Part shown: piece by piece, positions 1-51,256 of the stretch | How the letters are laid out: the number at the start of each line of letters is the position of its first letter | Position numbering within the stretch: position 1 is the stretch's first letter | NCBI GenBank assembly: GCA_013003395.1 | Contig: JABDJC010000033.1 | Span: 1 to 51,256, forward strand | Length of the DNA: 51,256 nucleotides | From: Acidimicrobiia bacterium | GTDB taxonomy: Bacteria; Actinomycetota; Acidimicrobiia; Spongiisociales; UBA5794 | Reading direction: 5' to 3' | Position numbers and translations under genes: made by a program | Notes under the pieces: generated by a model | Seen by the model: the letters and a program-made list of their open reading frames with translations, nothing else | Database searches by the model: none | What the model was told of the DNA's origin: nothing

Positions 1-291
1 AAGATCGTCGCAGAGGGGTCGCCACGCTCGCTGATCGACGACTACTCGACGCGTGAGGTGGTCGAGCTGCGATTCAAAGTTGGAGAGCAGGACGCCGTCA
101 TCGAGAACCTCGAAGGCATCGCGAAACGGATGGAAGTCCTTCCGGACCGAGTACTGCTCTACACCGGTGACGGAGACGCAGCCACGGCCGAGGTCCACAA
201 TCGTGGGCTGACCCCTGAGACGATTGTCGTCAGGCGCGGCACGCTCGAAGACGTGTTCCTCCGACTCACAGGAAGAACGCTGGTCGACTGA
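1..291 (+). CDS. ABC transporter ATP-binding protein, C-terminal fragment
   Basis: The reading frame is open from the first base, so this is the tail of a gene that begins before the window; the ORF track starts it artificially at the GTG at 58. The end (VFLRLTGRTLVD) and the preceding domain of about 80 residues match the C-terminal accessory region of DrrA/NodI-type ATPases that energise ABC-2 exporters. The Walker motifs lie upstream and cannot be seen. The stop codon overlaps the start of the next permease by one base (TGATG), so the three genes form a translationally coupled exporter operon. The substrate cannot be inferred; drug, lipid or polysaccharide export are all possible. Confidence 0.85.
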   Translation, partial: KIVAEGSPRSLIDDYSTREVVELRFKVGEQDAVIENLEGIAKRMEVLPDRVLLYTGDGDAATAEVHNRGLTPETIVVRRGTLEDVFLRLTGRTLVD

Positions 292-1067
292 TGGCCGTGC
301 CAATGGTGTGGCGAGTGTTCGAAGTCCACGCCAAGCAGTACAGCCGCGTGTGGCGGGCGTCCGTATCGTCGAGCTTCCTCAATCCGATCTTGTTCTTGCT
401 CGCCATGGGCGTCGGTCTCGGGAGCCTCGTCGACACCAGCGAGGGATCGGCGACGCTCGGTGTGGCCTACCTGGCCTTCCTCGCCCCTGGTCTCCTCGCC
501 GCAACAACCATGCAGACCGCAGGTGGGGATTCTGCGTGGCCCGTCATGGCCGGAATCAAGTGGATCAAGACGTATCACGCAGCCCTCGCCAGCCCCGTCT
601 CGGTCCGCGACCTCGTCCTGGGTCACCTGGCATGGATCGTCGCTCGCCTGTTCCTGACGGCCGGCGCATTCGCGGTCGTCATGGTGCTGTTCGGCGCCTC
701 GACCATCAGCGAGGCGCTGTTGGCGATTCCGCCGGCGGTGCTCACCGGACTCGCATTCGGAGCCGCGATCACGGCGTTCACCGTACGGCAGAAATCGGAG
801 CAGAGACTCACCAGCTTGTTCCGCTTCGGCATCGTTCCACTGTTCTTGTTCTCAGGCACGTTCTTCCCGATCGATCAGCTTCCTGGGTTCATGCAGCCGG
901 TGGCCATCGCGACACCGCTGTGGCACGGGGTCGAACTGACGAGAGGCGCCGCGCTCGGAATCGCCACCGAATTGCCTTGGTTCGTCCACGTCGGATACCT
1001 CACGGTGATGGCCGCCGTCGGTACGCGGATGTCCATCACCGGATTCGACAAGAGGCTTCGCCAATGA
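291..1067 (+). CDS. ABC-2 type transporter permease (first)
   Basis: A 258-residue membrane protein with about six hydrophobic segments, the usual size and layout for an ABC-2 (DrrB/NodJ-like) permease. Visible family traits are the cytoplasmic N-terminus, a first membrane segment near residue 30, and the FRFGIVPLFLFSGTFFPI stretch, which is the conserved core of this family. It starts with the ATG that overlaps the ATPase stop by one base and ends inside the start of a second, related permease (ATGA overlap). The two permeases probably form a heterodimeric channel with a homodimeric ATPase, as in NodIJ-type or DrrAB-type exporters. The substrate is unknown. Confidence 0.85.
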   Translation: MAVPMVWRVFEVHAKQYSRVWRASVSSSFLNPILFLLAMGVGLGSLVDTSEGSATLGVAYLAFLAPGLLAATTMQTAGGDSAWPVMAGIKWIKTYHAALASPVSVRDLVLGHLAWIVARLFLTAGAFAVVMVLFGASTISEALLAIPPAVLTGLAFGAAITAFTVRQKSEQRLTSLFRFGIVPLFLFSGTFFPIDQLPGFMQPVAIATPLWHGVELTRGAALGIATELPWFVHVGYLTVMAAVGTRMSITGFDKRLRQ

Positions 1068-1876
1068 CGTCCGCCACACTGCTCTCGAGGGTGATCCCGC
1101 CAAACGTGCTCGGTGCGAAGAAGGCGCACCGACTGCTGGAGCGCAACCTCATGGTGTACAAGCACGGGTGGCTCGTGATCCTGTCGGGGTTCTTCGAGCC
1201 GCTCTTCTATCTGTTCTCGATCGGGGTTGGTATCGGCCAGCTCGTCGGAGAGATACCCACGGCGGGCGGCCAACCGGTGTCCTACGCCGCGTTCGTGGCG
1301 CCTGCGCTGCTGGCCGCGTCTGCGATGAACGGGGCCGTCTTCGAATCGACGATGAACATCTTCTTCAAACTCAAGTACGCCAAGGTGTACGACGCGATCC
1401 TTGCAACTCCGGTGGGCACAGGTGACATAGCTGTCGGCGAGATCACCTGGTCGCTCATACGAGGAGCCCTGTACGCGATCGGCTTCATGATCGTGATGCT
1501 CGCGATGGGACTCATGGAGTCAGCGTGGGCGATCATGGCGTTGCCGGCAGCCCTCTTGATCGGCTTCGCCTTCGGTGCGGTTGGTATGGCGGCGACATCG
1601 TTCATGCGTAGCTGGCAGGACTTCGACATGATTTCGGTGATCACTCTGCCGCTCTTCTTGTTCTCGGCAACGTTCTACCCGCTCAGCGTCTACCCGGGTC
1701 CGGTCCAAGCCGTCGCCCGCATGTCGCCGCTGTATCACGGAGTCGAGCTCATCAGGGCTCTCACGCTCGGCGTCTTCGATTGGTCCATCGTCGGCCACGT
1801 CGCATTCCTGGTCGTCATGGGACTCATCGGACTGTCGATCGCGGCCCGCCGCCTCGATGGGCTTTTGCTGACCTGA
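1064..1876 (+). CDS. ABC-2 type transporter permease (second)
   Basis: 270 residues. The ORF track begins this frame at 224, but the upstream part is a shadow of the first permease. The ATG at 1064 overlaps the previous stop (ATGA) and gives a protein with a normal start (MTSATLLSRV) and normal ABC-2 length. It carries the same core signature as its neighbour (LPLFLFSATFYPLSVYP), so the two are paralogues that probably pair in the membrane. It is the last gene of the operon, since a strong inverted repeat follows six bases after the stop. Role: export of an unidentified substrate, driven by the upstream ATPase. Confidence 0.87.
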   Translation: MTSATLLSRVIPPNVLGAKKAHRLLERNLMVYKHGWLVILSGFFEPLFYLFSIGVGIGQLVGEIPTAGGQPVSYAAFVAPALLAASAMNGAVFESTMNIFFKLKYAKVYDAILATPVGTGDIAVGEITWSLIRGALYAIGFMIVMLAMGLMESAWAIMALPAALLIGFAFGAVGMAATSFMRSWQDFDMISVITLPLFLFSATFYPLSVYPGPVQAVARMSPLYHGVELIRALTLGVFDWSIVGHVAFLVVMGLIGLSIAARRLDGLLLT

Positions 1877-1881
1877 AAGAC

Positions 1882-1909
1882 CGAGAGGCACCCGATCGGG
1901 TGCCTCTCG
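1882..1909 (+). terminator. Perfect 28-base palindrome after the ABC operon
   Basis: CGAGAGGCACCC-GATC-GGGTGCCTCTCG is perfectly self-complementary and starts six bases after the permease stop, giving a 12-bp stem around GATC. There is no clear T-run, as is common for actinobacterial terminators. A terminator is the simplest reading. Confidence 0.75.
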
Positions 1910-2012
1910 TATCTCGAGTGAATTGCGTCGCCGGGCTCAATCTCCGGCCCTGTTCTCAATGCATCGGCATCGTGACCCCCAAAACCCCAGGACCCTCTCA
2001 AACAACTTGCGA

Positions 2013-2022
2013 TGACTAGTCA
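2013..2022. promoter_or_regulatory. Palindrome TGACTAGTCA upstream of the HtrA-like gene
   Basis: Ten-base perfect palindrome about 120 bases before the htrA-like start. Its core GACTAGTC recurs at four other intergenic places in the window and in no coding sequence I could find. It is a candidate operator; the binding protein is unknown. Confidence 0.45.
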
Positions 2023-2050
2023 CCGACTGACCTAGGGATTCTCATCGACT

Positions 2051-2069
2051 TCTCAGTCGACCTTCAGCC
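2051..2069. promoter_or_regulatory. Direct-repeat octamers upstream of the HtrA-like gene
   Basis: TCTCAGTC and CTTCAGCC are separated by three bases, an 11-base period typical of OmpR-family regulator sites. The second copy also forms an inverted repeat with CTGAAG (2062-2067 with 2074-2079). Mycobacterial MprA controls htrA-type genes through loosely conserved octamer repeats, so an equivalent site is plausible, but this is inference. Confidence 0.35.
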
Positions 2070-2140
2070 GACCCTGAAGTTCGCCAACCATGCTGTGCGG
2101 CAGATCACAACACCACGGCTCTACATCACGGCGAGGCATC

Positions 2141-3343
2141 ATGGACGACAACACGAACTACCAGGGTTGGCCCTCGGTCAACCGACCGACATCGGCTGAC
2201 GCACCGCTGCCAGCACCAGATACCGACCGGCCGGTATCGGAAGCGCAATCTCCAGTGCTCCCCACTGTGACGAAGGTCGAGACGCCGACGAAGCGCAGAC
2301 GGGGACGCTCGATTGCCACCGTCACGTTGGCCATTGCTCTCACTGCCGGGGCGTTCGGAATAGGGAGAGCGACCGCTCCAACTGATGCTTCGCCGGAAAC
2401 CCCGATCGCTCTCGAAGCCATCGCCGAACCGGCCAAGCAGCCGGCAACCACCACCACCACCACGACTTCACCGGCGCCGACGACAACAGTCCCGGCATCC
2501 GATCTCGAGCCGGTTGCAGCCGTGGCCGCCGCAGTGGGCCCTTCTGTCGTGCAGATCAACACCGCGTCCGGCCTCGGATCCGGCGTCATCTACGACGAGT
2601 CTGGACTCATTCTCACTGCGGCGCACGTGGTCGCCGGGTCCCAAGACGTCTCAGTCCGCCTCGCAGACGGTCGCTTCGTCGATGGCACCGTTCTCGGTAC
2701 CCATGACGACACCGACATCGCGGTCATCTCGATCGATGCCACGGGATTGCAGGCGGCAACGCTGTGGTCGGGCGACGACCTACAGGTCGGTCAATTGGCG
2801 GTCGCTCTGGGAAGTCCATTCGGATTCGACCAGACCGTCACATCGGGCATCGTGAGCGCCACCAACCGCATCGTCCGCAACGCAACGATGGTCCAGACCG
2901 ACGCCGCCATCAACCCCGGCAACTCTGGAGGACCGCTGGTGAACGGACAGGGCCAGGTGATCGGCATCAACGACATCATCTTCTCGAACGGAGGCGGCAA
3001 CGAGGGAGTCGGTTTTGCCGTCGACATCCGACTGGCCAAGTTGGTGGCTGACCAGATCGTGGCCGGTGAAGAGGTTTCCCTCGCCCGGCTCGGTGTTCTC
3101 ACGGCCAGCGACCCTTCCGGGGCGGCCGGCGCCTATCTCCAGCAGGTCGACGCTGGGTCGGCGGCAGCAGCTGCTGGACTCGAATCCGGAGACCTCATCG
3201 TTGGCTACGACGGCAATCCCGTTCGTGACGGATCGGAACTCCGAGCAATGGTCATCAACGAACTGCCAGGAAACACCGTGAGCCTCGAAGTGGTCCGTGG
3301 CGGCTCGACACTCGAACTGGATGTGGAACTCGGGCGAACGTAA
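2141..3343 (+). CDS. HtrA/DegP-like membrane-anchored serine protease with PDZ domain
   Basis: 400 residues from the ATG at 2141, chosen over the upstream start at 2090 because GCGAGG sits just before it and the extra 17 residues look non-coding. Order: cytoplasmic N-terminus of about 55 residues with a basic patch (KRRRGR), one membrane helix (about 57-77), a Thr-rich linker (about 101-116), a trypsin-like domain with His162 (TAAHVV), Asp192 (DDTDIAVI) and Ser262 (NPGNSGGPLV), then a PDZ domain from about residue 305. This is the DegP/PepD layout for extracytoplasmic protein quality control under envelope stress. The gene stands alone, with repeat elements upstream and a hairpin shared with the convergent GGDEF-EAL gene. 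Confidence 0.92.
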   Translation: MDDNTNYQGWPSVNRPTSADAPLPAPDTDRPVSEAQSPVLPTVTKVETPTKRRRGRSIATVTLAIALTAGAFGIGRATAPTDASPETPIALEAIAEPAKQPATTTTTTTSPAPTTTVPASDLEPVAAVAAAVGPSVVQINTASGLGSGVIYDESGLILTAAHVVAGSQDVSVRLADGRFVDGTVLGTHDDTDIAVISIDATGLQAATLWSGDDLQVGQLAVALGSPFGFDQTVTSGIVSATNRIVRNATMVQTDAAINPGNSGGPLVNGQGQVIGINDIIFSNGGGNEGVGFAVDIRLAKLVADQIVAGEEVSLARLGVLTASDPSGAAGAYLQQVDAGSAAAAAGLESGDLIVGYDGNPVRDGSELRAMVINELPGNTVSLEVVRGGSTLELDVELGRT

Positions 3344-3374
3344 CGCCTCGAGTCGAGACTCGGCTGCCCTTACC

Positions 3375-3390
3375 CGCAACAGGTGTTGCG
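3375..3390. terminator. Small hairpin between convergent genes
   Basis: CGCAAC-AGGT-GTTGCG, a 6-bp stem with a 4-base loop, lies in the 57-base gap between the htrA-like gene and the convergent GGDEF-EAL gene. It could act as a bidirectional terminator; the stem is short. Confidence 0.4.
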
Positions 3391-3400
3391 AAGCCCGCAG

Positions 3401-6040
3401 TCAGTTCGTTATGACTCGCAGGAACGGGCCAGTGCCAGGGTCAGATTCTGTGTTCGAGTCGCCGTCGGCATCGGTGTCGATTGGACGGCGGTCCAGGCTC
3501 AACAATGACGGATCGTCCAAGAGTTGGTCGATCTCGCGGCCAACGAGCGGCTTGGCAAACAAGAACCCTTGACCTCGCCCGCACCCGAGGTCGCGCAACC
3601 GACCCAGTTGCGAGATCGTTTCGATACCTTCTGCCACCGCTTCCATCTCGAGGGTCTCAGCGATCTTGAGCACCGCTCGCAGAAGCAGGGCTCCATCAGC
3701 ACCGTCACGAAGGCGTTCGACAAACGAACGGTCGATCTTCAGGACGTCGATCGGGAATCGATCGAGATAGCTGAGTGAGGAATACCCCGTGCCGAAATCG
3801 TCGAGGGCCAAGCGAACGCCGAGGGCCTTGAGCTCCTCGAGTCGGCTTGCGGCGGAATGCATGAGGACGCTCTCCGTGATTTCCAGGGTGAGCATCCCGG
3901 GATCGAGCTGGTTGCTTTCGATGGCCGCAGCGACATCGTGAATGATCGCCGGATTCTGGAGTTGGCGCGGCGAGAGATTGACGTGCATCGCAAACGTCTC
4001 GGGCGTGTGCTCCGAACGGCGCCAGATGCCGGCTTGGCGACAAGCTTCGTTCAACACCCACCGTCCGAGTGGGACGATCAAGCCACTCTCTTCGGCGAAG
4101 GGAACGAAGTCCAGCGGTGCGATCACTCCAGCTGTCGGGTGTTGCCAGCGAACGAGGGCCTCGAACCCGATGACCCGCTCGTTGGTGACGTCCATCAGCG
4201 GCTGGTACATCAAAAACAGCTGACTCTCATCTATCGCGGTCTTGAGCTCGGCCCGTAGTTCGAGCCGTCGCACCATCTCGGTGTGCATGCTGGGATCGAA
4301 TACCCGATACGTTGCCTTCCCCGCCCGTTTCGACGCGTACATTGCAGCGTCGGCATTGCGCATGAGCTGACTCGGTGCATCGCCGCTCAGCCCGTAGGCG
4401 ATGCCGACGCTCGTGTTGGTCGAGACCATCTTCCCGTCGAGGTAAACAGGGATGGCGAGGTCTTCGATGATGCGAGCCGCAACGTCGACGGCAGAAGCCA
4501 AGTTCACGATGTCAGTGAGCAGCACGGCAAATTCGTCTCCGCCGAGACGGGCCACCACGTCATTGCCCCGGCAGAGTTGGAGCAATCGCTCGGCCACAAC
4601 GATGAGCAACTCGTCGCCGGCGGCATGGCCCAGACTGTCGTTCACCGTTTTGAAGTCGTCCAGGTCGAGGAACAGCACGGCGACCTTCTTCGTGTGATCC
4701 CCCGCCAGCGCCTCGCCAACCATCTCGGCAAACAGCGCCCGATTGGCAAGTCCTGTGAGACTGTCATGCAACGCCTGGTGGCGCAGCTCCTCCTTGAGCT
4801 CGGTCACTGCAGCGAGCGAGTCCTCCAAGCGACCGTTTTCCACCGATACACCGACCTGCGCGGCAAGGGTGGCGACGAGTTTCACATCGCCTGGCTCGAA
4901 CTTGCCCGTATCCCCGAGCCGGTTCACGACCAGCATGGCTCCCGCTACCTCACCACCTTCACCCAGGATCGGCGCCATGACCGCGTCAGCCGACGATGAG
5001 ACGACGCTGAATCCATCCGCTTCCGAACCGCTGAACAACTGCGCACCAAGATTCTGAACCTTCGCGATGGCTGACCAGTGATCGGGCGCGATCTCGGTGG
5101 GATGCATCACTTCTGTTGGTCCGGTCTGGAAGGCAACGGTCCGCAGACCGGTGCCGGTACCCGTGCCCGGCAGCAACAGTATCTCGGCGTATTCGGCTTC
5201 GAGCATCGCCCGCGCATGGGCCGCAGCAGCCGACAACGCCGACTCGAGCTGCGGCGAGCTGTGTAACTCTCGGGTGGCGTCGTACAGCGCCTCCAGTCGC
5301 GAACGCTCCTGTCGTTGGCCGACATAGGCACGGTATGACAAGAAGAGCACCACTGGCGGGATGAACGCGAGCCAAGAAATGTCTGGTGCCCGCTCCATGA
5401 TTGCCACCACGACCAGACCGAGTCCTGCGTTCATCGCCACGGCCAACGCCACCAGGACGGCGACCTCCATCAATTCTTTCTGGTTGATGTCCCCGCCCGA
5501 CAACGTGATGGCTGCATTGATGAGCAAGTTGGCGACTACCGAACCCACGAGAAGCGCAACGATCGCTCCGAGCCAACCGGTTGCGCCGTACACGTCGCCG
5601 AACACGGCGAAACCGCGAAAGAGGACGATCTGGACCGCAGTGACGAGGCTGAATTGGGCGAGGTTGAAAGAGAGCTTGACGAGTGGCTGGCGTCGATTGA
5701 GACCCAGCGCAATGGCGGTTCCGACGAATTGCGCCCCGATCAAGGCCAGAGGGCTCACCGCAAAGAGGCCGACGATGATCGGGATCTCGCTCATCGAGAA
5801 GCTGTGGGCATCCCTGCGGAGACGGAGGTGGACGACTGTCAGCTCTCCAGCCCAAACCAGAAACACGAGCATCCACCAGTCGATCGAAACGCGATCGCCG
5901 ACGGGAGGCAGTCCGCGTAGGCTCAAAGCGATTGCGCCGGCTGCGGCGGCGATCATGACGGTCAGGATCCAGACGCGTTTGGGCCCTGGTATTCGCAACC
6001 AGTCCTTCATTCGTGTCTGACCGTCGACCTTTGTTGCCAT
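3401..6040 (-). CDS. Membrane GAF-GGDEF-EAL cyclic-di-GMP signalling protein
   Basis: 879 residues from ATG at 6040; the ORF track adds one TTG codon. The first 240 residues hold about seven hydrophobic helices (MASE-like sensor), followed by a GAF-like domain (about 255-400), a GGDEF domain with intact GGDEF at 500-504 and the IDxxH-equivalent region, and an EAL domain with EAL at 627-629. The EAL domain has the catalytic motifs NLSPRQL, LEITES, DDFGTGYSSL, KIDRSF and VAEGIE. Both cyclase and phosphodiesterase motifs look complete, so the protein could make and break c-di-GMP, or one domain may regulate the other. No other c-di-GMP gene is nearby, and the signal sensed is unknown. Confidence 0.93.
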   Translation of the reverse strand: MATKVDGQTRMKDWLRIPGPKRVWILTVMIAAAAGAIALSLRGLPPVGDRVSIDWWMLVFLVWAGELTVVHLRLRRDAHSFSMSEIPIIVGLFAVSPLALIGAQFVGTAIALGLNRRQPLVKLSFNLAQFSLVTAVQIVLFRGFAVFGDVYGATGWLGAIVALLVGSVVANLLINAAITLSGGDINQKELMEVAVLVALAVAMNAGLGLVVVAIMERAPDISWLAFIPPVVLFLSYRAYVGQRQERSRLEALYDATRELHSSPQLESALSAAAAHARAMLEAEYAEILLLPGTGTGTGLRTVAFQTGPTEVMHPTEIAPDHWSAIAKVQNLGAQLFSGSEADGFSVVSSSADAVMAPILGEGGEVAGAMLVVNRLGDTGKFEPGDVKLVATLAAQVGVSVENGRLEDSLAAVTELKEELRHQALHDSLTGLANRALFAEMVGEALAGDHTKKVAVLFLDLDDFKTVNDSLGHAAGDELLIVVAERLLQLCRGNDVVARLGGDEFAVLLTDIVNLASAVDVAARIIEDLAIPVYLDGKMVSTNTSVGIAYGLSGDAPSQLMRNADAAMYASKRAGKATYRVFDPSMHTEMVRRLELRAELKTAIDESQLFLMYQPLMDVTNERVIGFEALVRWQHPTAGVIAPLDFVPFAEESGLIVPLGRWVLNEACRQAGIWRRSEHTPETFAMHVNLSPRQLQNPAIIHDVAAAIESNQLDPGMLTLEITESVLMHSAASRLEELKALGVRLALDDFGTGYSSLSYLDRFPIDVLKIDRSFVERLRDGADGALLLRAVLKIAETLEMEAVAEGIETISQLGRLRDLGCGRGQGFLFAKPLVGREIDQLLDDPSLLSLDRRPIDTDADGDSNTESDPGTGPFLRVITN

Positions 6041-6147
6041 CAATCCGGCTTTCTTGAACCCACCTTCTGGTGAGCGGTTTGGTCCTCATGGGTGTATCGA
6101 GGAGCCGTCTTCAACTCTTGAGGGTTATGTGCGTTCTGACGCGTCCC

Positions 6148-6180
6148 TCATATCGTCATATCGGCCCGAAAACCGGGCCG
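6148..6180. repeat. Tandem octamer TCATATCG x2 followed by a hairpin
   Basis: TCATATCG is repeated head to tail at 6148-6163, followed directly by CGGCCCG-AAAAC-CGGGCCG (6162-6180, 7-bp stem). The element lies in the divergent region between the GGDEF-EAL gene and the NAL1-like protease gene. It could be an operator, or a terminator-like element for a short leader. Confidence 0.35.
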
Positions 6181-6207
6181 AAACTGTTCAAATCTCGCCG
6201 CCGTCGA

Positions 6208-6219
6208 GGGACTAGTCCC
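6208..6219. promoter_or_regulatory. Palindrome GGGACTAGTCCC upstream of the NAL1-like protease
   Basis: Twelve-base perfect palindrome with the GACTAGTC core shared by five intergenic sites in this window, 80 bases before the GTG start of the protease gene. Candidate operator. Confidence 0.45.
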
Positions 6220-6299
6220 CCGAGGATCAAGCCTCTCAACACTCGTCGTACCCAGCGGGCATACTGGAACGAACGACAGAGTGCGAAGGGGGGCCCAAC

Positions 6300-7382
6300 G
6301 TGGCCAAAGCGCGGTACATGGACTACGTACGAATGGTGCGCGGATTCAACAGTTTCACCAGGATGCTCGAGTGCGATTGCATCAACGGATTCGCTGTGGG
6401 GCTCAAAGTCACCGATTGCGAAGTCACCAACAAGATCTGCATCATCGTGTACGTCAACGAGAAGCTCGACCTGCGCCGGCTACCCATGAGCAATCGGATC
6501 CCCAAAACGCTGCGTATGCCGTCGGAACGGACAAGGGACGGGTATGTGGATCTCATCACCGACGTGCAACAGGCCCGCTTTTCCGCCGTCCAGGTACAAG
6601 AACGGGTCCGACCGGCCCCTGCTGGTGTGAGCGTTGGTCATGTGAACATCACCGCAGGTACGTTCGGGGGTCTCGTGATGGACAAAGCGAGCGGCGCCAC
6701 GGTCATGTTGTCGAACAACCACGTCCTCGCCGACTCGAATTCGGGGGTGATCGGCGATCCGATCATTCAGCCTGGCGCAGCCGACGGTGGCGCGTTCCCA
6801 GCCGATCACATCGCCAACCTCGAACGGTTTGTACCCATAACGTTCGGATCGGGCAACGAAAACCGCGTCGACGCCGCAATCGCCAAGCCACTGGTCCCCG
6901 CCGACGTCATGTGGGAAACCGTCGGCATCGGCCCGATGACGCCATCGAAACGCCGGCACCTGCTTGACGGCGACCTTGGTATCGGCGTCCGCAAGACCGG
7001 TCGGACAACGGGTACGACCGAAGGTTTCGTCCAGGCGCTTCACGGAAGCGTTCAGGTGCAGTATTCGATGTTCAACAAAGCGACGTTCGTCGATCAGATA
7101 ATCATCTCGCAGCCGCTGGACGCTCCGACGTTCTCCGAAGGCGGTGACTCGGGATCGCTCGTGTACGACCTGGACGACAATCTGGTCGGCTTGTTGTTCG
7201 CGGGCTCTCAAGCTTCAGGCAACACTGCGGCGACCACGATCATCAACCCGATCAGCTGCGTATTCGATGAACTCGACGTCGCTCTACTGACCGACGAAGA
7301 AGAGGATCCGTGCGCGGACCGCGAACCAACAATCCCGCAACAGCGTCCGGCCCGCCAAAAACACCAACCAAAGCCGATATGA
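6300..7382 (+). CDS. NAL1-like trypsin-fold serine protease
   Basis: 360 residues from GTG 6300, preceded by AAGGGGGG at good spacing. It has no signal peptide or membrane helix. The first ~100 residues form a small alpha/beta domain ([19 protein letters not shown], then NRIPKTLR) typical of the front of bacterial NAL1-like peptidases. The protease domain follows, with His141 (LSNNHVLAD), Asp191 (VDAAIA) and Ser284 (GGDSGSLV), plus the family motifs KTGRTTG and VGLLFAGS. The family is known mainly from plant NAL1 and from bacterial homologues of unclear substrate. The stop overlaps the start of a 69-codon gene (ATGA), so the two are co-translated. A tail of about 30 charged and proline-rich residues ends the protein. 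Confidence 0.85.
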
Positions 7383-7588
7383 GCGACGAACCGTCAGAGG
7401 TGATCGCCCGTCACCGTGACGAACTGCTCGGCATCGAAGGGGTGAGCGCTGTCGCTTGGGGACTGTCTCCCACCGTCGCCGGTAGAGCGTGCATCCTCGT
7501 CTACGGACTTCCGGGTACACCGGTACCGGAGTCGGTCGAAGGAATCTCGGTCGAACTGGTTCCGACCGAAGGTTTCGCCGCCTACTGA
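7379..7588 (+). CDS. Small protein resembling the protease N-terminal domain
   Basis: 69 residues starting at the ATG that overlaps the protease stop by four bases; the ORF track start at 7310 lies inside the protease gene. The sequence ([13 protein letters not shown], then [10 protein letters not shown], then [14 protein letters not shown]) follows the same order of short strands as residues 29-95 of the upstream protease (NGFAVGLK, then [10 protein letters not shown], then a turn, then [14 protein letters not shown]). I infer a free-standing copy of the N-terminal domain, which could act as an inhibitor, chaperone or regulatory subunit in trans. No family name is assigned; the similarity is from inspection by eye only. 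Confidence 0.65.
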
Positions 7589-7639
7589 GCGCTGCCTGTT
7601 GAACGACGGCGCCCTTGTTGTCACCGAAGTGTACGAAGA

Positions 7640-7661
7640 GTTCACCTGACGTTCACTTGCC
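7640..7661 (+). promoter_or_regulatory. PHO box (two 11-base direct repeats) upstream of pstS
   Basis: GTTCACCTGAC followed at once by GTTCACTTGCC. This matches the tandem 11-base PHO-box pattern bound by actinobacterial PhoP and RegX3-type regulators. It lies 65 bases before the pstS start, which fits phosphate-starvation activation of the operon. Weaker related units (GTGTACGAAGA, TTGTCACCGAA) precede it in the same phase. Confidence 0.8.
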
Positions 7662-7726
7662 GGAAGCGTGTCGGCCATACCGCCCTCTTACGCTCGCAGA
7701 GCGATCAACAAGGAGAGCACGCGCAA

Positions 7727-8725
7727 ATGACACGGAAACTCTTGCTCCTCGGCGCAGCGTTGGCACTGGTGGCGGCTGCATGCGGCGGCGGCGACTCGAC
7801 GTCCGACACCACAGCAGCGCCGAGCGACGGCAGTCTGTCCGGCTCGATCTTCGTCTCCGGCTCCTCCACGGTCGAGCCGATCTCTGCACTCAACGCCGAG
7901 AAGTTCAACGCCATGCACCCGAACGTCGGCGTCACCGTCGAAGGTCCCGGTACCGGAGACGGATTCAAGAAGTTCTGCGCCGGCGAGTCTGACATCTCCG
8001 ACGCGTCCCGCGCGATCAAGGAGTCCGAAGCCGAGGAGTGTGCTGCCGCAGGCATCGAGTACGTGGAACTACAGGTCGCCATCGACGGTCTCTCCGTGAT
8101 CACGTCGATCGAGAACAATGCCGTCTCGTGCCTCACGTTCCATGACATATACGCGTTGGTCGGACCCGAGTCGACCGGCTTCCAGAACTGGAGCGACGCC
8201 AACGACCTGGCTGGAGACCTTGGCGGGACCACGGCTCCGTACCCAGACGCACCGCTCGTCGTCACCGCTCCCGGTGAAGAATCCGGCACATATGACACGT
8301 TCGTGGAACTGGTCATCGACGACCTGGCCGAGGAGCGCGAGCAGCAAGGGGCATCCCGCCCTGACTACCAGGCCTCGGCTAACGACAACGTCATCATCGA
8401 AGGCATCTCAGGTACTGCGACCAGCCTCGGATGGGTCGGCTACGCCTTCTTCGCCGAGAACACCGACAAGGTCACTGCCCTCGCCGTCGACGACGGCGAG
8501 TCGGGGTGCGTCGCTCCGACGGCGGACACCATCGCCGATGGCTCGTACCCGCTGTCACGCCCCTTGTTCATCTACGTCAACAAGGCGAAGACGGCCGAAC
8601 GCCCCGAGCTCGCCGCATTCGTCGATTTCTACCTCTCCGAGGCAGGACTCGAATCGGTCAACGAAACCGGCTACGTCGAGCTCGCCAGCTACGAAGACGT
8701 CATCGCCGCCTGGGAGAGCCGCTGA
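7727..8725 (+). CDS. pstS: Phosphate ABC transporter substrate-binding lipoprotein
   Basis: 332 residues with a lipoprotein signal peptide (lipobox LVAAAC, Cys about residue 20) and a short Thr/Ser-rich linker. The mature part has the PstS phosphate-binding signatures VSGSSTVEPI and the GTGDGFKKFCAGESDISDAS region, and later EESGTYDTF. It captures inorganic phosphate outside the membrane and passes it to PstCA. A good AAGGAG ribosome site precedes the ATG, and a PHO box lies upstream. It is the first gene of a seven-gene phosphate operon. A stem-loop after the stop probably raises pstS transcript levels relative to the downstream genes. Confidence 0.95.
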   Translation: MTRKLLLLGAALALVAAACGGGDSTSDTTAAPSDGSLSGSIFVSGSSTVEPISALNAEKFNAMHPNVGVTVEGPGTGDGFKKFCAGESDISDASRAIKESEAEECAAAGIEYVELQVAIDGLSVITSIENNAVSCLTFHDIYALVGPESTGFQNWSDANDLAGDLGGTTAPYPDAPLVVTAPGEESGTYDTFVELVIDDLAEEREQQGASRPDYQASANDNVIIEGISGTATSLGWVGYAFFAENTDKVTALAVDDGESGCVAPTADTIADGSYPLSRPLFIYVNKAKTAERPELAAFVDFYLSEAGLESVNETGYVELASYEDVIAAWESR

Positions 8726-8738
8726 TCGCACTGGGGGG

Positions 8739-8772
8739 AGGGGAGCGGATGCTCCTCAGCGTCCGCTCCCCT
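8739..8772 (+). terminator. Intercistronic stem-loop between pstS and pstC
   Basis: AGGGGAGCGGA pairs with TCCGCTCCCCT, an 11-bp GC-rich stem with a 12-base loop in the 73-base gap after pstS. It is probably a partial terminator or an RNA-stabilising element that favours expression of the binding protein over the rest of the operon. Confidence 0.65.
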
Positions 8773-8798
8773 ACAGTGCGCGCCGACGGGCAGGAGCC

Positions 8799-9716
8799 AT
8801 GACCACAACCACCATCAGCCTCAGCGGCAACCCGAAGCGTCATCGCCGCGAACGGGTCGTCAAGCGCATCTTCTGGGCGTCGGCCGCCGTGAGTGTCTTG
8901 ATCTCGGCCGCCATCGTCATGTCCCTGATTGGTCGGGCAACGACGTTCTTCGTCGAGGTGGACAAGTCGTCCCTCGTAGACATCGGGTGGTTCCCCCGCC
9001 GGGGCCTCTACGACCTGCTCACCCCGCTCGCCGGGACGGTCGTTGTCTCGCTCTTGGCGATGTTCGTCGCCGTGCCGCTCGGGCTGGGTGCCGCCATCTA
9101 CCTCTCCGAGTTCGCCCGTCCACGCGTCCGCCGGTTTCTGAAGCCGATCCTCGAGGTTCTGGCAGGCATCCCGTCGGTCGTGATCGGCTTCTTCGCCCTC
9201 ACGTGGTTGAGCCCGAACCTGGTGCAGCGGGTGTTCGACAGCGCCGGCATCTTCTCGATGCTGGCGGCGAGTATCGGCGTCGGCATCCTCATCACGCCCC
9301 TCATCGCGTCGGTTTCGGAGGACGCCCTTCGAGCCGTACCGACCAGCCTGCGTGAGGCAGCCTTCGGTCTTGGAGCGAAACGCTCCGAGACCGTGCGCAA
9401 GGTCGTCTTCCCGGCGGCCATCTCGGGAATCGTGGCGTCGATGATCCTGGGCCTGAGTCGCGCCATCGGCGAAACAATGGTGATGTTCATGGTGGGTGGG
9501 GCGGTCGGTGGCGGCATCCGTGAACTCAACCCGCTGCGCCCGGGAACCACCATGACCGCGGCCATCGCTTCGGTGGCGACCGGCTCCGATCAAGTCGTCG
9601 GCGAAGGCCTCACGTTCGAGAGCGTCTTTGCTCTGGGTTTCCTCCTGTTCGTGTTCACGCTGGTACTCAACACGGTGAGCGACAGGTTTGTCCGGCGAGC
9701 GCGAGAGCGGTACTGA
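8799..9716 (+). CDS. pstC: Phosphate ABC transporter permease PstC
   Basis: 305 residues from the ATG at 8799, preceded by CAGGAG; the ORF track extends it wrongly to 8118 through the pstS shadow frame. The N-terminal cytoplasmic basic stretch (KRHRRERVVKR) precedes the first of about six membrane helices. The cytoplasmic EAA loop is clear (EDALRAVPTSLREAAFGLGAKR). Together with PstA it forms the inner-membrane channel for phosphate import. The stop overlaps the pstA start by one base (TGATG). The gene order C-A-B matches the canonical pst operon. Confidence 0.95.
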   Translation: MTTTTISLSGNPKRHRRERVVKRIFWASAAVSVLISAAIVMSLIGRATTFFVEVDKSSLVDIGWFPRRGLYDLLTPLAGTVVVSLLAMFVAVPLGLGAAIYLSEFARPRVRRFLKPILEVLAGIPSVVIGFFALTWLSPNLVQRVFDSAGIFSMLAASIGVGILITPLIASVSEDALRAVPTSLREAAFGLGAKRSETVRKVVFPAAISGIVASMILGLSRAIGETMVMFMVGGAVGGGIRELNPLRPGTTMTAAIASVATGSDQVVGEGLTFESVFALGFLLFVFTLVLNTVSDRFVRRARERY

Positions 9717-10669
9717 TGGCGAGCCGCGCCAATCCGGTGGACACGGCGACAGTCGTCCGTGAAGCGTTGATCGGTAAGAAAGCCGGTCTCCGAGGAATGG
9801 CGTTCGAGTTGGCCATGCTCACACTCCTCCTCGCCTCCCTGCTCGTGCTCGTGTTGCTGCTCGCGGACATCATCGGCGGCGCGCTGCCCACGTTTCGCTC
9901 TCGCGGGCTCGACTTCGTCACGTCGTCACTGTCCTTGAACCCGGACACAGCGGGAGTGGCCACCGGCATCATCGGGTCGTTCGGCATCAGCGCCATCGTG
10001 GCCCTGGTCGCGTTCCCGATCGGCATCGGCGCAGCCATCTATCTCGAGGAATACGCCACGGACAGCGCGGCCACCCGCTTCATCTCGACCAACATCCGAA
10101 ACCTCGCCGGGGTGCCTTCCATCGTGTACGGCCTCCTCGGACTCGCCTTGTTCGTGCGGGTCGTCGACCTTGTCGGCCTCGGTGGCCAGACCTCCGGCAA
10201 GAATGTTCTCGCAGCCGGCCTCACGCTTGCCGTGCTCGTGCTTCCTATCGTGATCATCACGGCGTCGGAGGCAATCCGTGCCGTGCCCGGCTCGATTCGC
10301 GAGGCGGGATTCGGAGTGGGAGCTACGCAATGGGAGGTCATCAGGCACCACGTCCTCCCCAGCGCAGCACCCGGGATCCTGACCGGCACCGTCTTGACCC
10401 TCGCCAGAGCGTTCGGCGAAACGGCTCCGCTCATCGTCATCGGCGTGGCCACCGGGTTCTTCGGTGCCGCCGCGAACGCCAGCATGTTCGACACGGTCAC
10501 CGGCCCCTACACGGCACTACCAGTCGTCGTCTTCTCCTGGAGCCGTCAATCTGTCGGTGAGTTCGCCGATACCCTCGCCCCTGCCGCGATCGTCGTGCTG
10601 CTCTTCGTCTTGTTCATTGCAAACACGACTGCCATCGTCCTGAGGAACAGATATGACAAACGCTGGTGA
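9716..10669 (+). CDS. pstA: Phosphate ABC transporter permease PstA
   Basis: 317 residues starting at the ATG that overlaps the pstC stop. It contains about six membrane helices and the permease EAA loop ([22 protein letters not shown]), followed by the conserved AFGETAPLI stretch that is typical of PstA. It is the partner permease of PstC in high-affinity phosphate import. Its 3-prime end overlaps the start of pstB by 17 bases, so translation of the transporter subunits is coupled. Confidence 0.95.
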
Positions 10670-11570
10670 CCTCCGTCCCCCGTCCACGTTGCCGCTCGAT
10701 CGGCAGGCAACCGTCCAATCATCGCCGAAGGTGAGCACGGCCGATACCCTGGCCACCGTGAATGCGCCCGCCTCATCGATCTCGCCGTCCAACACGGACG
10801 AAGTCGTGCTCGACATCACTGACCTCAACGTCTACTACGGCGACTTCCACGCGGTGGCCGATGTGAGTCTCCCGATCCGTCGCAATCAGATCACCGCTCT
10901 GATCGGGCCATCGGGATGCGGCAAGAGCACCGTCTTGCGGTGCTGCAACCGGATGAACGATCTCATCGAGATCGCACGGGTCGAAGGCAGCGTCAAGTAC
11001 CACGGTGTCGACCTCTACGACCAGGACGTCGACCCGGTGGAGGTGCGACGTCGTGTCGGGATGGTCTTCCAAAAGCCCAACCCGTTCCCCAAGTCGATCT
11101 ATGAGAACGTGGCATTCGGGCCGAAGATCGGTGGCTTCTCGGGAAACCTGGACGATCTCGTCCAGGAGTCGCTGACGAAGGCAGCATTGTGGGACGAGGT
11201 CAAGAACAAGCTGTCGGAGTCGGCATTCGCCTTGTCTGGTGGACAGCAGCAGCGACTGTGCATCGCCAGGGCGATCGCCACGTCACCGGATGTGTTGCTG
11301 ATGGACGAGCCGTGCTCGGCTCTCGATCCCGTGGCGACCTTTCGCATCGAGGAGCTCATGCGAGACCTGAAAGAGGAGTACAGCATCGTGATCGTGACGC
11401 ACAACATGCAGCAGGCAGCCCGCGTGAGCGACCGCACGGCCTTCTTCACGGTCGACACGGACCGCAGCCAGCGCACCGGGGTTCTGGTCGAGTTCGACGA
11501 CACCGGAACCATCTTCACAAAGCCCACGGAACAACGGACAGAGGACTACATCACGGGGCGATTTGGATGA
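10653..11570 (+). CDS. pstB: Phosphate ABC transporter ATPase PstB
   Basis: 305 residues. The nucleotide-binding domain has Walker [10 protein letters not shown], the PstB-specific [15 protein letters not shown] segment around the Q-loop, signature LSGGQQQR and Walker [13 protein letters not shown], followed by the H-loop THNM. It starts inside the pstA end, which gives an unusual N-terminal extension of about 45 Ser/Thr/Ala-rich residues before the ATPase core; most PstB proteins are about 260 residues. A later start would remove it, but I see no better-placed ATG. It supplies ATP-driven power for phosphate uptake and overlaps phoU by four bases (ATGA). Confidence 0.95.
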
Positions 11571-12286
11571 CTGAGATACGTAAACGATTCCATGACGAGT
11601 TACAGGGACTCGAAAGCGATCTGCAACGGCTCGCCCACCTCGTCGACGTGATGCTCGAGAAGGCGGTCGAACTCCTCACGGAGCGACCGATCGAGCATAC
11701 GAAGGCCGCGGTGAAAGAGATCGTCAACGCAGACGACGAAGTCGATGATCTCTATCTCACGATCGAGCGCCGCTGGCACGAAGTGATGGCGATGCAGACC
11801 CCGGTGGCCATCGATCTTCGGTTCATGTCGGCCGTCACCCACATCAACGCCCACCTCGAGCGTATGGGTGACGTCGCCGTCAACATCGCCAAGACGGCAC
11901 GCAAGACACGAAAGCTGCCGTTCACGCAGACCATCCTCGACTACCTGCAGGAGATGGGCGACGCCACCCGGCACATGATCAGGACCGCGATGCGGTCCTT
12001 CGCTCAACGTGACCACGAGCTGGCACTCACGCTGCCGACCCTCGACGACGAGGTCGACCGCCTCAACCGCAAGATGTACCGGGAGGTGGGCAAGAGCGAC
12101 TCCGAACTGATCGATTGGGCCATTCGGATGATGATCATGTCCCGCTACCTGGAGCGCGTCGGGGACCACGCCGTAGACATCGCCGAGCAAGTCGCCTTCC
12201 TCGTGACCGGTGTGTTCCGTGAGTTCGGCGAAGTCGAGGAACAAGGAGACGAGGCGGCCTCTCCGGAAGAGGCGAATGCCCGCTGA
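11567..12286 (+). CDS. phoU: Phosphate transport regulator PhoU
   Basis: 239 residues from the ATG overlapping the pstB stop (ATGA); the longer ORF-track frame is a shadow of pstB. It is an all-helical protein with two PhoU repeats, each carrying the acidic metal-binding pattern ([10 protein letters not shown] in the first, [10 protein letters not shown] in the second) and the matching MGDVAVNIA and [10 protein letters not shown] helices. PhoU links the Pst transporter to the sensor kinase and keeps the phosphate response off when phosphate is plentiful. Its end overlaps the response regulator start by 11 bases, consistent with a single signalling operon. Confidence 0.94.
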
Positions 12287-12974
12287 CCCACCCCGCATCC
12301 TGGTCATCGAGGACGAACCGTCTCTTGCGGACTCCATTCGCTACAACCTGGAGCTGGAGGGCTACGACGTAGTCGTTGCGAAGACAGGAAGAAAGGGCAT
12401 GGAACGGTTTCGCAAGATCGCGCCGTCGCTGGTGCTGTTGGACGTCATGCTCCCCGAGATGTCCGGACTCGACGTGTGTCGTCTCATCCGAAGCCAGTCC
12501 GACGTTCCAATCATCATGCTCACTGCCCGCTCCAGCGAGGGAGACGTGGTGGCAGGCCTGGAACTGGGCGCCGACGACTACGTCACAAAGCCCTTTTCCA
12601 TGCGGGAACTGGTTTCCCGAGTCCGGGCGAACCTCCGACGAGCCCTCGAACAGGAGGGCGAAGACAGGGGCGAAGAACTCGTAATCGGCCCGATTCGGCT
12701 GAATCCGGGCCGTCACGAGGTCGTTGTCGACGGTGAGGTCGTCGAGTTCAGACCAAAAGAGTTCCAGCTGTTGGAGTTCCTCATGAGCCGCAAGGGGCGC
12801 CTGGTGACTCGGGAGCGGCTGATCGACGAGATCTGGGGTTCAGACTATTACGGCGACACCAAGACGCTCAACGTCCACATCAAGCGAATTCGGGCCAAGA
12901 TCGGTGACAAGAAGAAGCCGCGCCGGTGGCTCGTGACGGTACGTGGACTCGGCTACAAGTTCGTCGATGAGTGA
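12276..12974 (+). CDS. OmpR-family response regulator of the phosphate operon (RegX3/PhoB-like)
   Basis: 232 residues from the ATG at 12276, with GGAAGAGG before it inside the phoU end. The receiver domain has acidic pocket IEDE, phosphoacceptor Asp56 (LLDVMLPEMSG), the conserved Thr (MLTAR) and Lys (VTKPF). The C-terminal winged-helix domain (from about residue 130) ends with the typical VRGLGYKF. Position after phoU and before a histidine kinase, under a PHO box, makes it the likely activator of this operon. The kinase start overlaps its end by eight bases. Confidence 0.9.
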   Translation: MPADPPRILVIEDEPSLADSIRYNLELEGYDVVVAKTGRKGMERFRKIAPSLVLLDVMLPEMSGLDVCRLIRSQSDVPIIMLTARSSEGDVVAGLELGADDYVTKPFSMRELVSRVRANLRRALEQEGEDRGEELVIGPIRLNPGRHEVVVDGEVVEFRPKEFQLLEFLMSRKGRLVTRERLIDEIWGSDYYGDTKTLNVHIKRIRAKIGDKKKPRRWLVTVRGLGYKFVDE

Positions 12975-14289
12975 GCGATCCGTGATCGCGAAAGTCCTCG
13001 GACCTTCGTGCGTAGCGGGCATCGCCGTCATCGCAGCCATCTTCGTGCTCGGTGCAGGTACCAGTTGGGGTGCCGCGGCCGCGGCAGCCGTAACGACCAC
13101 CTTGATCGTGACCGGTACGGTGGCCGCGAGGACGCTGAGGCGCCACACGCGCGACTTGACGCAGATCGCCGGAGCGGCGCTGCTCGACAGCAACCAGACC
13201 ACGTCTGCGTCAGCGATCATCTCGACTCGCAACCCGCTCCATCCCCTGGCGCTGAGCGTCGACCGAATGCGCGAGGAAATTGAACACGGAGCCACGGTCG
13301 CAGTCGAGAAGCGGATTCTCGAGTCGGCGTTCGGGGCACTGGAAGCCTCAATCGCCATCATTGCGCCTGATGGCCGCGTGGCGTACGCGAACGAGTCGTT
13401 CCGCGAGTTCGAGGTTTTGCGTGTCGACCGAATCGAGACGAATGCAACCGTTGAGCGCTTGGTGACGGCGACCCGCAACGCGGGACGACCTCTCGTGGAG
13501 ACGACAGTCGTCGGCAAGCCCGCTCGAACGCTGAGGCTCGGGGCCGCCGCACTGGATGACGGGCACGTGGTGGTGAGTGCGGTCGACGCGTCAGAGTCGA
13601 ATCGGCTCTCGGCCGTTCGGCGGGACTTCGTCGCCGACGCATCGCACGAACTGAAGACGCCCATCGCCGCCATTCAGTCTTCGGCAGAGACGCTGCGCGT
13701 GGCCCTCGCCCATGGTGATCTCGATGCAGCCGACAAGTTCACCGCTTACGTCATCGAAAACACAACCAGACTCGGCCACCTCGTGAACGATCTGCTCGAC
13801 TTGTCTCGGATCGAGTCAGAGACGTTGGACGTGTCACCCATCGACCTGGCGGCCATCGTGATCGATCAGGTCGATAGCTTCCGAACCGCAGCCACAAAAC
13901 GAAACATCACATTGGAAGTGGCCGCGACAACCGCGATGGTCGCCGGCGACGCCAACCATCTTTCCATGGCAGTGCGCAACCTCATCGCCAACGCCATCCA
14001 GAACACCGCCGAACGGGGAACCGTCCAGGTGGCGATTCACTGCGGCGACGCCACGGCCGAGGTGACCGTTTCTGACAACGGCCGCGGGATCCCATCACGA
14101 GACCTCCCGCGCCTCTTCGAGCGTTTCTACCGGGTGGACCATGCCAGGTCCCGCACCGATGGAGGTACGGGACTGGGCCTCGCGATCGTGAAGCACGTGG
14201 CTGAGAACCACGGCGGGTCGATCGACGTCGAAAGCGCCTTGGGAGAGGGTTCGGCCTTCACCCTTCGCATCCCACGAACGCAGGGCTGA
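12967..14289 (+). CDS. Phosphate sensor histidine kinase (PhoR/SenX3-like)
   Basis: 440 residues from the ATG at 12967, which overlaps the regulator stop (ATGAGTGA). Two membrane helices lie in the first 57 residues with almost no extracellular loop, as in PhoR/SenX3, so phosphate status is probably read through PstSCAB-PhoU rather than directly. A PAS-like domain (about 118-200) precedes the phosphoacceptor His227 (DASHELKTPI). The ATPase domain has the N box (NLIANAIQNT), DNGRGIP, and GGTGLGLAIVKH. It is the last gene of the pst operon. Confidence 0.92.
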   Translation: MSERSVIAKVLGPSCVAGIAVIAAIFVLGAGTSWGAAAAAAVTTTLIVTGTVAARTLRRHTRDLTQIAGAALLDSNQTTSASAIISTRNPLHPLALSVDRMREEIEHGATVAVEKRILESAFGALEASIAIIAPDGRVAYANESFREFEVLRVDRIETNATVERLVTATRNAGRPLVETTVVGKPARTLRLGAAALDDGHVVVSAVDASESNRLSAVRRDFVADASHELKTPIAAIQSSAETLRVALAHGDLDAADKFTAYVIENTTRLGHLVNDLLDLSRIESETLDVSPIDLAAIVIDQVDSFRTAATKRNITLEVAATTAMVAGDANHLSMAVRNLIANAIQNTAERGTVQVAIHCGDATAEVTVSDNGRGIPSRDLPRLFERFYRVDHARSRTDGGTGLGLAIVKHVAENHGGSIDVESALGEGSAFTLRIPRTQG

Positions 14290-14303
14290 CACCGGAACGG
14301 CGG

Positions 14304-14309
14304 TAGATT
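14304..14309 (+). promoter_or_regulatory. Leaderless-type -10 box (TAGATT) before the DsbA-like gene
   Basis: TAGATT lies exactly seven bases before the ATG at 14317, and no ribosome-binding sequence is present. If transcription starts at the usual distance from a -10 box, the mRNA begins at the start codon. The same arrangement recurs at about twelve genes in this window. Confidence 0.5.
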
Positions 14310-14316
14310 GCGGCGC

Positions 14317-14982
14317 ATGGAAACGCCCGATCTCGAACTCATATACGTCGGCGATCCGATGTGTTCATGGTGCTGGGGTTTCGCCCCTGCAATGGAAGCG
14401 GTGGTCAAGCGGTACTCGTTCCCTGTCTCGATCGTGGTTGGAGGCTTGCGACCGGGACCTGCAGCGGAACTCATGGATGCCGAGATGAAGCGGTACCTCG
14501 CGCATCATTGGCATCAGGTCGAAGAGACGACCGGTCAGGGATTCGACCACGAGTTTTTCCAGCGTGACGGCTGGACCTACGACACCGAGCTCCCTTGTAT
14601 TGCGACGGTCACGATGCGGACATTGGCTCCGGACGCTGTCCACGCCTTCTACGCCAAACTGCAGCGTGCGTTCTACGCCTCGAATGTCGACATAACCGAC
14701 GTAGCGGTCTATCCACAGCTCCTGGAGGAGACTCCTGTGGATGCAGATCTCTTCATCGAGGAGATGCAATCAAGCGACATGCGCAAGGCGACATACGCTG
14801 ACTTCAGCCGAGCGAGAAGCCTCGGTGCCAACGGTTTTCCGACGCTGTTGCTGCGAGACGGCCTCGACCACTACATGGTTGCACGCGGCTACGTCCCGTT
14901 CGACCAACTGGACGGCGCACTCACCGGCTGGATCGAGTCGCATCACCCGACGGCAGCCGACAGCCTCGTGGTCACCATCTGA
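14317..14982 (+). CDS. DsbA-like thioredoxin-fold oxidoreductase (COG3531 type)
   Basis: 221 residues from the ATG at 14317; the ORF track begins three codons earlier at a TTG that overlaps the presumed -10 box. The CxxC active site is in DPMCSWCWGF (Cys16, Cys19), with an otherwise helical insert and a cis-Pro region (GFPTLLL) in the second half, as expected of the DsbA/FrnE-like protein-disulfide isomerase family. There is no signal peptide, so it acts in the cytosol. The natural substrate is not known. It sits 27 bases after the phosphate kinase but appears to have its own leaderless promoter. Confidence 0.82.
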   Translation: METPDLELIYVGDPMCSWCWGFAPAMEAVVKRYSFPVSIVVGGLRPGPAAELMDAEMKRYLAHHWHQVEETTGQGFDHEFFQRDGWTYDTELPCIATVTMRTLAPDAVHAFYAKLQRAFYASNVDITDVAVYPQLLEETPVDADLFIEEMQSSDMRKATYADFSRARSLGANGFPTLLLRDGLDHYMVARGYVPFDQLDGALTGWIESHHPTAADSLVVTI

Positions 14983-15005
14983 CCCGCTGCGCCTGAGAGC
15001 GTTGT

Positions 15006-15440
15006 TCAGCCGCCGCCGATGTCAATGGCGTACGCGTCGTAGACCAAATCGGCACCACGATGACGGTGTCGCACGAAATCTCCCATGAGGGCCAAGCCGA
15101 GACGCCTCACTTCATCGAGTTCATCAGCAGCTTTCGCGCGGTTGACCGCACTCACCACGTCGGAGATAGACGAACTCAACTCGTCATGTTCACGTCGGAG
15201 TTGCTCGATCGTGGCCGCCAGCTGAGGGGCCTGCGCCATGATGCTGGAAAACAGACCGCCCTTCCGTTCGACTTCGGAAACGTGCACATCGAGCTCCAGT
15301 GTCAACGATTTCAGACTTCCGAGAACCATCTCGATCCAGTTGTCGCGCCGCGACGGCACCGCCAAAGCATGCTCGACGTGGTCCAGTGCTCGGCGCAGAG
15401 CAGCTCGATTCGCCTGCGCTGCTGATACGGCCTTGTTCAC
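15006..15440 (-). CDS. Hemerythrin-like four-helix protein
   Basis: 144 residues, GTG start with GAGGAG upstream. It is entirely helical by composition. Its ends carry histidines and acidic residues at spacings suggestive of a hemerythrin HHE fold: HVEHAL near the start, LDVHVSEVE, LRREHDEL, and HRHRGADLVYDAYAIDIGG at the C-terminus. That last motif is common in actinobacterial hemerythrin-domain proteins. If it binds a di-iron centre it may sense or bind oxygen or iron. It lies 42 bases downstream of msrA on the same strand, so an oxidative-stress pairing is plausible. The family assignment is tentative. Confidence 0.55.
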   Translation of the reverse strand: MNKAVSAAQANRAALRRALDHVEHALAVPSRRDNWIEMVLGSLKSLTLELDVHVSEVERKGGLFSSIMAQAPQLAATIEQLRREHDELSSSISDVVSAVNRAKAADELDEVRRLGLALMGDFVRHRHRGADLVYDAYAIDIGGG

Positions 15441-15482
15441 TGGTTCTCCTCGTCGTCGCTGCGCTTGCGAGCGTGACGGATG

Positions 15483-16133
15483 TCACTCCGCGGTTGCAAG
15501 TCCAATCGGACAGCTGACTCCCGTCCCGCCGATCCCGCAGTACCCATTGGGGTTCTTTGCGAGGTATTGCTGGTGGTAACCCTCCGCGTAATAGAAGTCG
15601 CCGGCAGGAGCGAGTTCAGTGGTGATGCCCGAATACCCGTTCGCGAGCAACTCTCGTTCGTAGGCGGCCTTCGACGCCTCGACTGCCTTGCGCTGGTCTT
15701 CTGAGGTCCAATAGATCGCTGAACGGTACTGCGATCCGACATCGTTGCCTTGACGCATACCTTGTGTCGGATCGTGCCCTTCCCAGAACGCCTTCAACAC
15801 TTCGTCGAAGGTGATGATCTCCGGATCGAATACCACCAACACGGCTTCGGTGTGCCCTGTCCGGCCACTACAAACCTCTTCGTAGCTCGGGTTGGGCGTG
15901 AACCCTCCGGCGTATCCGACCGCAGTAGTGATCACGCCTGGCAGCTTCCAGAAGATTCGCTCCGCTCCCCAGAAGCAGCCGAGTCCGACAATCACGGACT
16001 CAGCGCCTTCAGGAAACGGCGGCTTGATCGAATTCCCGTTCACGTAGTGGGTGCTCGGAACCTCGATTGACTGCGACCTCCCAGGGAGTGCATCGGCTGC
16101 ATCGATCATGGTTGACTTCTTACCGAACAACAT
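15483..16133 (-). CDS. msrA: Peptide methionine sulfoxide reductase A
   Basis: 216 residues. The catalytic motif GCFWGAER (Cys53) and later family segments ([45 protein letters not shown]) are all present. A C-terminal Cys pair (YCG, then SCPIG) probably provides the resolving cysteine. It repairs methionine-S-sulfoxide in proteins at the expense of thioredoxin. TAGGGT lies six bases before the ATG with no ribosome site, so the transcript is probably leaderless. The hemerythrin-like gene follows closely. Confidence 0.96.
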
Positions 16134-16181
16134 GATGTGACCCTACCAATCCGGAGGCTCTACGCGTTGGCGTGAAAGGCG

Positions 16182-16595
16182 TCAGCTGCAATCGATGCGG
16201 AAACTCACTTGGCCGTCGTTGGCATCGGCCACGCCGAACAAGCGCCCGGTGAGGATGTCGCCGGTGAGATCGACTTCGACCTCGGTGGCAGTGGTGTGCG
16301 AGGCCGAGAAGCCTTCCGGGAGGTTGGAGGAGAATCCGGACATCGAGATCTGCGAACCGTCACGCTTGCCGTCGAAACTGAAGACGGCCTCAGAGCTCGA
16401 TGCCACAGCCCGGACGGAATCATCGGACAACGTACATTCCACCCCGAACTCGTCGCTGGCACCGTCGACGGTGATCGAGGCAAAGTGGGGAAACTGGCTC
16501 AGCGTCGCACCGAGAACGCCCACATCACCACTCTCGGCGCAGGCCGCACCGGCCAACGTCAGAACCACAAACACGAGAGTCCCTCTTCTTCCCAC
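16182..16595 (-). CDS. Small putative lipoprotein
   Basis: About 137 residues; unrecognised family. The N-terminus has a short basic and hydrophobic signal with a lipobox (LAGAAC). The mature part of about 115 residues is beta-rich, contains two further cysteines (VECTL and the C-terminal IDCS) that could form a disulfide, and no catalytic motif. Start choice is uncertain: the track uses TTG 16613, GTG 16595 gives a normal signal peptide (MGRRG...), and GTG 16574 has the best ribosome site (AGAAGAGGGA) but a very short signal. Similar small antigen-like lipoproteins are common in actinobacteria. The gene is divergent from corA. Confidence 0.65.
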   Translation of the reverse strand: MGRRGTLVFVVLTLAGAACAESGDVGVLGATLSQFPHFASITVDGASDEFGVECTLSDDSVRAVASSSEAVFSFDGKRDGSQISMSGFSSNLPEGFSASHTTATEVEVDLTGDILTGRLFGVADANDGQVSFRIDCS

Positions 16596-16618
16596 AACAA
16601 CTGAGGCTAACAAGCGAA

Positions 16619-16640
16619 CGTCAGCGACGGTTCACTGACG
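16619..16640. promoter_or_regulatory. Inverted repeat CGTCAG-N10-CTGACG before corA
   Basis: Six-base inverted repeat arms with a 10-base spacer, located between the divergent small lipoprotein gene and corA. Candidate operator or hairpin; no known regulator matches by eye. Confidence 0.3.
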
Positions 16641-16679
16641 GTCCGCGCCGATCTACCGGCCGAGTGCAACAATCGGCGA

Positions 16680-17738
16680 ATGCTGTCAGTCATGACCAAG
16701 GCCGACAATTCAACCCTCTTGGTTCCAGGATCGCTGAATGATCTCGGACTGGCTGGATGGTCGTGGATCGACGTGACCGACCCTTCCGAGGCCGACATTT
16801 CGACGCTGAGTGAGCACTTCGATCTGGATCCACTGGTGATAGAAGATCTCGGCGAAGCGACGCTCTTCCCCAAGCTCGACGACTTTTCCACATACGTGTT
16901 CTGCGTCATGCACACGCCCGACGTTTCAGGCGACCGGGTGCTGACCAATGAACTCGACGTGCTGTTGTACTCGAACGCCCTCGTGACCCTTCACCGCCAG
17001 ACCGTGCCGGTGGTCGAGTCGATGATTCAGCACGCCCAGGTGACCCCTGGTTTCGCCGACGGTGGGCCAGACCGGATGTTTGCTCGCATCGCCGAACTCA
17101 CGGGCCGCAGCTATCTGCCATTGCTCGATCATCTCGACGTTCGAATCGAAGAACTCGAGGAAGCGTCGCTGCGTGGCGACCCCCAGATCATCGCCGACGT
17201 CCAGAGACTGAGGAGCGACACCAGCCGCATTCGAAGGGTTGTCGCTCCCCAACGCGAGGTCCTTCGCTCGTTGAGCGAGGGCGAACGTGGTGTCATCGGC
17301 GCACGAGCCGCTCGCCGATTCTCCAGCGTCTACGACCACCACCACCGAGTGGTCGAAAGCCTGGATTCGGCGAGAGTGCTACTCGGCTCGGTGATGGACA
17401 CGTACCGCAGCACCGTCGCCGAACGCACCAACGAGGTGATGAAGGTGCTCACGGTCTTCTCTGCGATTCTCCTGCCGTTGTCGCTTCTCGCGGGTATCTA
17501 TGGGATGAACTTCGCCAACATGCCTGAGCTGCAATGGCAATGGGGGTACTTCGGCCTCGTCGGCGCCATGGCCGTCGCCGCCATCAGCATGTGGCTGTAC
17601 TTCGTGCGGAGAGGTTTCATCGGGCGAGCCCACATCAGAGTCACGCCTCGGTCCGTCGGCAAAGGGCTCGCGGTGGTCGCCAAGGCGCCGATCAAGGTCC
17701 TGTCGGGGTTCTTCCTACCCGCCAACTCAGACGACTGA
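16680..17738 (+). CDS. CorA-family magnesium/divalent cation channel
   Basis: 352 residues. A large cytoplasmic N-terminal domain (alpha/beta plus a long helical stalk) leads to two C-terminal membrane helices. The signature YGMNF lies at the end of the first helix, as required for CorA selectivity. The protein extends about 40 residues beyond the second helix with a basic tail, longer than typical CorA. It mediates Mg2+ (or Co2+/Zn2+) flux as a pentamer. AACAAT lies six bases before the ATG, which suggests a leaderless transcript. Its stop codon is one base away from the stop of the convergent gene. Confidence 0.9.
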   Translation: MLSVMTKADNSTLLVPGSLNDLGLAGWSWIDVTDPSEADISTLSEHFDLDPLVIEDLGEATLFPKLDDFSTYVFCVMHTPDVSGDRVLTNELDVLLYSNALVTLHRQTVPVVESMIQHAQVTPGFADGGPDRMFARIAELTGRSYLPLLDHLDVRIEELEEASLRGDPQIIADVQRLRSDTSRIRRVVAPQREVLRSLSEGERGVIGARAARRFSSVYDHHHRVVESLDSARVLLGSVMDTYRSTVAERTNEVMKVLTVFSAILLPLSLLAGIYGMNFANMPELQWQWGYFGLVGAMAVAAISMWLYFVRRGFIGRAHIRVTPRSVGKGLAVVAKAPIKVLSGFFLPANSDD

Positions 17739-17748
17739 GTCAGTCGTC
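17730..17748. repeat. Palindrome spanning two convergent stop codons
   Basis: GACGACTGA-G-TCAGTCGTC is a perfect inverted repeat of 9-base arms around one base. It is made of the last codons of corA (SDD-stop) and of the convergent gene (DDD-stop). It could serve as a bidirectional terminator. Confidence 0.5.
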
Positions 17749-18393
17749 GTCCTTCTCGTCGATGTTCACCACCAGCTGACCGCTCGACATCGAAGCGTCG
17801 AACTTCGAGCGATGGCTCTCTGATCGGAAGTCGACATCCACTTCCGATGGGCCATTCGAATCGATCTCGGTGGCGAAGCCGGCCTTGGGCACCGCGGAAA
17901 TGAGAACCACGTCACCGTCGCCGTACTCGATGGTGATGGTGCCACCGATCAGGGTGTATGACGCCCGTTGCATCGCAACCGCTGCCGTCGTCGACGTTGT
18001 GGAGGTGCTCGACGTCGTCGAAGTGGTCGTCACGCCCGTGGTTCCTGTCGTCGAGGTGGGAGCCGACGTGGCACTGGTCGCCGTCGATGTGCTCGATGAC
18101 GGGGAAGTTGTGGCTGTCGAACTCGGACTGGACGTCGACGAAGTGGCACCGTCGGGCCGCGTCGTCGACGGACTACCTGGCGTGGTGCTCGAGGTATCCA
18201 CCGGCACGACAACAACGTCGGGCGCCGGATCCGGCTCCAGCACGGGGACTCCAGCAGACAGCGGGTAGAGCGGCTGTTGATTCACCCTCGTGCCGGCTGC
18301 GCTGACGGCTTGCCAGGCGAAGGTGGCCATTGCAGCTGCCACCACCATCCAAGCGATGGTGAGGCCCGCAGCACGTCTCGACTGTGTGGTCAT
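17740..18393 (-). CDS. Membrane-anchored Ser/Thr-rich protein of unknown function
   Basis: 217 residues. One N-terminal membrane helix (about 8-33), a Pro-rich spacer, a low-complexity Ser/Thr tract of about 70 residues (66-138), and a compact C-terminal domain of about 75 residues rich in beta-type sequence (YTLIGGTITIEYGDGDVVLIS) ending in DEKDDD. The layout suggests an outward-facing domain on a flexible, possibly glycosylated stalk. I do not recognise the C-terminal domain. The gene is divergent from a two-component system across a 110-base region with a nested palindrome, so it may be a target or accessory of that system. Confidence 0.7.
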   Translation of the reverse strand: MTTQSRRAAGLTIAWMVVAAAMATFAWQAVSAAGTRVNQQPLYPLSAGVPVLEPDPAPDVVVVPVDTSSTTPGSPSTTRPDGATSSTSSPSSTATTSPSSSTSTATSATSAPTSTTGTTGVTTTSTTSSTSTTSTTAAVAMQRASYTLIGGTITIEYGDGDVVLISAVPKAGFATEIDSNGPSEVDVDFRSESHRSKFDASMSSGQLVVNIDEKDDD

Positions 18394-18432
18394 GGCACCA
18401 TGATCGCACCCAAGAGCGCCTACAACATCAAC

Positions 18433-18457
18433 GGAACGTCAGGATGACGCGAGTTCC
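18433..18457. promoter_or_regulatory. Nested palindrome between a Ser/Thr-rich protein gene and a response regulator gene
   Basis: GGAAC-GTCA-GGA-TGAC-GCGA-GTTCC: an inner GTCA/TGAC pair inside outer GGAAC/GTTCC arms. It sits in the 110-base divergent region, 47 bases before the regulator start. Candidate autoregulatory operator. Confidence 0.4.
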
Positions 18458-18503
18458 AGGCCAATACGACCCACGGTGGCCTATAGGGCTGCATAATGCC
18501 GCC

Positions 18504-19187
18504 ATGGCCAATGTGCTCCTCATCGAAGACGATCTCGACATTCGCCAACTCATGGCGCAAACGTTGTCGGCTCGCGGCCATTCTGTCGAGTCGGCGAGCA
18601 CTGCTATGAGCGGACTGGAAGTTGCCGTCTCGGGCACGGTGGACGCCGTGATCCTGGACCTGGGCCTCCCTGACCTCGATGGAGGCGACCTGTTGAAGAT
18701 GATCCGAGCCGTCAGCGCAGTACCGATCATCATTGCGACCGCACGGTCGGACGAACGCGAAATCGTGGGCCTGCTGGATGCAGGCGCAGACGACTACTTG
18801 GTGAAACCGTTCAGCGCAGCCCAACTCGAAGCCCGGATGCGCGCAGTGTTGCGTCGTGGCACAGCCACCGACTCCGAAGCGCCGATCACCGTCGGGGATC
18901 TCGTCATCGACACGGGCTCGCGTGACGTGACTTTCGCCGGGATGGCAGTCGAACTGAGTCCGAAAGAGTTCGACTTCTTGGCCTACCTCGCGGCGAGAGC
19001 CGGCCAAGTGGTGTCCAAACGCAAGCTGCTGGCTGAAGTGTGGCGCGAACCCTATGGCGGTTCGGATCGCACCATCGACGTGCATCTGTCGAGTATCAGG
19101 CGCAAGCTCGGTGAATCTGCCTCTGACGCGGCGTACTTGCACACGATTCGTGGTGTGGGAATCAAACTCGTCGACCCGAACCGGTGA
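18504..19187 (+). CDS. OmpR-family response regulator
   Basis: 227 residues from the ATG at 18504; the track start at 18384 would add 40 residues from the intergenic region. The receiver domain has IEDD, phosphoacceptor Asp52 (ILDLGLPDLDG), the Thr in IATAR, and LVKPF. The C-terminal winged-helix domain (from about 130) has the usual ELSPKEFDFL and IRGVGIKL. CATAAT is six bases upstream of the start without a ribosome site, which suggests a leaderless transcript. It overlaps the kinase start by four bases (GTGA). The stimulus is unknown. Confidence 0.93.
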   Translation: MANVLLIEDDLDIRQLMAQTLSARGHSVESASTAMSGLEVAVSGTVDAVILDLGLPDLDGGDLLKMIRAVSAVPIIIATARSDEREIVGLLDAGADDYLVKPFSAAQLEARMRAVLRRGTATDSEAPITVGDLVIDTGSRDVTFAGMAVELSPKEFDFLAYLAARAGQVVSKRKLLAEVWREPYGGSDRTIDVHLSSIRRKLGESASDAAYLHTIRGVGIKLVDPNR

Positions 19188-20458
19188 GACGGCAGTTAGC
19201 GCTGGTCACGTTGGCCGTCGCAGCGCTTGTGGTGATCGCGTTCGTCGTGCCCTTGTCGCTACTCGTGCGACAACAGGCTGAGGACCGATCTCTTGTGGCA
19301 GCCGAAAACAGGGCCCAGACCGCAGCGGAGCGGCTGGCGACCGAACTTGCCGAGCCAGAAATTGATCGGAGCGCGGTCGCAGCGTCGGTCATCGCACGGT
19401 CAGACGACCCGGATCAACTGACGATTCACGGCCCAGACGGGACGCAGTACGGCACGAAGAGAGCTGCGTCCGATGGAGTGCGCCTGGCCGGCACCCAAGG
19501 CGTAGCGTTCAGTCAGATCACCGAAGGAGGAGCAGAAGTCCTCGTTCCGGTCACCGGCCGATCCGGCACCTACGTCGTTCAGGTGTTCGTCTCAGAATCG
19601 GAACTCCGTGCCGGAGTGTCGTACGCGTGGGCGGTCCTTTGGGCACTCGGAATCACCGCTATGGCGCTTGCCGTGATCGCCGCTGATCGCCTCGGCCAAT
19701 CGTTCGTGACGCCGGTGCACGAACTCGCCGATTCTGCGCGCCGTCTTGGCTCTGGCGATCTCGACGCGCGAGTGGAGCCGGGAGGGCCACCTGAGATCGC
19801 AGCAGTTGGCGAAGCCCTCAACGACCTCGCCGGCCAGTTGGACCGACTGCTCGACGAAGAACGGGAGTCAGTCGCCGATCTGTCCCATCGGCTGAGGACG
19901 CCCCTCGCGGCACTGCGTCTACAAGTCGAGAACCTCGAAGACCACGCTCTGGCAGCTTCGCTGGGCGCGAAGGTCGAGCGCCTCGAGACCTCGATCAACG
20001 AACTCATAAGCGATGCACGATCTGGGTCGCAACGCGGAGAGGCGCGCCGGTCGGACCTCGCTGAATCTGCACGACTACGCGGTGCCTATTGGCAGGTTCT
20101 CGCCGATCGGCAGTCCAGGCCCTTCTCGGTCGAGATCTCTGGCAGCGCCCACCAGATTCCGCTGGACGCGAAGGAGTGCGGGGCCATCATCGATGCACTC
20201 ATCGGCAACGTGTTCGCCCACACGGAACCCGGTGTCGGAATCGAGCTCGCAGTCACCGACACGACACTCATCGTTGAAGACACAGGACAGGGCTTCACGG
20301 ACCCGAAAGCGACCTTACGAGGACACAGCGGGGGAGGCTCTACGGGGTTGGGCCTCGACATCGCACGTAAAGCGGCCGAACGCACGGGCGGAACGCTCAC
20401 GGTGAGCAACACAGCTTCGGGTGCCCGTGTCACCGTTGCTTTCGGACAGCGGAGCTGA
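19184..20458 (+). CDS. Sensor histidine kinase with HAMP domain
   Basis: 424 residues, GTG start overlapping the regulator stop (GTGA). Membrane helix at about 4-28, an extracytoplasmic sensor domain of about 115 residues, a second helix at about 146-168, a HAMP domain (about 170-222), and phosphoacceptor His235 in DLSHRLRTPLAAL. The ATPase domain is compact: the N box is degenerate (DALIGNVFAHTEP), while VEDTGQGF and GSTGLGLDIARKA are kept. This is the shape of actinobacterial kinases such as MprB/CseC-type envelope sensors, but the ligand cannot be read from sequence. Confidence 0.92.
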   Translation: MRRQLALVTLAVAALVVIAFVVPLSLLVRQQAEDRSLVAAENRAQTAAERLATELAEPEIDRSAVAASVIARSDDPDQLTIHGPDGTQYGTKRAASDGVRLAGTQGVAFSQITEGGAEVLVPVTGRSGTYVVQVFVSESELRAGVSYAWAVLWALGITAMALAVIAADRLGQSFVTPVHELADSARRLGSGDLDARVEPGGPPEIAAVGEALNDLAGQLDRLLDEERESVADLSHRLRTPLAALRLQVENLEDHALAASLGAKVERLETSINELISDARSGSQRGEARRSDLAESARLRGAYWQVLADRQSRPFSVEISGSAHQIPLDAKECGAIIDALIGNVFAHTEPGVGIELAVTDTTLIVEDTGQGFTDPKATLRGHSGGGSTGLGLDIARKAAERTGGTLTVSNTASGARVTVAFGQRS

Positions 20459-20477
20459 CCAAGGCCTCGGCCCTGCC

Positions 20478-21161
20478 TCAGAACGGCAGTCCGACCGCTT
20501 CACACAGGAATCTCATGAAAGGTGAGGCACGCTTCGCGTTGTCCACGAACGTGTCCATGAAGTCGGGTGCGGTGACGCTCTTCTGCGTGAGCCGAGTCGA
20601 AGCTATGAAGTCCTTGCGCTTCAGATCTTCGATGAGCGGATGGTCGTCGTCGTAGCCCTTCGGCGCCCTCACGAGGGAATCGCCGCCGATCGAATAGACG
20701 TCAGTGAATCGCTTGCCGCGTGATGCCTTTTTCCATGCGGCCTGGTTTTCGTCGATGTGCCGGCGGATCTGATAAGCGACTTTGGATTCAGGTCGCCAAA
20801 GCCCAACGCCCATGTAGCACTCGCCCGGCTGCAGGTTCATGTAGAAGCCTGGAGCGTGCACATCTTTGGCGAGGAGGTGACGGAACTGAACCCCGGTGTT
20901 CTCCTTGTACGGCGTCTTGTCCTTGGCGAATCGTGTGTCGCGCTGGATTCGAAACAGAGAGCCACCGACGGTCCGCGAATCGGCAACGAAATGCGGCGAT
21001 ATCTTCTTCAGCGGCGCCGCGAAGTCGTTGATGAAATCGAGCGCAGGTTCTCGGACGTACCGCTCGTAGTCGGCTTGATGGGCCTTGAACCACTCCCGAT
21101 CGTTGTTCTCTGCGAGGTCTTTGAGGAACCCAAACAGCTTTGGTGAGAAGTATTGAGACAT
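20478..21161 (-). CDS. DUF2461 family protein (copy 1)
   Basis: 227 residues from the ATG at 21161; the track extends it to 21512 without support. It has the family segments DREWFKAHQADYERYV, then GSLFRIQRDTRFAKDKTPYKENTG, then GFYMNLQPGECYMGVGLW. The function of DUF2461 is not established. AGGCTA on the plus strand (TAGCCT on the coding strand) lies seven bases before the start without a ribosome site, so it is probably leaderless. A diverged paralogue is encoded at 24520-25203, about 3.4 kb away. Confidence 0.88.
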   Translation of the reverse strand: MSQYFSPKLFGFLKDLAENNDREWFKAHQADYERYVREPALDFINDFAAPLKKISPHFVADSRTVGGSLFRIQRDTRFAKDKTPYKENTGVQFRHLLAKDVHAPGFYMNLQPGECYMGVGLWRPESKVAYQIRRHIDENQAAWKKASRGKRFTDVYSIGGDSLVRAPKGYDDDHPLIEDLKRKDFIASTRLTQKSVTAPDFMDTFVDNAKRASPFMRFLCEAVGLPF

Positions 21162-21204
21162 GTGGATCAGGCTACCCGAGCTCTTTCCGTCGCTGCCGTG
21201 ACGG

Positions 21205-21214
21205 TGACTAGTCA
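21205..21214. promoter_or_regulatory. Palindrome TGACTAGTCA upstream of the SW-repeat subtilase
   Basis: Identical ten-base palindrome to the one at 2013-2022, 79 bases before the subtilase start and 44 bases from the divergent DUF2461 start. One of five GACTAGTC sites. Confidence 0.45.
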
Positions 21215-21292
21215 GCACGATTTCTTGCAGATGAGTCGCGAGATTCGGGGCGTAGCGGCCGATGTTTCTCGAACACAACCGGAGAGACCACG

Positions 21293-22954
21293 ATGAAGAG
21301 ATTTGAACAGGGCGGTCACGGCATCGCCGTCGTCCTCGGACTGAGTTGGGACGGCGGACGAGTGCGCGCCGCCGCTGCCGCCGTCGCGATGATGGTCGCA
21401 GTGATGCTTGTTGCGCCGACACAAGCCATGGCGAGCACGGCTTCTGCCGAGGCTTCCGTGATCGTGACCACAGACGGCGACATTGCCGGCGCCACCGAGG
21501 CGACCGAAGCACTCGGAGGCACCGTCACTCAACAGCTGGCGATCATCGACGGCTTTGTAGCCACGATCTCGATTGATCGTGTTGGCGCTCTCGCGTCGAC
21601 GCCCAGCATCGTGAATGTCGTCGAGGACGCCAAGGTCCAGCTCACGGGTCGTCCTGTCACTTCATCGAAGACGAGCGCCGGATCCCTGGCCGCCTCCACC
21701 GAGACCATTCGTGCCCAGCATTTCTGGAACGATGGCTTCAACGGCACCGGTATCGACGTTGCGCTGATCGACTCCGGAGTTGCTCCGGTCACGGGCCTCA
21801 CGGCCAAGGGCAAGGTCATCAACGGACCTGATCTCTCCTTCGAATCGCAGGATGACGACACCCGATACGTCGACACCTTCGGGCACGGCACCCACATGGC
21901 CGGCATCATCGCCGGTTACGACGACGGCTTCTCTGGCGTGGCTCCTGGCTCTCGGATCGTGAACGTCAAGGTCGCCGGTGCGGACGGGTCCGTAGACGTG
22001 TCGCAGGTCATTGCCGCCATCGACTGGGTTGTCCAGCATCGCGCCGACAACGGAATGAACATTCGGGTGCTCAACCTGTCGTTCGGCACAGACGGCGTGC
22101 AGAGCTATCAGCTCGATCCACTCTCCTTCGCTGCAGAGGCCGCCTGGCGTTCCGGAATCGTTGTGGTCGTCGCCGCAGGAAACGACGGCAACAAGGCTGC
22201 TGTCCGCAACCCTGCGCTCAACCCATTCGTGATCGTGGCCGGCGCCGCTGATACGAAAGGCACGGCGTCAACCAAGGACGACGAACTGCCGCGCTGGGCA
22301 ACGTGTGGAACAAGGTCTCGCAGCGTCGACGTAGTAGCGCCAGGACGATCCATCGAGAGCCTCCGGGCACCTGGTTCGACCATCGACCGCCTCAATCCAG
22401 GAGCTGTGGTCGACGAGCGCTTCTTCAAAGGAAGCGGCACCTCCCAGGCAGCCGCATTCGTCTCCGGGTCCGCAGCTCTCATCCTGAGCCAGCGTCCAGA
22501 TGCGACGCCCGACCAGGTGAAGGCGTTGTTGATGTCGGCGGCCGACGACATGGCGAACCTCAGCGGATTGTGTGAGGGCGCGGGCCTGATCAACCTGAAG
22601 ACCGCCGTCGCATCCCGTGCACCGCTCACCAGTCTGCAGTCTTTCCTTCCGTCGACCGGTCTCGGGACGTTGGAAGGAGCTCGCGGCTCGATCCACGTCC
22701 AGATGGACGGTGTCGTTCTCGAAGGAGAAATCGACATCTTCGGTCAGGCATGGTCATCCGCCGAATGGGCCAAGCTCAGCGCACATCAGGTGAGCTGGGA
22801 TGGCGGGATCTGGAACGGCAGCAGCTGGTCCGGCAGCTCGTGGTCGGGGTCCTCATGGTCCGGCAGCAGCTGGTCCGGCAGCTCGTGGTCGGGGTCCTCA
22901 TGGTCCGGCAGCAGCTGGTCAGGCGCTGCATGGTCATCCGCAATCTGGAACTGA
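21293..22954 (+). CDS. Secreted subtilisin-like serine protease with Trp-Ser repeat tail
   Basis: 553 residues, GGAGAG ribosome site. A long basic N-region and hydrophobic helix (about 26-45) end in an AMA-STA-type cleavage site. An inhibitor-type propeptide (about 50-120) is followed by the S8 peptidase domain with Asp160 (LIDSGV), His198 (GHGTHMAG), oxyanion Asn297 (AAGNDG) and Ser384 (GSGTSQAAAF). After the catalytic domain comes a linker and, from about residue 507, nine Trp at exact five-residue spacing (WSGSS units). The tail is encoded by a perfectly duplicated 45-base unit. The substrate is unknown; the tail may mediate wall binding or anchoring. Confidence 0.92.
   Translation: MKRFEQGGHGIAVVLGLSWDGGRVRAAAAAVAMMVAVMLVAPTQAMASTASAEASVIVTTDGDIAGATEATEALGGTVTQQLAIIDGFVATISIDRVGALASTPSIVNVVEDAKVQLTGRPVTSSKTSAGSLAASTETIRAQHFWNDGFNGTGIDVALIDSGVAPVTGLTAKGKVINGPDLSFESQDDDTRYVDTFGHGTHMAGIIAGYDDGFSGVAPGSRIVNVKVAGADGSVDVSQVIAAIDWVVQHRADNGMNIRVLNLSFGTDGVQSYQLDPLSFAAEAAWRSGIVVVVAAGNDGNKAAVRNPALNPFVIVAGAADTKGTASTKDDELPRWATCGTRSRSVDVVAPGRSIESLRAPGSTIDRLNPGAVVDERFFKGSGTSQAAAFVSGSAALILSQRPDATPDQVKALLMSAADDMANLSGLCEGAGLINLKTAVASRAPLTSLQSFLPSTGLGTLEGARGSIHVQMDGVVLEGEIDIFGQAWSSAEWAKLSAHQVSWDGGIWNGSSWSGSSWSGSSWSGSSWSGSSWSGSSWSGSSWSGAAWSSAIWN
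22826..22915 (+). repeat. Two exact 45-base tandem repeats in the subtilase tail
   Basis: 22826-22870 and 22871-22915 are identical; each unit encodes three WSGSS pentapeptides with different codons (TCCGGCAGCTCG, TCGGGGTCCTCA, TCCGGCAGCAGC). Related 15-base units flank them. Identity at the 45-base level, with variation at the 15-base level, shows a recent duplication of a three-pentapeptide block. Confidence 0.9.
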
Positions 22955-23005
22955 CTCAACCGGACAGCTGACCAGTTCAACCAACAATCGCTACGCTCGC
23001 CGCCG

Positions 23006-23599
23006 ATGAACCTCATCGAGATCTGGCGAGAATGGGCCACCGGCACCTCAGTGCTCCACATGGAGCTCTGGGGTGTCGACGTTCTGTGGTGGGGGCGGAT
23101 CGGCAAGGTGCTTCAATTCGTCGGAGCACTCACGGTGATCCTCGACATCATCGGGCCCGAGCGACTGCTTGGATTCGGCGAGTCGCTGCGTACCGCGTCA
23201 CCGTTCGAAGGGATGTTGGACCGTGCCAGACAGCGGTGGACTCCGATATGGGAGTGGGCCAAGCGCCGGATCAGACCTGCAGAAGTGCCGGCTCGACTCG
23301 AACTCGGACGCAGCGCCGTTGTGCGACTTGTCGCTCAGACCGCAACCGTCGTCATCGGGTTCGCGATAGCGGTCCTGTTCACGTCCTGGGGTTGGATCAT
23401 CGTCCTCGCAGTTCTACTCTCAGGCGTGGCAGCCCTCGCTTTGGCCGCCATCGTGTCGTTCGTCGGGCAGGCCGTGTTTACCGTGGTGATACGACCGTTC
23501 GCAACGGTGATCGCTCAGCCACGAATCGACGCTTGGGCCAAGTCGGTGGGCGCACTGCTCCTGATGGCGGGCTTTCATTTCGATCTCCTGGCGTCATGA
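23006..23599 (+). CDS. Membrane protein of unknown function
   Basis: 197 residues with no family I recognise. A Trp-rich N-terminus (VDVLWWGRIGKV) leads into one hydrophobic segment (about 35-50), then a basic cytoplasmic-type region of about 60 residues. Two close hydrophobic segments (about 108-160) and an amphipathic C-terminal stretch follow. It stands alone between the subtilase and a lipoprotein gene. TACGCT lies eight bases before the ATG without a ribosome site (leaderless style). The coding frame shows the same third-position GC bias as its neighbours. Confidence 0.7.
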   Translation: MNLIEIWREWATGTSVLHMELWGVDVLWWGRIGKVLQFVGALTVILDIIGPERLLGFGESLRTASPFEGMLDRARQRWTPIWEWAKRRIRPAEVPARLELGRSAVVRLVAQTATVVIGFAIAVLFTSWGWIIVLAVLLSGVAALALAAIVSFVGQAVFTVVIRPFATVIAQPRIDAWAKSVGALLLMAGFHFDLLAS

Positions 23600-23680
23600 A
23601 TCTCGGACAGCGCTGACCTCGAACGCGCTGATCGGATCGGTCGCGTATTGTCGGTCCAGGACCCCTGAAAGCCGTCCGAG

Positions 23681-24475
23681 ATGCCTTTTTCCTGGCACCA
23701 ATCCACGCGTGGTCCAAAGAGTCGGGCAGCGAGCCACGCCTTGGCTGCCGGTATCGTCCTCGCGATCGTCCTGGTGGGGTGCGGCGGGGCAATCGACGAA
23801 ACCACTTCGCCGACCGTCGAAACGGGGGAACAAGCCGACACGACCCAGGCCACGGTCCCCGAGCCGTCACCCACTTTGGTGACCGAGTCAACGGAGGCGA
23901 GCACAACCACCAGCACAGTCGTCACGTTGAGGGAGCCGCTGGACGTGGCCATGGAATGGATCATCGCCTTCGAAGCGGGTGACGTCGAGACCTTCCAGCG
24001 GCTAATGCACCCGGACGCGACAGCCAATTGCCTCAACTGCGGATACGACCGGCAAGAAACGAGCTATTTCGTGCAATTCGGAGAGGGAACAGCTGACGTT
24101 GCTGACTCTCGCCTGCTTGCTCTCGGCAACGGGTCCTTGAATGCGGAATGCAATGCCCTTGGCGCCGTGGTCACTTGTGAGACTCGGCGGTCGACCGATT
24201 TCGGGCATTTCAACGCAGACGGTGAGCCGACCCTGCAGTGGAACGCTACGTATGAGCTGACGGTCGAAAACGGTCTCATCACGCGTCGCATCCTCACCGA
24301 CAACGAGGGCAGCGCCGTCGACTCGGCGAAGCTCGCGGACTACGAGAGATGGCTCATGACGAATCATCCGGAAATCCACGGCGAGCTCTTCGCATTCGGG
24401 ACGATCCTCTTGTCGACTGACGAGCAGTTCACCAATCATCGACAGTATGTGCCGCGATATTGGGCCAGTCGCTGA
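23681..24475 (+). CDS. Lipoprotein with Thr-rich linker, possible NTF2-like domain
   Basis: 264 residues. A 20-residue polar start leads to a hydrophobic stretch and lipobox (LVGCGG, Cys about 36), then a Thr/Ser/Glu-rich linker to about residue 87. The domain beginning EPLDVAMEWIIAFEAGDVETFQRLMHP has the opening of an NTF2/SnoaL-like fold, and it contains a CLNC pair and two further Cys (ECNALGAVVTCE) that may form disulfides outside the cell. No catalytic residues can be named. It is probably surface exposed. A shorter start would suit the signal peptide, but no in-frame ATG is better placed. Confidence 0.7.
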   Translation: MPFSWHQSTRGPKSRAASHALAAGIVLAIVLVGCGGAIDETTSPTVETGEQADTTQATVPEPSPTLVTESTEASTTTSTVVTLREPLDVAMEWIIAFEAGDVETFQRLMHPDATANCLNCGYDRQETSYFVQFGEGTADVADSRLLALGNGSLNAECNALGAVVTCETRRSTDFGHFNADGEPTLQWNATYELTVENGLITRRILTDNEGSAVDSAKLADYERWLMTNHPEIHGELFAFGTILLSTDEQFTNHRQYVPRYWASR

Positions 24476-24519
24476 GTGGCTTTCTCAGCGTCGACCGATC
24501 AACGCCGACGTTTCACAGG

Positions 24520-25203
24520 TTACGAATCTTGGACATTGGTGGCGAGCCATCGGTGGATCGGTGCGAGCTTGCGCCATGTGGCGATGACGTGCGAAACGAT
24601 GTCTCTCGAGTACAGCTGCTCGGGGATCGGCACGTTGGTGCCGCACCACAAGGCGTTGTGTCGCAACAGTCGCACCTGGACCTCGTTGGCCGGCTCGTAG
24701 CCTCGAGGCACGGTCTTGTAGTGCTCCCCGCTCACCGGAAATCCGGCACGCTCAACCGACTTCACGGCCTTCGCCAGCGCCACGCCTGCCTCGCGGTCGA
24801 CGACCCGGTCTCTGTAGGTCGTGAGATGCTCCTTGCGGAGGCTGTGCGAGCCCGCACCAACGCCGAGGTTCTTGGGGCCGATCCGCATGTAGAAGCCAGT
24901 GACCGCTCGGCGTCGCTCGCCTTCCCAAAACCAGAAGTCGAGATGGTTCTTGTACGGGGTCTTGTCCTTTGAGAATCGAACATCGCGGTTGATTCGGAAG
25001 ATGGAGCCGTTGACTCGCGGATCGGCCACTACCGGAGCGATCTTCTGCAGTCGGGCACTCACCGCTTCGACGAACTCGCGAGCAGGTTCCAACCAGTATT
25101 TGTCGTAATCCGACCGATGGTCCTCGAACCAGTTCTTGGTGTTGTTGCGGTCGATCGCACGCAGAAACGCAACGGTCTCTTTCGGAAATCCATCGTAAGC
25201 CAT
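24520..25203 (-). CDS. DUF2461 family protein (copy 2)
   Basis: 227 residues, the same length as copy 1, with AGAAGGG ahead of the ATG. The family segments are NTKNWFEDHRSDYDKYW, then GSIFRINRDVRFSKDKTPYKNH and GFYMRIGPKNLGVGAG. The two copies share the core RI-RD-RF-KDKTPYK pattern but differ strongly elsewhere, so they are old paralogues and not a recent tandem duplication. The function is not established. Confidence 0.88.
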   Translation of the reverse strand: MAYDGFPKETVAFLRAIDRNNTKNWFEDHRSDYDKYWLEPAREFVEAVSARLQKIAPVVADPRVNGSIFRINRDVRFSKDKTPYKNHLDFWFWEGERRRAVTGFYMRIGPKNLGVGAGSHSLRKEHLTTYRDRVVDREAGVALAKAVKSVERAGFPVSGEHYKTVPRGYEPANEVQVRLLRHNALWCGTNVPIPEQLYSRDIVSHVIATWRKLAPIHRWLATNVQDS

Positions 25204-25296
25204 CGGTGACCCTTCTCATCAAACGCCGGTCGCGCACTTCAGCGACCGTACCGGCCGCAGCGGCTCAGTTCTAGGCTCCTGTTCGAGGAGGCTCCA

Positions 25297-26067
25297 ATGG
25301 CAGAACGGTTCGTCGGTAAGACGGTGTTGATCACAGGCGGCAACAGTGGCATCGGGAGGGCGGCCGCCCACCTTTTCGCAGAAGAAGGAGCGAACGTCGC
25401 CATCGCCGCCCGTGATGTCCGCCGAAATCAACACGTCCTCGCCGAACTCACGGATGCGGAAGCCAACGCGATCTCGCTGGAGTGCGACGTCACAGACCCC
25501 ACGTCGGCTCAGTCTGCCGTCGTCGACACGGTCGACCGGTTCGGCTCAATCGATGTCCTGTTCAACAACGCAGGGATGATCTACCGAGAAAAGACGGTGC
25601 TCGAAACCGAACCGAGCGAGTGGGAGACCACCATGGCCGTAAACACGACAGGGGTGTTCTTGATGTCTCGCGCGGCACTTCCGCACATGATCGAGAGCGG
25701 AGGCGGCGTGATCGTCAACAACGCTTCGTACTTCGGCCTGGTCGGCGGGCGGGGCGCCGCTGCCTATTGCGCGGCAAAAGGAGCTGTGGTGAACCTCACT
25801 CGCGCGATGGCACTCGACCACGCCCACCAGAACGTGCGAGTGAACTGTGTTTGCCCTGGCAGCGTTGACACGCCGATGTTGCATGCCGAACTCGAACTCA
25901 TGGGAGGAGCCGACCAAGTCCTCAGCCAGTTCGAGGCGAAGCATCCGCTGGGGCGGATCGCCCAACCGCACGAGGTAGCGGCCGCAGTCCTCTTCCTGGC
26001 TTCCGACGCTGCGCAATTCATCACCGGCACCGCGCTTCCGGTTGACGGCGGCATCACCGCTGGTTGA
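25297..26067 (+). CDS. Short-chain dehydrogenase/reductase
   Basis: 256 residues, GAGGAGG ribosome site. A classical SDR: cofactor motif GGNSGIGRA (about 14-22), NNAG (90-93), and the active site Ser144, Tyr157 and Lys161 (YCAAK), followed by CPGSVDTPM and the C-terminal GTALPVDGG. The basic ARD/VRRN region after the second strand suggests preference for NADP(H), which is an inference. The substrate cannot be predicted; such proteins act on alcohols, sugars, steroids or fatty acyl groups. No pathway genes are adjacent. Confidence 0.92.
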   Translation: MAERFVGKTVLITGGNSGIGRAAAHLFAEEGANVAIAARDVRRNQHVLAELTDAEANAISLECDVTDPTSAQSAVVDTVDRFGSIDVLFNNAGMIYREKTVLETEPSEWETTMAVNTTGVFLMSRAALPHMIESGGGVIVNNASYFGLVGGRGAAAYCAAKGAVVNLTRAMALDHAHQNVRVNCVCPGSVDTPMLHAELELMGGADQVLSQFEAKHPLGRIAQPHEVAAAVLFLASDAAQFITGTALPVDGGITAG

Positions 26068-26126
26068 GCCGGCCTGAGCAATCGCAACCGGTATGGTTCT
26101 TCGCAGGCACGAATGAGGAGTGGCGG

Positions 26127-26858
26127 ATGCGGCTGGTGGGATTTGTGACGGCGTTGGCCATGGTGCTGGCGGGGTGTGGCGGCGGAGCCGGCGACACGAC
26201 GGTGGCCGCTCCGGCAACCACCAATGCTCCAACGACCATTGCTCCGACCACGACAGTTGCTCCGACCACCACAGCTGTGGCCTCTGCTGATTCTGAGTGG
26301 TGCCGCCTGTCGCTCGAGATCAACATGTCTGACGCACTGGACAACCTCGGATTTGTGGGTCCGGAGCAGACGGAAGCCGAGATGGCTGAGTTCGTCGGGC
26401 TGCTCGAGGAGGCCGCCGCCGTGGCCCCACCCGAGTTGGATGAGTCGGTTCAGACCTCGCTCGCTGCTTTCCGGTCGTTGTTCGAAACGCTGCGCGATTT
26501 CGACTACAACGTGATCGCCCTCTTCGATGACCCTGAAGCACTGGCGACGATCAACGATGAGTCTGCCCAAGCCGCCGGTGACGCCATATCGGCGTACAAC
26601 GAAGCACAGTGCGGAATCGCAGACGAGCCGTCAGGTGACGATGCCGCCATCGACGACCTCATCGACGCCGGTGGGATCACCTCGGTGTTCGTTGAGCAGT
26701 TGGTGACGAACGGATTCACCCAAGAAGAAGCCGACTGCATCGCAGAGAACCTGGACCTCTCCGAGCTCCTCACCGGACCTGACGAGGCCGCCATCACTGC
26801 AGTGACGCTCGAATGTGTCTCGTTGGAGCGGCTGGAAGAACTGGGCAGCGGCGGCTAG
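26127..26858 (+). CDS. Lipoprotein with Thr/Pro linker, unknown function
   Basis: 243 residues from the ATG at 26127, with GAGGAG seven bases before it; the track start at 26064 adds 21 residues before a perfectly good signal peptide. The lipobox is LAGCGG (Cys17), followed by a linker of TTNAPTTIAPTTT type to about residue 50. The mature domain is acidic and helical, with four cysteines (EWCRLS, EAQCGI, ADCIAEN, LECVSL) that probably pair in disulfides. The C-terminal part (FVEQLVTNGFTQEEADCIAENL) resembles small helical modules seen in other actinobacterial lipoproteins. Its stop overlaps the convergent pdxH stop by four bases. Confidence 0.75.
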   Translation: MRLVGFVTALAMVLAGCGGGAGDTTVAAPATTNAPTTIAPTTTVAPTTTAVASADSEWCRLSLEINMSDALDNLGFVGPEQTEAEMAEFVGLLEEAAAVAPPELDESVQTSLAAFRSLFETLRDFDYNVIALFDDPEALATINDESAQAAGDAISAYNEAQCGIADEPSGDDAAIDDLIDAGGITSVFVEQLVTNGFTQEEADCIAENLDLSELLTGPDEAAITAVTLECVSLERLEELGSGG

Positions 26859-27484
26859 GGCGACAGCCGATCCACTCGCCAGAGCTCCGCCTCCCGCCGG
26901 TAGCTGATGCGGTCGTGGAGGCGGTTACGCCGACCCTGCCAGAACTCGATCATGTTCGGCACCAGCCGATAGCCTCCCCAGTGGTCCGGCCGAGGAACCA
27001 CATCGGGAAACTTCGCTTCTTCGGCAGCAAACCGTTGTTCGAGCACAGCCCGACTCTCGATGACGTCGCTTTGTCGGGACGCACGCGCCGCCACCTGCGC
27101 ACCGCGGGGCCGACTGGCGAAATACTCGTCAGACCGCGCGGCGTCGATCTTCTCGACTTTTCCCTCGAAGCGGACTTGTCTGTGGAGATCCAGCCAGACG
27201 ATGTTGGCGGCCGCGTGCGCGTTCGCTGCGATCTCGACACCCTTGCGGCTTGCGTAGTTCGTGTAGAAGACGATGCCGTGGTCGATTCCACGGAGAAGCA
27301 CCGTCCGCACCGACGGCTTCGAACCGTCGGCCGTCGCCAGGTTCATGGCGTTCGGTTCCGAGACGTTCGCGACGATCGCTTCGTCGAGCCACATCTCGAA
27401 TTGAACCAGCGGATCGACATCGAGTTGGCCGTCCTCGATGCCTGGCGTGTCGTACTCACGGCGAGCCGGTGTGGATTCTGACAA
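26855..27484 (-). CDS. pdxH: Pyridoxamine 5-phosphate oxidase
   Basis: 209 residues, TTG start with AGGAG six bases before it. Family motifs are EPNAMNLATAD, RTVLLRGID, FYTNYASRKG, QVRFEGKVEKI, EYFASRPRGAQ, and the C-terminal substrate-binding WQGRRNRLHDRISY...W. It uses FMN to oxidise pyridoxamine or pyridoxine phosphate to pyridoxal phosphate, the cofactor needed by enzymes such as the class V aminotransferase in this window. Its end overlaps the convergent lipoprotein gene by four bases. Confidence 0.96.
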   Translation of the reverse strand: MSESTPARREYDTPGIEDGQLDVDPLVQFEMWLDEAIVANVSEPNAMNLATADGSKPSVRTVLLRGIDHGIVFYTNYASRKGVEIAANAHAAANIVWLDLHRQVRFEGKVEKIDAARSDEYFASRPRGAQVAARASRQSDVIESRAVLEQRFAAEEAKFPDVVPRPDHWGGYRLVPNMIEFWQGRRNRLHDRISYRREAELWRVDRLSP

Positions 27485-27534
27485 GTGCGCTCCTGAAGGG
27501 TCGACCCGAGACGATACCGATGATCGGACGACAA

Positions 27535-27546
27535 CGGACTAGTCCG
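27535..27546. promoter_or_regulatory. Palindrome CGGACTAGTCCG upstream of pdxH
   Basis: Twelve-base perfect palindrome with the recurring GACTAGTC core. It is 51 bases upstream of the pdxH start and about 67 bases before the opposite-strand zinc-ribbon ORF, so either could be the target. Confidence 0.45.
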
Positions 27547-27612
27547 CGGTTGGAGTTCTGAACGGTCACCTCCGAAGCGCCCCGGTGCTGATAGCCTGGT
27601 AAGACTGTCTCG

Positions 27613-27861
27613 TTGGGAAGTCTGTTGAGGCCAGCAGCACACGAATGGGGGGACCCCAGGTCTCCGAGCGCAGGTACCAAACCATGCGCTCGGTGCACCG
27701 GGACGATGGTTCCATCGGTCATTCAGACCCGACTCGATGTTCGCAAGCGCGATCAGTCACGAGAAGCACTTTGGAATGCGACGCCGCTCGAAACGTGGAC
27801 GTGTCCCGGATGTGGTGTGACCGACCTGTTTGCGGCCAACCCTCGGATATTCGGGGACTGA
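27613..27861 (+). CDS. Small zinc-ribbon-like protein
   Basis: Up to 82 residues. Two CxxC knuckles (CARC and CPGC) are 33 residues apart, in a sequence that reads as a coherent zinc-ribbon domain (MVPSVIQTRLDV, then LETWTCPGCGVTDLFA). The start is unclear: no ATG or GTG precedes the first Cys pair in frame, so TTG 27613 or TTG 27625 (with GGGAAG a few bases before it) must be used. Proteins of this kind often bind metal for structural reasons. It may be translated from a leaderless mRNA. Confidence 0.5.
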   Translation: MGSLLRPAAHEWGDPRSPSAGTKPCARCTGTMVPSVIQTRLDVRKRDQSREALWNATPLETWTCPGCGVTDLFAANPRIFGD

Positions 27862-27871
27862 TCGCGCCGGC

Positions 27872-28708
27872 TCAGCCGGGCACGTGATCGGGGAGCTGGG
27901 CGAGATCGGCCAGAAGTTGGTTTCGTTCGCCCTCATTCAGCACGACCCACGCGGTTCCGGACGCAGAGTTGGTCTCCGCTTCGATGGAATCTCGATACAA
28001 CTTGCCTTCTGCAGTGATCTCGCCTTCGGGAGTGACGAGGCCCCGAAGCACGAGATTCTCGAGCGGATGGTCATGGGTCGCTTCGCGAGCGCGCCACGCC
28101 GCATCGAGCCGAGCGGCCTCACCGGGGACCAGTTCAGCCTCATAGAGGACTTCGAAGTGGCAGTCGGCTCGCAGATACCGCAAGACGGTGAGCAAGTGGT
28201 GCAAACGAAACGCGGTTGAACTCTCGGGACGAGGCAATGCGACCCACGCCCGTGTCAGCGAGAACGCGTCACCGTGATAGCGATCAGGGATTCCGTCGAT
28301 GACCGGCTCGATGGTGGCGACCATTTGATCCAACCTATCGGTGGAGTCCCACATCTCAGACATCAGGTCGCTCTGCATTTCTGTCAGATGCGCCGCCAGA
28401 TGCTTGGCCTTGGGTGAGGGAACGAAATCTTCGTTGAAGAGTCCGGAGGTGATTGCTTCCGAAATCCAGCTCTCGAGCACTGCCGGCAACGCGTATCGGC
28501 TCAAGCGATTGGCGATGTCGCGCGTCGAGGTCGATGCCTCGATGAATGGCCGCATAGTGATGATCAGTGGAGTTGCGTTGCCGCCAACCTTCTCGCGCCA
28601 CCTGGCGATCTCGTCGGGTCGCGTGGCGCGCATCTGCCGATGCACGGCGAGGACCAGACGATGGACCTCATCTCCGATCTGCTCTGCGTACGGTGCAAGT
28701 GCTTTCAT
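27872..28708 (-). CDS. SCO6745-like helical protein (putative HTH-type)
   Basis: 278 residues from the ATG at 28708; the track adds 18 residues from the neighbouring gene. It is all-helical. The second half (FRLHHLLTVLRYLRADCHFEVLYEAEL, then LRGLVTPEGEITAEGKLYRDSIEAETN) follows the pattern of the actinobacterial SCO6745/SalK family, which is annotated as winged-helix-like but has no settled function. The N-terminal half is less like that family. It is the last gene of a probable four-gene minus-strand run, 34 bases after the carboxypeptidase gene. Confidence 0.55.
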   Translation of the reverse strand: MKALAPYAEQIGDEVHRLVLAVHRQMRATRPDEIARWREKVGGNATPLIITMRPFIEASTSTRDIANRLSRYALPAVLESWISEAITSGLFNEDFVPSPKAKHLAAHLTEMQSDLMSEMWDSTDRLDQMVATIEPVIDGIPDRYHGDAFSLTRAWVALPRPESSTAFRLHHLLTVLRYLRADCHFEVLYEAELVPGEAARLDAAWRAREATHDHPLENLVLRGLVTPEGEITAEGKLYRDSIEAETNSASGTAWVVLNEGERNQLLADLAQLPDHVPG

Positions 28709-28742
28709 ACCCTCATCCTTGCACCTCAACTGTCGAGCTGGG

Positions 28743-30044
28743 CTACGACCCGTCAGCAGCAACCCGAACCAACAGGTCGTCCAGCGCCGCCATGCCGGGT
28801 CTCGGTTCGTCGGCGTCGACGATCGCCGAGAAGAACACGGTCCTGCCTCCGGCCGTCGTGAAGGTTCCCGTCAACGCCCGAAGGCCGGTGATGGAGCCGG
28901 TCTTCCCCCGCAGGTTGGCTTCGGCCTCGGTGTCGACGAACCGACGCTCCAATGTGCCGTCTACGCCTGCAACGGCAAGCGACTGCTCCAGGTCCGGCCA
29001 CCATGTAAACCGCTGAGCTGACTGCAAGATGCGACGCCACTGCCTTGCTGACCTGGTGTTGCCGTCGCTCAGTCCAGATCCATCTTGCTGGAGGAGGCTG
29101 CGGGGGAAGCACATGGAGCGCACGAGCTCTTCGATCGCCGCCAAGCCGGACTGCGACGTTCCGAGTCCGCTGTGGCGATAACCGATCTCCTTCAACAACG
29201 TCTCTGCGTACATGTTGTTGGAGTCACGCACCATTTCGCCAACGATGTCGGACAGCGGCACGGACGACGTAGCGGCCAGCGTCACTGCGCCAGACGGCTC
29301 GAGCCCGAGCGTCGCTTCACCACCGACCCTGATCCCGTTTTCAGCCAACGCCACGATCAACGAACGCCCAGCATCGAGTGCTGGCTCTGCGATGTCAGCC
29401 GCCAGCGCTGAAGCTCGGTTTTCGTCCACAACGACAGCTGACAGCGAACCCACCCAGGTCGGTATCCAGAATCCGGACCAGCCGTTCGCGGTACGGAGCC
29501 GATCGAATCGCGACTCGTCGATCAGCACGTCGCCAGAGATCGTCCCGATCCCCATTGCCGCAACCTGTCGAGCGAGCGAATCCAGCGAGTGCGTGCCCGC
29601 AGACGCGAGCGTCGGATCCCCGGAGCCGACCAACACCAGGTCCCCTCGGAGCACGCCATCATCGACGGGTGCAGACGACGACAATCGCGTTGTGAGGACG
29701 GCGTCGGCACCGATGTACTCCAATGCTCCCATCGCAGTAAGAATCTTTTGATTGCTTGCTGGTCGGAATCTGAAGTCGGGGTTTACCGCAAAGACTTCAC
29801 CAAGGCCTTGAACCCAGATCGACAGGCCAACGCCTACGCCAACGAGACGCGGATCATCGAGGCCTTCCGCGATGCTCGACTCGAGAGATGGAGAGCGCGA
29901 CAACTTTCCGGTCCACGCATCCGGATATGCAATGCACGAGCGGACGGTCACAGCCTCCGGCTCGAAGGGAGCTTGCAGTGCCACTGCGGGCACAGTCATG
30001 GATGTGCCGATGACCGTCGCAACGACCGCAGCGAGGATCCTCAT
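28743..30044 (-). CDS. D-alanyl-D-alanine carboxypeptidase, PBP4 (DacB) family
   Basis: 433 residues from the ATG at 30044, which overlaps the stop of the upstream lipoprotein gene (ATGA). It has an N-terminal signal peptide (MRILAAVVATVIG, then VPAVALQ). The serine-acylase motifs of the S13 family are present: SxxK as Ser97-Asn-Gln-Lys100 (RPASNQKIL), SxN as DSNNMYAE, and KTG in RGKTGSITG. A PBP4-type insert with SGDVLIDESRFD lies between the first two. It trims or cross-checks peptidoglycan stem peptides outside the membrane. Translational coupling to a cupredoxin lipoprotein is unusual. Confidence 0.92.
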   Translation of the reverse strand: MRILAAVVATVIGTSMTVPAVALQAPFEPEAVTVRSCIAYPDAWTGKLSRSPSLESSIAEGLDDPRLVGVGVGLSIWVQGLGEVFAVNPDFRFRPASNQKILTAMGALEYIGADAVLTTRLSSSAPVDDGVLRGDLVLVGSGDPTLASAGTHSLDSLARQVAAMGIGTISGDVLIDESRFDRLRTANGWSGFWIPTWVGSLSAVVVDENRASALAADIAEPALDAGRSLIVALAENGIRVGGEATLGLEPSGAVTLAATSSVPLSDIVGEMVRDSNNMYAETLLKEIGYRHSGLGTSQSGLAAIEELVRSMCFPRSLLQQDGSGLSDGNTRSARQWRRILQSAQRFTWWPDLEQSLAVAGVDGTLERRFVDTEAEANLRGKTGSITGLRALTGTFTTAGGRTVFFSAIVDADEPRPGMAALDDLLVRVAADGS

Positions 30045-30454
30045 GGGATCGTGAACTCGCCCCACATGCCAGCTTCGTAGTGCCCCGTGACGAAACAGAC
30101 GAATTGGAATGCTGCGTCATCGATGGTGACGGTGATGGCCCCCCGTTCTCCTGGGCGGAGGGAGAGCTTTTCGGTCGACGGAGGATCGCCGCCTTCGCCG
30201 TGGTTGGCGACGTCGATTGCACTGGCGAGCTGGAATTCGTGGAGGATGCTGCCGCTGTTCGTCACTTCGAACGTGATCGTCTCGCCGTCTGCAACGCCGA
30301 TCGCATCGGGATCGAACCTGAATTCGCTGGCTCGCACGGAGATCACTCGTGGCTCGTCAGGTGTGCCGACTGGACCCTGGGCTACCGCCTCGCCTGTCTC
30401 TCCAGATCCACACGCTGCAATCACGAGCACCAATGCAATGAGCGCCCTGCCCAC
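30041..30454 (-). CDS. Cupredoxin-domain lipoprotein
   Basis: 137 residues from the GTG at 30454, preceded by AAGGAG; the 84 residues that the ORF track adds upstream come from the ettA shadow. Lipobox VIAACGSG is followed by a single cupredoxin domain. The likely type-1 copper ligands are His in ILHEFQL and Cys, His and Met in FVCFVTGHYEAGM, so the protein probably binds copper and carries electrons or stores copper at the membrane surface. It overlaps the start of the PBP4 gene and lies 56 bases after ettA. The physiological partner is not evident. Confidence 0.85.
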   Translation of the reverse strand: MGRALIALVLVIAACGSGETGEAVAQGPVGTPDEPRVISVRASEFRFDPDAIGVADGETITFEVTNSGSILHEFQLASAIDVANHGEGGDPPSTEKLSLRPGERGAITVTIDDAAFQFVCFVTGHYEAGMWGEFTIP

Positions 30455-30510
30455 GGTTCCGAACTCCTTGGTCGACGGTGTGAGGCTAGGCCGACCTCTG
30501 CGCAATCCGA

Positions 30511-32190
30511 CTACGGACGGACCAACGGTTTGTACTTGATGCGATGTGGCGTGTCGGCTTCGGACCCAAGCTCGGCGTGTCGCATCTCTTCGTACTCGGT
30601 GAAGTTGCCCTGGAACCATCGGACCGCAGAGTTTCCTTCGAAGGCGAGAACGTGCGTTGCGACTCGATCGAGGAACCATCGATCGTGCGAGATGACCACT
30701 GCACAACCAGGAAACGCGAGCAGCGCCTCTTCCAGAGCACGCAAGGTATCGACGTCGAGATCGTTGGTCGGTTCGTCGAGCAAGACCACGTTGCCGCCGT
30801 CCTTGATGAGTTTCGCCAAGTGAACACGATTGCGCTCACCGCCAGACAGTGTCCCCACGTGCTTCTGCTGATCAGCACCCTTGAAGTTGAACGACGCCAC
30901 GTACGCTCTGCCGTGGATCTCCCTGCCGCCGACGATCATCGGTTCGACTCCGCCAGTGATCTCCTCGTACACGGTCTTCTCGGGATCGAGAGCGTCTCGG
31001 CTCTGATCGACGTATGCGAGATCTACCGTTTCACCAACTTCGAGCGAGCCGGCGTCGGCCTGTTCCTCCCCGGTGATCATCCGAAACAGCGTTGTCTTGC
31101 CTGCGCCATTGGCGCCGATGACGCCAACGATTCCAGCCGGCGGGAGATCAAAGGTCAGCTCTTCGAACAACAAGCGATCTCCGTAGCCCTTGGCGACATC
31201 GGCGGCGTGGATGACCTTGTCCCCGAGTCGTCGCGACATCGGAATGGTTATCTCCAGCTTGCCCTGCCGCTTTTCGGCGCTCTGCGCTTCAGCCAGCAGT
31301 TGTTCGTACGCGTTCAATCGAGCGCGGCCCTTCGCCTGCTTTGCCTTGGGCGACATCCGAACCCAATCGAGTTCCTGCGCCAACGTCCGCTGGCGAGCCG
31401 AGTCGGTCTTGTCTTCCTGTGCGAGCCGGGCTTGCTTCTGCTCCAGCCAGCCGGAGTAGTTGCCCTCGTACGGATAGCAGCGTCCCGACTCGATCTCCAA
31501 TATCCAACCGGCGACGTTGTCCAAGAAGTAGCGATCGTGCGTGATGGCCACGACCGTGCCGTGGTACTCCGACAGGAACCGTTCGAGCCACGCGACGGAC
31601 TCTGCGTCAAGATGGTTGGTCGGCTCATCGAGCAGCAGCAAATCCGGCTTTTCGAGAAGGAGTTTGCAGAGGGCGACGCGTCGTCTTTCGCCGCCGCTGA
31701 GGGTCGTCACATCACTGTCGCCAGGCGCGACTCGCAATGCGTCCATGGCGATTTCGACCTGGCGCTCGACTTCCCAACCGTCGGTGGCGTTCAGCTTCGT
31801 CTCGAGTGCCGCCTGCTCGGCACCGACTTTCTCGTAGTCGGCGTCCGGATCGGCCCACATCGCCAGTACCTCGTTGTAGCGGGCGAGAAGGTCACGAGCC
31901 GGACCCACGCCTTCCATCACGTTGCCGAGCACATCGAGCTCCGGATCGAGCTGTGGTTCCTGAGACAGATAGCCAACGGTGAAACCTGGGGTGAGTCTGG
32001 CCTCACCGGTGAACCCATCGTCTAGGCCGGCCATGATCCGCAAGATCGATGACTTGCCAGCACCGTTGTGCCCGATGACGCCGATCTTGGCTCCCGGATA
32101 GAACGCCAGCGTGACATCTTTGAGGACCTCGCGGTCGGGTGGATAGAAGCGACTCAAGCGCCGCATGGTGTAAATGAATTCTTTGGCCAT
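30511..32190 (-). CDS. ettA: Energy-dependent translational throttle protein EttA (ABC-F ATPase)
   Basis: 559 residues from the ATG at 32190, the normal EttA length; the track extension to 32421 is spurious. Two ABC domains: Walker A GHNGAGKS and GANGAGKT, signatures LSGGERRRVALCK and LSGGERNRVHLAK, Walker B LLLLDEPTNHLD and VVLLDEPTNDLD. An arm and linker region (RLAQEDKTDSARQRTLAQEL) lies between them. There is no membrane domain. EttA binds the ribosomal E site and gates translation according to the ATP/ADP ratio. TACCGT six bases before the ATG and no ribosome site indicate a leaderless mRNA, divergent from the dinG-like gene. Confidence 0.95.
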   Translation of the reverse strand: MAKEFIYTMRRLSRFYPPDREVLKDVTLAFYPGAKIGVIGHNGAGKSSILRIMAGLDDGFTGEARLTPGFTVGYLSQEPQLDPELDVLGNVMEGVGPARDLLARYNEVLAMWADPDADYEKVGAEQAALETKLNATDGWEVERQVEIAMDALRVAPGDSDVTTLSGGERRRVALCKLLLEKPDLLLLDEPTNHLDAESVAWLERFLSEYHGTVVAITHDRYFLDNVAGWILEIESGRCYPYEGNYSGWLEQKQARLAQEDKTDSARQRTLAQELDWVRMSPKAKQAKGRARLNAYEQLLAEAQSAEKRQGKLEITIPMSRRLGDKVIHAADVAKGYGDRLLFEELTFDLPPAGIVGVIGANGAGKTTLFRMITGEEQADAGSLEVGETVDLAYVDQSRDALDPEKTVYEEITGGVEPMIVGGREIHGRAYVASFNFKGADQQKHVGTLSGGERNRVHLAKLIKDGGNVVLLDEPTNDLDVDTLRALEEALLAFPGCAVVISHDRWFLDRVATHVLAFEGNSAVRWFQGNFTEYEEMRHAELGSEADTPHRIKYKPLVRP

Positions 32191-32196
32191 GGCGCG

Positions 32197-32232
32197 ACGG
32201 TAGCGGCTGGCACGACCGCCGAGTCGTAAACT
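32197..32232. promoter_or_regulatory. Back-to-back leaderless-type -10 boxes between ettA and the dinG-like gene
   Basis: The gap between the two divergent start codons is only 49 bases. ACGGTA (32197-32202; TACCGT on the minus strand) is six bases from the ettA ATG. TAAACT (32227-32232) is seven bases from the helicase ATG. No ribosome-binding sequence fits in either direction. Confidence 0.55.
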
Positions 32233-32239
32233 CGCTCCG

Positions 32240-34186
32240 ATGTCCACCACCGTTGCCGAAGCGCTTGATCGCGTCGTCGCTGCCAAGCCAAACGGCAGGG
32301 TCCGTCCCAGCCAGCAGCAAATGGCAGAAGCCATCGCGACTGCGCTCAACGAGCGAACCCACGTCATCGTCGAAGCAGGGACCGGCACAGGTAAGTCGCT
32401 CGGATATCTGATCCCGTCCATCGAGTCGGGTCTTCAGGTCATCGTGGCAACGGCGACCAAGACCCTGCAGAACCAGCTCGGCGACGTCGAGCTGCCGTTT
32501 CTCAAAGAGCACCTCGACTCGAATCTGACCTGGTCGATCATCAAGGGTCGACAGAGCTATGCATGTCTGGCGAAGCTGGAAGAACGATTCGGCGACGGCC
32601 TCGGCACTGCGGGCCTCTTTGGTCCCGACGAGCTGGGAGAGCTCGAGGAGGATGTCGCTTTCATCGCCAACTGGGCGCGAGACCACGCCACCGGCGATCG
32701 TGACGATCTCCCCCGTGCCGTCAGCGACGCCGCGTGGAACGAGTCGTCCGTGTCGGGAATGGAGTGCCCTGGAGCCAACCGATGCGCTCAAGGCGATCGA
32801 TGTCTGGCTGAGCGCTCGATCCGCAAGGCGTCCGAGGCTCAGATCATCGTTACCAATCACCACCTCTACGGCCTCGACCTGACCAGCGGAGGACGTATCT
32901 TGCCCGAGCACGATGCCGTGGTGTTCGACGAGGCACACAAGCTCGAAGACGCCTTGTCCTCGGCGTTCGGGGTCGACATCACTGCGGGTCGCCTCAGCCA
33001 CTTCGCGGGCCAGATTCGGCGCATCCTGCCTGACGTGGTCGGACGCGACGGTCGCAATGTCATTGCCGAAGTACGCGACCGCTCTGCTGAGGTGCGCAGT
33101 GTTCTGTCTCGACTCGATGACGGCGCAATCGATCCGGGAGAAGGCGATCTGGGAGCCGCACTGGCCAGAGCTCACGTGACGGTCTCGATGGCCTTGCGGC
33201 GAGTACGCGAGCAAATGAGCGACGAGCCGGCACATGGCATCTGGGCTCGAGTCCAGGCGCAAGGCGGCCATCTCGCCGGTGACCTGGCGTTCGCCATGGC
33301 GGTGCCGGAAGGGTCCGTGTCCTGGATGGAACTCGGCGTGCTGCGAGTGGCTCCGGTCGAGGTGGGACCTCACCTGGCGAGGAATCTGCTGACTCAGCGC
33401 CCCGCAATCCTCACGAGCGCCACGCTGTCCGTCGGCGGGTCGCTTGCGCAGCTCGGGTCCAGGCTCGGCTTCATCGAATCGTCGATGGAAGACGATCCGT
33501 TCGCTGACGGCATCGACGAACCCATTCAGCGCACCTACGAGGGCCTCCGTCTCGAAAGCACTTTCGACTACCGGTCCCAGGCGATGCTGTATATCGGCAG
33601 CGATCTCCCCGATCCGAGAACCGCTGAGTTCCAGGGGGCGGCGCTCGCCGAGATCGCCGCCCTCGTCGAGCACGCCGGGGGCCGAGCGCTGGTGTTGACA
33701 ACCAGCCACAAGATGGTCGACCTTGCCGTCCGACAACTCGCACACGGACCCTTCAGGGTGTTGGCCCAAGGCGACCTGCCACGGACCGCCTTGCTCAACG
33801 AATTCTCCAGCAATGAGACGTCCGTGCTGGTGGCCACCATGGGGTATTGGGAAGGAATCGACATCCCAGGCCCTTCGCTGTCGCTCGTCGTGATCGACAA
33901 GATCCCTTTCCCGCGACCCGACGACCCGCTGACTCAGGCGAGAAGAGATCGAGTGGAAGCCACTGGGGGAAGCGCGTTCAACGCCGTCGATCTCCCAAGG
34001 GCCGCGATGTTGCTCGCTCAGGGATCGGGACGCCTGATTCGCAACGAGGTCGACCGTGGCGTTGTAGCGATATTGGACAATCGGCTCACCGCCAAACGCT
34101 ACGGAATTCGCTTGATTCGGTCCCTCCCCCCGATGCAGCGCACCAGCGACCGAGAGCGGGCAATTCGGTTCCTGCAGAGTTTGTGA
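32240..34186 (+). CDS. DinG/XPD-like ATP-dependent DNA helicase
   Basis: 648 residues. Superfamily 2 helicase: Q-motif region RPSQQQM, Walker A EAGTGTGKS (about 45-53), motif Ia ATATKTLQNQL, and DEAH box (230-233, VVFDEAHKLED). The C-terminal half has LVLTTSHKM, then ATMGYWEGIDIPGPSL and QGSGRLIRN. Four cysteines at 109, 176, 182 and 188 (the last three in CPGANRCAQGDRC) fit the iron-sulfur cluster of the XPD/DinG group. It probably unwinds damaged DNA, R-loops or forked substrates 5-prime to 3-prime. The stop overlaps a 20-codon ORF by one base. Confidence 0.93.
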   Translation: MSTTVAEALDRVVAAKPNGRVRPSQQQMAEAIATALNERTHVIVEAGTGTGKSLGYLIPSIESGLQVIVATATKTLQNQLGDVELPFLKEHLDSNLTWSIIKGRQSYACLAKLEERFGDGLGTAGLFGPDELGELEEDVAFIANWARDHATGDRDDLPRAVSDAAWNESSVSGMECPGANRCAQGDRCLAERSIRKASEAQIIVTNHHLYGLDLTSGGRILPEHDAVVFDEAHKLEDALSSAFGVDITAGRLSHFAGQIRRILPDVVGRDGRNVIAEVRDRSAEVRSVLSRLDDGAIDPGEGDLGAALARAHVTVSMALRRVREQMSDEPAHGIWARVQAQGGHLAGDLAFAMAVPEGSVSWMELGVLRVAPVEVGPHLARNLLTQRPAILTSATLSVGGSLAQLGSRLGFIESSMEDDPFADGIDEPIQRTYEGLRLESTFDYRSQAMLYIGSDLPDPRTAEFQGAALAEIAALVEHAGGRALVLTTSHKMVDLAVRQLAHGPFRVLAQGDLPRTALLNEFSSNETSVLVATMGYWEGIDIPGPSLSLVVIDKIPFPRPDDPLTQARRDRVEATGGSAFNAVDLPRAAMLLAQGSGRLIRNEVDRGVVAILDNRLTAKRYGIRLIRSLPPMQRTSDRERAIRFLQSL

Positions 34187-34248
34187 TGGTTCTCGTAGCC
34201 GCGCTCGGTATCGTCGCCGGTATTCACATGCCGAACGGTGCCACGTGA
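34186..34248 (+). CDS. Twenty-residue hydrophobic ORF bridging the dinG-like and flippase genes
   Basis: MVLVAALGIVAGI followed by seven polar residues. The ATG overlaps the helicase stop (TGATG) and its stop overlaps the flippase GTG (GTGA), so the ORF exactly fills the 58-base gap and would let ribosomes pass from one gene to the next. It could be a translated linker, a leader peptide or a tiny membrane protein. Its coding status is unproven. Confidence 0.4.
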   Translation: MVLVAALGIVAGIHMPNGAT

Positions 34249-35654
34249 CAGAGAATTCACAAGCCCTGCGCATCTTGTTTGGTCGCGGGGCGATCTACAC
34301 GGTCGCACTTGCCGCGCAGCTCTCTGCTGGCCTGATCACGCTTCCACTCCTCACCAGGCTCCTCGACCCTGAACAATTCGGAGTTGTTGCTGCCGCCACG
34401 GTCATCCGCCAGATATTGACCGTGGTGGTCGGGCTTGGCGTGCCGGCCGCGATCTCCCGCTTCGCCTTCGACGCCGAGGACGGACGAGGGCGAGCCCGCG
34501 CCCTACTCACAACGGTCGTCGCTTTCTCGATTGTCGGGGCGGCCCTCGCGGAAGTCACTGGACCTTTGTGGTCATCGATGTTCGCCGACCTGCAGTACGG
34601 ATCAGCTCTGCGGATCGCAAACTGGTCAGCGGTACCCGTCGTCGCCGGTCTCGGCGTGTTGGCCATGCTTCGGGCTGAAGACCGAGCGGGTTGGTTCGTT
34701 ACCGTTGCGCTGATCAGTACGGTGGCTTCGCAGCTGGCCGGGCTCGGCGCGCTAGCCCTTTTCGACCGGACAGCCGAGTGGTATCTCGGCGGTCTCACGG
34801 TTGGATACGCAGCCGCTGCGCTGGTTGGCCTCGCCCTCTATCGCCCGACGCTGCGCGGATTGTCGGACCGCACACTGATCAGACAAGCTCTGGTCTACGG
34901 CTCGCCGACCGTGCTCCATGCTTTGGCGCTGCATGTCATCACTGGCGGTGACCGTGTCGTCCTGGAACGACTCGACAGCCTGGAAGCAGTCGCTCGCTAT
35001 CACGTCGCCTATCTCATCGGCGGACTGTCTCTCGCCCTCGTTGGAGCGTTGAACAATGCGTGGGGTCCGCTGATCTTCGGTGCGGCACCTGAATCGCGTT
35101 GGAGCGTGTTGGCAGCCACGTCTTCGGTAGTGATGCGACTCACGGCCGCCGTGGTCGGCGGAATTGCTCTCGCGGCCCCGATTGGCCTCGCGCTCGGCGC
35201 TCCCGATACCTATGCCTCCGACGAATTGGTGCCTGTGGTAGCCGTCGTAGCCCTCGCAAGCATTCCCTTCACCTGGTACATCGCCAACGTGCACATCATC
35301 TATCAGGTGGGCAAGACCGGGGTGCTGGCGGTGGTGACGCCGTTGGTGGCGGCGGTCAACATCGTCGCGAACTTTGCTCTGATACCGAGATTCGGAATCC
35401 TCGGCGCGGCCTATGCGACGGTTGGTTCGTACATGCTTCAATCGTGGCTGATCCAGCGATCGAGCAAAAGACTCGCAAATGTCGAATGGGAGACCACGCC
35501 GCTCCTCCTCGCTGCCGGAGGCGGCTCGGCACTCGCGGCGCTGGGAGCCCTGCTGCCAACGGACGGCGTGTGGCTCGCGATCAGGCTGCTCGGTGCGCTG
35601 GCGCTCGGACTGCTGATCCTGCGCGAAGGTCGACGCTTCACGAAGGGAGGGTGA
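34245..35654 (+). CDS. Polysaccharide/lipid-linked glycan flippase (Wzx-like, MOP superfamily)
   Basis: 469 residues with 12-14 hydrophobic helices. The opening LFGRGAIYTVALAAQLSAGLITLPLLTRLLDPEQFG is the hallmark start of Wzx/RfbX-type flippases, where the helix 1 region ends in a LTR-LxPxxFG motif. GDRVVLERLDSLEAVARYHVAY in the middle and the FALIPRFGILGAAYATVGSYM region near the end also fit. It is predicted to flip lipid-linked saccharides across the membrane. It is followed with one-base overlap by a gene for a putative glycan enzyme, which supports a role in surface polysaccharide assembly. Confidence 0.88.
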   Translation: MTENSQALRILFGRGAIYTVALAAQLSAGLITLPLLTRLLDPEQFGVVAAATVIRQILTVVVGLGVPAAISRFAFDAEDGRGRARALLTTVVAFSIVGAALAEVTGPLWSSMFADLQYGSALRIANWSAVPVVAGLGVLAMLRAEDRAGWFVTVALISTVASQLAGLGALALFDRTAEWYLGGLTVGYAAAALVGLALYRPTLRGLSDRTLIRQALVYGSPTVLHALALHVITGGDRVVLERLDSLEAVARYHVAYLIGGLSLALVGALNNAWGPLIFGAAPESRWSVLAATSSVVMRLTAAVVGGIALAAPIGLALGAPDTYASDELVPVVAVVALASIPFTWYIANVHIIYQVGKTGVLAVVTPLVAAVNIVANFALIPRFGILGAAYATVGSYMLQSWLIQRSSKRLANVEWETTPLLLAAGGGSALAALGALLPTDGVWLAIRLLGALALGLLILREGRRFTKGG

Positions 35655-36520
35655 TGGACAGCTCGAACAGCTACTACGGGCACAATTCGATACTCGCCGA
35701 GTATGTCGGACGTCGCACGGCTCCGGTCATCTGGGGCCACGTTCAGCATGGTTGGACGGTGGCCGACCCCTTCCCCGCACATCGGGTCTATCCGGGATTC
35801 GGCAAGTTCGTGTGGTCGCGCACGAATGCGGCTTTTGCCGTGGCCGCCGGCGTCGGATCGGTGACGCCGATCGGCGCTCCGTTCCTCTATCTCCTGGAAC
35901 AGACTGAAGATGTTGCTCCGGTTGCCGGCTCGGTACTCGTCTATCCCTTTCATGGCTGGGAAAACGACCCGATCGTTGGGACACACGACACCTTGATTGC
36001 GGAACTCCTAGCCGAGTACGGCTCACAGGTGACCGTATGCCTCTACTGGCTGGAATACGAAGACGCGAAGGTTCGGACCGCCTACGAAGATGCAGGGTTT
36101 CGGGTCATCACGCATGGCCATCGCGATGGAGACCCCCAGTTCTTGCGACGTCAGCTCGCCGAACTTCAACAACACGAGACGATCGTATCCAACCGGATTT
36201 CGACCGCACTCTGGTACGGAGGGGCTGTCGGTCGATCGCTCAGAGTGTTCGGCAGCGTGTTTGGCATCGTCTCCGATGACAATCGCGAGAGCTTCGGCGC
36301 GATGCAGCGCCGACGATGGCCGGAGGTGTGCGCCGACGGGGTTGGCGCCGAGCGCGCCAAGGAGCTGGCAGGAATCGAGCTTGGCATCGAGTTCCTCATG
36401 CAACCAAGGGACCTCGAGGCAGTGCTCGGCTGGACGGGCCTGCGCCTGCGCTCTGGGTCGGCATTGAAGGCAATCGGTGAGACACGTCGCACCGTGCGAC
36501 GCCTCGTTGAACGGTCCTAG
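35654..36520 (+). CDS. Unrecognised protein, possible GT-B-like surface-glycan enzyme
   Basis: 288 residues from the ATG overlapping the flippase stop (GTG 35651 is an alternative, with GGGAGG before it). I do not recognise a family. It opens with a conserved-looking aromatic and His-rich stretch (YYGHNSILAEYV, WGHVQHGW). In the middle, VYPFHGWEN and a Rossmann-like segment (QVTVCLYWLEYED, AGFRVITHGHR) are followed by ETIVSNRISTALWYGGAVGRSLRVFG. That last stretch resembles the nucleotide-sugar side of GT-B transferases, where a new N-S-T-G-like turn precedes a strand. The flippase neighbour supports a role in glycan assembly. There is no signal peptide or membrane helix. Confidence 0.5.
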   Translation: MDSSNSYYGHNSILAEYVGRRTAPVIWGHVQHGWTVADPFPAHRVYPGFGKFVWSRTNAAFAVAAGVGSVTPIGAPFLYLLEQTEDVAPVAGSVLVYPFHGWENDPIVGTHDTLIAELLAEYGSQVTVCLYWLEYEDAKVRTAYEDAGFRVITHGHRDGDPQFLRRQLAELQQHETIVSNRISTALWYGGAVGRSLRVFGSVFGIVSDDNRESFGAMQRRRWPEVCADGVGAERAKELAGIELGIEFLMQPRDLEAVLGWTGLRLRSGSALKAIGETRRTVRRLVERS

Positions 36521-36556
36521 GAATCAGTCCCGATTCGCTGTGCGACAATCTCAACC

Positions 36557-37435
36557 GTGATTCCTCCATGGTTCTCGAACGCGTTGGCCGTTGCTCCACA
36601 GGAGCAGGCGATTGAGGTCGATGGCACTCGAATCCACTTTCTCGAGTGGGGCGAGCGGACCAACCCCGGGCTGGTGCTGGTACACGGCGGCGCGGCGCAC
36701 GCTCATTGGTGGAGTTACCTCGCTCCATTCTTCTCAGACAAGTACTCCGTCGTCGCATTGGACATGTCCGGACACGGCGACAGTGGCTGGCGCAGTGAGT
36801 ACTCCCGTCAGCAATGGGCTCGCGAGGTTCTTGCGGTAGCCGATGCTGCCGACATGCAGCGTCCACCGATGGTCATCGGCCACAGTCTGGGAGGGATGGT
36901 CACCATCGAGGCCGCGGCACTCCATGGCGATCGGATTGCCGGCGCCATCGTCATCGATTCACCCGTTCGCCGTCCCGACCCCGAATCAGAGGAGGGAAGA
37001 GGCGGCCGTGCGTTCCGTTCGCCGGGCGTCTACGAGTCGCTCGATCAAGCACTCACGCACTTTCGCCTGGTACCTGACCAACCGTGCGACAACCAGTTCA
37101 TCATCGACCACATCGCACGCCATTCCCTTCACGAGAGGGAGTCGGGGTGGACGTGGAAGTTCGATCCGGCGGTCTTCCGTCGACCGATGGCGACGCTCCA
37201 CGATCAGCTCGCCGCAGTGAACATTCGTTTTGCGCTGCTGCGAGGCGACAAGTCGATCGTCGTGCCGCCGGACACTGCGGACTACATGTACGAACTGCTC
37301 GGGCGATCCTCTCCTGTGATCGAGATACCTGAAGCCCACCATCACCTGTTGCTCGACCAACCCCTGGCGTTGGTCGCGGCGCTCAGAACCCTCCTTGCGG
37401 ATTGGCATCACTCGCTTCCACGAGGACGCGCTTGA
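36557..37435 (+). CDS. Alpha/beta-hydrolase
   Basis: 292 residues, GTG start with GACAAT seven bases upstream and no ribosome site. Oxyanion region LVHGGAAHAHWW, the DMSGHGDSGW turn, nucleophile elbow GHSLGGM (Ser110) and the C-terminal His in PEAHHHLLLDQP. The catalytic acid is probably the Asp in LLRGDKS. A cap domain of about 80 residues sits between strands 6 and 7. Substrate is unknown: members of this family include esterases, epoxide hydrolases and C-C bond hydrolases. No linked pathway is visible. Confidence 0.9.
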   Translation: MIPPWFSNALAVAPQEQAIEVDGTRIHFLEWGERTNPGLVLVHGGAAHAHWWSYLAPFFSDKYSVVALDMSGHGDSGWRSEYSRQQWAREVLAVADAADMQRPPMVIGHSLGGMVTIEAAALHGDRIAGAIVIDSPVRRPDPESEEGRGGRAFRSPGVYESLDQALTHFRLVPDQPCDNQFIIDHIARHSLHERESGWTWKFDPAVFRRPMATLHDQLAAVNIRFALLRGDKSIVVPPDTADYMYELLGRSSPVIEIPEAHHHLLLDQPLALVAALRTLLADWHHSLPRGRA

Positions 37436-37456
37436 CAGACCTGTAGCATCGAGGGC

Positions 37457-39133
37457 ATGACTTTGATCGATACCATTCGTACATCGGTCATCGGCGTCGA
37501 CGAAGTGGTGGCCGGGCCGTACGGTCCACGCAGGGTCACGTACGCCGACTACACCGCATCGGGACGGGCGCTCTCGTTCATCGAGGACTTCATCCGCTCC
37601 GAAGTGCTGCCGCTGTACGCCAACACGCACACCGAGTCGTCCGGCACCGGACTGCAAACGACACGTTTCAGAGAAGACGCCCGCAGAATCATCAAGGAAT
37701 GCGTGGCCGGAACGGACGACCACGTCGTGTTGTTCTGCGGTTCTGGATCAACCGGAGCCGTGGACAAACTCGTGTCCGTGCTCAATATTCGGCTGCCGCG
37801 CGATCTCGACGATCGATACCAATTGGCCGAAAAGATCCCCCCGAGCGACCGACCTGTGGTCTTCATCGGTCCGTACGAGCACCACTCCAACGAGTTGCCC
37901 TGGCGCGAGTCGATCGCCGACGTCGTCACGATCACCGAAGACGCGGACGGTCATGTGGACCTCGAGGAACTCGAGCGACAACTCATCGCCCACGCCGATC
38001 GAACGCTCAAGATCGGCTCGTTCTCTGCGGCTTCGAATGTGACCGGCATCATCACCGACGTGTCGGCAGTGTCGACCCTGTTGCACCGTCACGGCGCTCT
38101 GTCGTTCTGGGACTTCGCCGCGGCCGCTCCGTACGTCGACATCGCAATGGAACCAAGTGACGATCCGCTCGACTACAAGGACGCCATATTCATCTCTCCG
38201 CACAAGATGATCGGCGGACCCGGTACCCCTGGCGTGTTGGTTGCGAGGCGCGATCTGTTCACCAACTCGGTTCCGGCCGTGGTTGGTGGAGGCACTGTTT
38301 CGTACGTCAATCCGAGCGAGCACCGCTACCTCGACAACATCGAGCACCGAGAAGAAGGCGGCACGCCGGCCATCGTCGAATCGATTCGTGCAGGATTGGT
38401 CTTCAAGCTGAAGCAGGCTGTGGGGACCGAGGAGATCAGAAAGCGCGAAGAAGCATTCATCCGCAGGGCCATTACACGTTGGGAACAGAACCCGAATCTC
38501 GACGTGCTCGGAAGCCACACCGCCGAACGTCTGTCCATCGTCTCGTTCGTCGTTCGGCACGGCTCACGCCACCTGCACCACAACTATGTCGTTGCCTTGC
38601 TCAACGACGTGTTCGGCATTCAATCGCGAGGCGGATGCTCCTGTGCTGGGCCCTACGGACACCGGCTGCTCGGCATCGACCTGGACATGTCGCACGAGTT
38701 CGAGCGGGAGATCACCGGTGGATGCGAGGGGATCAAACCCGGTTGGGTGAGGGTCAATTTCAACTACTTCATTTCAGAGGCGACGTTCGAGTTCATCCTC
38801 GAGGCGGTCGACATGGTCGCGACCGACGGTTGGCGCCTCCTTCCCGACTATCGCTTCGAACCTGCCACCGGACTCTGGGAGCATCGAGCGGGACGCGACA
38901 GGGCCCCACTCGGATTGGCAGAGGTGCAGTTCACTCCGCAAGGCATCGACCATCCGCCGCACAGAACCCAAGAACCGGAGTCACGCCTTGCGGAGTACCT
39001 GATCGAAGCGAAGTCGATCTTGTCTGACGCTTCAGGAACGTGGGTCGACGACCCCGGCGAGCTCAACGTGTCGGCCGACTTCGAACACCTGCGCTGGTTT
39101 CCCATCCCTTCCGAGTTCCCCCCGAGTCGCTGA
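37457..39133 (+). CDS. Class V aminotransferase / cysteine desulfurase-like protein
   Basis: 558 residues, longer than typical SufS/IscS (about 400). PLP-binding Lys250 is in FISPHKMIGGPGTPG, with the phosphate-binding loop CGSGSTGAVDKL near 94-105, the aspartate of WDFAAAAPY, and the cofactor-stacking region PYEHHSNELPWR. A cysteine pair (Cys394, Cys396, RGGCSCAGPYGH) stands where desulfurases carry the persulfide cysteine. About 90 extra residues at the C-terminus do not match the family core. There is no IscU, SufU or thiolation gene nearby, so the sulfur acceptor, if any, is unknown. TAGCAT seven bases before the ATG indicates a leaderless mRNA. Confidence 0.83.
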   Translation: MTLIDTIRTSVIGVDEVVAGPYGPRRVTYADYTASGRALSFIEDFIRSEVLPLYANTHTESSGTGLQTTRFREDARRIIKECVAGTDDHVVLFCGSGSTGAVDKLVSVLNIRLPRDLDDRYQLAEKIPPSDRPVVFIGPYEHHSNELPWRESIADVVTITEDADGHVDLEELERQLIAHADRTLKIGSFSAASNVTGIITDVSAVSTLLHRHGALSFWDFAAAAPYVDIAMEPSDDPLDYKDAIFISPHKMIGGPGTPGVLVARRDLFTNSVPAVVGGGTVSYVNPSEHRYLDNIEHREEGGTPAIVESIRAGLVFKLKQAVGTEEIRKREEAFIRRAITRWEQNPNLDVLGSHTAERLSIVSFVVRHGSRHLHHNYVVALLNDVFGIQSRGGCSCAGPYGHRLLGIDLDMSHEFEREITGGCEGIKPGWVRVNFNYFISEATFEFILEAVDMVATDGWRLLPDYRFEPATGLWEHRAGRDRAPLGLAEVQFTPQGIDHPPHRTQEPESRLAEYLIEAKSILSDASGTWVDDPGELNVSADFEHLRWFPIPSEFPPSR

Positions 39134-39182
39134 CCGCCGAAGTCCACTCGGTAGAGTTCCACCTCGGCACATGAGGAGTGGC

Positions 39183-40856
39183 ATGGACCAGCAGCACCCG
39201 ATCTACGACCTGAGTAGTCGCATCGTCGACGACCTGGCGGAACTCCAGCCGGTGTCGGCCACGTATCTCGGCATTGCCGGTCACGACCACAGGTGGGACG
39301 ACGCCAGCCCAGCAGGACTCGAACGCGTCGCCGACTACGCCCGCGGAGCGCTCTACGAGATCGAAGCCCTGCCTCCGGCTCGGGACAAGTGGGAATCGCT
39401 CGCGATCGAGGTGGCCAAGACCATGCTCACCACGGAAATCGCCTACTTCGACTCCGGCGACCATCTGCTGGAGTTCGACAGTCTCGCATCGCGCGCCCAG
39501 GACTATCGACAGATCTTCGATCACATGGGCAAGGACACCACTCAGCACTGGCACAACATCGCTGCGCGGCTCGAGGGGATAGATGGTGCCTTCATGCGGT
39601 ACCGCTTGCTGCTCGATGAAGGACGCGCTCGCGGTCACGTGGTTGCAGCACGACAGATCCACGCGGTGGTCGAACAATGTCGCACGACGGCAGGCGAAGA
39701 GTCGTACTTCTCGACGCTGCGCCAAGAATTCATCGACTCCGGAATCAACGACTCGCCGCTGGAAGAGCGGATCGCCGCAGGCGTCGCACACGCGAAGGCC
39801 ACGTTCGGCTCCTTCGGTGACTACTTGGAGACCACGTATCTGCCTGATGCTGTCCAGGATGACGCCGCTGGCCGCGAGCGGTATCTACGGGCGGCGTATC
39901 GATTCCTGGGAACCGACATAGATCCAGAAGCGACGTACGCATGGGGATGGACCGAAGTCGAGCGCCTGCGAACGGCGATGGCCGAAGTCGCCGTAGAGAT
40001 ACAGCCAGGAGCGACAGTCGCTCAGGTCATCGAGCTGCTCAATCACGACCCGGAGCGCGCCGCTGCGGATCGTGCCGAGTTCGTGTCCTTCATCGAAGCT
40101 CGACTCGAAACCGCGCTCACCGAACTCGCCGGCACCCACTTCGACGTGCCCGAAGAAATCCGCGCGGTGACCGTGCAGCTCGCTCCACCCGGCGGCCCGC
40201 TGGGCGCCTACTACGTAGGTCCGAGCGAGGACTGGACTCGGCCGGGATCCGTTTGGTGGTCGCTGAAGGGCGATGGACCCTTCTCGCTCTTCGATGAAGT
40301 CTCGACGGCATATCACGAAGGCTTTCCGGGCCACCACCTCCAGGTGGGGATCCAGATGTCCATGTCCGAACACCTGACTCGACTCCACCGCATGATGGTG
40401 TGGTATCCCGGACTCGGCGAGGGTTGGGCGTTGTATTCGGAGAAGCTCATGCACGAGCTCGGCTACTTCGAGAAGCCGGACTACGTGTTCGGCTGGCTTG
40501 CCAGCCAGATGCTGCGAGCGTGCCGAGTGGTGATCGACCTCGGGAGCCACCTCGGCTTCGACATTCCGAACGACCAACCATTTCACCCTGGAGAAGGGTG
40601 GTCGTACGAAAACGGCGTCGAAATGCTCGTGAACTATGCGACGCTCGAGCAGGCATACGCCGAATCGGAGATGACTCGCTACCTCGGTTGGCCCGCTCAG
40701 GCGATCTCGTACAAGGTCGGCGAACGGGTCATTCTCGAACTACGCGAAGAACTCATGAAACGACCCGACTTCGACCTGAAAAAGTTCCACGCCGACCTGC
40801 TCGAGGTCGGTCCCGTGGGCCTCGACTTGCTCCGTTCGGTGATGCTCGGCGAATAA
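39183..40856 (+). CDS. DUF885 family zinc-dependent peptidase
   Basis: 557 residues from the ATG at 39183, with AGGAG seven bases before it; the ATG at 39171 has no ribosome site. It is helical throughout. The metal-binding motif HEGFPGHH (His378) and a downstream glutamate in GEGWALYSEKL are the defining motifs of DUF885, a group of putative carboxypeptidases related to M3/M32-type gluzincins. It has no signal peptide, so peptide turnover in the cytosol is likely. It is followed closely by a DUF427 gene. Confidence 0.88.
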   Translation: MDQQHPIYDLSSRIVDDLAELQPVSATYLGIAGHDHRWDDASPAGLERVADYARGALYEIEALPPARDKWESLAIEVAKTMLTTEIAYFDSGDHLLEFDSLASRAQDYRQIFDHMGKDTTQHWHNIAARLEGIDGAFMRYRLLLDEGRARGHVVAARQIHAVVEQCRTTAGEESYFSTLRQEFIDSGINDSPLEERIAAGVAHAKATFGSFGDYLETTYLPDAVQDDAAGRERYLRAAYRFLGTDIDPEATYAWGWTEVERLRTAMAEVAVEIQPGATVAQVIELLNHDPERAAADRAEFVSFIEARLETALTELAGTHFDVPEEIRAVTVQLAPPGGPLGAYYVGPSEDWTRPGSVWWSLKGDGPFSLFDEVSTAYHEGFPGHHLQVGIQMSMSEHLTRLHRMMVWYPGLGEGWALYSEKLMHELGYFEKPDYVFGWLASQMLRACRVVIDLGSHLGFDIPNDQPFHPGEGWSYENGVEMLVNYATLEQAYAESEMTRYLGWPAQAISYKVGERVILELREELMKRPDFDLKKFHADLLEVGPVGLDLLRSVMLGE

Positions 40857-40902
40857 CAACGACCTCGGGACGGTTGACGATCTTGTCGCCAAGGAGGTCG
40901 AG

Positions 40903-41637
40903 ATGGCACCACGGCTCGAGATGAGTCCCCGCAGAGTCCGCGTCTTCTTCAACGGAATACCGGTTGTTGATTCGAACAACACACAGATGCTGTTCGGGCA
41001 GCGACCGTATCCGCTCTACTACTTCCCGCCAGAAACCGTCGCAACCGACTTGTTGTCTCCTTCCGGACGGACCGAGCAATCTCCAAGCCGCGGGACTGCG
41101 ACGTTCTACGACGTCGTAGTCGACGGCGATCGGGCGGCCGACGCCGCATGGTCCTATGAGGAGTCACCGGTCGCCGGTCTCGGAGGCCTGCTCTCGTTCG
41201 ATTGGTCGAGTCTCGACGTGTTCGAAGAAGACGAACAGGTCTACGTGCATCCCAAGGATCCGTATTCGAGAGTCGACATACTGCGAAGCTCACGTCACGT
41301 CGAGGTGTCCATCGACGGCCAGGTCGTGGCCGACACGACGCGGCCAACCATCCTCTTCGAAACTGGCTTACCGGCTCGCTACTACATACCGAAGATCGAC
41401 GTTCGGATGGATCTGATGCAGCCGAGCACGCTGCACACCGACTGTCCGTACAAGGGCACCGCCTCGTATTGGAGCCCGATGGTGAACGGGACGCTCCGTG
41501 AGAATCTCGCGTGGGAGTATCCGGTACCAACGCACGAATCTGTGAAGGTTGCGGGACTGGTGTCCTTCTACAACGAGAAGGTAGACGTCACGATCGACGG
41601 CGTTCTGCAGGAGCGTCCACGCACTCACTTCGCGTGA
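40903..41637 (+). CDS. Protein with two DUF427 domains
   Basis: 244 residues, AAGGAG ribosome site. Two tandem copies of the small beta-barrel DUF427: residues about 10-110 and 125-225. Each copy has a RVxVxxNGxxVxDS-type opening (RVRVFFNGIPVVDS, HVEVSIDGQVVADT), then a P-Y-YYxP segment and a K/RGTAxxY motif (SRGTATFYDVV, YKGTASYWSPM). The biochemical role of DUF427 is not known; it is common in actinobacteria and proteobacteria. Forty-seven bases separate it from the DUF885 peptidase, so co-transcription is likely. Confidence 0.88.
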   Translation: MAPRLEMSPRRVRVFFNGIPVVDSNNTQMLFGQRPYPLYYFPPETVATDLLSPSGRTEQSPSRGTATFYDVVVDGDRAADAAWSYEESPVAGLGGLLSFDWSSLDVFEEDEQVYVHPKDPYSRVDILRSSRHVEVSIDGQVVADTTRPTILFETGLPARYYIPKIDVRMDLMQPSTLHTDCPYKGTASYWSPMVNGTLRENLAWEYPVPTHESVKVAGLVSFYNEKVDVTIDGVLQERPRTHFA

Positions 41638-41643
41638 AGGCCG

Positions 41644-41658
41644 CCGCTGGCGCAGCGG
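41644..41658 (+). terminator. Hairpin after the DUF427 gene
   Basis: CCGCTG-GCG-CAGCGG, a 6-bp GC stem with a 3-base loop, starts six bases after the stop. It is short and lacks a T-run, so it may be a weak terminator. Confidence 0.4.
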
Positions 41659-41698
41659 GCTTGGTGTCTACAGTCTGACTCGGCGATACAGGACTCCG

Positions 41699-42553
41699 AT
41701 GACCGAACTGCACCATCCCCCAAGCCATCTGATCGATGCGGCCATCGCTTCGGCGCTCGCCGAGGACTTCGGCTTGGTTGGCGACATCACGTCGCACGCC
41801 GTCTTCAACGCCGACCACGTGAGTCGAGCATCCGTCGTTGCGCGCCGACAAGGAACCGTTGCGGGTGTTGCGATCGCCTCTCGAGTGTTCACCACCGTCG
41901 ACCCGGGCATCTCGGTCGAGGTGCTGCGACACGACGGACAACGAGTCGACCCAGGTGACGTGGTCCTGCGAATCTCTGGCTCGACTCGCGCGATTCTCTC
42001 CGCAGAGCGCGTCGCACTCAATTTCGCCGGCCGACTCTCTGGGATCGCGACGCTGACCGCCTCCTACGTCGCCGAAGTAGCGGACTCATCTGCCGCCATC
42101 ACTGACACACGCAAGACGACGCCAGGACTTCGCGCTCTGGAGAAATTTGCTGTCAGGGCCGGCGGCGGGCGGAACCATCGGTTCGGATTGAACGATGCGG
42201 TGATGATCAAAGACAATCACGTTGCCGCGGCAGGCGGGATCGCCTCTGCCGTGAACCGAGTTCGCGAGAGTATTGGACACACCGTTCGAGTTGAAGTCGA
42301 AGTCGACACGATCGAACAGCTGGTAGAACTGCTGTCCGTCGTCGAATTCGTCGACATCGTCTTGCTCGACAACATGTCGCTCGAGCAGCTCGAGCAGGCG
42401 GTCCGTCTCGTCAACGGCGCAATGGTCACCGAGGCCTCTGGCGGAGTGACACTGGCCACGGTGAAGCAGATTGCGGCGACTGGCGTCGATCTCATTTCGG
42501 TTGGAGCGCTCACGCATTCGGCGACCAACTTCGATCTCGGGCTGGATTTCTGA
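41699..42553 (+). CDS. nadC: Nicotinate-nucleotide pyrophosphorylase (quinolinate phosphoribosyltransferase)
   Basis: 284 residues. Family segments are ALAEDFGLVGDIT at the start, ALNFAGRLSGIATLTA, the active-site region TRKTTPGLRALEKFAVRAGGG with RNHRFGLNDAVMIKDNH, VEVEVDT, and EASGGVTL near the end. It converts quinolinate and PRPP to nicotinate mononucleotide in de novo NAD synthesis. No nadA or nadB gene is in the window; here nadC stands alone, and a hairpin follows 16 bases after the stop. Confidence 0.96.
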   Translation: MTELHHPPSHLIDAAIASALAEDFGLVGDITSHAVFNADHVSRASVVARRQGTVAGVAIASRVFTTVDPGISVEVLRHDGQRVDPGDVVLRISGSTRAILSAERVALNFAGRLSGIATLTASYVAEVADSSAAITDTRKTTPGLRALEKFAVRAGGGRNHRFGLNDAVMIKDNHVAAAGGIASAVNRVRESIGHTVRVEVEVDTIEQLVELLSVVEFVDIVLLDNMSLEQLEQAVRLVNGAMVTEASGGVTLATVKQIAATGVDLISVGALTHSATNFDLGLDF

Positions 42554-42569
42554 CCTCCAGACGCGTCGA

Positions 42570-42597
42570 GGCCCGGTGCCACCAGCAGCACCGGGCC
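42570..42597 (+). terminator. Strong hairpin after nadC
   Basis: GGCCCGGTGC-CACCAGCA-GCACCGGGCC, a 10-bp GC-rich stem with an 8-base loop, just after the nadC stop. It is a likely terminator without a T-run. Confidence 0.7.
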
Positions 42598-42784
42598 CGA
42601 CAAACCCGGAAGTCCGTGGAAGCCATACCCAACCACGTCTCCGCAGGCTCTGTCTCGGCGTTTCCGCCGAATCCCCCATTTGAACTGCTCGCTGAACCCC
42701 CGAACACCGAGCAATGTCCCTGCAAAACACAATCTGTCAGATAGCAACCACTCTGGGTAGTCACAAAGAAGCGGTGCACAAACG

Positions 42785-42792
42785 GACTAGTC
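42785..42792. promoter_or_regulatory. GACTAGTC site close to the ankyrin gene start
   Basis: CGGACTAGTCA, 18 bases before the ATG at 42811. CAGACT (42799-42804) follows six bases later and lies six bases before the ATG, like a leaderless -10. The palindrome would therefore overlap the promoter spacer, as expected of a repressor site. Confidence 0.45.
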
Positions 42793-42810
42793 ACCTGGCA
42801 GACTTTCAGC

Positions 42811-43437
42811 ATGGAACTCATCTCTGCAATCCAGGGCCACGACCACGACAGAATGCGAGCCCTGTTGTCGGCTGACCCGGCATCTGCTTCCAGATCCGAC
42901 AGCTCGGGGGTCTCGCCTCTGCTCCACGCCGCGTACGTCAAGAACGACGAAGCGATCAAGATGCTGCTGTCAGTCCGGCCAAGCCTCGACTTCCATGAAG
43001 CCGCAGCAACGGGGCAGACGTCGCACCTGTGGGACATGGGAGCCGGCGACCACGGCCACTCGGCAGATGGATGGACGCCTCTGCACCTGGCGAGCTTCTT
43101 CGGCCATCGGGAAGCCGTCGATGCGCTGCTGCAGCGCGAAGCGGACGTCAATGCTCGAAGCATCAACGGACTCGCAAACAACCCGCTCCACGCGGCGGCC
43201 GCTGGAGGCCATACGGAAATCTGCAGATCGTTGATCGCTCACGGCGCCGACCCCAACAGCATCCAGGCCGGCGGATACAGCCCTCTGCACGCTGCCGCGA
43301 AGGACGGAAACAGGGAACTTGCCCGTCTCCTGCTCGAGGCCGGAGCTCGGACCGATGTGACGACCGACGCCGGCGAAACCCCGGCCCAGTTGGCACGCGA
43401 AGCCGGGCACGTCGACCTGGCTGCGGAGCTTCGTTGA
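42811..43437 (+). CDS. Ankyrin-repeat protein
   Basis: 208 residues made almost entirely of ankyrin repeats, about six. Typical helices and turns are WTPLHLASFFGHREAVDALLQREADVNARS, NPLHAAAAGGHTEICRSLIAHGADPNS, YSPLHAAAKDGNRELARLLLEAGARTD. There is no signal peptide, so it is a cytosolic protein-binding module. The partner is unknown. It ends in a small hairpin that overlaps the stop (GTTGAC-TCGTT-GTCAAC, 43433-43449). Confidence 0.9.
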   Translation: MELISAIQGHDHDRMRALLSADPASASRSDSSGVSPLLHAAYVKNDEAIKMLLSVRPSLDFHEAAATGQTSHLWDMGAGDHGHSADGWTPLHLASFFGHREAVDALLQREADVNARSINGLANNPLHAAAAGGHTEICRSLIAHGADPNSIQAGGYSPLHAAAKDGNRELARLLLEAGARTDVTTDAGETPAQLAREAGHVDLAAELR

Positions 43438-43510
43438 CTCGTTGTCAACTCTGCGTATTCGGCAGTAACTGGGGGTGGCAATCGACGCGACCTTCATATA
43501 TCCTGCATAC

Positions 43511-43546
43511 GTCGCTTGCATATGGGAATGGGGACTTGCGAGCGAC
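43511..43546 (+). promoter_or_regulatory. Structured leader upstream of the large subtilase
   Basis: GTCGCTTGCA pairs with TGCGAGCGAC (10-bp stem, one G-U) around a G-rich 16-base loop containing TGGGGA. Directly after the stem, ATCCCCC (43549-43555) could pair with that loop, giving a pseudoknot or an alternative fold. A second weak arm pair (CGCGT / ACGCG) follows. It is a candidate cis-acting RNA; I cannot match it to a known riboswitch. Confidence 0.4.
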
Positions 43547-43599
43547 AAATCCCCCGCGTATTGACAAGTAACGCGCGGTTCGATCCCCGAGGGAGCACC

Positions 43600-46500
43600 A
43601 TGAAACTTCGCCGTCGCGCCATCACCCTGATGGCCGTGGTAGCAATGGTCGGATCAGTCTTTGCGACTGGTGCTGTGGCCGCCACGCCGAATACCGATCG
43701 AGGAGACGCACCAATTCGTCTCCGTGTCGACACGTTCTCACCGCAGCGCGGCGAGGTCGCAAACATCCCGGCGCACCTGCGCTCGAACGGTGTTGCCGAA
43801 GGCCAACGTGGCTACTACATCGTGCAGTTCGACGGACCGATCGCTCAGGATGCCCGTGACGCAGTCGCCGCTCAGGGTGCAGAGATCCTCTCGTACATAC
43901 CTGACTTCGCGTACAAGGTGCGAATGAATCCGGCGCAGGCTCGCAAGGTCAGCGCTCTCGACGCAACCAGCTGGGTTGGCGTCTTCGAGCCGGGCTTCAA
44001 GATCGACCCAGACGTCAGTCGCGAAGGCGTCAACACCTATCGCGTCGACCTCGAGAACGGAGCCAACGGTGCCGCCGCTCAAGGCCTCATCGCCGCAACG
44101 GGCGCAAGCATCGTGCAGCGAAATGGCCGCGTCCTCACCATTGCCGCGACCAGCGAGCAGATCGACGCCGTCGCAGGCGTCGTCGACGTCGCATGGATCT
44201 CCGACTTCTTGTTCTTCGAGAAGCACAACGAGTACGGCGCAGGTGTCATCATGGGCGCCAACGTTGCCAACAGTTCCGGCTACGACGGCTCCACCCAGAC
44301 GGTTGCCGTCGCCGACACCGGCATCGGTGACGGAACGACGTCGCCGCACGTCGACGTGAACGGTCGCGTCACGGCGGTATTCGACTGGCCCGCCTCGAGC
44401 GCTCCTACCTGCTACACGGCCTTCCCGGACGGGGCGCAGGACGTCGACTCCGGCCACGGCACGCACACTGCGCTCTCCGTACTCTCAGACGGTGGACCCG
44501 GAGGCGAAGGCAAGGGCACCGCTCCCGCCGCAAGCCTCGTGTTCCAGGCCACCGAGGATTACGCAGACCTCTTCGGAGTCTGTGCCGGTTCGCCGGACGG
44601 GTACTACCTGCTCGGCCTCCCAGATGATCTGAACGACCTGTATCAGCAGGCGTACAACGCAGGTGCTCGTGTGCATTCGAACAGCTGGGGAAGCTCAGTT
44701 GCCGGCGACTACACCACGAGCAGCGAGCAGACGGACGAGTTCACCTGGAACAACACGGACATGCTCATCACGTTCTCCGCAGGCAACTCGGGCACAGACG
44801 CCAACAACAACGGCGTGGTCGACGATGACTCGATCGGCGCACCGGCTACTGCGAAGAACGTGCTGACGGTCGGCGCCAGCGAGAACGAACGGGCAGACAA
44901 CTTCCCGTGCGACTCGACCAGTGGCGCCGCTTGCTCAGGCGTCAACGACATCTTCACCTACGGCTCTGCATGGCCCGGCGACTTCAGTGCTCCACCGATT
45001 TCCACCGACCAGAGCGCAGGCAACGCCGAGCAGATGGCTGCGTTCTCGAGCCGTGGACCGACCGACGACGGTCGCATCAAGCCAGACGTCGTCGCACCAG
45101 GCACATGGGTGCTGTCCGGCTTCTCGGATCTCTACCAAGAGTTCTACGACGGATCGGCCAACCCGCAGAACGGCGCTTGGCAGTACGACGGTTGGGGCTT
45201 CCCTCTCAACGAGGAATACAAGTACATGGGCGGCACGTCGATGTCGAACCCCTTGGCGGCAGGAGCTGCGGCAGTTGTACGCGACTACTACAACAAGGCG
45301 CACAGCGTCGATGCAAGCGCTGCCTTGACCAAGGCGACCCTCATCAACTCTGCCGTCGACATGTTGGACGAGAACAACGACGGTGCCGACGACAACGACT
45401 TCCCGATTCCGAACTCGCACGAGGGTTGGGGTCGGATCGATCTCGCAAACGCCGTCGACGGCAGCGCAGAGTTCGTCGACGCCGCCGGCCTCACCACAGG
45501 TGGAAGCGATACCTACAACTACACGGCAACAGCCGGTGGCGTATTCAAGGTGACGCTGGCTTACAGCGACTTCCCATCGACGGCAACGGCCAGCTCGAAC
45601 CTGGTCAACGACCTAGACCTCGTCGTGACGGCACCTGACGGGACGACCACGTACGTAGGCAACAACTTCAGCAGTGGCTGGAGCCAGACCGGCGGATCAG
45701 AGGACCGGACGAACAACGTCGAGAACGTGTACATCCAGGCGGCATCGTCAGGCACCTACACCGTCGAAGTCGTCGGTTTCAACGTTCCTTTCGGTCCACA
45801 GCCGTACGCACTGGTCGTCGACGGAGGCGCAACCGGCCCTGTCGACAACCCACCAACAGTGAGCGTCGATGCTCCTGCGAATGGGGCAACCGTGTCGGGA
45901 ACCATCACGGTGGACACCACCGCCAGCGATGACAACGGCGTCTCCAGCGTCGAAGTCTTCGTCGACGGAGCATCAATCGGATTCGACACCGGCACCGGCG
46001 TCAGCTTCGACACCACCACCGTCAACGACGGAACGGTATCGATCAGCGCCACCGCCACCGACACCATCGGCCAGACCGCAACCGACAGCGTCACGGTCAC
46101 CGTCGACAACGTCGTGGTTGACGATCCACCGACGGTCTCCATCGACTCGCCGACTCGCGGGCGGATCGACGGCACGATCACCATCATCACTTCGTCTTCG
46201 GACGACATCGGTGTGGCAAGCGTCGAGGTCTTCGTCGAAGGCGCCTCGGTTGGATTCGACACCGGAAGCGGGGTCGTGTGGAACAGCGCCACGGTGCCGA
46301 ACGGTCGCACCGAGATCTCGGCAGTCGCAACGGACACGTCGGGCCAGACGGCGAGCGACCAAGTGAACGTCAACGTGCAGAACACCACGACGGACACACC
46401 GCCGACGGTGACGGTCGACGCTCCGACTGACGGCGCAACCGTCGCCGGCACGATCACGATCGACACCACCGCCAGCGACGACAACGGCGTCTCCAGCGTC

Positions 46501-47319
46501 GAAGTCTTCGTCGACGGAGCATCAATCGGATTCGACACCGGCACCGGCGTCAGCTTCGACACCACCACCGTCAACGACGGAACGGTGTCGATCAGCGCCA
46601 CCGCCACCGACACCATCGGCCAGACCGCGACCGACGCGGTGAGCGTGACGGTGGACAACGTCCCGAACGACGATCCACCGACGGTTACGGTCGACGCTCC
46701 GACTGACGGCGCAACCGTCGCCGGCACGATCACGATCGACACCACCGCCAGCGATGACAACGGCGTCTCCAGCGTCGAAGTCTTCGTCGATGGAGCATCA
46801 ATCGGATTCGACACGGGCACCGGCGTCGCCTTCGACACCACCACGGTGGCTGACGGAGGACTGACGATTTCGGCAACAGCGACCGACACGGTCGGCCAGA
46901 CGGCGACCGACACCATTGCGGTCATCGTCGACAACGTCGTCGGCGGAACCGACATGCACATCGGCGATCTCGACGGAACGTCGGCAGAAGTGGGATCCAC
47001 CCGCTACACCGCCACGGTCACGGCTCGCGTGCACGACGACTCCGAAGCAGCAGTCGCAGGCGTCACGGTCAACTTCAGTTACGTCGTGCGGGATCGCACG
47101 CAGACCATGTCTTGCGTCACTGACAGCGCCGGCAGCTGTAGCGCTACCACGCGGAGAGTGAACACGTCGACCAACTTGGACGGGATCGACATCTCGGTCA
47201 CCTCGGTGACCGGTGGCTCACTCACCTACAACGCAGGAGCGAACCACGATCCTGACGGTGACAGCGATGGCACCTCGATCATCGTCCTGCCTCCGGCGGG
47301 TGCGCAGTTCGCTCGCTAG
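43600..47319 (+). CDS. Secreted multidomain subtilisin-like protease with four Ig-like repeats
   Basis: 1239 residues from the ATG at 43600 (GAGGGAG before it). Signal peptide (about 1-32), propeptide-like region, S8 domain with Asp239 (VADTGIG), His286 (SGHGTHTA), Asn in SAGNSG and Ser547 (GGTSMSNP). A jelly-roll-type domain follows (about 630-745, DLDLVVTAPDG). Then come four bacterial Ig-like repeats of about 91 residues (from about 750 to 1113), each with SSVEVFVDGASIGFDTG or a variant. A final domain of about 120 residues opens with MHIGDLDGTSAEVG, a common end domain of actinobacterial S8 proteases. It probably degrades extracellular protein; the repeats may space or bind the enzyme at a surface. 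Confidence 0.93.
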   Translation: MKLRRRAITLMAVVAMVGSVFATGAVAATPNTDRGDAPIRLRVDTFSPQRGEVANIPAHLRSNGVAEGQRGYYIVQFDGPIAQDARDAVAAQGAEILSYIPDFAYKVRMNPAQARKVSALDATSWVGVFEPGFKIDPDVSREGVNTYRVDLENGANGAAAQGLIAATGASIVQRNGRVLTIAATSEQIDAVAGVVDVAWISDFLFFEKHNEYGAGVIMGANVANSSGYDGSTQTVAVADTGIGDGTTSPHVDVNGRVTAVFDWPASSAPTCYTAFPDGAQDVDSGHGTHTALSVLSDGGPGGEGKGTAPAASLVFQATEDYADLFGVCAGSPDGYYLLGLPDDLNDLYQQAYNAGARVHSNSWGSSVAGDYTTSSEQTDEFTWNNTDMLITFSAGNSGTDANNNGVVDDDSIGAPATAKNVLTVGASENERADNFPCDSTSGAACSGVNDIFTYGSAWPGDFSAPPISTDQSAGNAEQMAAFSSRGPTDDGRIKPDVVAPGTWVLSGFSDLYQEFYDGSANPQNGAWQYDGWGFPLNEEYKYMGGTSMSNPLAAGAAAVVRDYYNKAHSVDASAALTKATLINSAVDMLDENNDGADDNDFPIPNSHEGWGRIDLANAVDGSAEFVDAAGLTTGGSDTYNYTATAGGVFKVTLAYSDFPSTATASSNLVNDLDLVVTAPDGTTTYVGNNFSSGWSQTGGSEDRTNNVENVYIQAASSGTYTVEVVGFNVPFGPQPYALVVDGGATGPVDNPPTVSVDAPANGATVSGTITVDTTASDDNGVSSVEVFVDGASIGFDTGTGVSFDTTTVNDGTVSISATATDTIGQTATDSVTVTVDNVVVDDPPTVSIDSPTRGRIDGTITIITSSSDDIGVASVEVFVEGASVGFDTGSGVVWNSATVPNGRTEISAVATDTSGQTASDQVNVNVQNTTTDTPPTVTVDAPTDGATVAGTITIDTTASDDNGVSSVEVFVDGASIGFDTGTGVSFDTTTVNDGTVSISATATDTIGQTATDAVSVTVDNVPNDDPPTVTVDAPTDGATVAGTITIDTTASDDNGVSSVEVFVDGASIGFDTGTGVAFDTTTVADGGLTISATATDTVGQTATDTIAVIVDNVVGGTDMHIGDLDGTSAEVGSTRYTATVTARVHDDSEAAVAGVTVNFSYVVRDRTQTMSCVTDSAGSCSATTRRVNTSTNLDGIDISVTSVTGGSLTYNAGANHDPDGDSDGTSIIVLPPAGAQFAR
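45847..46938 (+). repeat. Four tandem Ig-like repeat units, units 1, 3 and 4 nearly identical in DNA
   Basis: Units begin near 45847, 46120, 46393 and 46663. From GACACCACC at 45913 and at 46462, units 1 and 3 differ at only three, all synonymous, positions over about 170 bases. Unit 3 shares its first half with unit 4 instead, including the preceding ACGGTCGACGCTCCGACTGA stretch. Unit 2 is clearly diverged. Confidence 0.9.
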
Positions 47320-47339
47320 TCGAGATCCGTCGAACACCA

Positions 47340-47369
47340 AGAAGGGGAGGGCGTATGCCCTCCCCTTCT
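47340..47369 (+). terminator. Strong terminator hairpin after the large subtilase
   Basis: AGAAGGGGAGGGC-GTAT-GCCCTCCCCTTCT is a perfect 13-bp stem with a 4-base loop, 20 bases after the stop. It lies between convergent genes (the next gene ends at 47394 on the other strand), so it may work in both directions. Confidence 0.8.
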
Positions 47370-47393
47370 GCATTGCATCGAGCACTCAGCCGA

Positions 47394-47708
47394 CTACATC
47401 TCGATGGTTTCTCCGACGATCACAGAACCGCCGGCATCCAGGTGCGGGCAGCCCTTTGCGATCGCGATCGCATCGTCGAGCGAGCCGGCACTCACGAGGC
47501 TGTAGCCCGTGACGGGGTCAGCTCCGCCACCATCGGAAACAGAACCGTCGGCACTTATCGTCCTGGCCTGCCCGACAGGAGCACCGCCGTCGACCAGCGA
47601 TTCGCCGAGGCCACCTAGCCAACCGCTCCAGGCCGCCATCACCTTGGCGCCCTCTTCTTCGGTTTCGGGCATCGAGCCACCCTTGTACGTCAACAGATAC
47701 TTCGCCAC
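47394..47708 (-). CDS. YCII/DGPF-related small protein (copy 1)
   Basis: 104 residues, GTG start with GAGGAGG before it. The protein opens MAKYLLTYKGG and ends GCPHLDAGGSVIVGETIEM. It has the ferredoxin-like fold of YCII proteins and the typical SLDDAIAIAKGCP helix. The DGPF tetrapeptide itself is replaced. ECF42-type sigma factors are known to be linked to DGPF/YCII genes. A matching promoter (TGTCGA-N17-CGTC) lies 48-74 bases upstream of the start. The biochemical role of these proteins is not known. Confidence 0.85.
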   Translation of the reverse strand: MAKYLLTYKGGSMPETEEEGAKVMAAWSGWLGGLGESLVDGGAPVGQARTISADGSVSDGGGADPVTGYSLVSAGSLDDAIAIAKGCPHLDAGGSVIVGETIEM

Positions 47709-47755
47709 TGTCGGCCTCCTCGTATTTCAGGGGCGTGTTCCCCATCTACAGAAGC

Positions 47756-47782
47756 GACGAACAGGTAGTTGGCCAATCGACA
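47756..47782 (-). promoter_or_regulatory. Putative ECF42 promoter of the first YCII gene
   Basis: On the minus strand TGTCGA (47777-47782), 17 bases, CGTC (47756-47759), then 47 bases to the GTG start. Architecture and sequence are the same as at 49427-49453, and the elements fit the TGTCGA -35 described for ECF42. Confidence 0.75.
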
Positions 47783-47804
47783 GCAATCTGAAATCTCAGG
47801 ATCC

Positions 47805-49040
47805 TCAACCGAGTTCCGCGAGACGCTGCCTGAGGAATTGCTGCTCCGCTGGATTGTCCGTCAGTTCGACGGCCCTCGCGTAGGCGAGCGCGGCCTCTTC
47901 AACTGAACCAATCCTTCGCAGCAGGTCGGCCCGCGCGGAGTGAAACAGGTGATATCGACTCAACGGCTCCTCCAATTCCGCCATCAGGTCCAGCCCCGCC
48001 GAGGGGCCTCGCAAGACGGAGACGGCGACCGCCCGATTCAGCGCAACAACCGGTGTCGGCAGCATCTCGACGAGAACGTCGTAGCTCGCCACGATTCTTC
48101 CCCAGTCGGTATCTCGAGCTGAAGCGGCTACGCAGTGGGCCGCTGCGATTTCCGCCTGCAATTGGTAGGGACCTGTTCGGTCCAACCGACGAGCCCGCTC
48201 GGTGAGACCAACACCTACACGAATCGCGTCATGATCCCATTGCGAGCGATCCTGATCACCCAGCAAGACCATCTCCCCTCTCGCATCGAAACGTGCAGCT
48301 TGACGCGCCGAGTGCAACACCATCAGGGCCAACAGTCCGATCACCTCCGGCTCATCTGGCATCAGCTCGACAAGGACCGAGGTGAGCCGCATTGCCTCTG
48401 ACGCCAGGTCCGTCCTTTGCGGCACCGCTCCTGACGTGGCGAGATAGCCCTCGTTGAAGATGAGATACAGCACCCCGAGGACTGCGTCGATCCGGTCGCC
48501 GAGCGCATGATCTGGCGGAACCCGATAGGGGATGTTCGCATCCCGGATCTTTCGCTTGGCACGGACGATGCGTTGCGCCATCGTCGCTTCCGGCACGAGG
48601 AACCCCCGTGCGATCTCCGGTGTGGTCAAACCGCCGAGGGTCCGCAAGGTCAACGCCACCTGCGCCTCCGGGGCGAGTGAAGGGTGACAGCACGTGAATA
48701 TGAGTCGCAACTGATCGTCATTCAGTTGCGAGTCGCTCATGTCGCCGTCGTCTCGACTGGCATCGAGTTCCGCCAAGTACTGCAGTGTTTCTTGTTTTCG
48801 CGCAAACGTTGCGTCACGCCTGAGACGATCGATTGCCGAGTTCCTCGCCGTTGTCGTGATCCACGCGGCCGGGTTGTTCGGCACACCCCGTCTCCATGCG
48901 ACGAGCGCCTTGGTGAGCGCTTCCTGTAGTGAATCTTCTGCGAGGCCGATATCACCGACTTGTCCGATCAGGGTCGCCAGCACGCGTCCGTACTCACGTC
49001 GAAACACCTGCTCGACCGCACCGACTGCAGCGTCGGTCAC
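47805..49040 (-). CDS. ECF42-type RNA polymerase sigma factor
   Basis: 411 residues from the GTG at 49040, which overlaps the stop of the upstream DGPF gene (GTGA). The N-terminal half holds sigma region 2 ([38 protein letters not shown]) and region 4 ([34 protein letters not shown]). The C-terminal half of about 220 residues is helical and TPR-like ([42 protein letters not shown]), which is the defining extension of group ECF42. There is no anti-sigma factor nearby, as expected for this group. It probably activates itself and both flanking DGPF genes. Confidence 0.92.
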
Positions 49041-49393
49041 GCCTGAGGAACCTCCCAAACCGGCCGCACCTCGATTGATCCGTGATGAGAACCTGGGCAA
49101 CGCGCCGCTATCTCCAACGCCTCGTCGAGGTCGGTCGCCTCGATGAGATAGAAGCCACCGAGCTGTTCCTTCGTTTCGGCAAACGGGCCATCTGTGGTCA
49201 TGGCCTCACTTCCACGGACGCGGATCGTCGTAGCGGTATCGACGCCGTGAAGAGCCTCGCCACCGAGGTGGGCTCCCTTTTCCGTCAGGTACGTGTTGAA
49301 CGCGAAGTAGTCCTGCATGATTTGATCCGCCTCTGGCGATCCAGGCTCGATCGGTTGCGAATCGTCGGAATAGATCAACAGTGCGTAGCGCAT
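49037..49393 (-). CDS. DGPF/YCII domain protein (copy 2)
   Basis: 118 residues, ATG start with GAGGAGG eight bases before it. It opens [11 protein letters not shown] and carries the name-giving motif in [22 protein letters not shown], then [22 protein letters not shown]. It is the classical partner of ECF42 sigma factors and overlaps the sigma gene by four bases (GTGA), so it is the first gene of the sigma operon. The molecular function is unknown. A promoter like that of copy 1 lies 34 bases upstream. Confidence 0.93.
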
Positions 49394-49426
49394 TCAACGT
49401 CCTCCTCGATTGGTGTTCAACCCTAC

Positions 49427-49453
49427 GACGATCGCGGCTCGCGGATTTCGACA
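49427..49453 (-). promoter_or_regulatory. Putative ECF42 promoter of the DGPF-sigma operon
   Basis: On the minus strand TGTCGA (49448-49453), 17 bases, CGTC (49427-49430), then 33 bases to the ATG. The identical elements and spacer at 47756-47782 support positive autoregulation by the ECF42 sigma factor. Confidence 0.75.
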
Positions 49454-49469
49454 GATGTGTGCGCCGTGG

Positions 49470-50975
49470 TCAGAGACTGAACGAGACCGTGGTGCCGAAT
49501 ACGGCTTGGAATCGCTTGATCGCCGAGTCGACGACCTCAGGTCGAAGAGAGGAGCGATCCCCGACTGGTTGAATCGCCACGGTCCCTGGACCGACTGAGA
49601 TGTCCACTTGGTCGATCTGGCCAGAACGCGCCCAATCGATCGCATCGACGACCACGAACAGCGCCAGCAACTTCTCGAGCCTCGCCTGCCATTCGGGCGG
49701 AAGCGCCGCCAAAGGCTCGAACGACCCCTTGGTCTCCCCAGTTCGGGAAAACCGAACGAGCGAAACCAGCAGCGCAACCTCGAGCGGCGAGAACCCTCTG
49801 ATCTCCGCGTTCTCGAGAAGGTAGGCGCTGTGCTTGTGAAAACCCTTCACCGACAGCGACCTACCGATGTCGTGTAGTAGCGCACCAAATTCCAGTAGAT
49901 CGCGGTCGGCCCGGCCGAGACCGTGGATCGTCGTGGTTGCGTCGAACAACTCGACAGCCAACCTCGCCACCAATGAAGCGTGATCAGGTCCGTCAGGGCT
50001 GAACGTGTCCCGGACGCGCCCGACCTCGCTACGCCTCAGCTTCTTCCCACTCGAGATGCTGTGCCCTCCGTAGGTGTCGAGCACGAGACCCTCCCGCAGA
50101 CCCCAGTCCGACAACTCGAATCCGGAGGCTCCGAGCAGCTGGAGCGCCCGCTCGACGACCACCGCTGCAACGCCGATGTGGTCGGCTCGCGACGTCTTGA
50201 CTCCGGCAGCGACACGTTCCTCAGCGGTCATGGGCGTCAACTCAGCCCGAAGATCGGAGACTTGCGCCAACTCGATGGGAAGCTGGTTGAGGGAAGGAGG
50301 CAGCCAATGCATCGTCCTGTCAGCGACGACGTGAGCCAAGGCGCGGATCGATCCACCGACGGCAACCACCCGTCTCGCCATTGATCGACCGGCCAAGAGA
50401 TGACCGAACCGCTCGTCGACGAGAGCCCTGACGCGATCCACTGCCTCTTCATCCATCGCATCACCGACGCTGCACTCGGCATGCAGTCGGCTCACGCCGA
50501 CGTCGGCGCTCTCCGACCACTCCACGCCATCGGGCCCTCCGACCACGATCTCCATCGCACCACCACCGAGGTCGAGCACGGAGAGCCGCTTACCACGCAA
50601 GGCAACTGCTGCACGGACACCGAGGAACGACAAGTACGCCTCCTCCGCTCCATCGAGCAATACGATCTCCGAGCCTGCGGCGCGCGAAAGACTGCGCAAC
50701 ACTTCATCTCCGTTCGCGGCGCTTCGCAGTGCGCTCGTGCCAACGACGTGTCCCTGCTCGGCCCCAGCCCGAACCGCCATGTCGGCCAACCGCTTCACTG
50801 CTGCAACAGCACGATCAAGATCTTCAGGCGGGATGGTCCCGTTGCGGGCGACCACGGCGCCGAGGTGCAACATCTCCCGATCGCGGGCCACTGGAGTGAT
50901 GGTTCGTCCGAGGCCTGCGTCCGCCACCAGGAGGCGGAACGAGTTGCTGCCGAGATCGAGCACTGAGACACGCAT
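49470..50975 (-). CDS. Exopolyphosphatase / guanosine pentaphosphatase family (Ppx/GppA)
   Basis: 501 residues. The N-terminal actin-like domains have VSVLDLGSNSFRLLVAD, the GTSALRSAANG segment, and the phosphate-binding LDLGGGAMEIV and AVGGSIRALA. From about residue 320 an HD-type domain (LEFGALLHDIGRSLSVKGFHKHSAYLL) follows, as in the longer Ppx proteins. It removes terminal phosphate from polyphosphate or pppGpp, which fits the phosphate theme of the pst operon in this window. AGCGTA on the plus strand (TACGCT on the coding strand) six bases before the ATG suggests a leaderless mRNA. Confidence 0.93.
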   Translation of the reverse strand: MRVSVLDLGSNSFRLLVADAGLGRTITPVARDREMLHLGAVVARNGTIPPEDLDRAVAAVKRLADMAVRAGAEQGHVVGTSALRSAANGDEVLRSLSRAAGSEIVLLDGAEEAYLSFLGVRAAVALRGKRLSVLDLGGGAMEIVVGGPDGVEWSESADVGVSRLHAECSVGDAMDEEAVDRVRALVDERFGHLLAGRSMARRVVAVGGSIRALAHVVADRTMHWLPPSLNQLPIELAQVSDLRAELTPMTAEERVAAGVKTSRADHIGVAAVVVERALQLLGASGFELSDWGLREGLVLDTYGGHSISSGKKLRRSEVGRVRDTFSPDGPDHASLVARLAVELFDATTTIHGLGRADRDLLEFGALLHDIGRSLSVKGFHKHSAYLLENAEIRGFSPLEVALLVSLVRFSRTGETKGSFEPLAALPPEWQARLEKLLALFVVVDAIDWARSGQIDQVDISVGPGTVAIQPVGDRSSLRPEVVDSAIKRFQAVFGTTVSFSL

Positions 50976-51133
50976 GGCACGAGCGTAACCCGACGCTCTC
51001 GTCGGAGCGCACCCGGTAGTCGCAGATCACGAACCCGATCCCCGCCTCGAGGCCGGGACTCCTCCAGTCTTGGCCAGAGGTTTCACGGTCGTTCGAAGAC
51101 CTGACGTACTTTGGCGCCTGTCGCGCCTCGGAA

Positions 51134-51256
51134 TCAGAGGTTCTTGGTTGCCTCGCGCCGACTCAGTCCAGACAACCGATCGAAGTTCTCGTCTACAAAT
51201 TCCTTCACGGCTTCCGGATCTGTCTTTGCATACTCACGCAACGCCCAACCTATGGC
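51134..51256 (-). CDS. AlkD-like DNA alkylation repair protein, C-terminal fragment
   Basis: The last 40 residues of a minus-strand gene that continues past the window; absent from the ORF track. The sequence AIGWALREYAKTDPEAVKEF, then LSGLSRREATKNL-stop, is the conserved end of HEAT-repeat DNA alkylation repair enzymes (AlkD/YhaZ), where K/RAIGWALREY and LSxLSRREAxK are typical. Such enzymes excise alkylated purines. The preceding 158 bases (50976-51133) contain no gene I can support and separate it from ppx. Confidence 0.8.
   Translation of the reverse strand, partial: AIGWALREYAKTDPEAVKEFVDENFDRLSGLSRREATKNL

Follow-up and report, generated by a model that had tools for sequence, protein, structure and literature searches.

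The window analysed here, a stretch of 51,256 nucleotides from an Acidimicrobiia bacterium, carries on its forward strand a protease gene (6300..7382) whose end is overlapped by a 69-aa open reading frame (7379..7588). This layout, including the ATGA at 7379..7382 in which the stop codon of the first gene and the start codon of the second overlap, had been described in an earlier reading made without database searches (the sequence-only reading), and all of it is present. The protease gene opens with GTG at 6300, which is taken as the start because relatives begin at the same point with MAEARFSHYVRLVRGFN.. and MAKASYRDYLRLVRGFN.. (M-A-E/K-A), and it encodes 360 aa. The product shows no signal peptide, as the sequence-only reading had stated. 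The catalytic residues His141 (LSNNHVLA, 6720..6722), Asp191 (RVDAAIA, 6870..6872) and Ser284 (GGDSGSLV, 7149..7151) are each invariant across 60 aligned proteases. The AlphaFold model of the protease (pLDDT 89) matches solved NAL1 in Foldseek at E 7e-18, and the His-Asp-Ser triad together with this trypsin-like fold identifies the product as a NAL1-like serine protease. With the protease family profile, rice NAL1 structures come first, at E 5e-16, followed by S1E proteases such as streptogrisin and alpha-lytic protease, at about 6e-9. Like rice NARROW LEAF 1 (NAL1), the window protein combines a protease fold with an N-terminal domain of Pfam family NAL1_N (PF25608; E 4.8e-7, 29.9 bits, above the gathering score of 27); unlike the rice protein, it scores below the gathering thresholds of Nal1_C (PF25819; 16.6 against 26.1 bits) and Trypsin_2 (PF13365; 21.3 against 27.6 bits). 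This fused, or cis, NAL1_N domain spans residues 6 to 91 approximately (6315..6572) and is modelled as helices at 6-14 and 18-22 followed by strands at 28-38, 41-52 and 82-91, with an additional short strand at 70-74. None of 60 family proteases matched the anti-phage defence models of PADLOC.

The 69-aa protein, whose translation is likely coupled to that of the protease through the ATGA overlap, is a free-standing NAL1_N-like domain. Its AlphaFold model (pLDDT 85) consists of a helix at residues 5-17 and three strands at 22-29, 37-43 and 56-62, and its C-terminus, EGFAAY, fits the family end G-x-[IVFL]-x-A-x. Foldseek returned no solved structure for this model at E<=0.001. Solved NAL1 (8hau_F) was matched with a probability of 0.80 and a TM-score of 0.55, but at E 0.37, and the pro region of alpha-lytic protease (2pro, 3pro, 4pro) with a probability of 0.60 and a TM-score of 0.49, also at E 0.37; the two rank level and are read as a hint only. 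The 69-mer received no name from PHROG, NCBIfam or Pfam and did not match PF25608, and a profile of the free copies searched against PDB sequences gave nothing credible. A single-sequence search with the 69-mer across 60 relatives and 395 genomes of the class returned only itself or noise, so a family profile is required for detection.

The sequence-only reading had likened the small protein to the N-terminal part of the protease by strand order. Pairwise, this likeness is weak, and by eye it lies near chance because BLASTP gives only E 0.082; at family level it holds. An HMM of the N-domain built without window sequences gives the 69-mer 24 bits (single-sequence E 1.4e-9), against 8.3 bits for the best of 5,000 shuffles, and the iterated HMM found no match at E<=1 in 15,794 reversed open reading frames and 1,223 background ones. 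An alignment of seven proteases was too divergent for scanning. When 60 free copies were aligned with 22 fused domains by hhalign, the probability was 99.06 and the E-value 1.7e-18. Pfam NAL1_N itself matches nine of 60 free copies (best E 1.5e-8), and positions 6-83 of a phage-protease profile, phrog_20754, match a free copy from Chloroflexota at E 3e-23. The AlphaFold models of the 69-mer and of the protease N-domain also share their order of helix and strands, in line with the proposed kinship. The 69-mer is a free-standing and diverged copy of the N-terminal domain found in the protease itself.

The gene pair is kept very widely in cells. A survey of 80 cellular loci, the closest of 459 loci found, many of them on metagenome contigs and with start codons set by rule, covered Actinomycetota, Chloroflexota, Calditrichota, Gamma- and Deltaproteobacteria, Chlorobi, Bacteroidota and archaea, among others, and a free copy lies beside the protease in 64 of the 80. 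Fifty-two of these copies are downstream on the same strand, where 20 overlap the protease gene or follow it with zero gap, while six are upstream and six convergent. Plasmids of Rhizobium lusitanum and R. ruizarguesonis carry the free copy in divergent orientation; together with the upstream and convergent cases, this indicates that adjacency outlasts operon order. The remaining 16 loci, about 20% of the cellular proteases, have no neighbouring copy, and at least four of these have less than 900 bases of contig downstream. Shewanella marina, counted among the negatives, has a weak, real-looking free copy that lies downstream of the protease frame at a distance of about 1 kb. Adjacency is also found from the side of the small protein, and the refuting condition named in the sequence-only reading, that its homologues never neighbour a NAL1-like protease, failed decisively: across 50 genomes searched in full, such a protease adjoins 47 of the 48 free copies (a tally made by hand that includes extra pairs elsewhere in these genomes), the lone orphan being in Isoptericola. 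Among 390 genomes of the window's class that were not picked for the protease, all five convincing free copies adjoin one.

No other widely conserved neighbour gene was found at these loci, save an insert at four of them. At L069, L071, L078 and L088, which include Shewanella marina, a third gene sits between protease and free copy; at L069:5866-6810 it is a 315-aa open frame (MKDCKDLCTMQEGITNQILEERN...). The divergent free copy on plasmid p4 of R. ruizarguesonis (L223:2123-2386, minus strand) is unannotated and lies beside WP_168334978.1, near radical SAM and HEXXH peptide-modification genes that also occur at the R. lusitanum locus (L172). On pRlvC of Rhizobium leguminosarum UPM791 (L224), an 81-aa protein, WP_131704930.1, directly follows the protease WP_018516663.1; inspection by eye finds the family pattern in it, at a level that the HMM does not detect, and it is possibly a very divergent copy. 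At L043:4724-4846, an upstream free copy ends at an in-frame TGA after 41 aa, which may reflect decay or a sequencing error.

Viral contigs present a different picture. The same HMM found a free copy at none of 50 viral-contig loci, although it detected the fused N-domain in nearly all of them, and its sole match there (L146) is a 31-residue piece at the start of the protease. The contrast between cells and viruses gives a Fisher P of 3e-22, a value that ignores the kinship of the loci. An individual case is the Aeropyrum coil-shaped virus (L222), an archaeal virus whose NAL1-like protease, CCG27838.1, has a clear NAL1_N domain; no free copy was detected.

By the domain tree, in which deep branching is soft because the domain is short, the free copies appear as an old lineage of their own. 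The nearest relative of 63 of 68 free copies is another free copy, in no case is it the N-domain of the adjoining protease, and 55 free copies fall in one clade with a support of 0.815. The two forms also differ at three charged positions of the fused domain. K36 (6405..6407) is Lys in 97% of cellular fused N-domains, K55 (6462..6464) is Lys in 100% of fused N-domains, and D88 of the T-D-V motif (6561..6563) is Asp in 100% of the cellular ones; conservation of the three is thus 97-100% in cellular and 79-100% in viral fused domains, and the near-invariance is lost at the equivalent positions of the free copies, where they are unconserved. The free copies end just past the domain, in 55 of 68 with the loose pattern G-x-[IVFL]-x-A-[Q/L/R..], and 25 of the 68 finish exactly on AQ. 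Agreement with the tree of the catalytic domain is r 0.71 for the free copy and r 0.68 for the protease's own N-domain, and shared descent feeds into both values; protease and free copy have been inherited together. One protein at L036 (genome G009) has two tandem N-domains and is a natural fusion; it is encoded by one of two adjacent NAL1-like frames, the other of which bears a C-terminal Ser motif, and the two are perhaps a split pair of half-proteases.

The predicted location of the two proteins varies among lineages. A signal peptide or lipobox was called on 29 of 69 free copies by a simple rule of hydrophobicity and lipobox rather than by SignalP, with a lipobox flagged in 13 of the 29, while the neighbouring proteases, by inspection, have neither. 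The predicted signal peptides often begin at the overlap with the protease stop, and the copies predicted to be exported occur in many Gammaproteobacteria, Deltaproteobacteria, Chlorobi and Bacteroidota. The same rule and inspection gave no signal on either protein in the window pair, Chloroflexota, Actinomycetota or archaea. The sequence-only reading had suggested an intracellular pair, and this holds for the window, where both proteins look cytoplasmic, but not as a generality. In a KSB1 genome (G436), a NAL1-like protease (L227:1016-2665) is itself predicted to be a lipoprotein and has a free copy just downstream.

It is very probable that the small protein is a dedicated functional partner of the protease, since the pair recurs in many bacteria and archaea yet is missing beside virus-borne copies. 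Whether that partner is specifically an inhibitor or antidote is, in our estimate, close to an even bet. Our main reading, to which we give a probability of roughly 0.5, is by analogy with stand-alone propeptide-like inhibitors: the locus would be a module in which a free homologue of the N-domain binds the protease in trans and restrains it. In the steps that we infer, the free copy would contact the protease, or a protease oligomer, directly; would hold it in check by inhibition rather than help it to fold; and would engage the active site, or a region close to it, with its sheet of three strands and the conserved tail at its C-terminus, G-x-[IVFL]-x-A-[QL]. In diderms with an exported free copy, it may shield the cell envelope from protease acting or released there. 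The pro region of alpha-lytic protease puts its C-terminal tail in the active site. Its level ranking with NAL1 in Foldseek and the relation of the catalytic domain to S1E favour restraint of the protease, and the proteases without a neighbouring copy, the Isoptericola orphan and the weakness of the Foldseek matches count against it. The predicted export sits poorly with direct contact, unless the protease gets to the envelope by another route. A trans-acting regulator of the split-propeptide type, as the sequence-only reading had proposed, is now the leading reading on the strength of the homology and the kept pair, but the choice among inhibitor, adaptor and chaperone lies beyond sequence.

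Several other roles can be weighed against the same observations. The free copy could be an assembly subunit or adaptor that replaces the cis N-domain in an oligomer or docks onto it, setting the oligomeric state or recruiting substrates without inhibition. It shares the fold of the cis domain, the loss of the K36, K55 and D88 charges would suit a subunit that occupies the N-domain site without touching the catalytic domain, and many NAL1 entries in the PDB contain six chains of one sequence; its absence beside viral-contig homologues with the same fused domain, and its predicted export in many lineages, leave this role rather unlikely. Export is what would be expected if the fused and free domains shared a ligand or peptide and the free copy served as a sensor or decoy that never contacts the protease and, in diderms, works extracellularly, since the proteases lack the signal that the 29 free copies carry. 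We consider such a role doubtful, because the free copy is cytoplasmic in Actinomycetota, Chloroflexota, archaea and the window, and because a sensor without contact would not need such tight linkage. An envelope module resembling an effector and its immunity protein is a tentative idea to which we give similarly low credence. The protease, having no signal peptide, would get to the envelope or leave the cell through lysis, in vesicles or via a secretion machine, and the exported propeptide-like lipoprotein would protect the producer; monoderms, the window's host among them, would have the module in cytoplasmic form, and viruses would carry the protease alone.

Alpha-lytic protease needs its pro region to fold, as S1E relatives of the catalytic domain do, and the 69-mer weakly resembles the fold of that region; the free copy might therefore be an intermolecular chaperone that catalyses the folding step of the protease and can be dispensed with afterwards. 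This we hold to be improbable, because no free copy accompanies the viral-contig homologues, which share the fused N-domain, and exported copies would be unable to fold a cytoplasmic protease. A foldase would be expected in resident and viral genomes alike, and an inhibitor or antidote best explains a gene that is kept in the first and not in the second. That the free copy is simply the natural substrate of the protease would agree with its adjacency, its export in some lineages and its conserved C-terminus, but homology to the protease itself is unexpected of a mere substrate, and this reading is very improbable. Scarcely any credence is left for the idea that part of the protease gene was duplicated recently and that the free copy is its non-functional remnant. 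The loci that lack a copy and the shortened copy at L043 are what such decay might leave, but free copies have their own signal peptides and a conserved C-terminus, and for the family the tree refutes recent duplication, as the copies form an old lineage with none nearest its own protease.

Pairs of this general kind are known. SUB1-ProM, a free-standing homologue of the pro-domain of the Plasmodium subtilase SUB1, is a potent inhibitor, and it resembles the present case as a stand-alone homologue of an N-terminal pro-domain encoded at a conserved locus next to subtilase genes (PMC6993865). It differs in its subtilisin fold, its I9-type pro-domain and its eukaryotic host, and it is characterized by biochemistry, whereas our account is built on genes and models; the NAL1_N domain is not known to be removed by cleavage. 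In the SpeB-Spi, Staphopain-Staphostatin and Bacteroides C10 pairs, a small inhibitor gene adjoins the protease gene, upstream or downstream, and is co-transcribed with it, and export is predicted for the Bacteroides inhibitors, some of which would be lipoproteins (PMC3462683). Those proteases, however, are papain-fold cysteine proteases with signal peptides of their own, and the staphostatin-type inhibitors are not homologous to their protease (PMC3462683). The alpha-lytic pro region is likewise a small alpha/beta fold that partners a protease related to the window's catalytic domain, but it has two domains, lies in the same chain as its protease and matches the 69-mer at E 0.37 with no sequence match. 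Trypco1 and Trypco2, the trypsin-co-occurring domains of bacterial conflict systems, are also small proteins encoded beside trypsin-like proteases, but in ternary NTP-dependent systems rather than a two-gene pair (PMC7159879), and a Pfam scan of 60 free copies gave no Trypco match at E<=0.1. A separate observation concerns a plasmid of Streptomyces canus (NZ_CP109336.1; L221), on which a NAL1-like protease, WP_326673403.1, forms one protein with a DNA/RNA non-specific endonuclease, and a patatin-like protein is encoded close by; such fusions are annotated in Tsukamurella and Rhizobium plasmids too, and the Streptomyces one resembles NucA-trypsin conflict systems (PMC7159879).

In the literature searched, we found no paper on bacterial NAL1-like proteases or on the pair, and no description of a free-standing N-domain copy with plant NAL1; Pfam, NCBIfam, PHROG and the same literature gave no family name or annotation for the free-standing partner or the pair. 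Both genes of the Rubrobacter radiotolerans pair, WP_051590075.1 and WP_041339327.1, are annotated 'hypothetical protein', and in most records checked prokaryotic NAL1 relatives carry no annotation beyond 'hypothetical'. As far as our tools reach, a protease with a free-standing pro-like domain is thus a known kind of arrangement, and its occurrence in the NAL1 family, its fold and its taxonomic breadth are new.

If the effector-immunity idea were true, bacterial NAL1-like proteases would form a new class, either a regulated weapon that works by proteolysis or a system for self-digestion, and the antidote would have evolved out of the N-terminal domain of the very weapon it counters. An antidote for resident genomes fits the 0 of 50 viral loci with a free copy better than an obligatory foldase does, and, going by the contrast between cells and viruses, the partner should be of consequence only for a resident protease. 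The fused-versus-free signature at K36, K55 and D88 marks residues to mutate. NAL1 is a yield gene of rice, and a cognate partner conserved across bacteria and archaea would offer a first handle on the control of NAL1-like proteases, in the form of a small and testable regulator.
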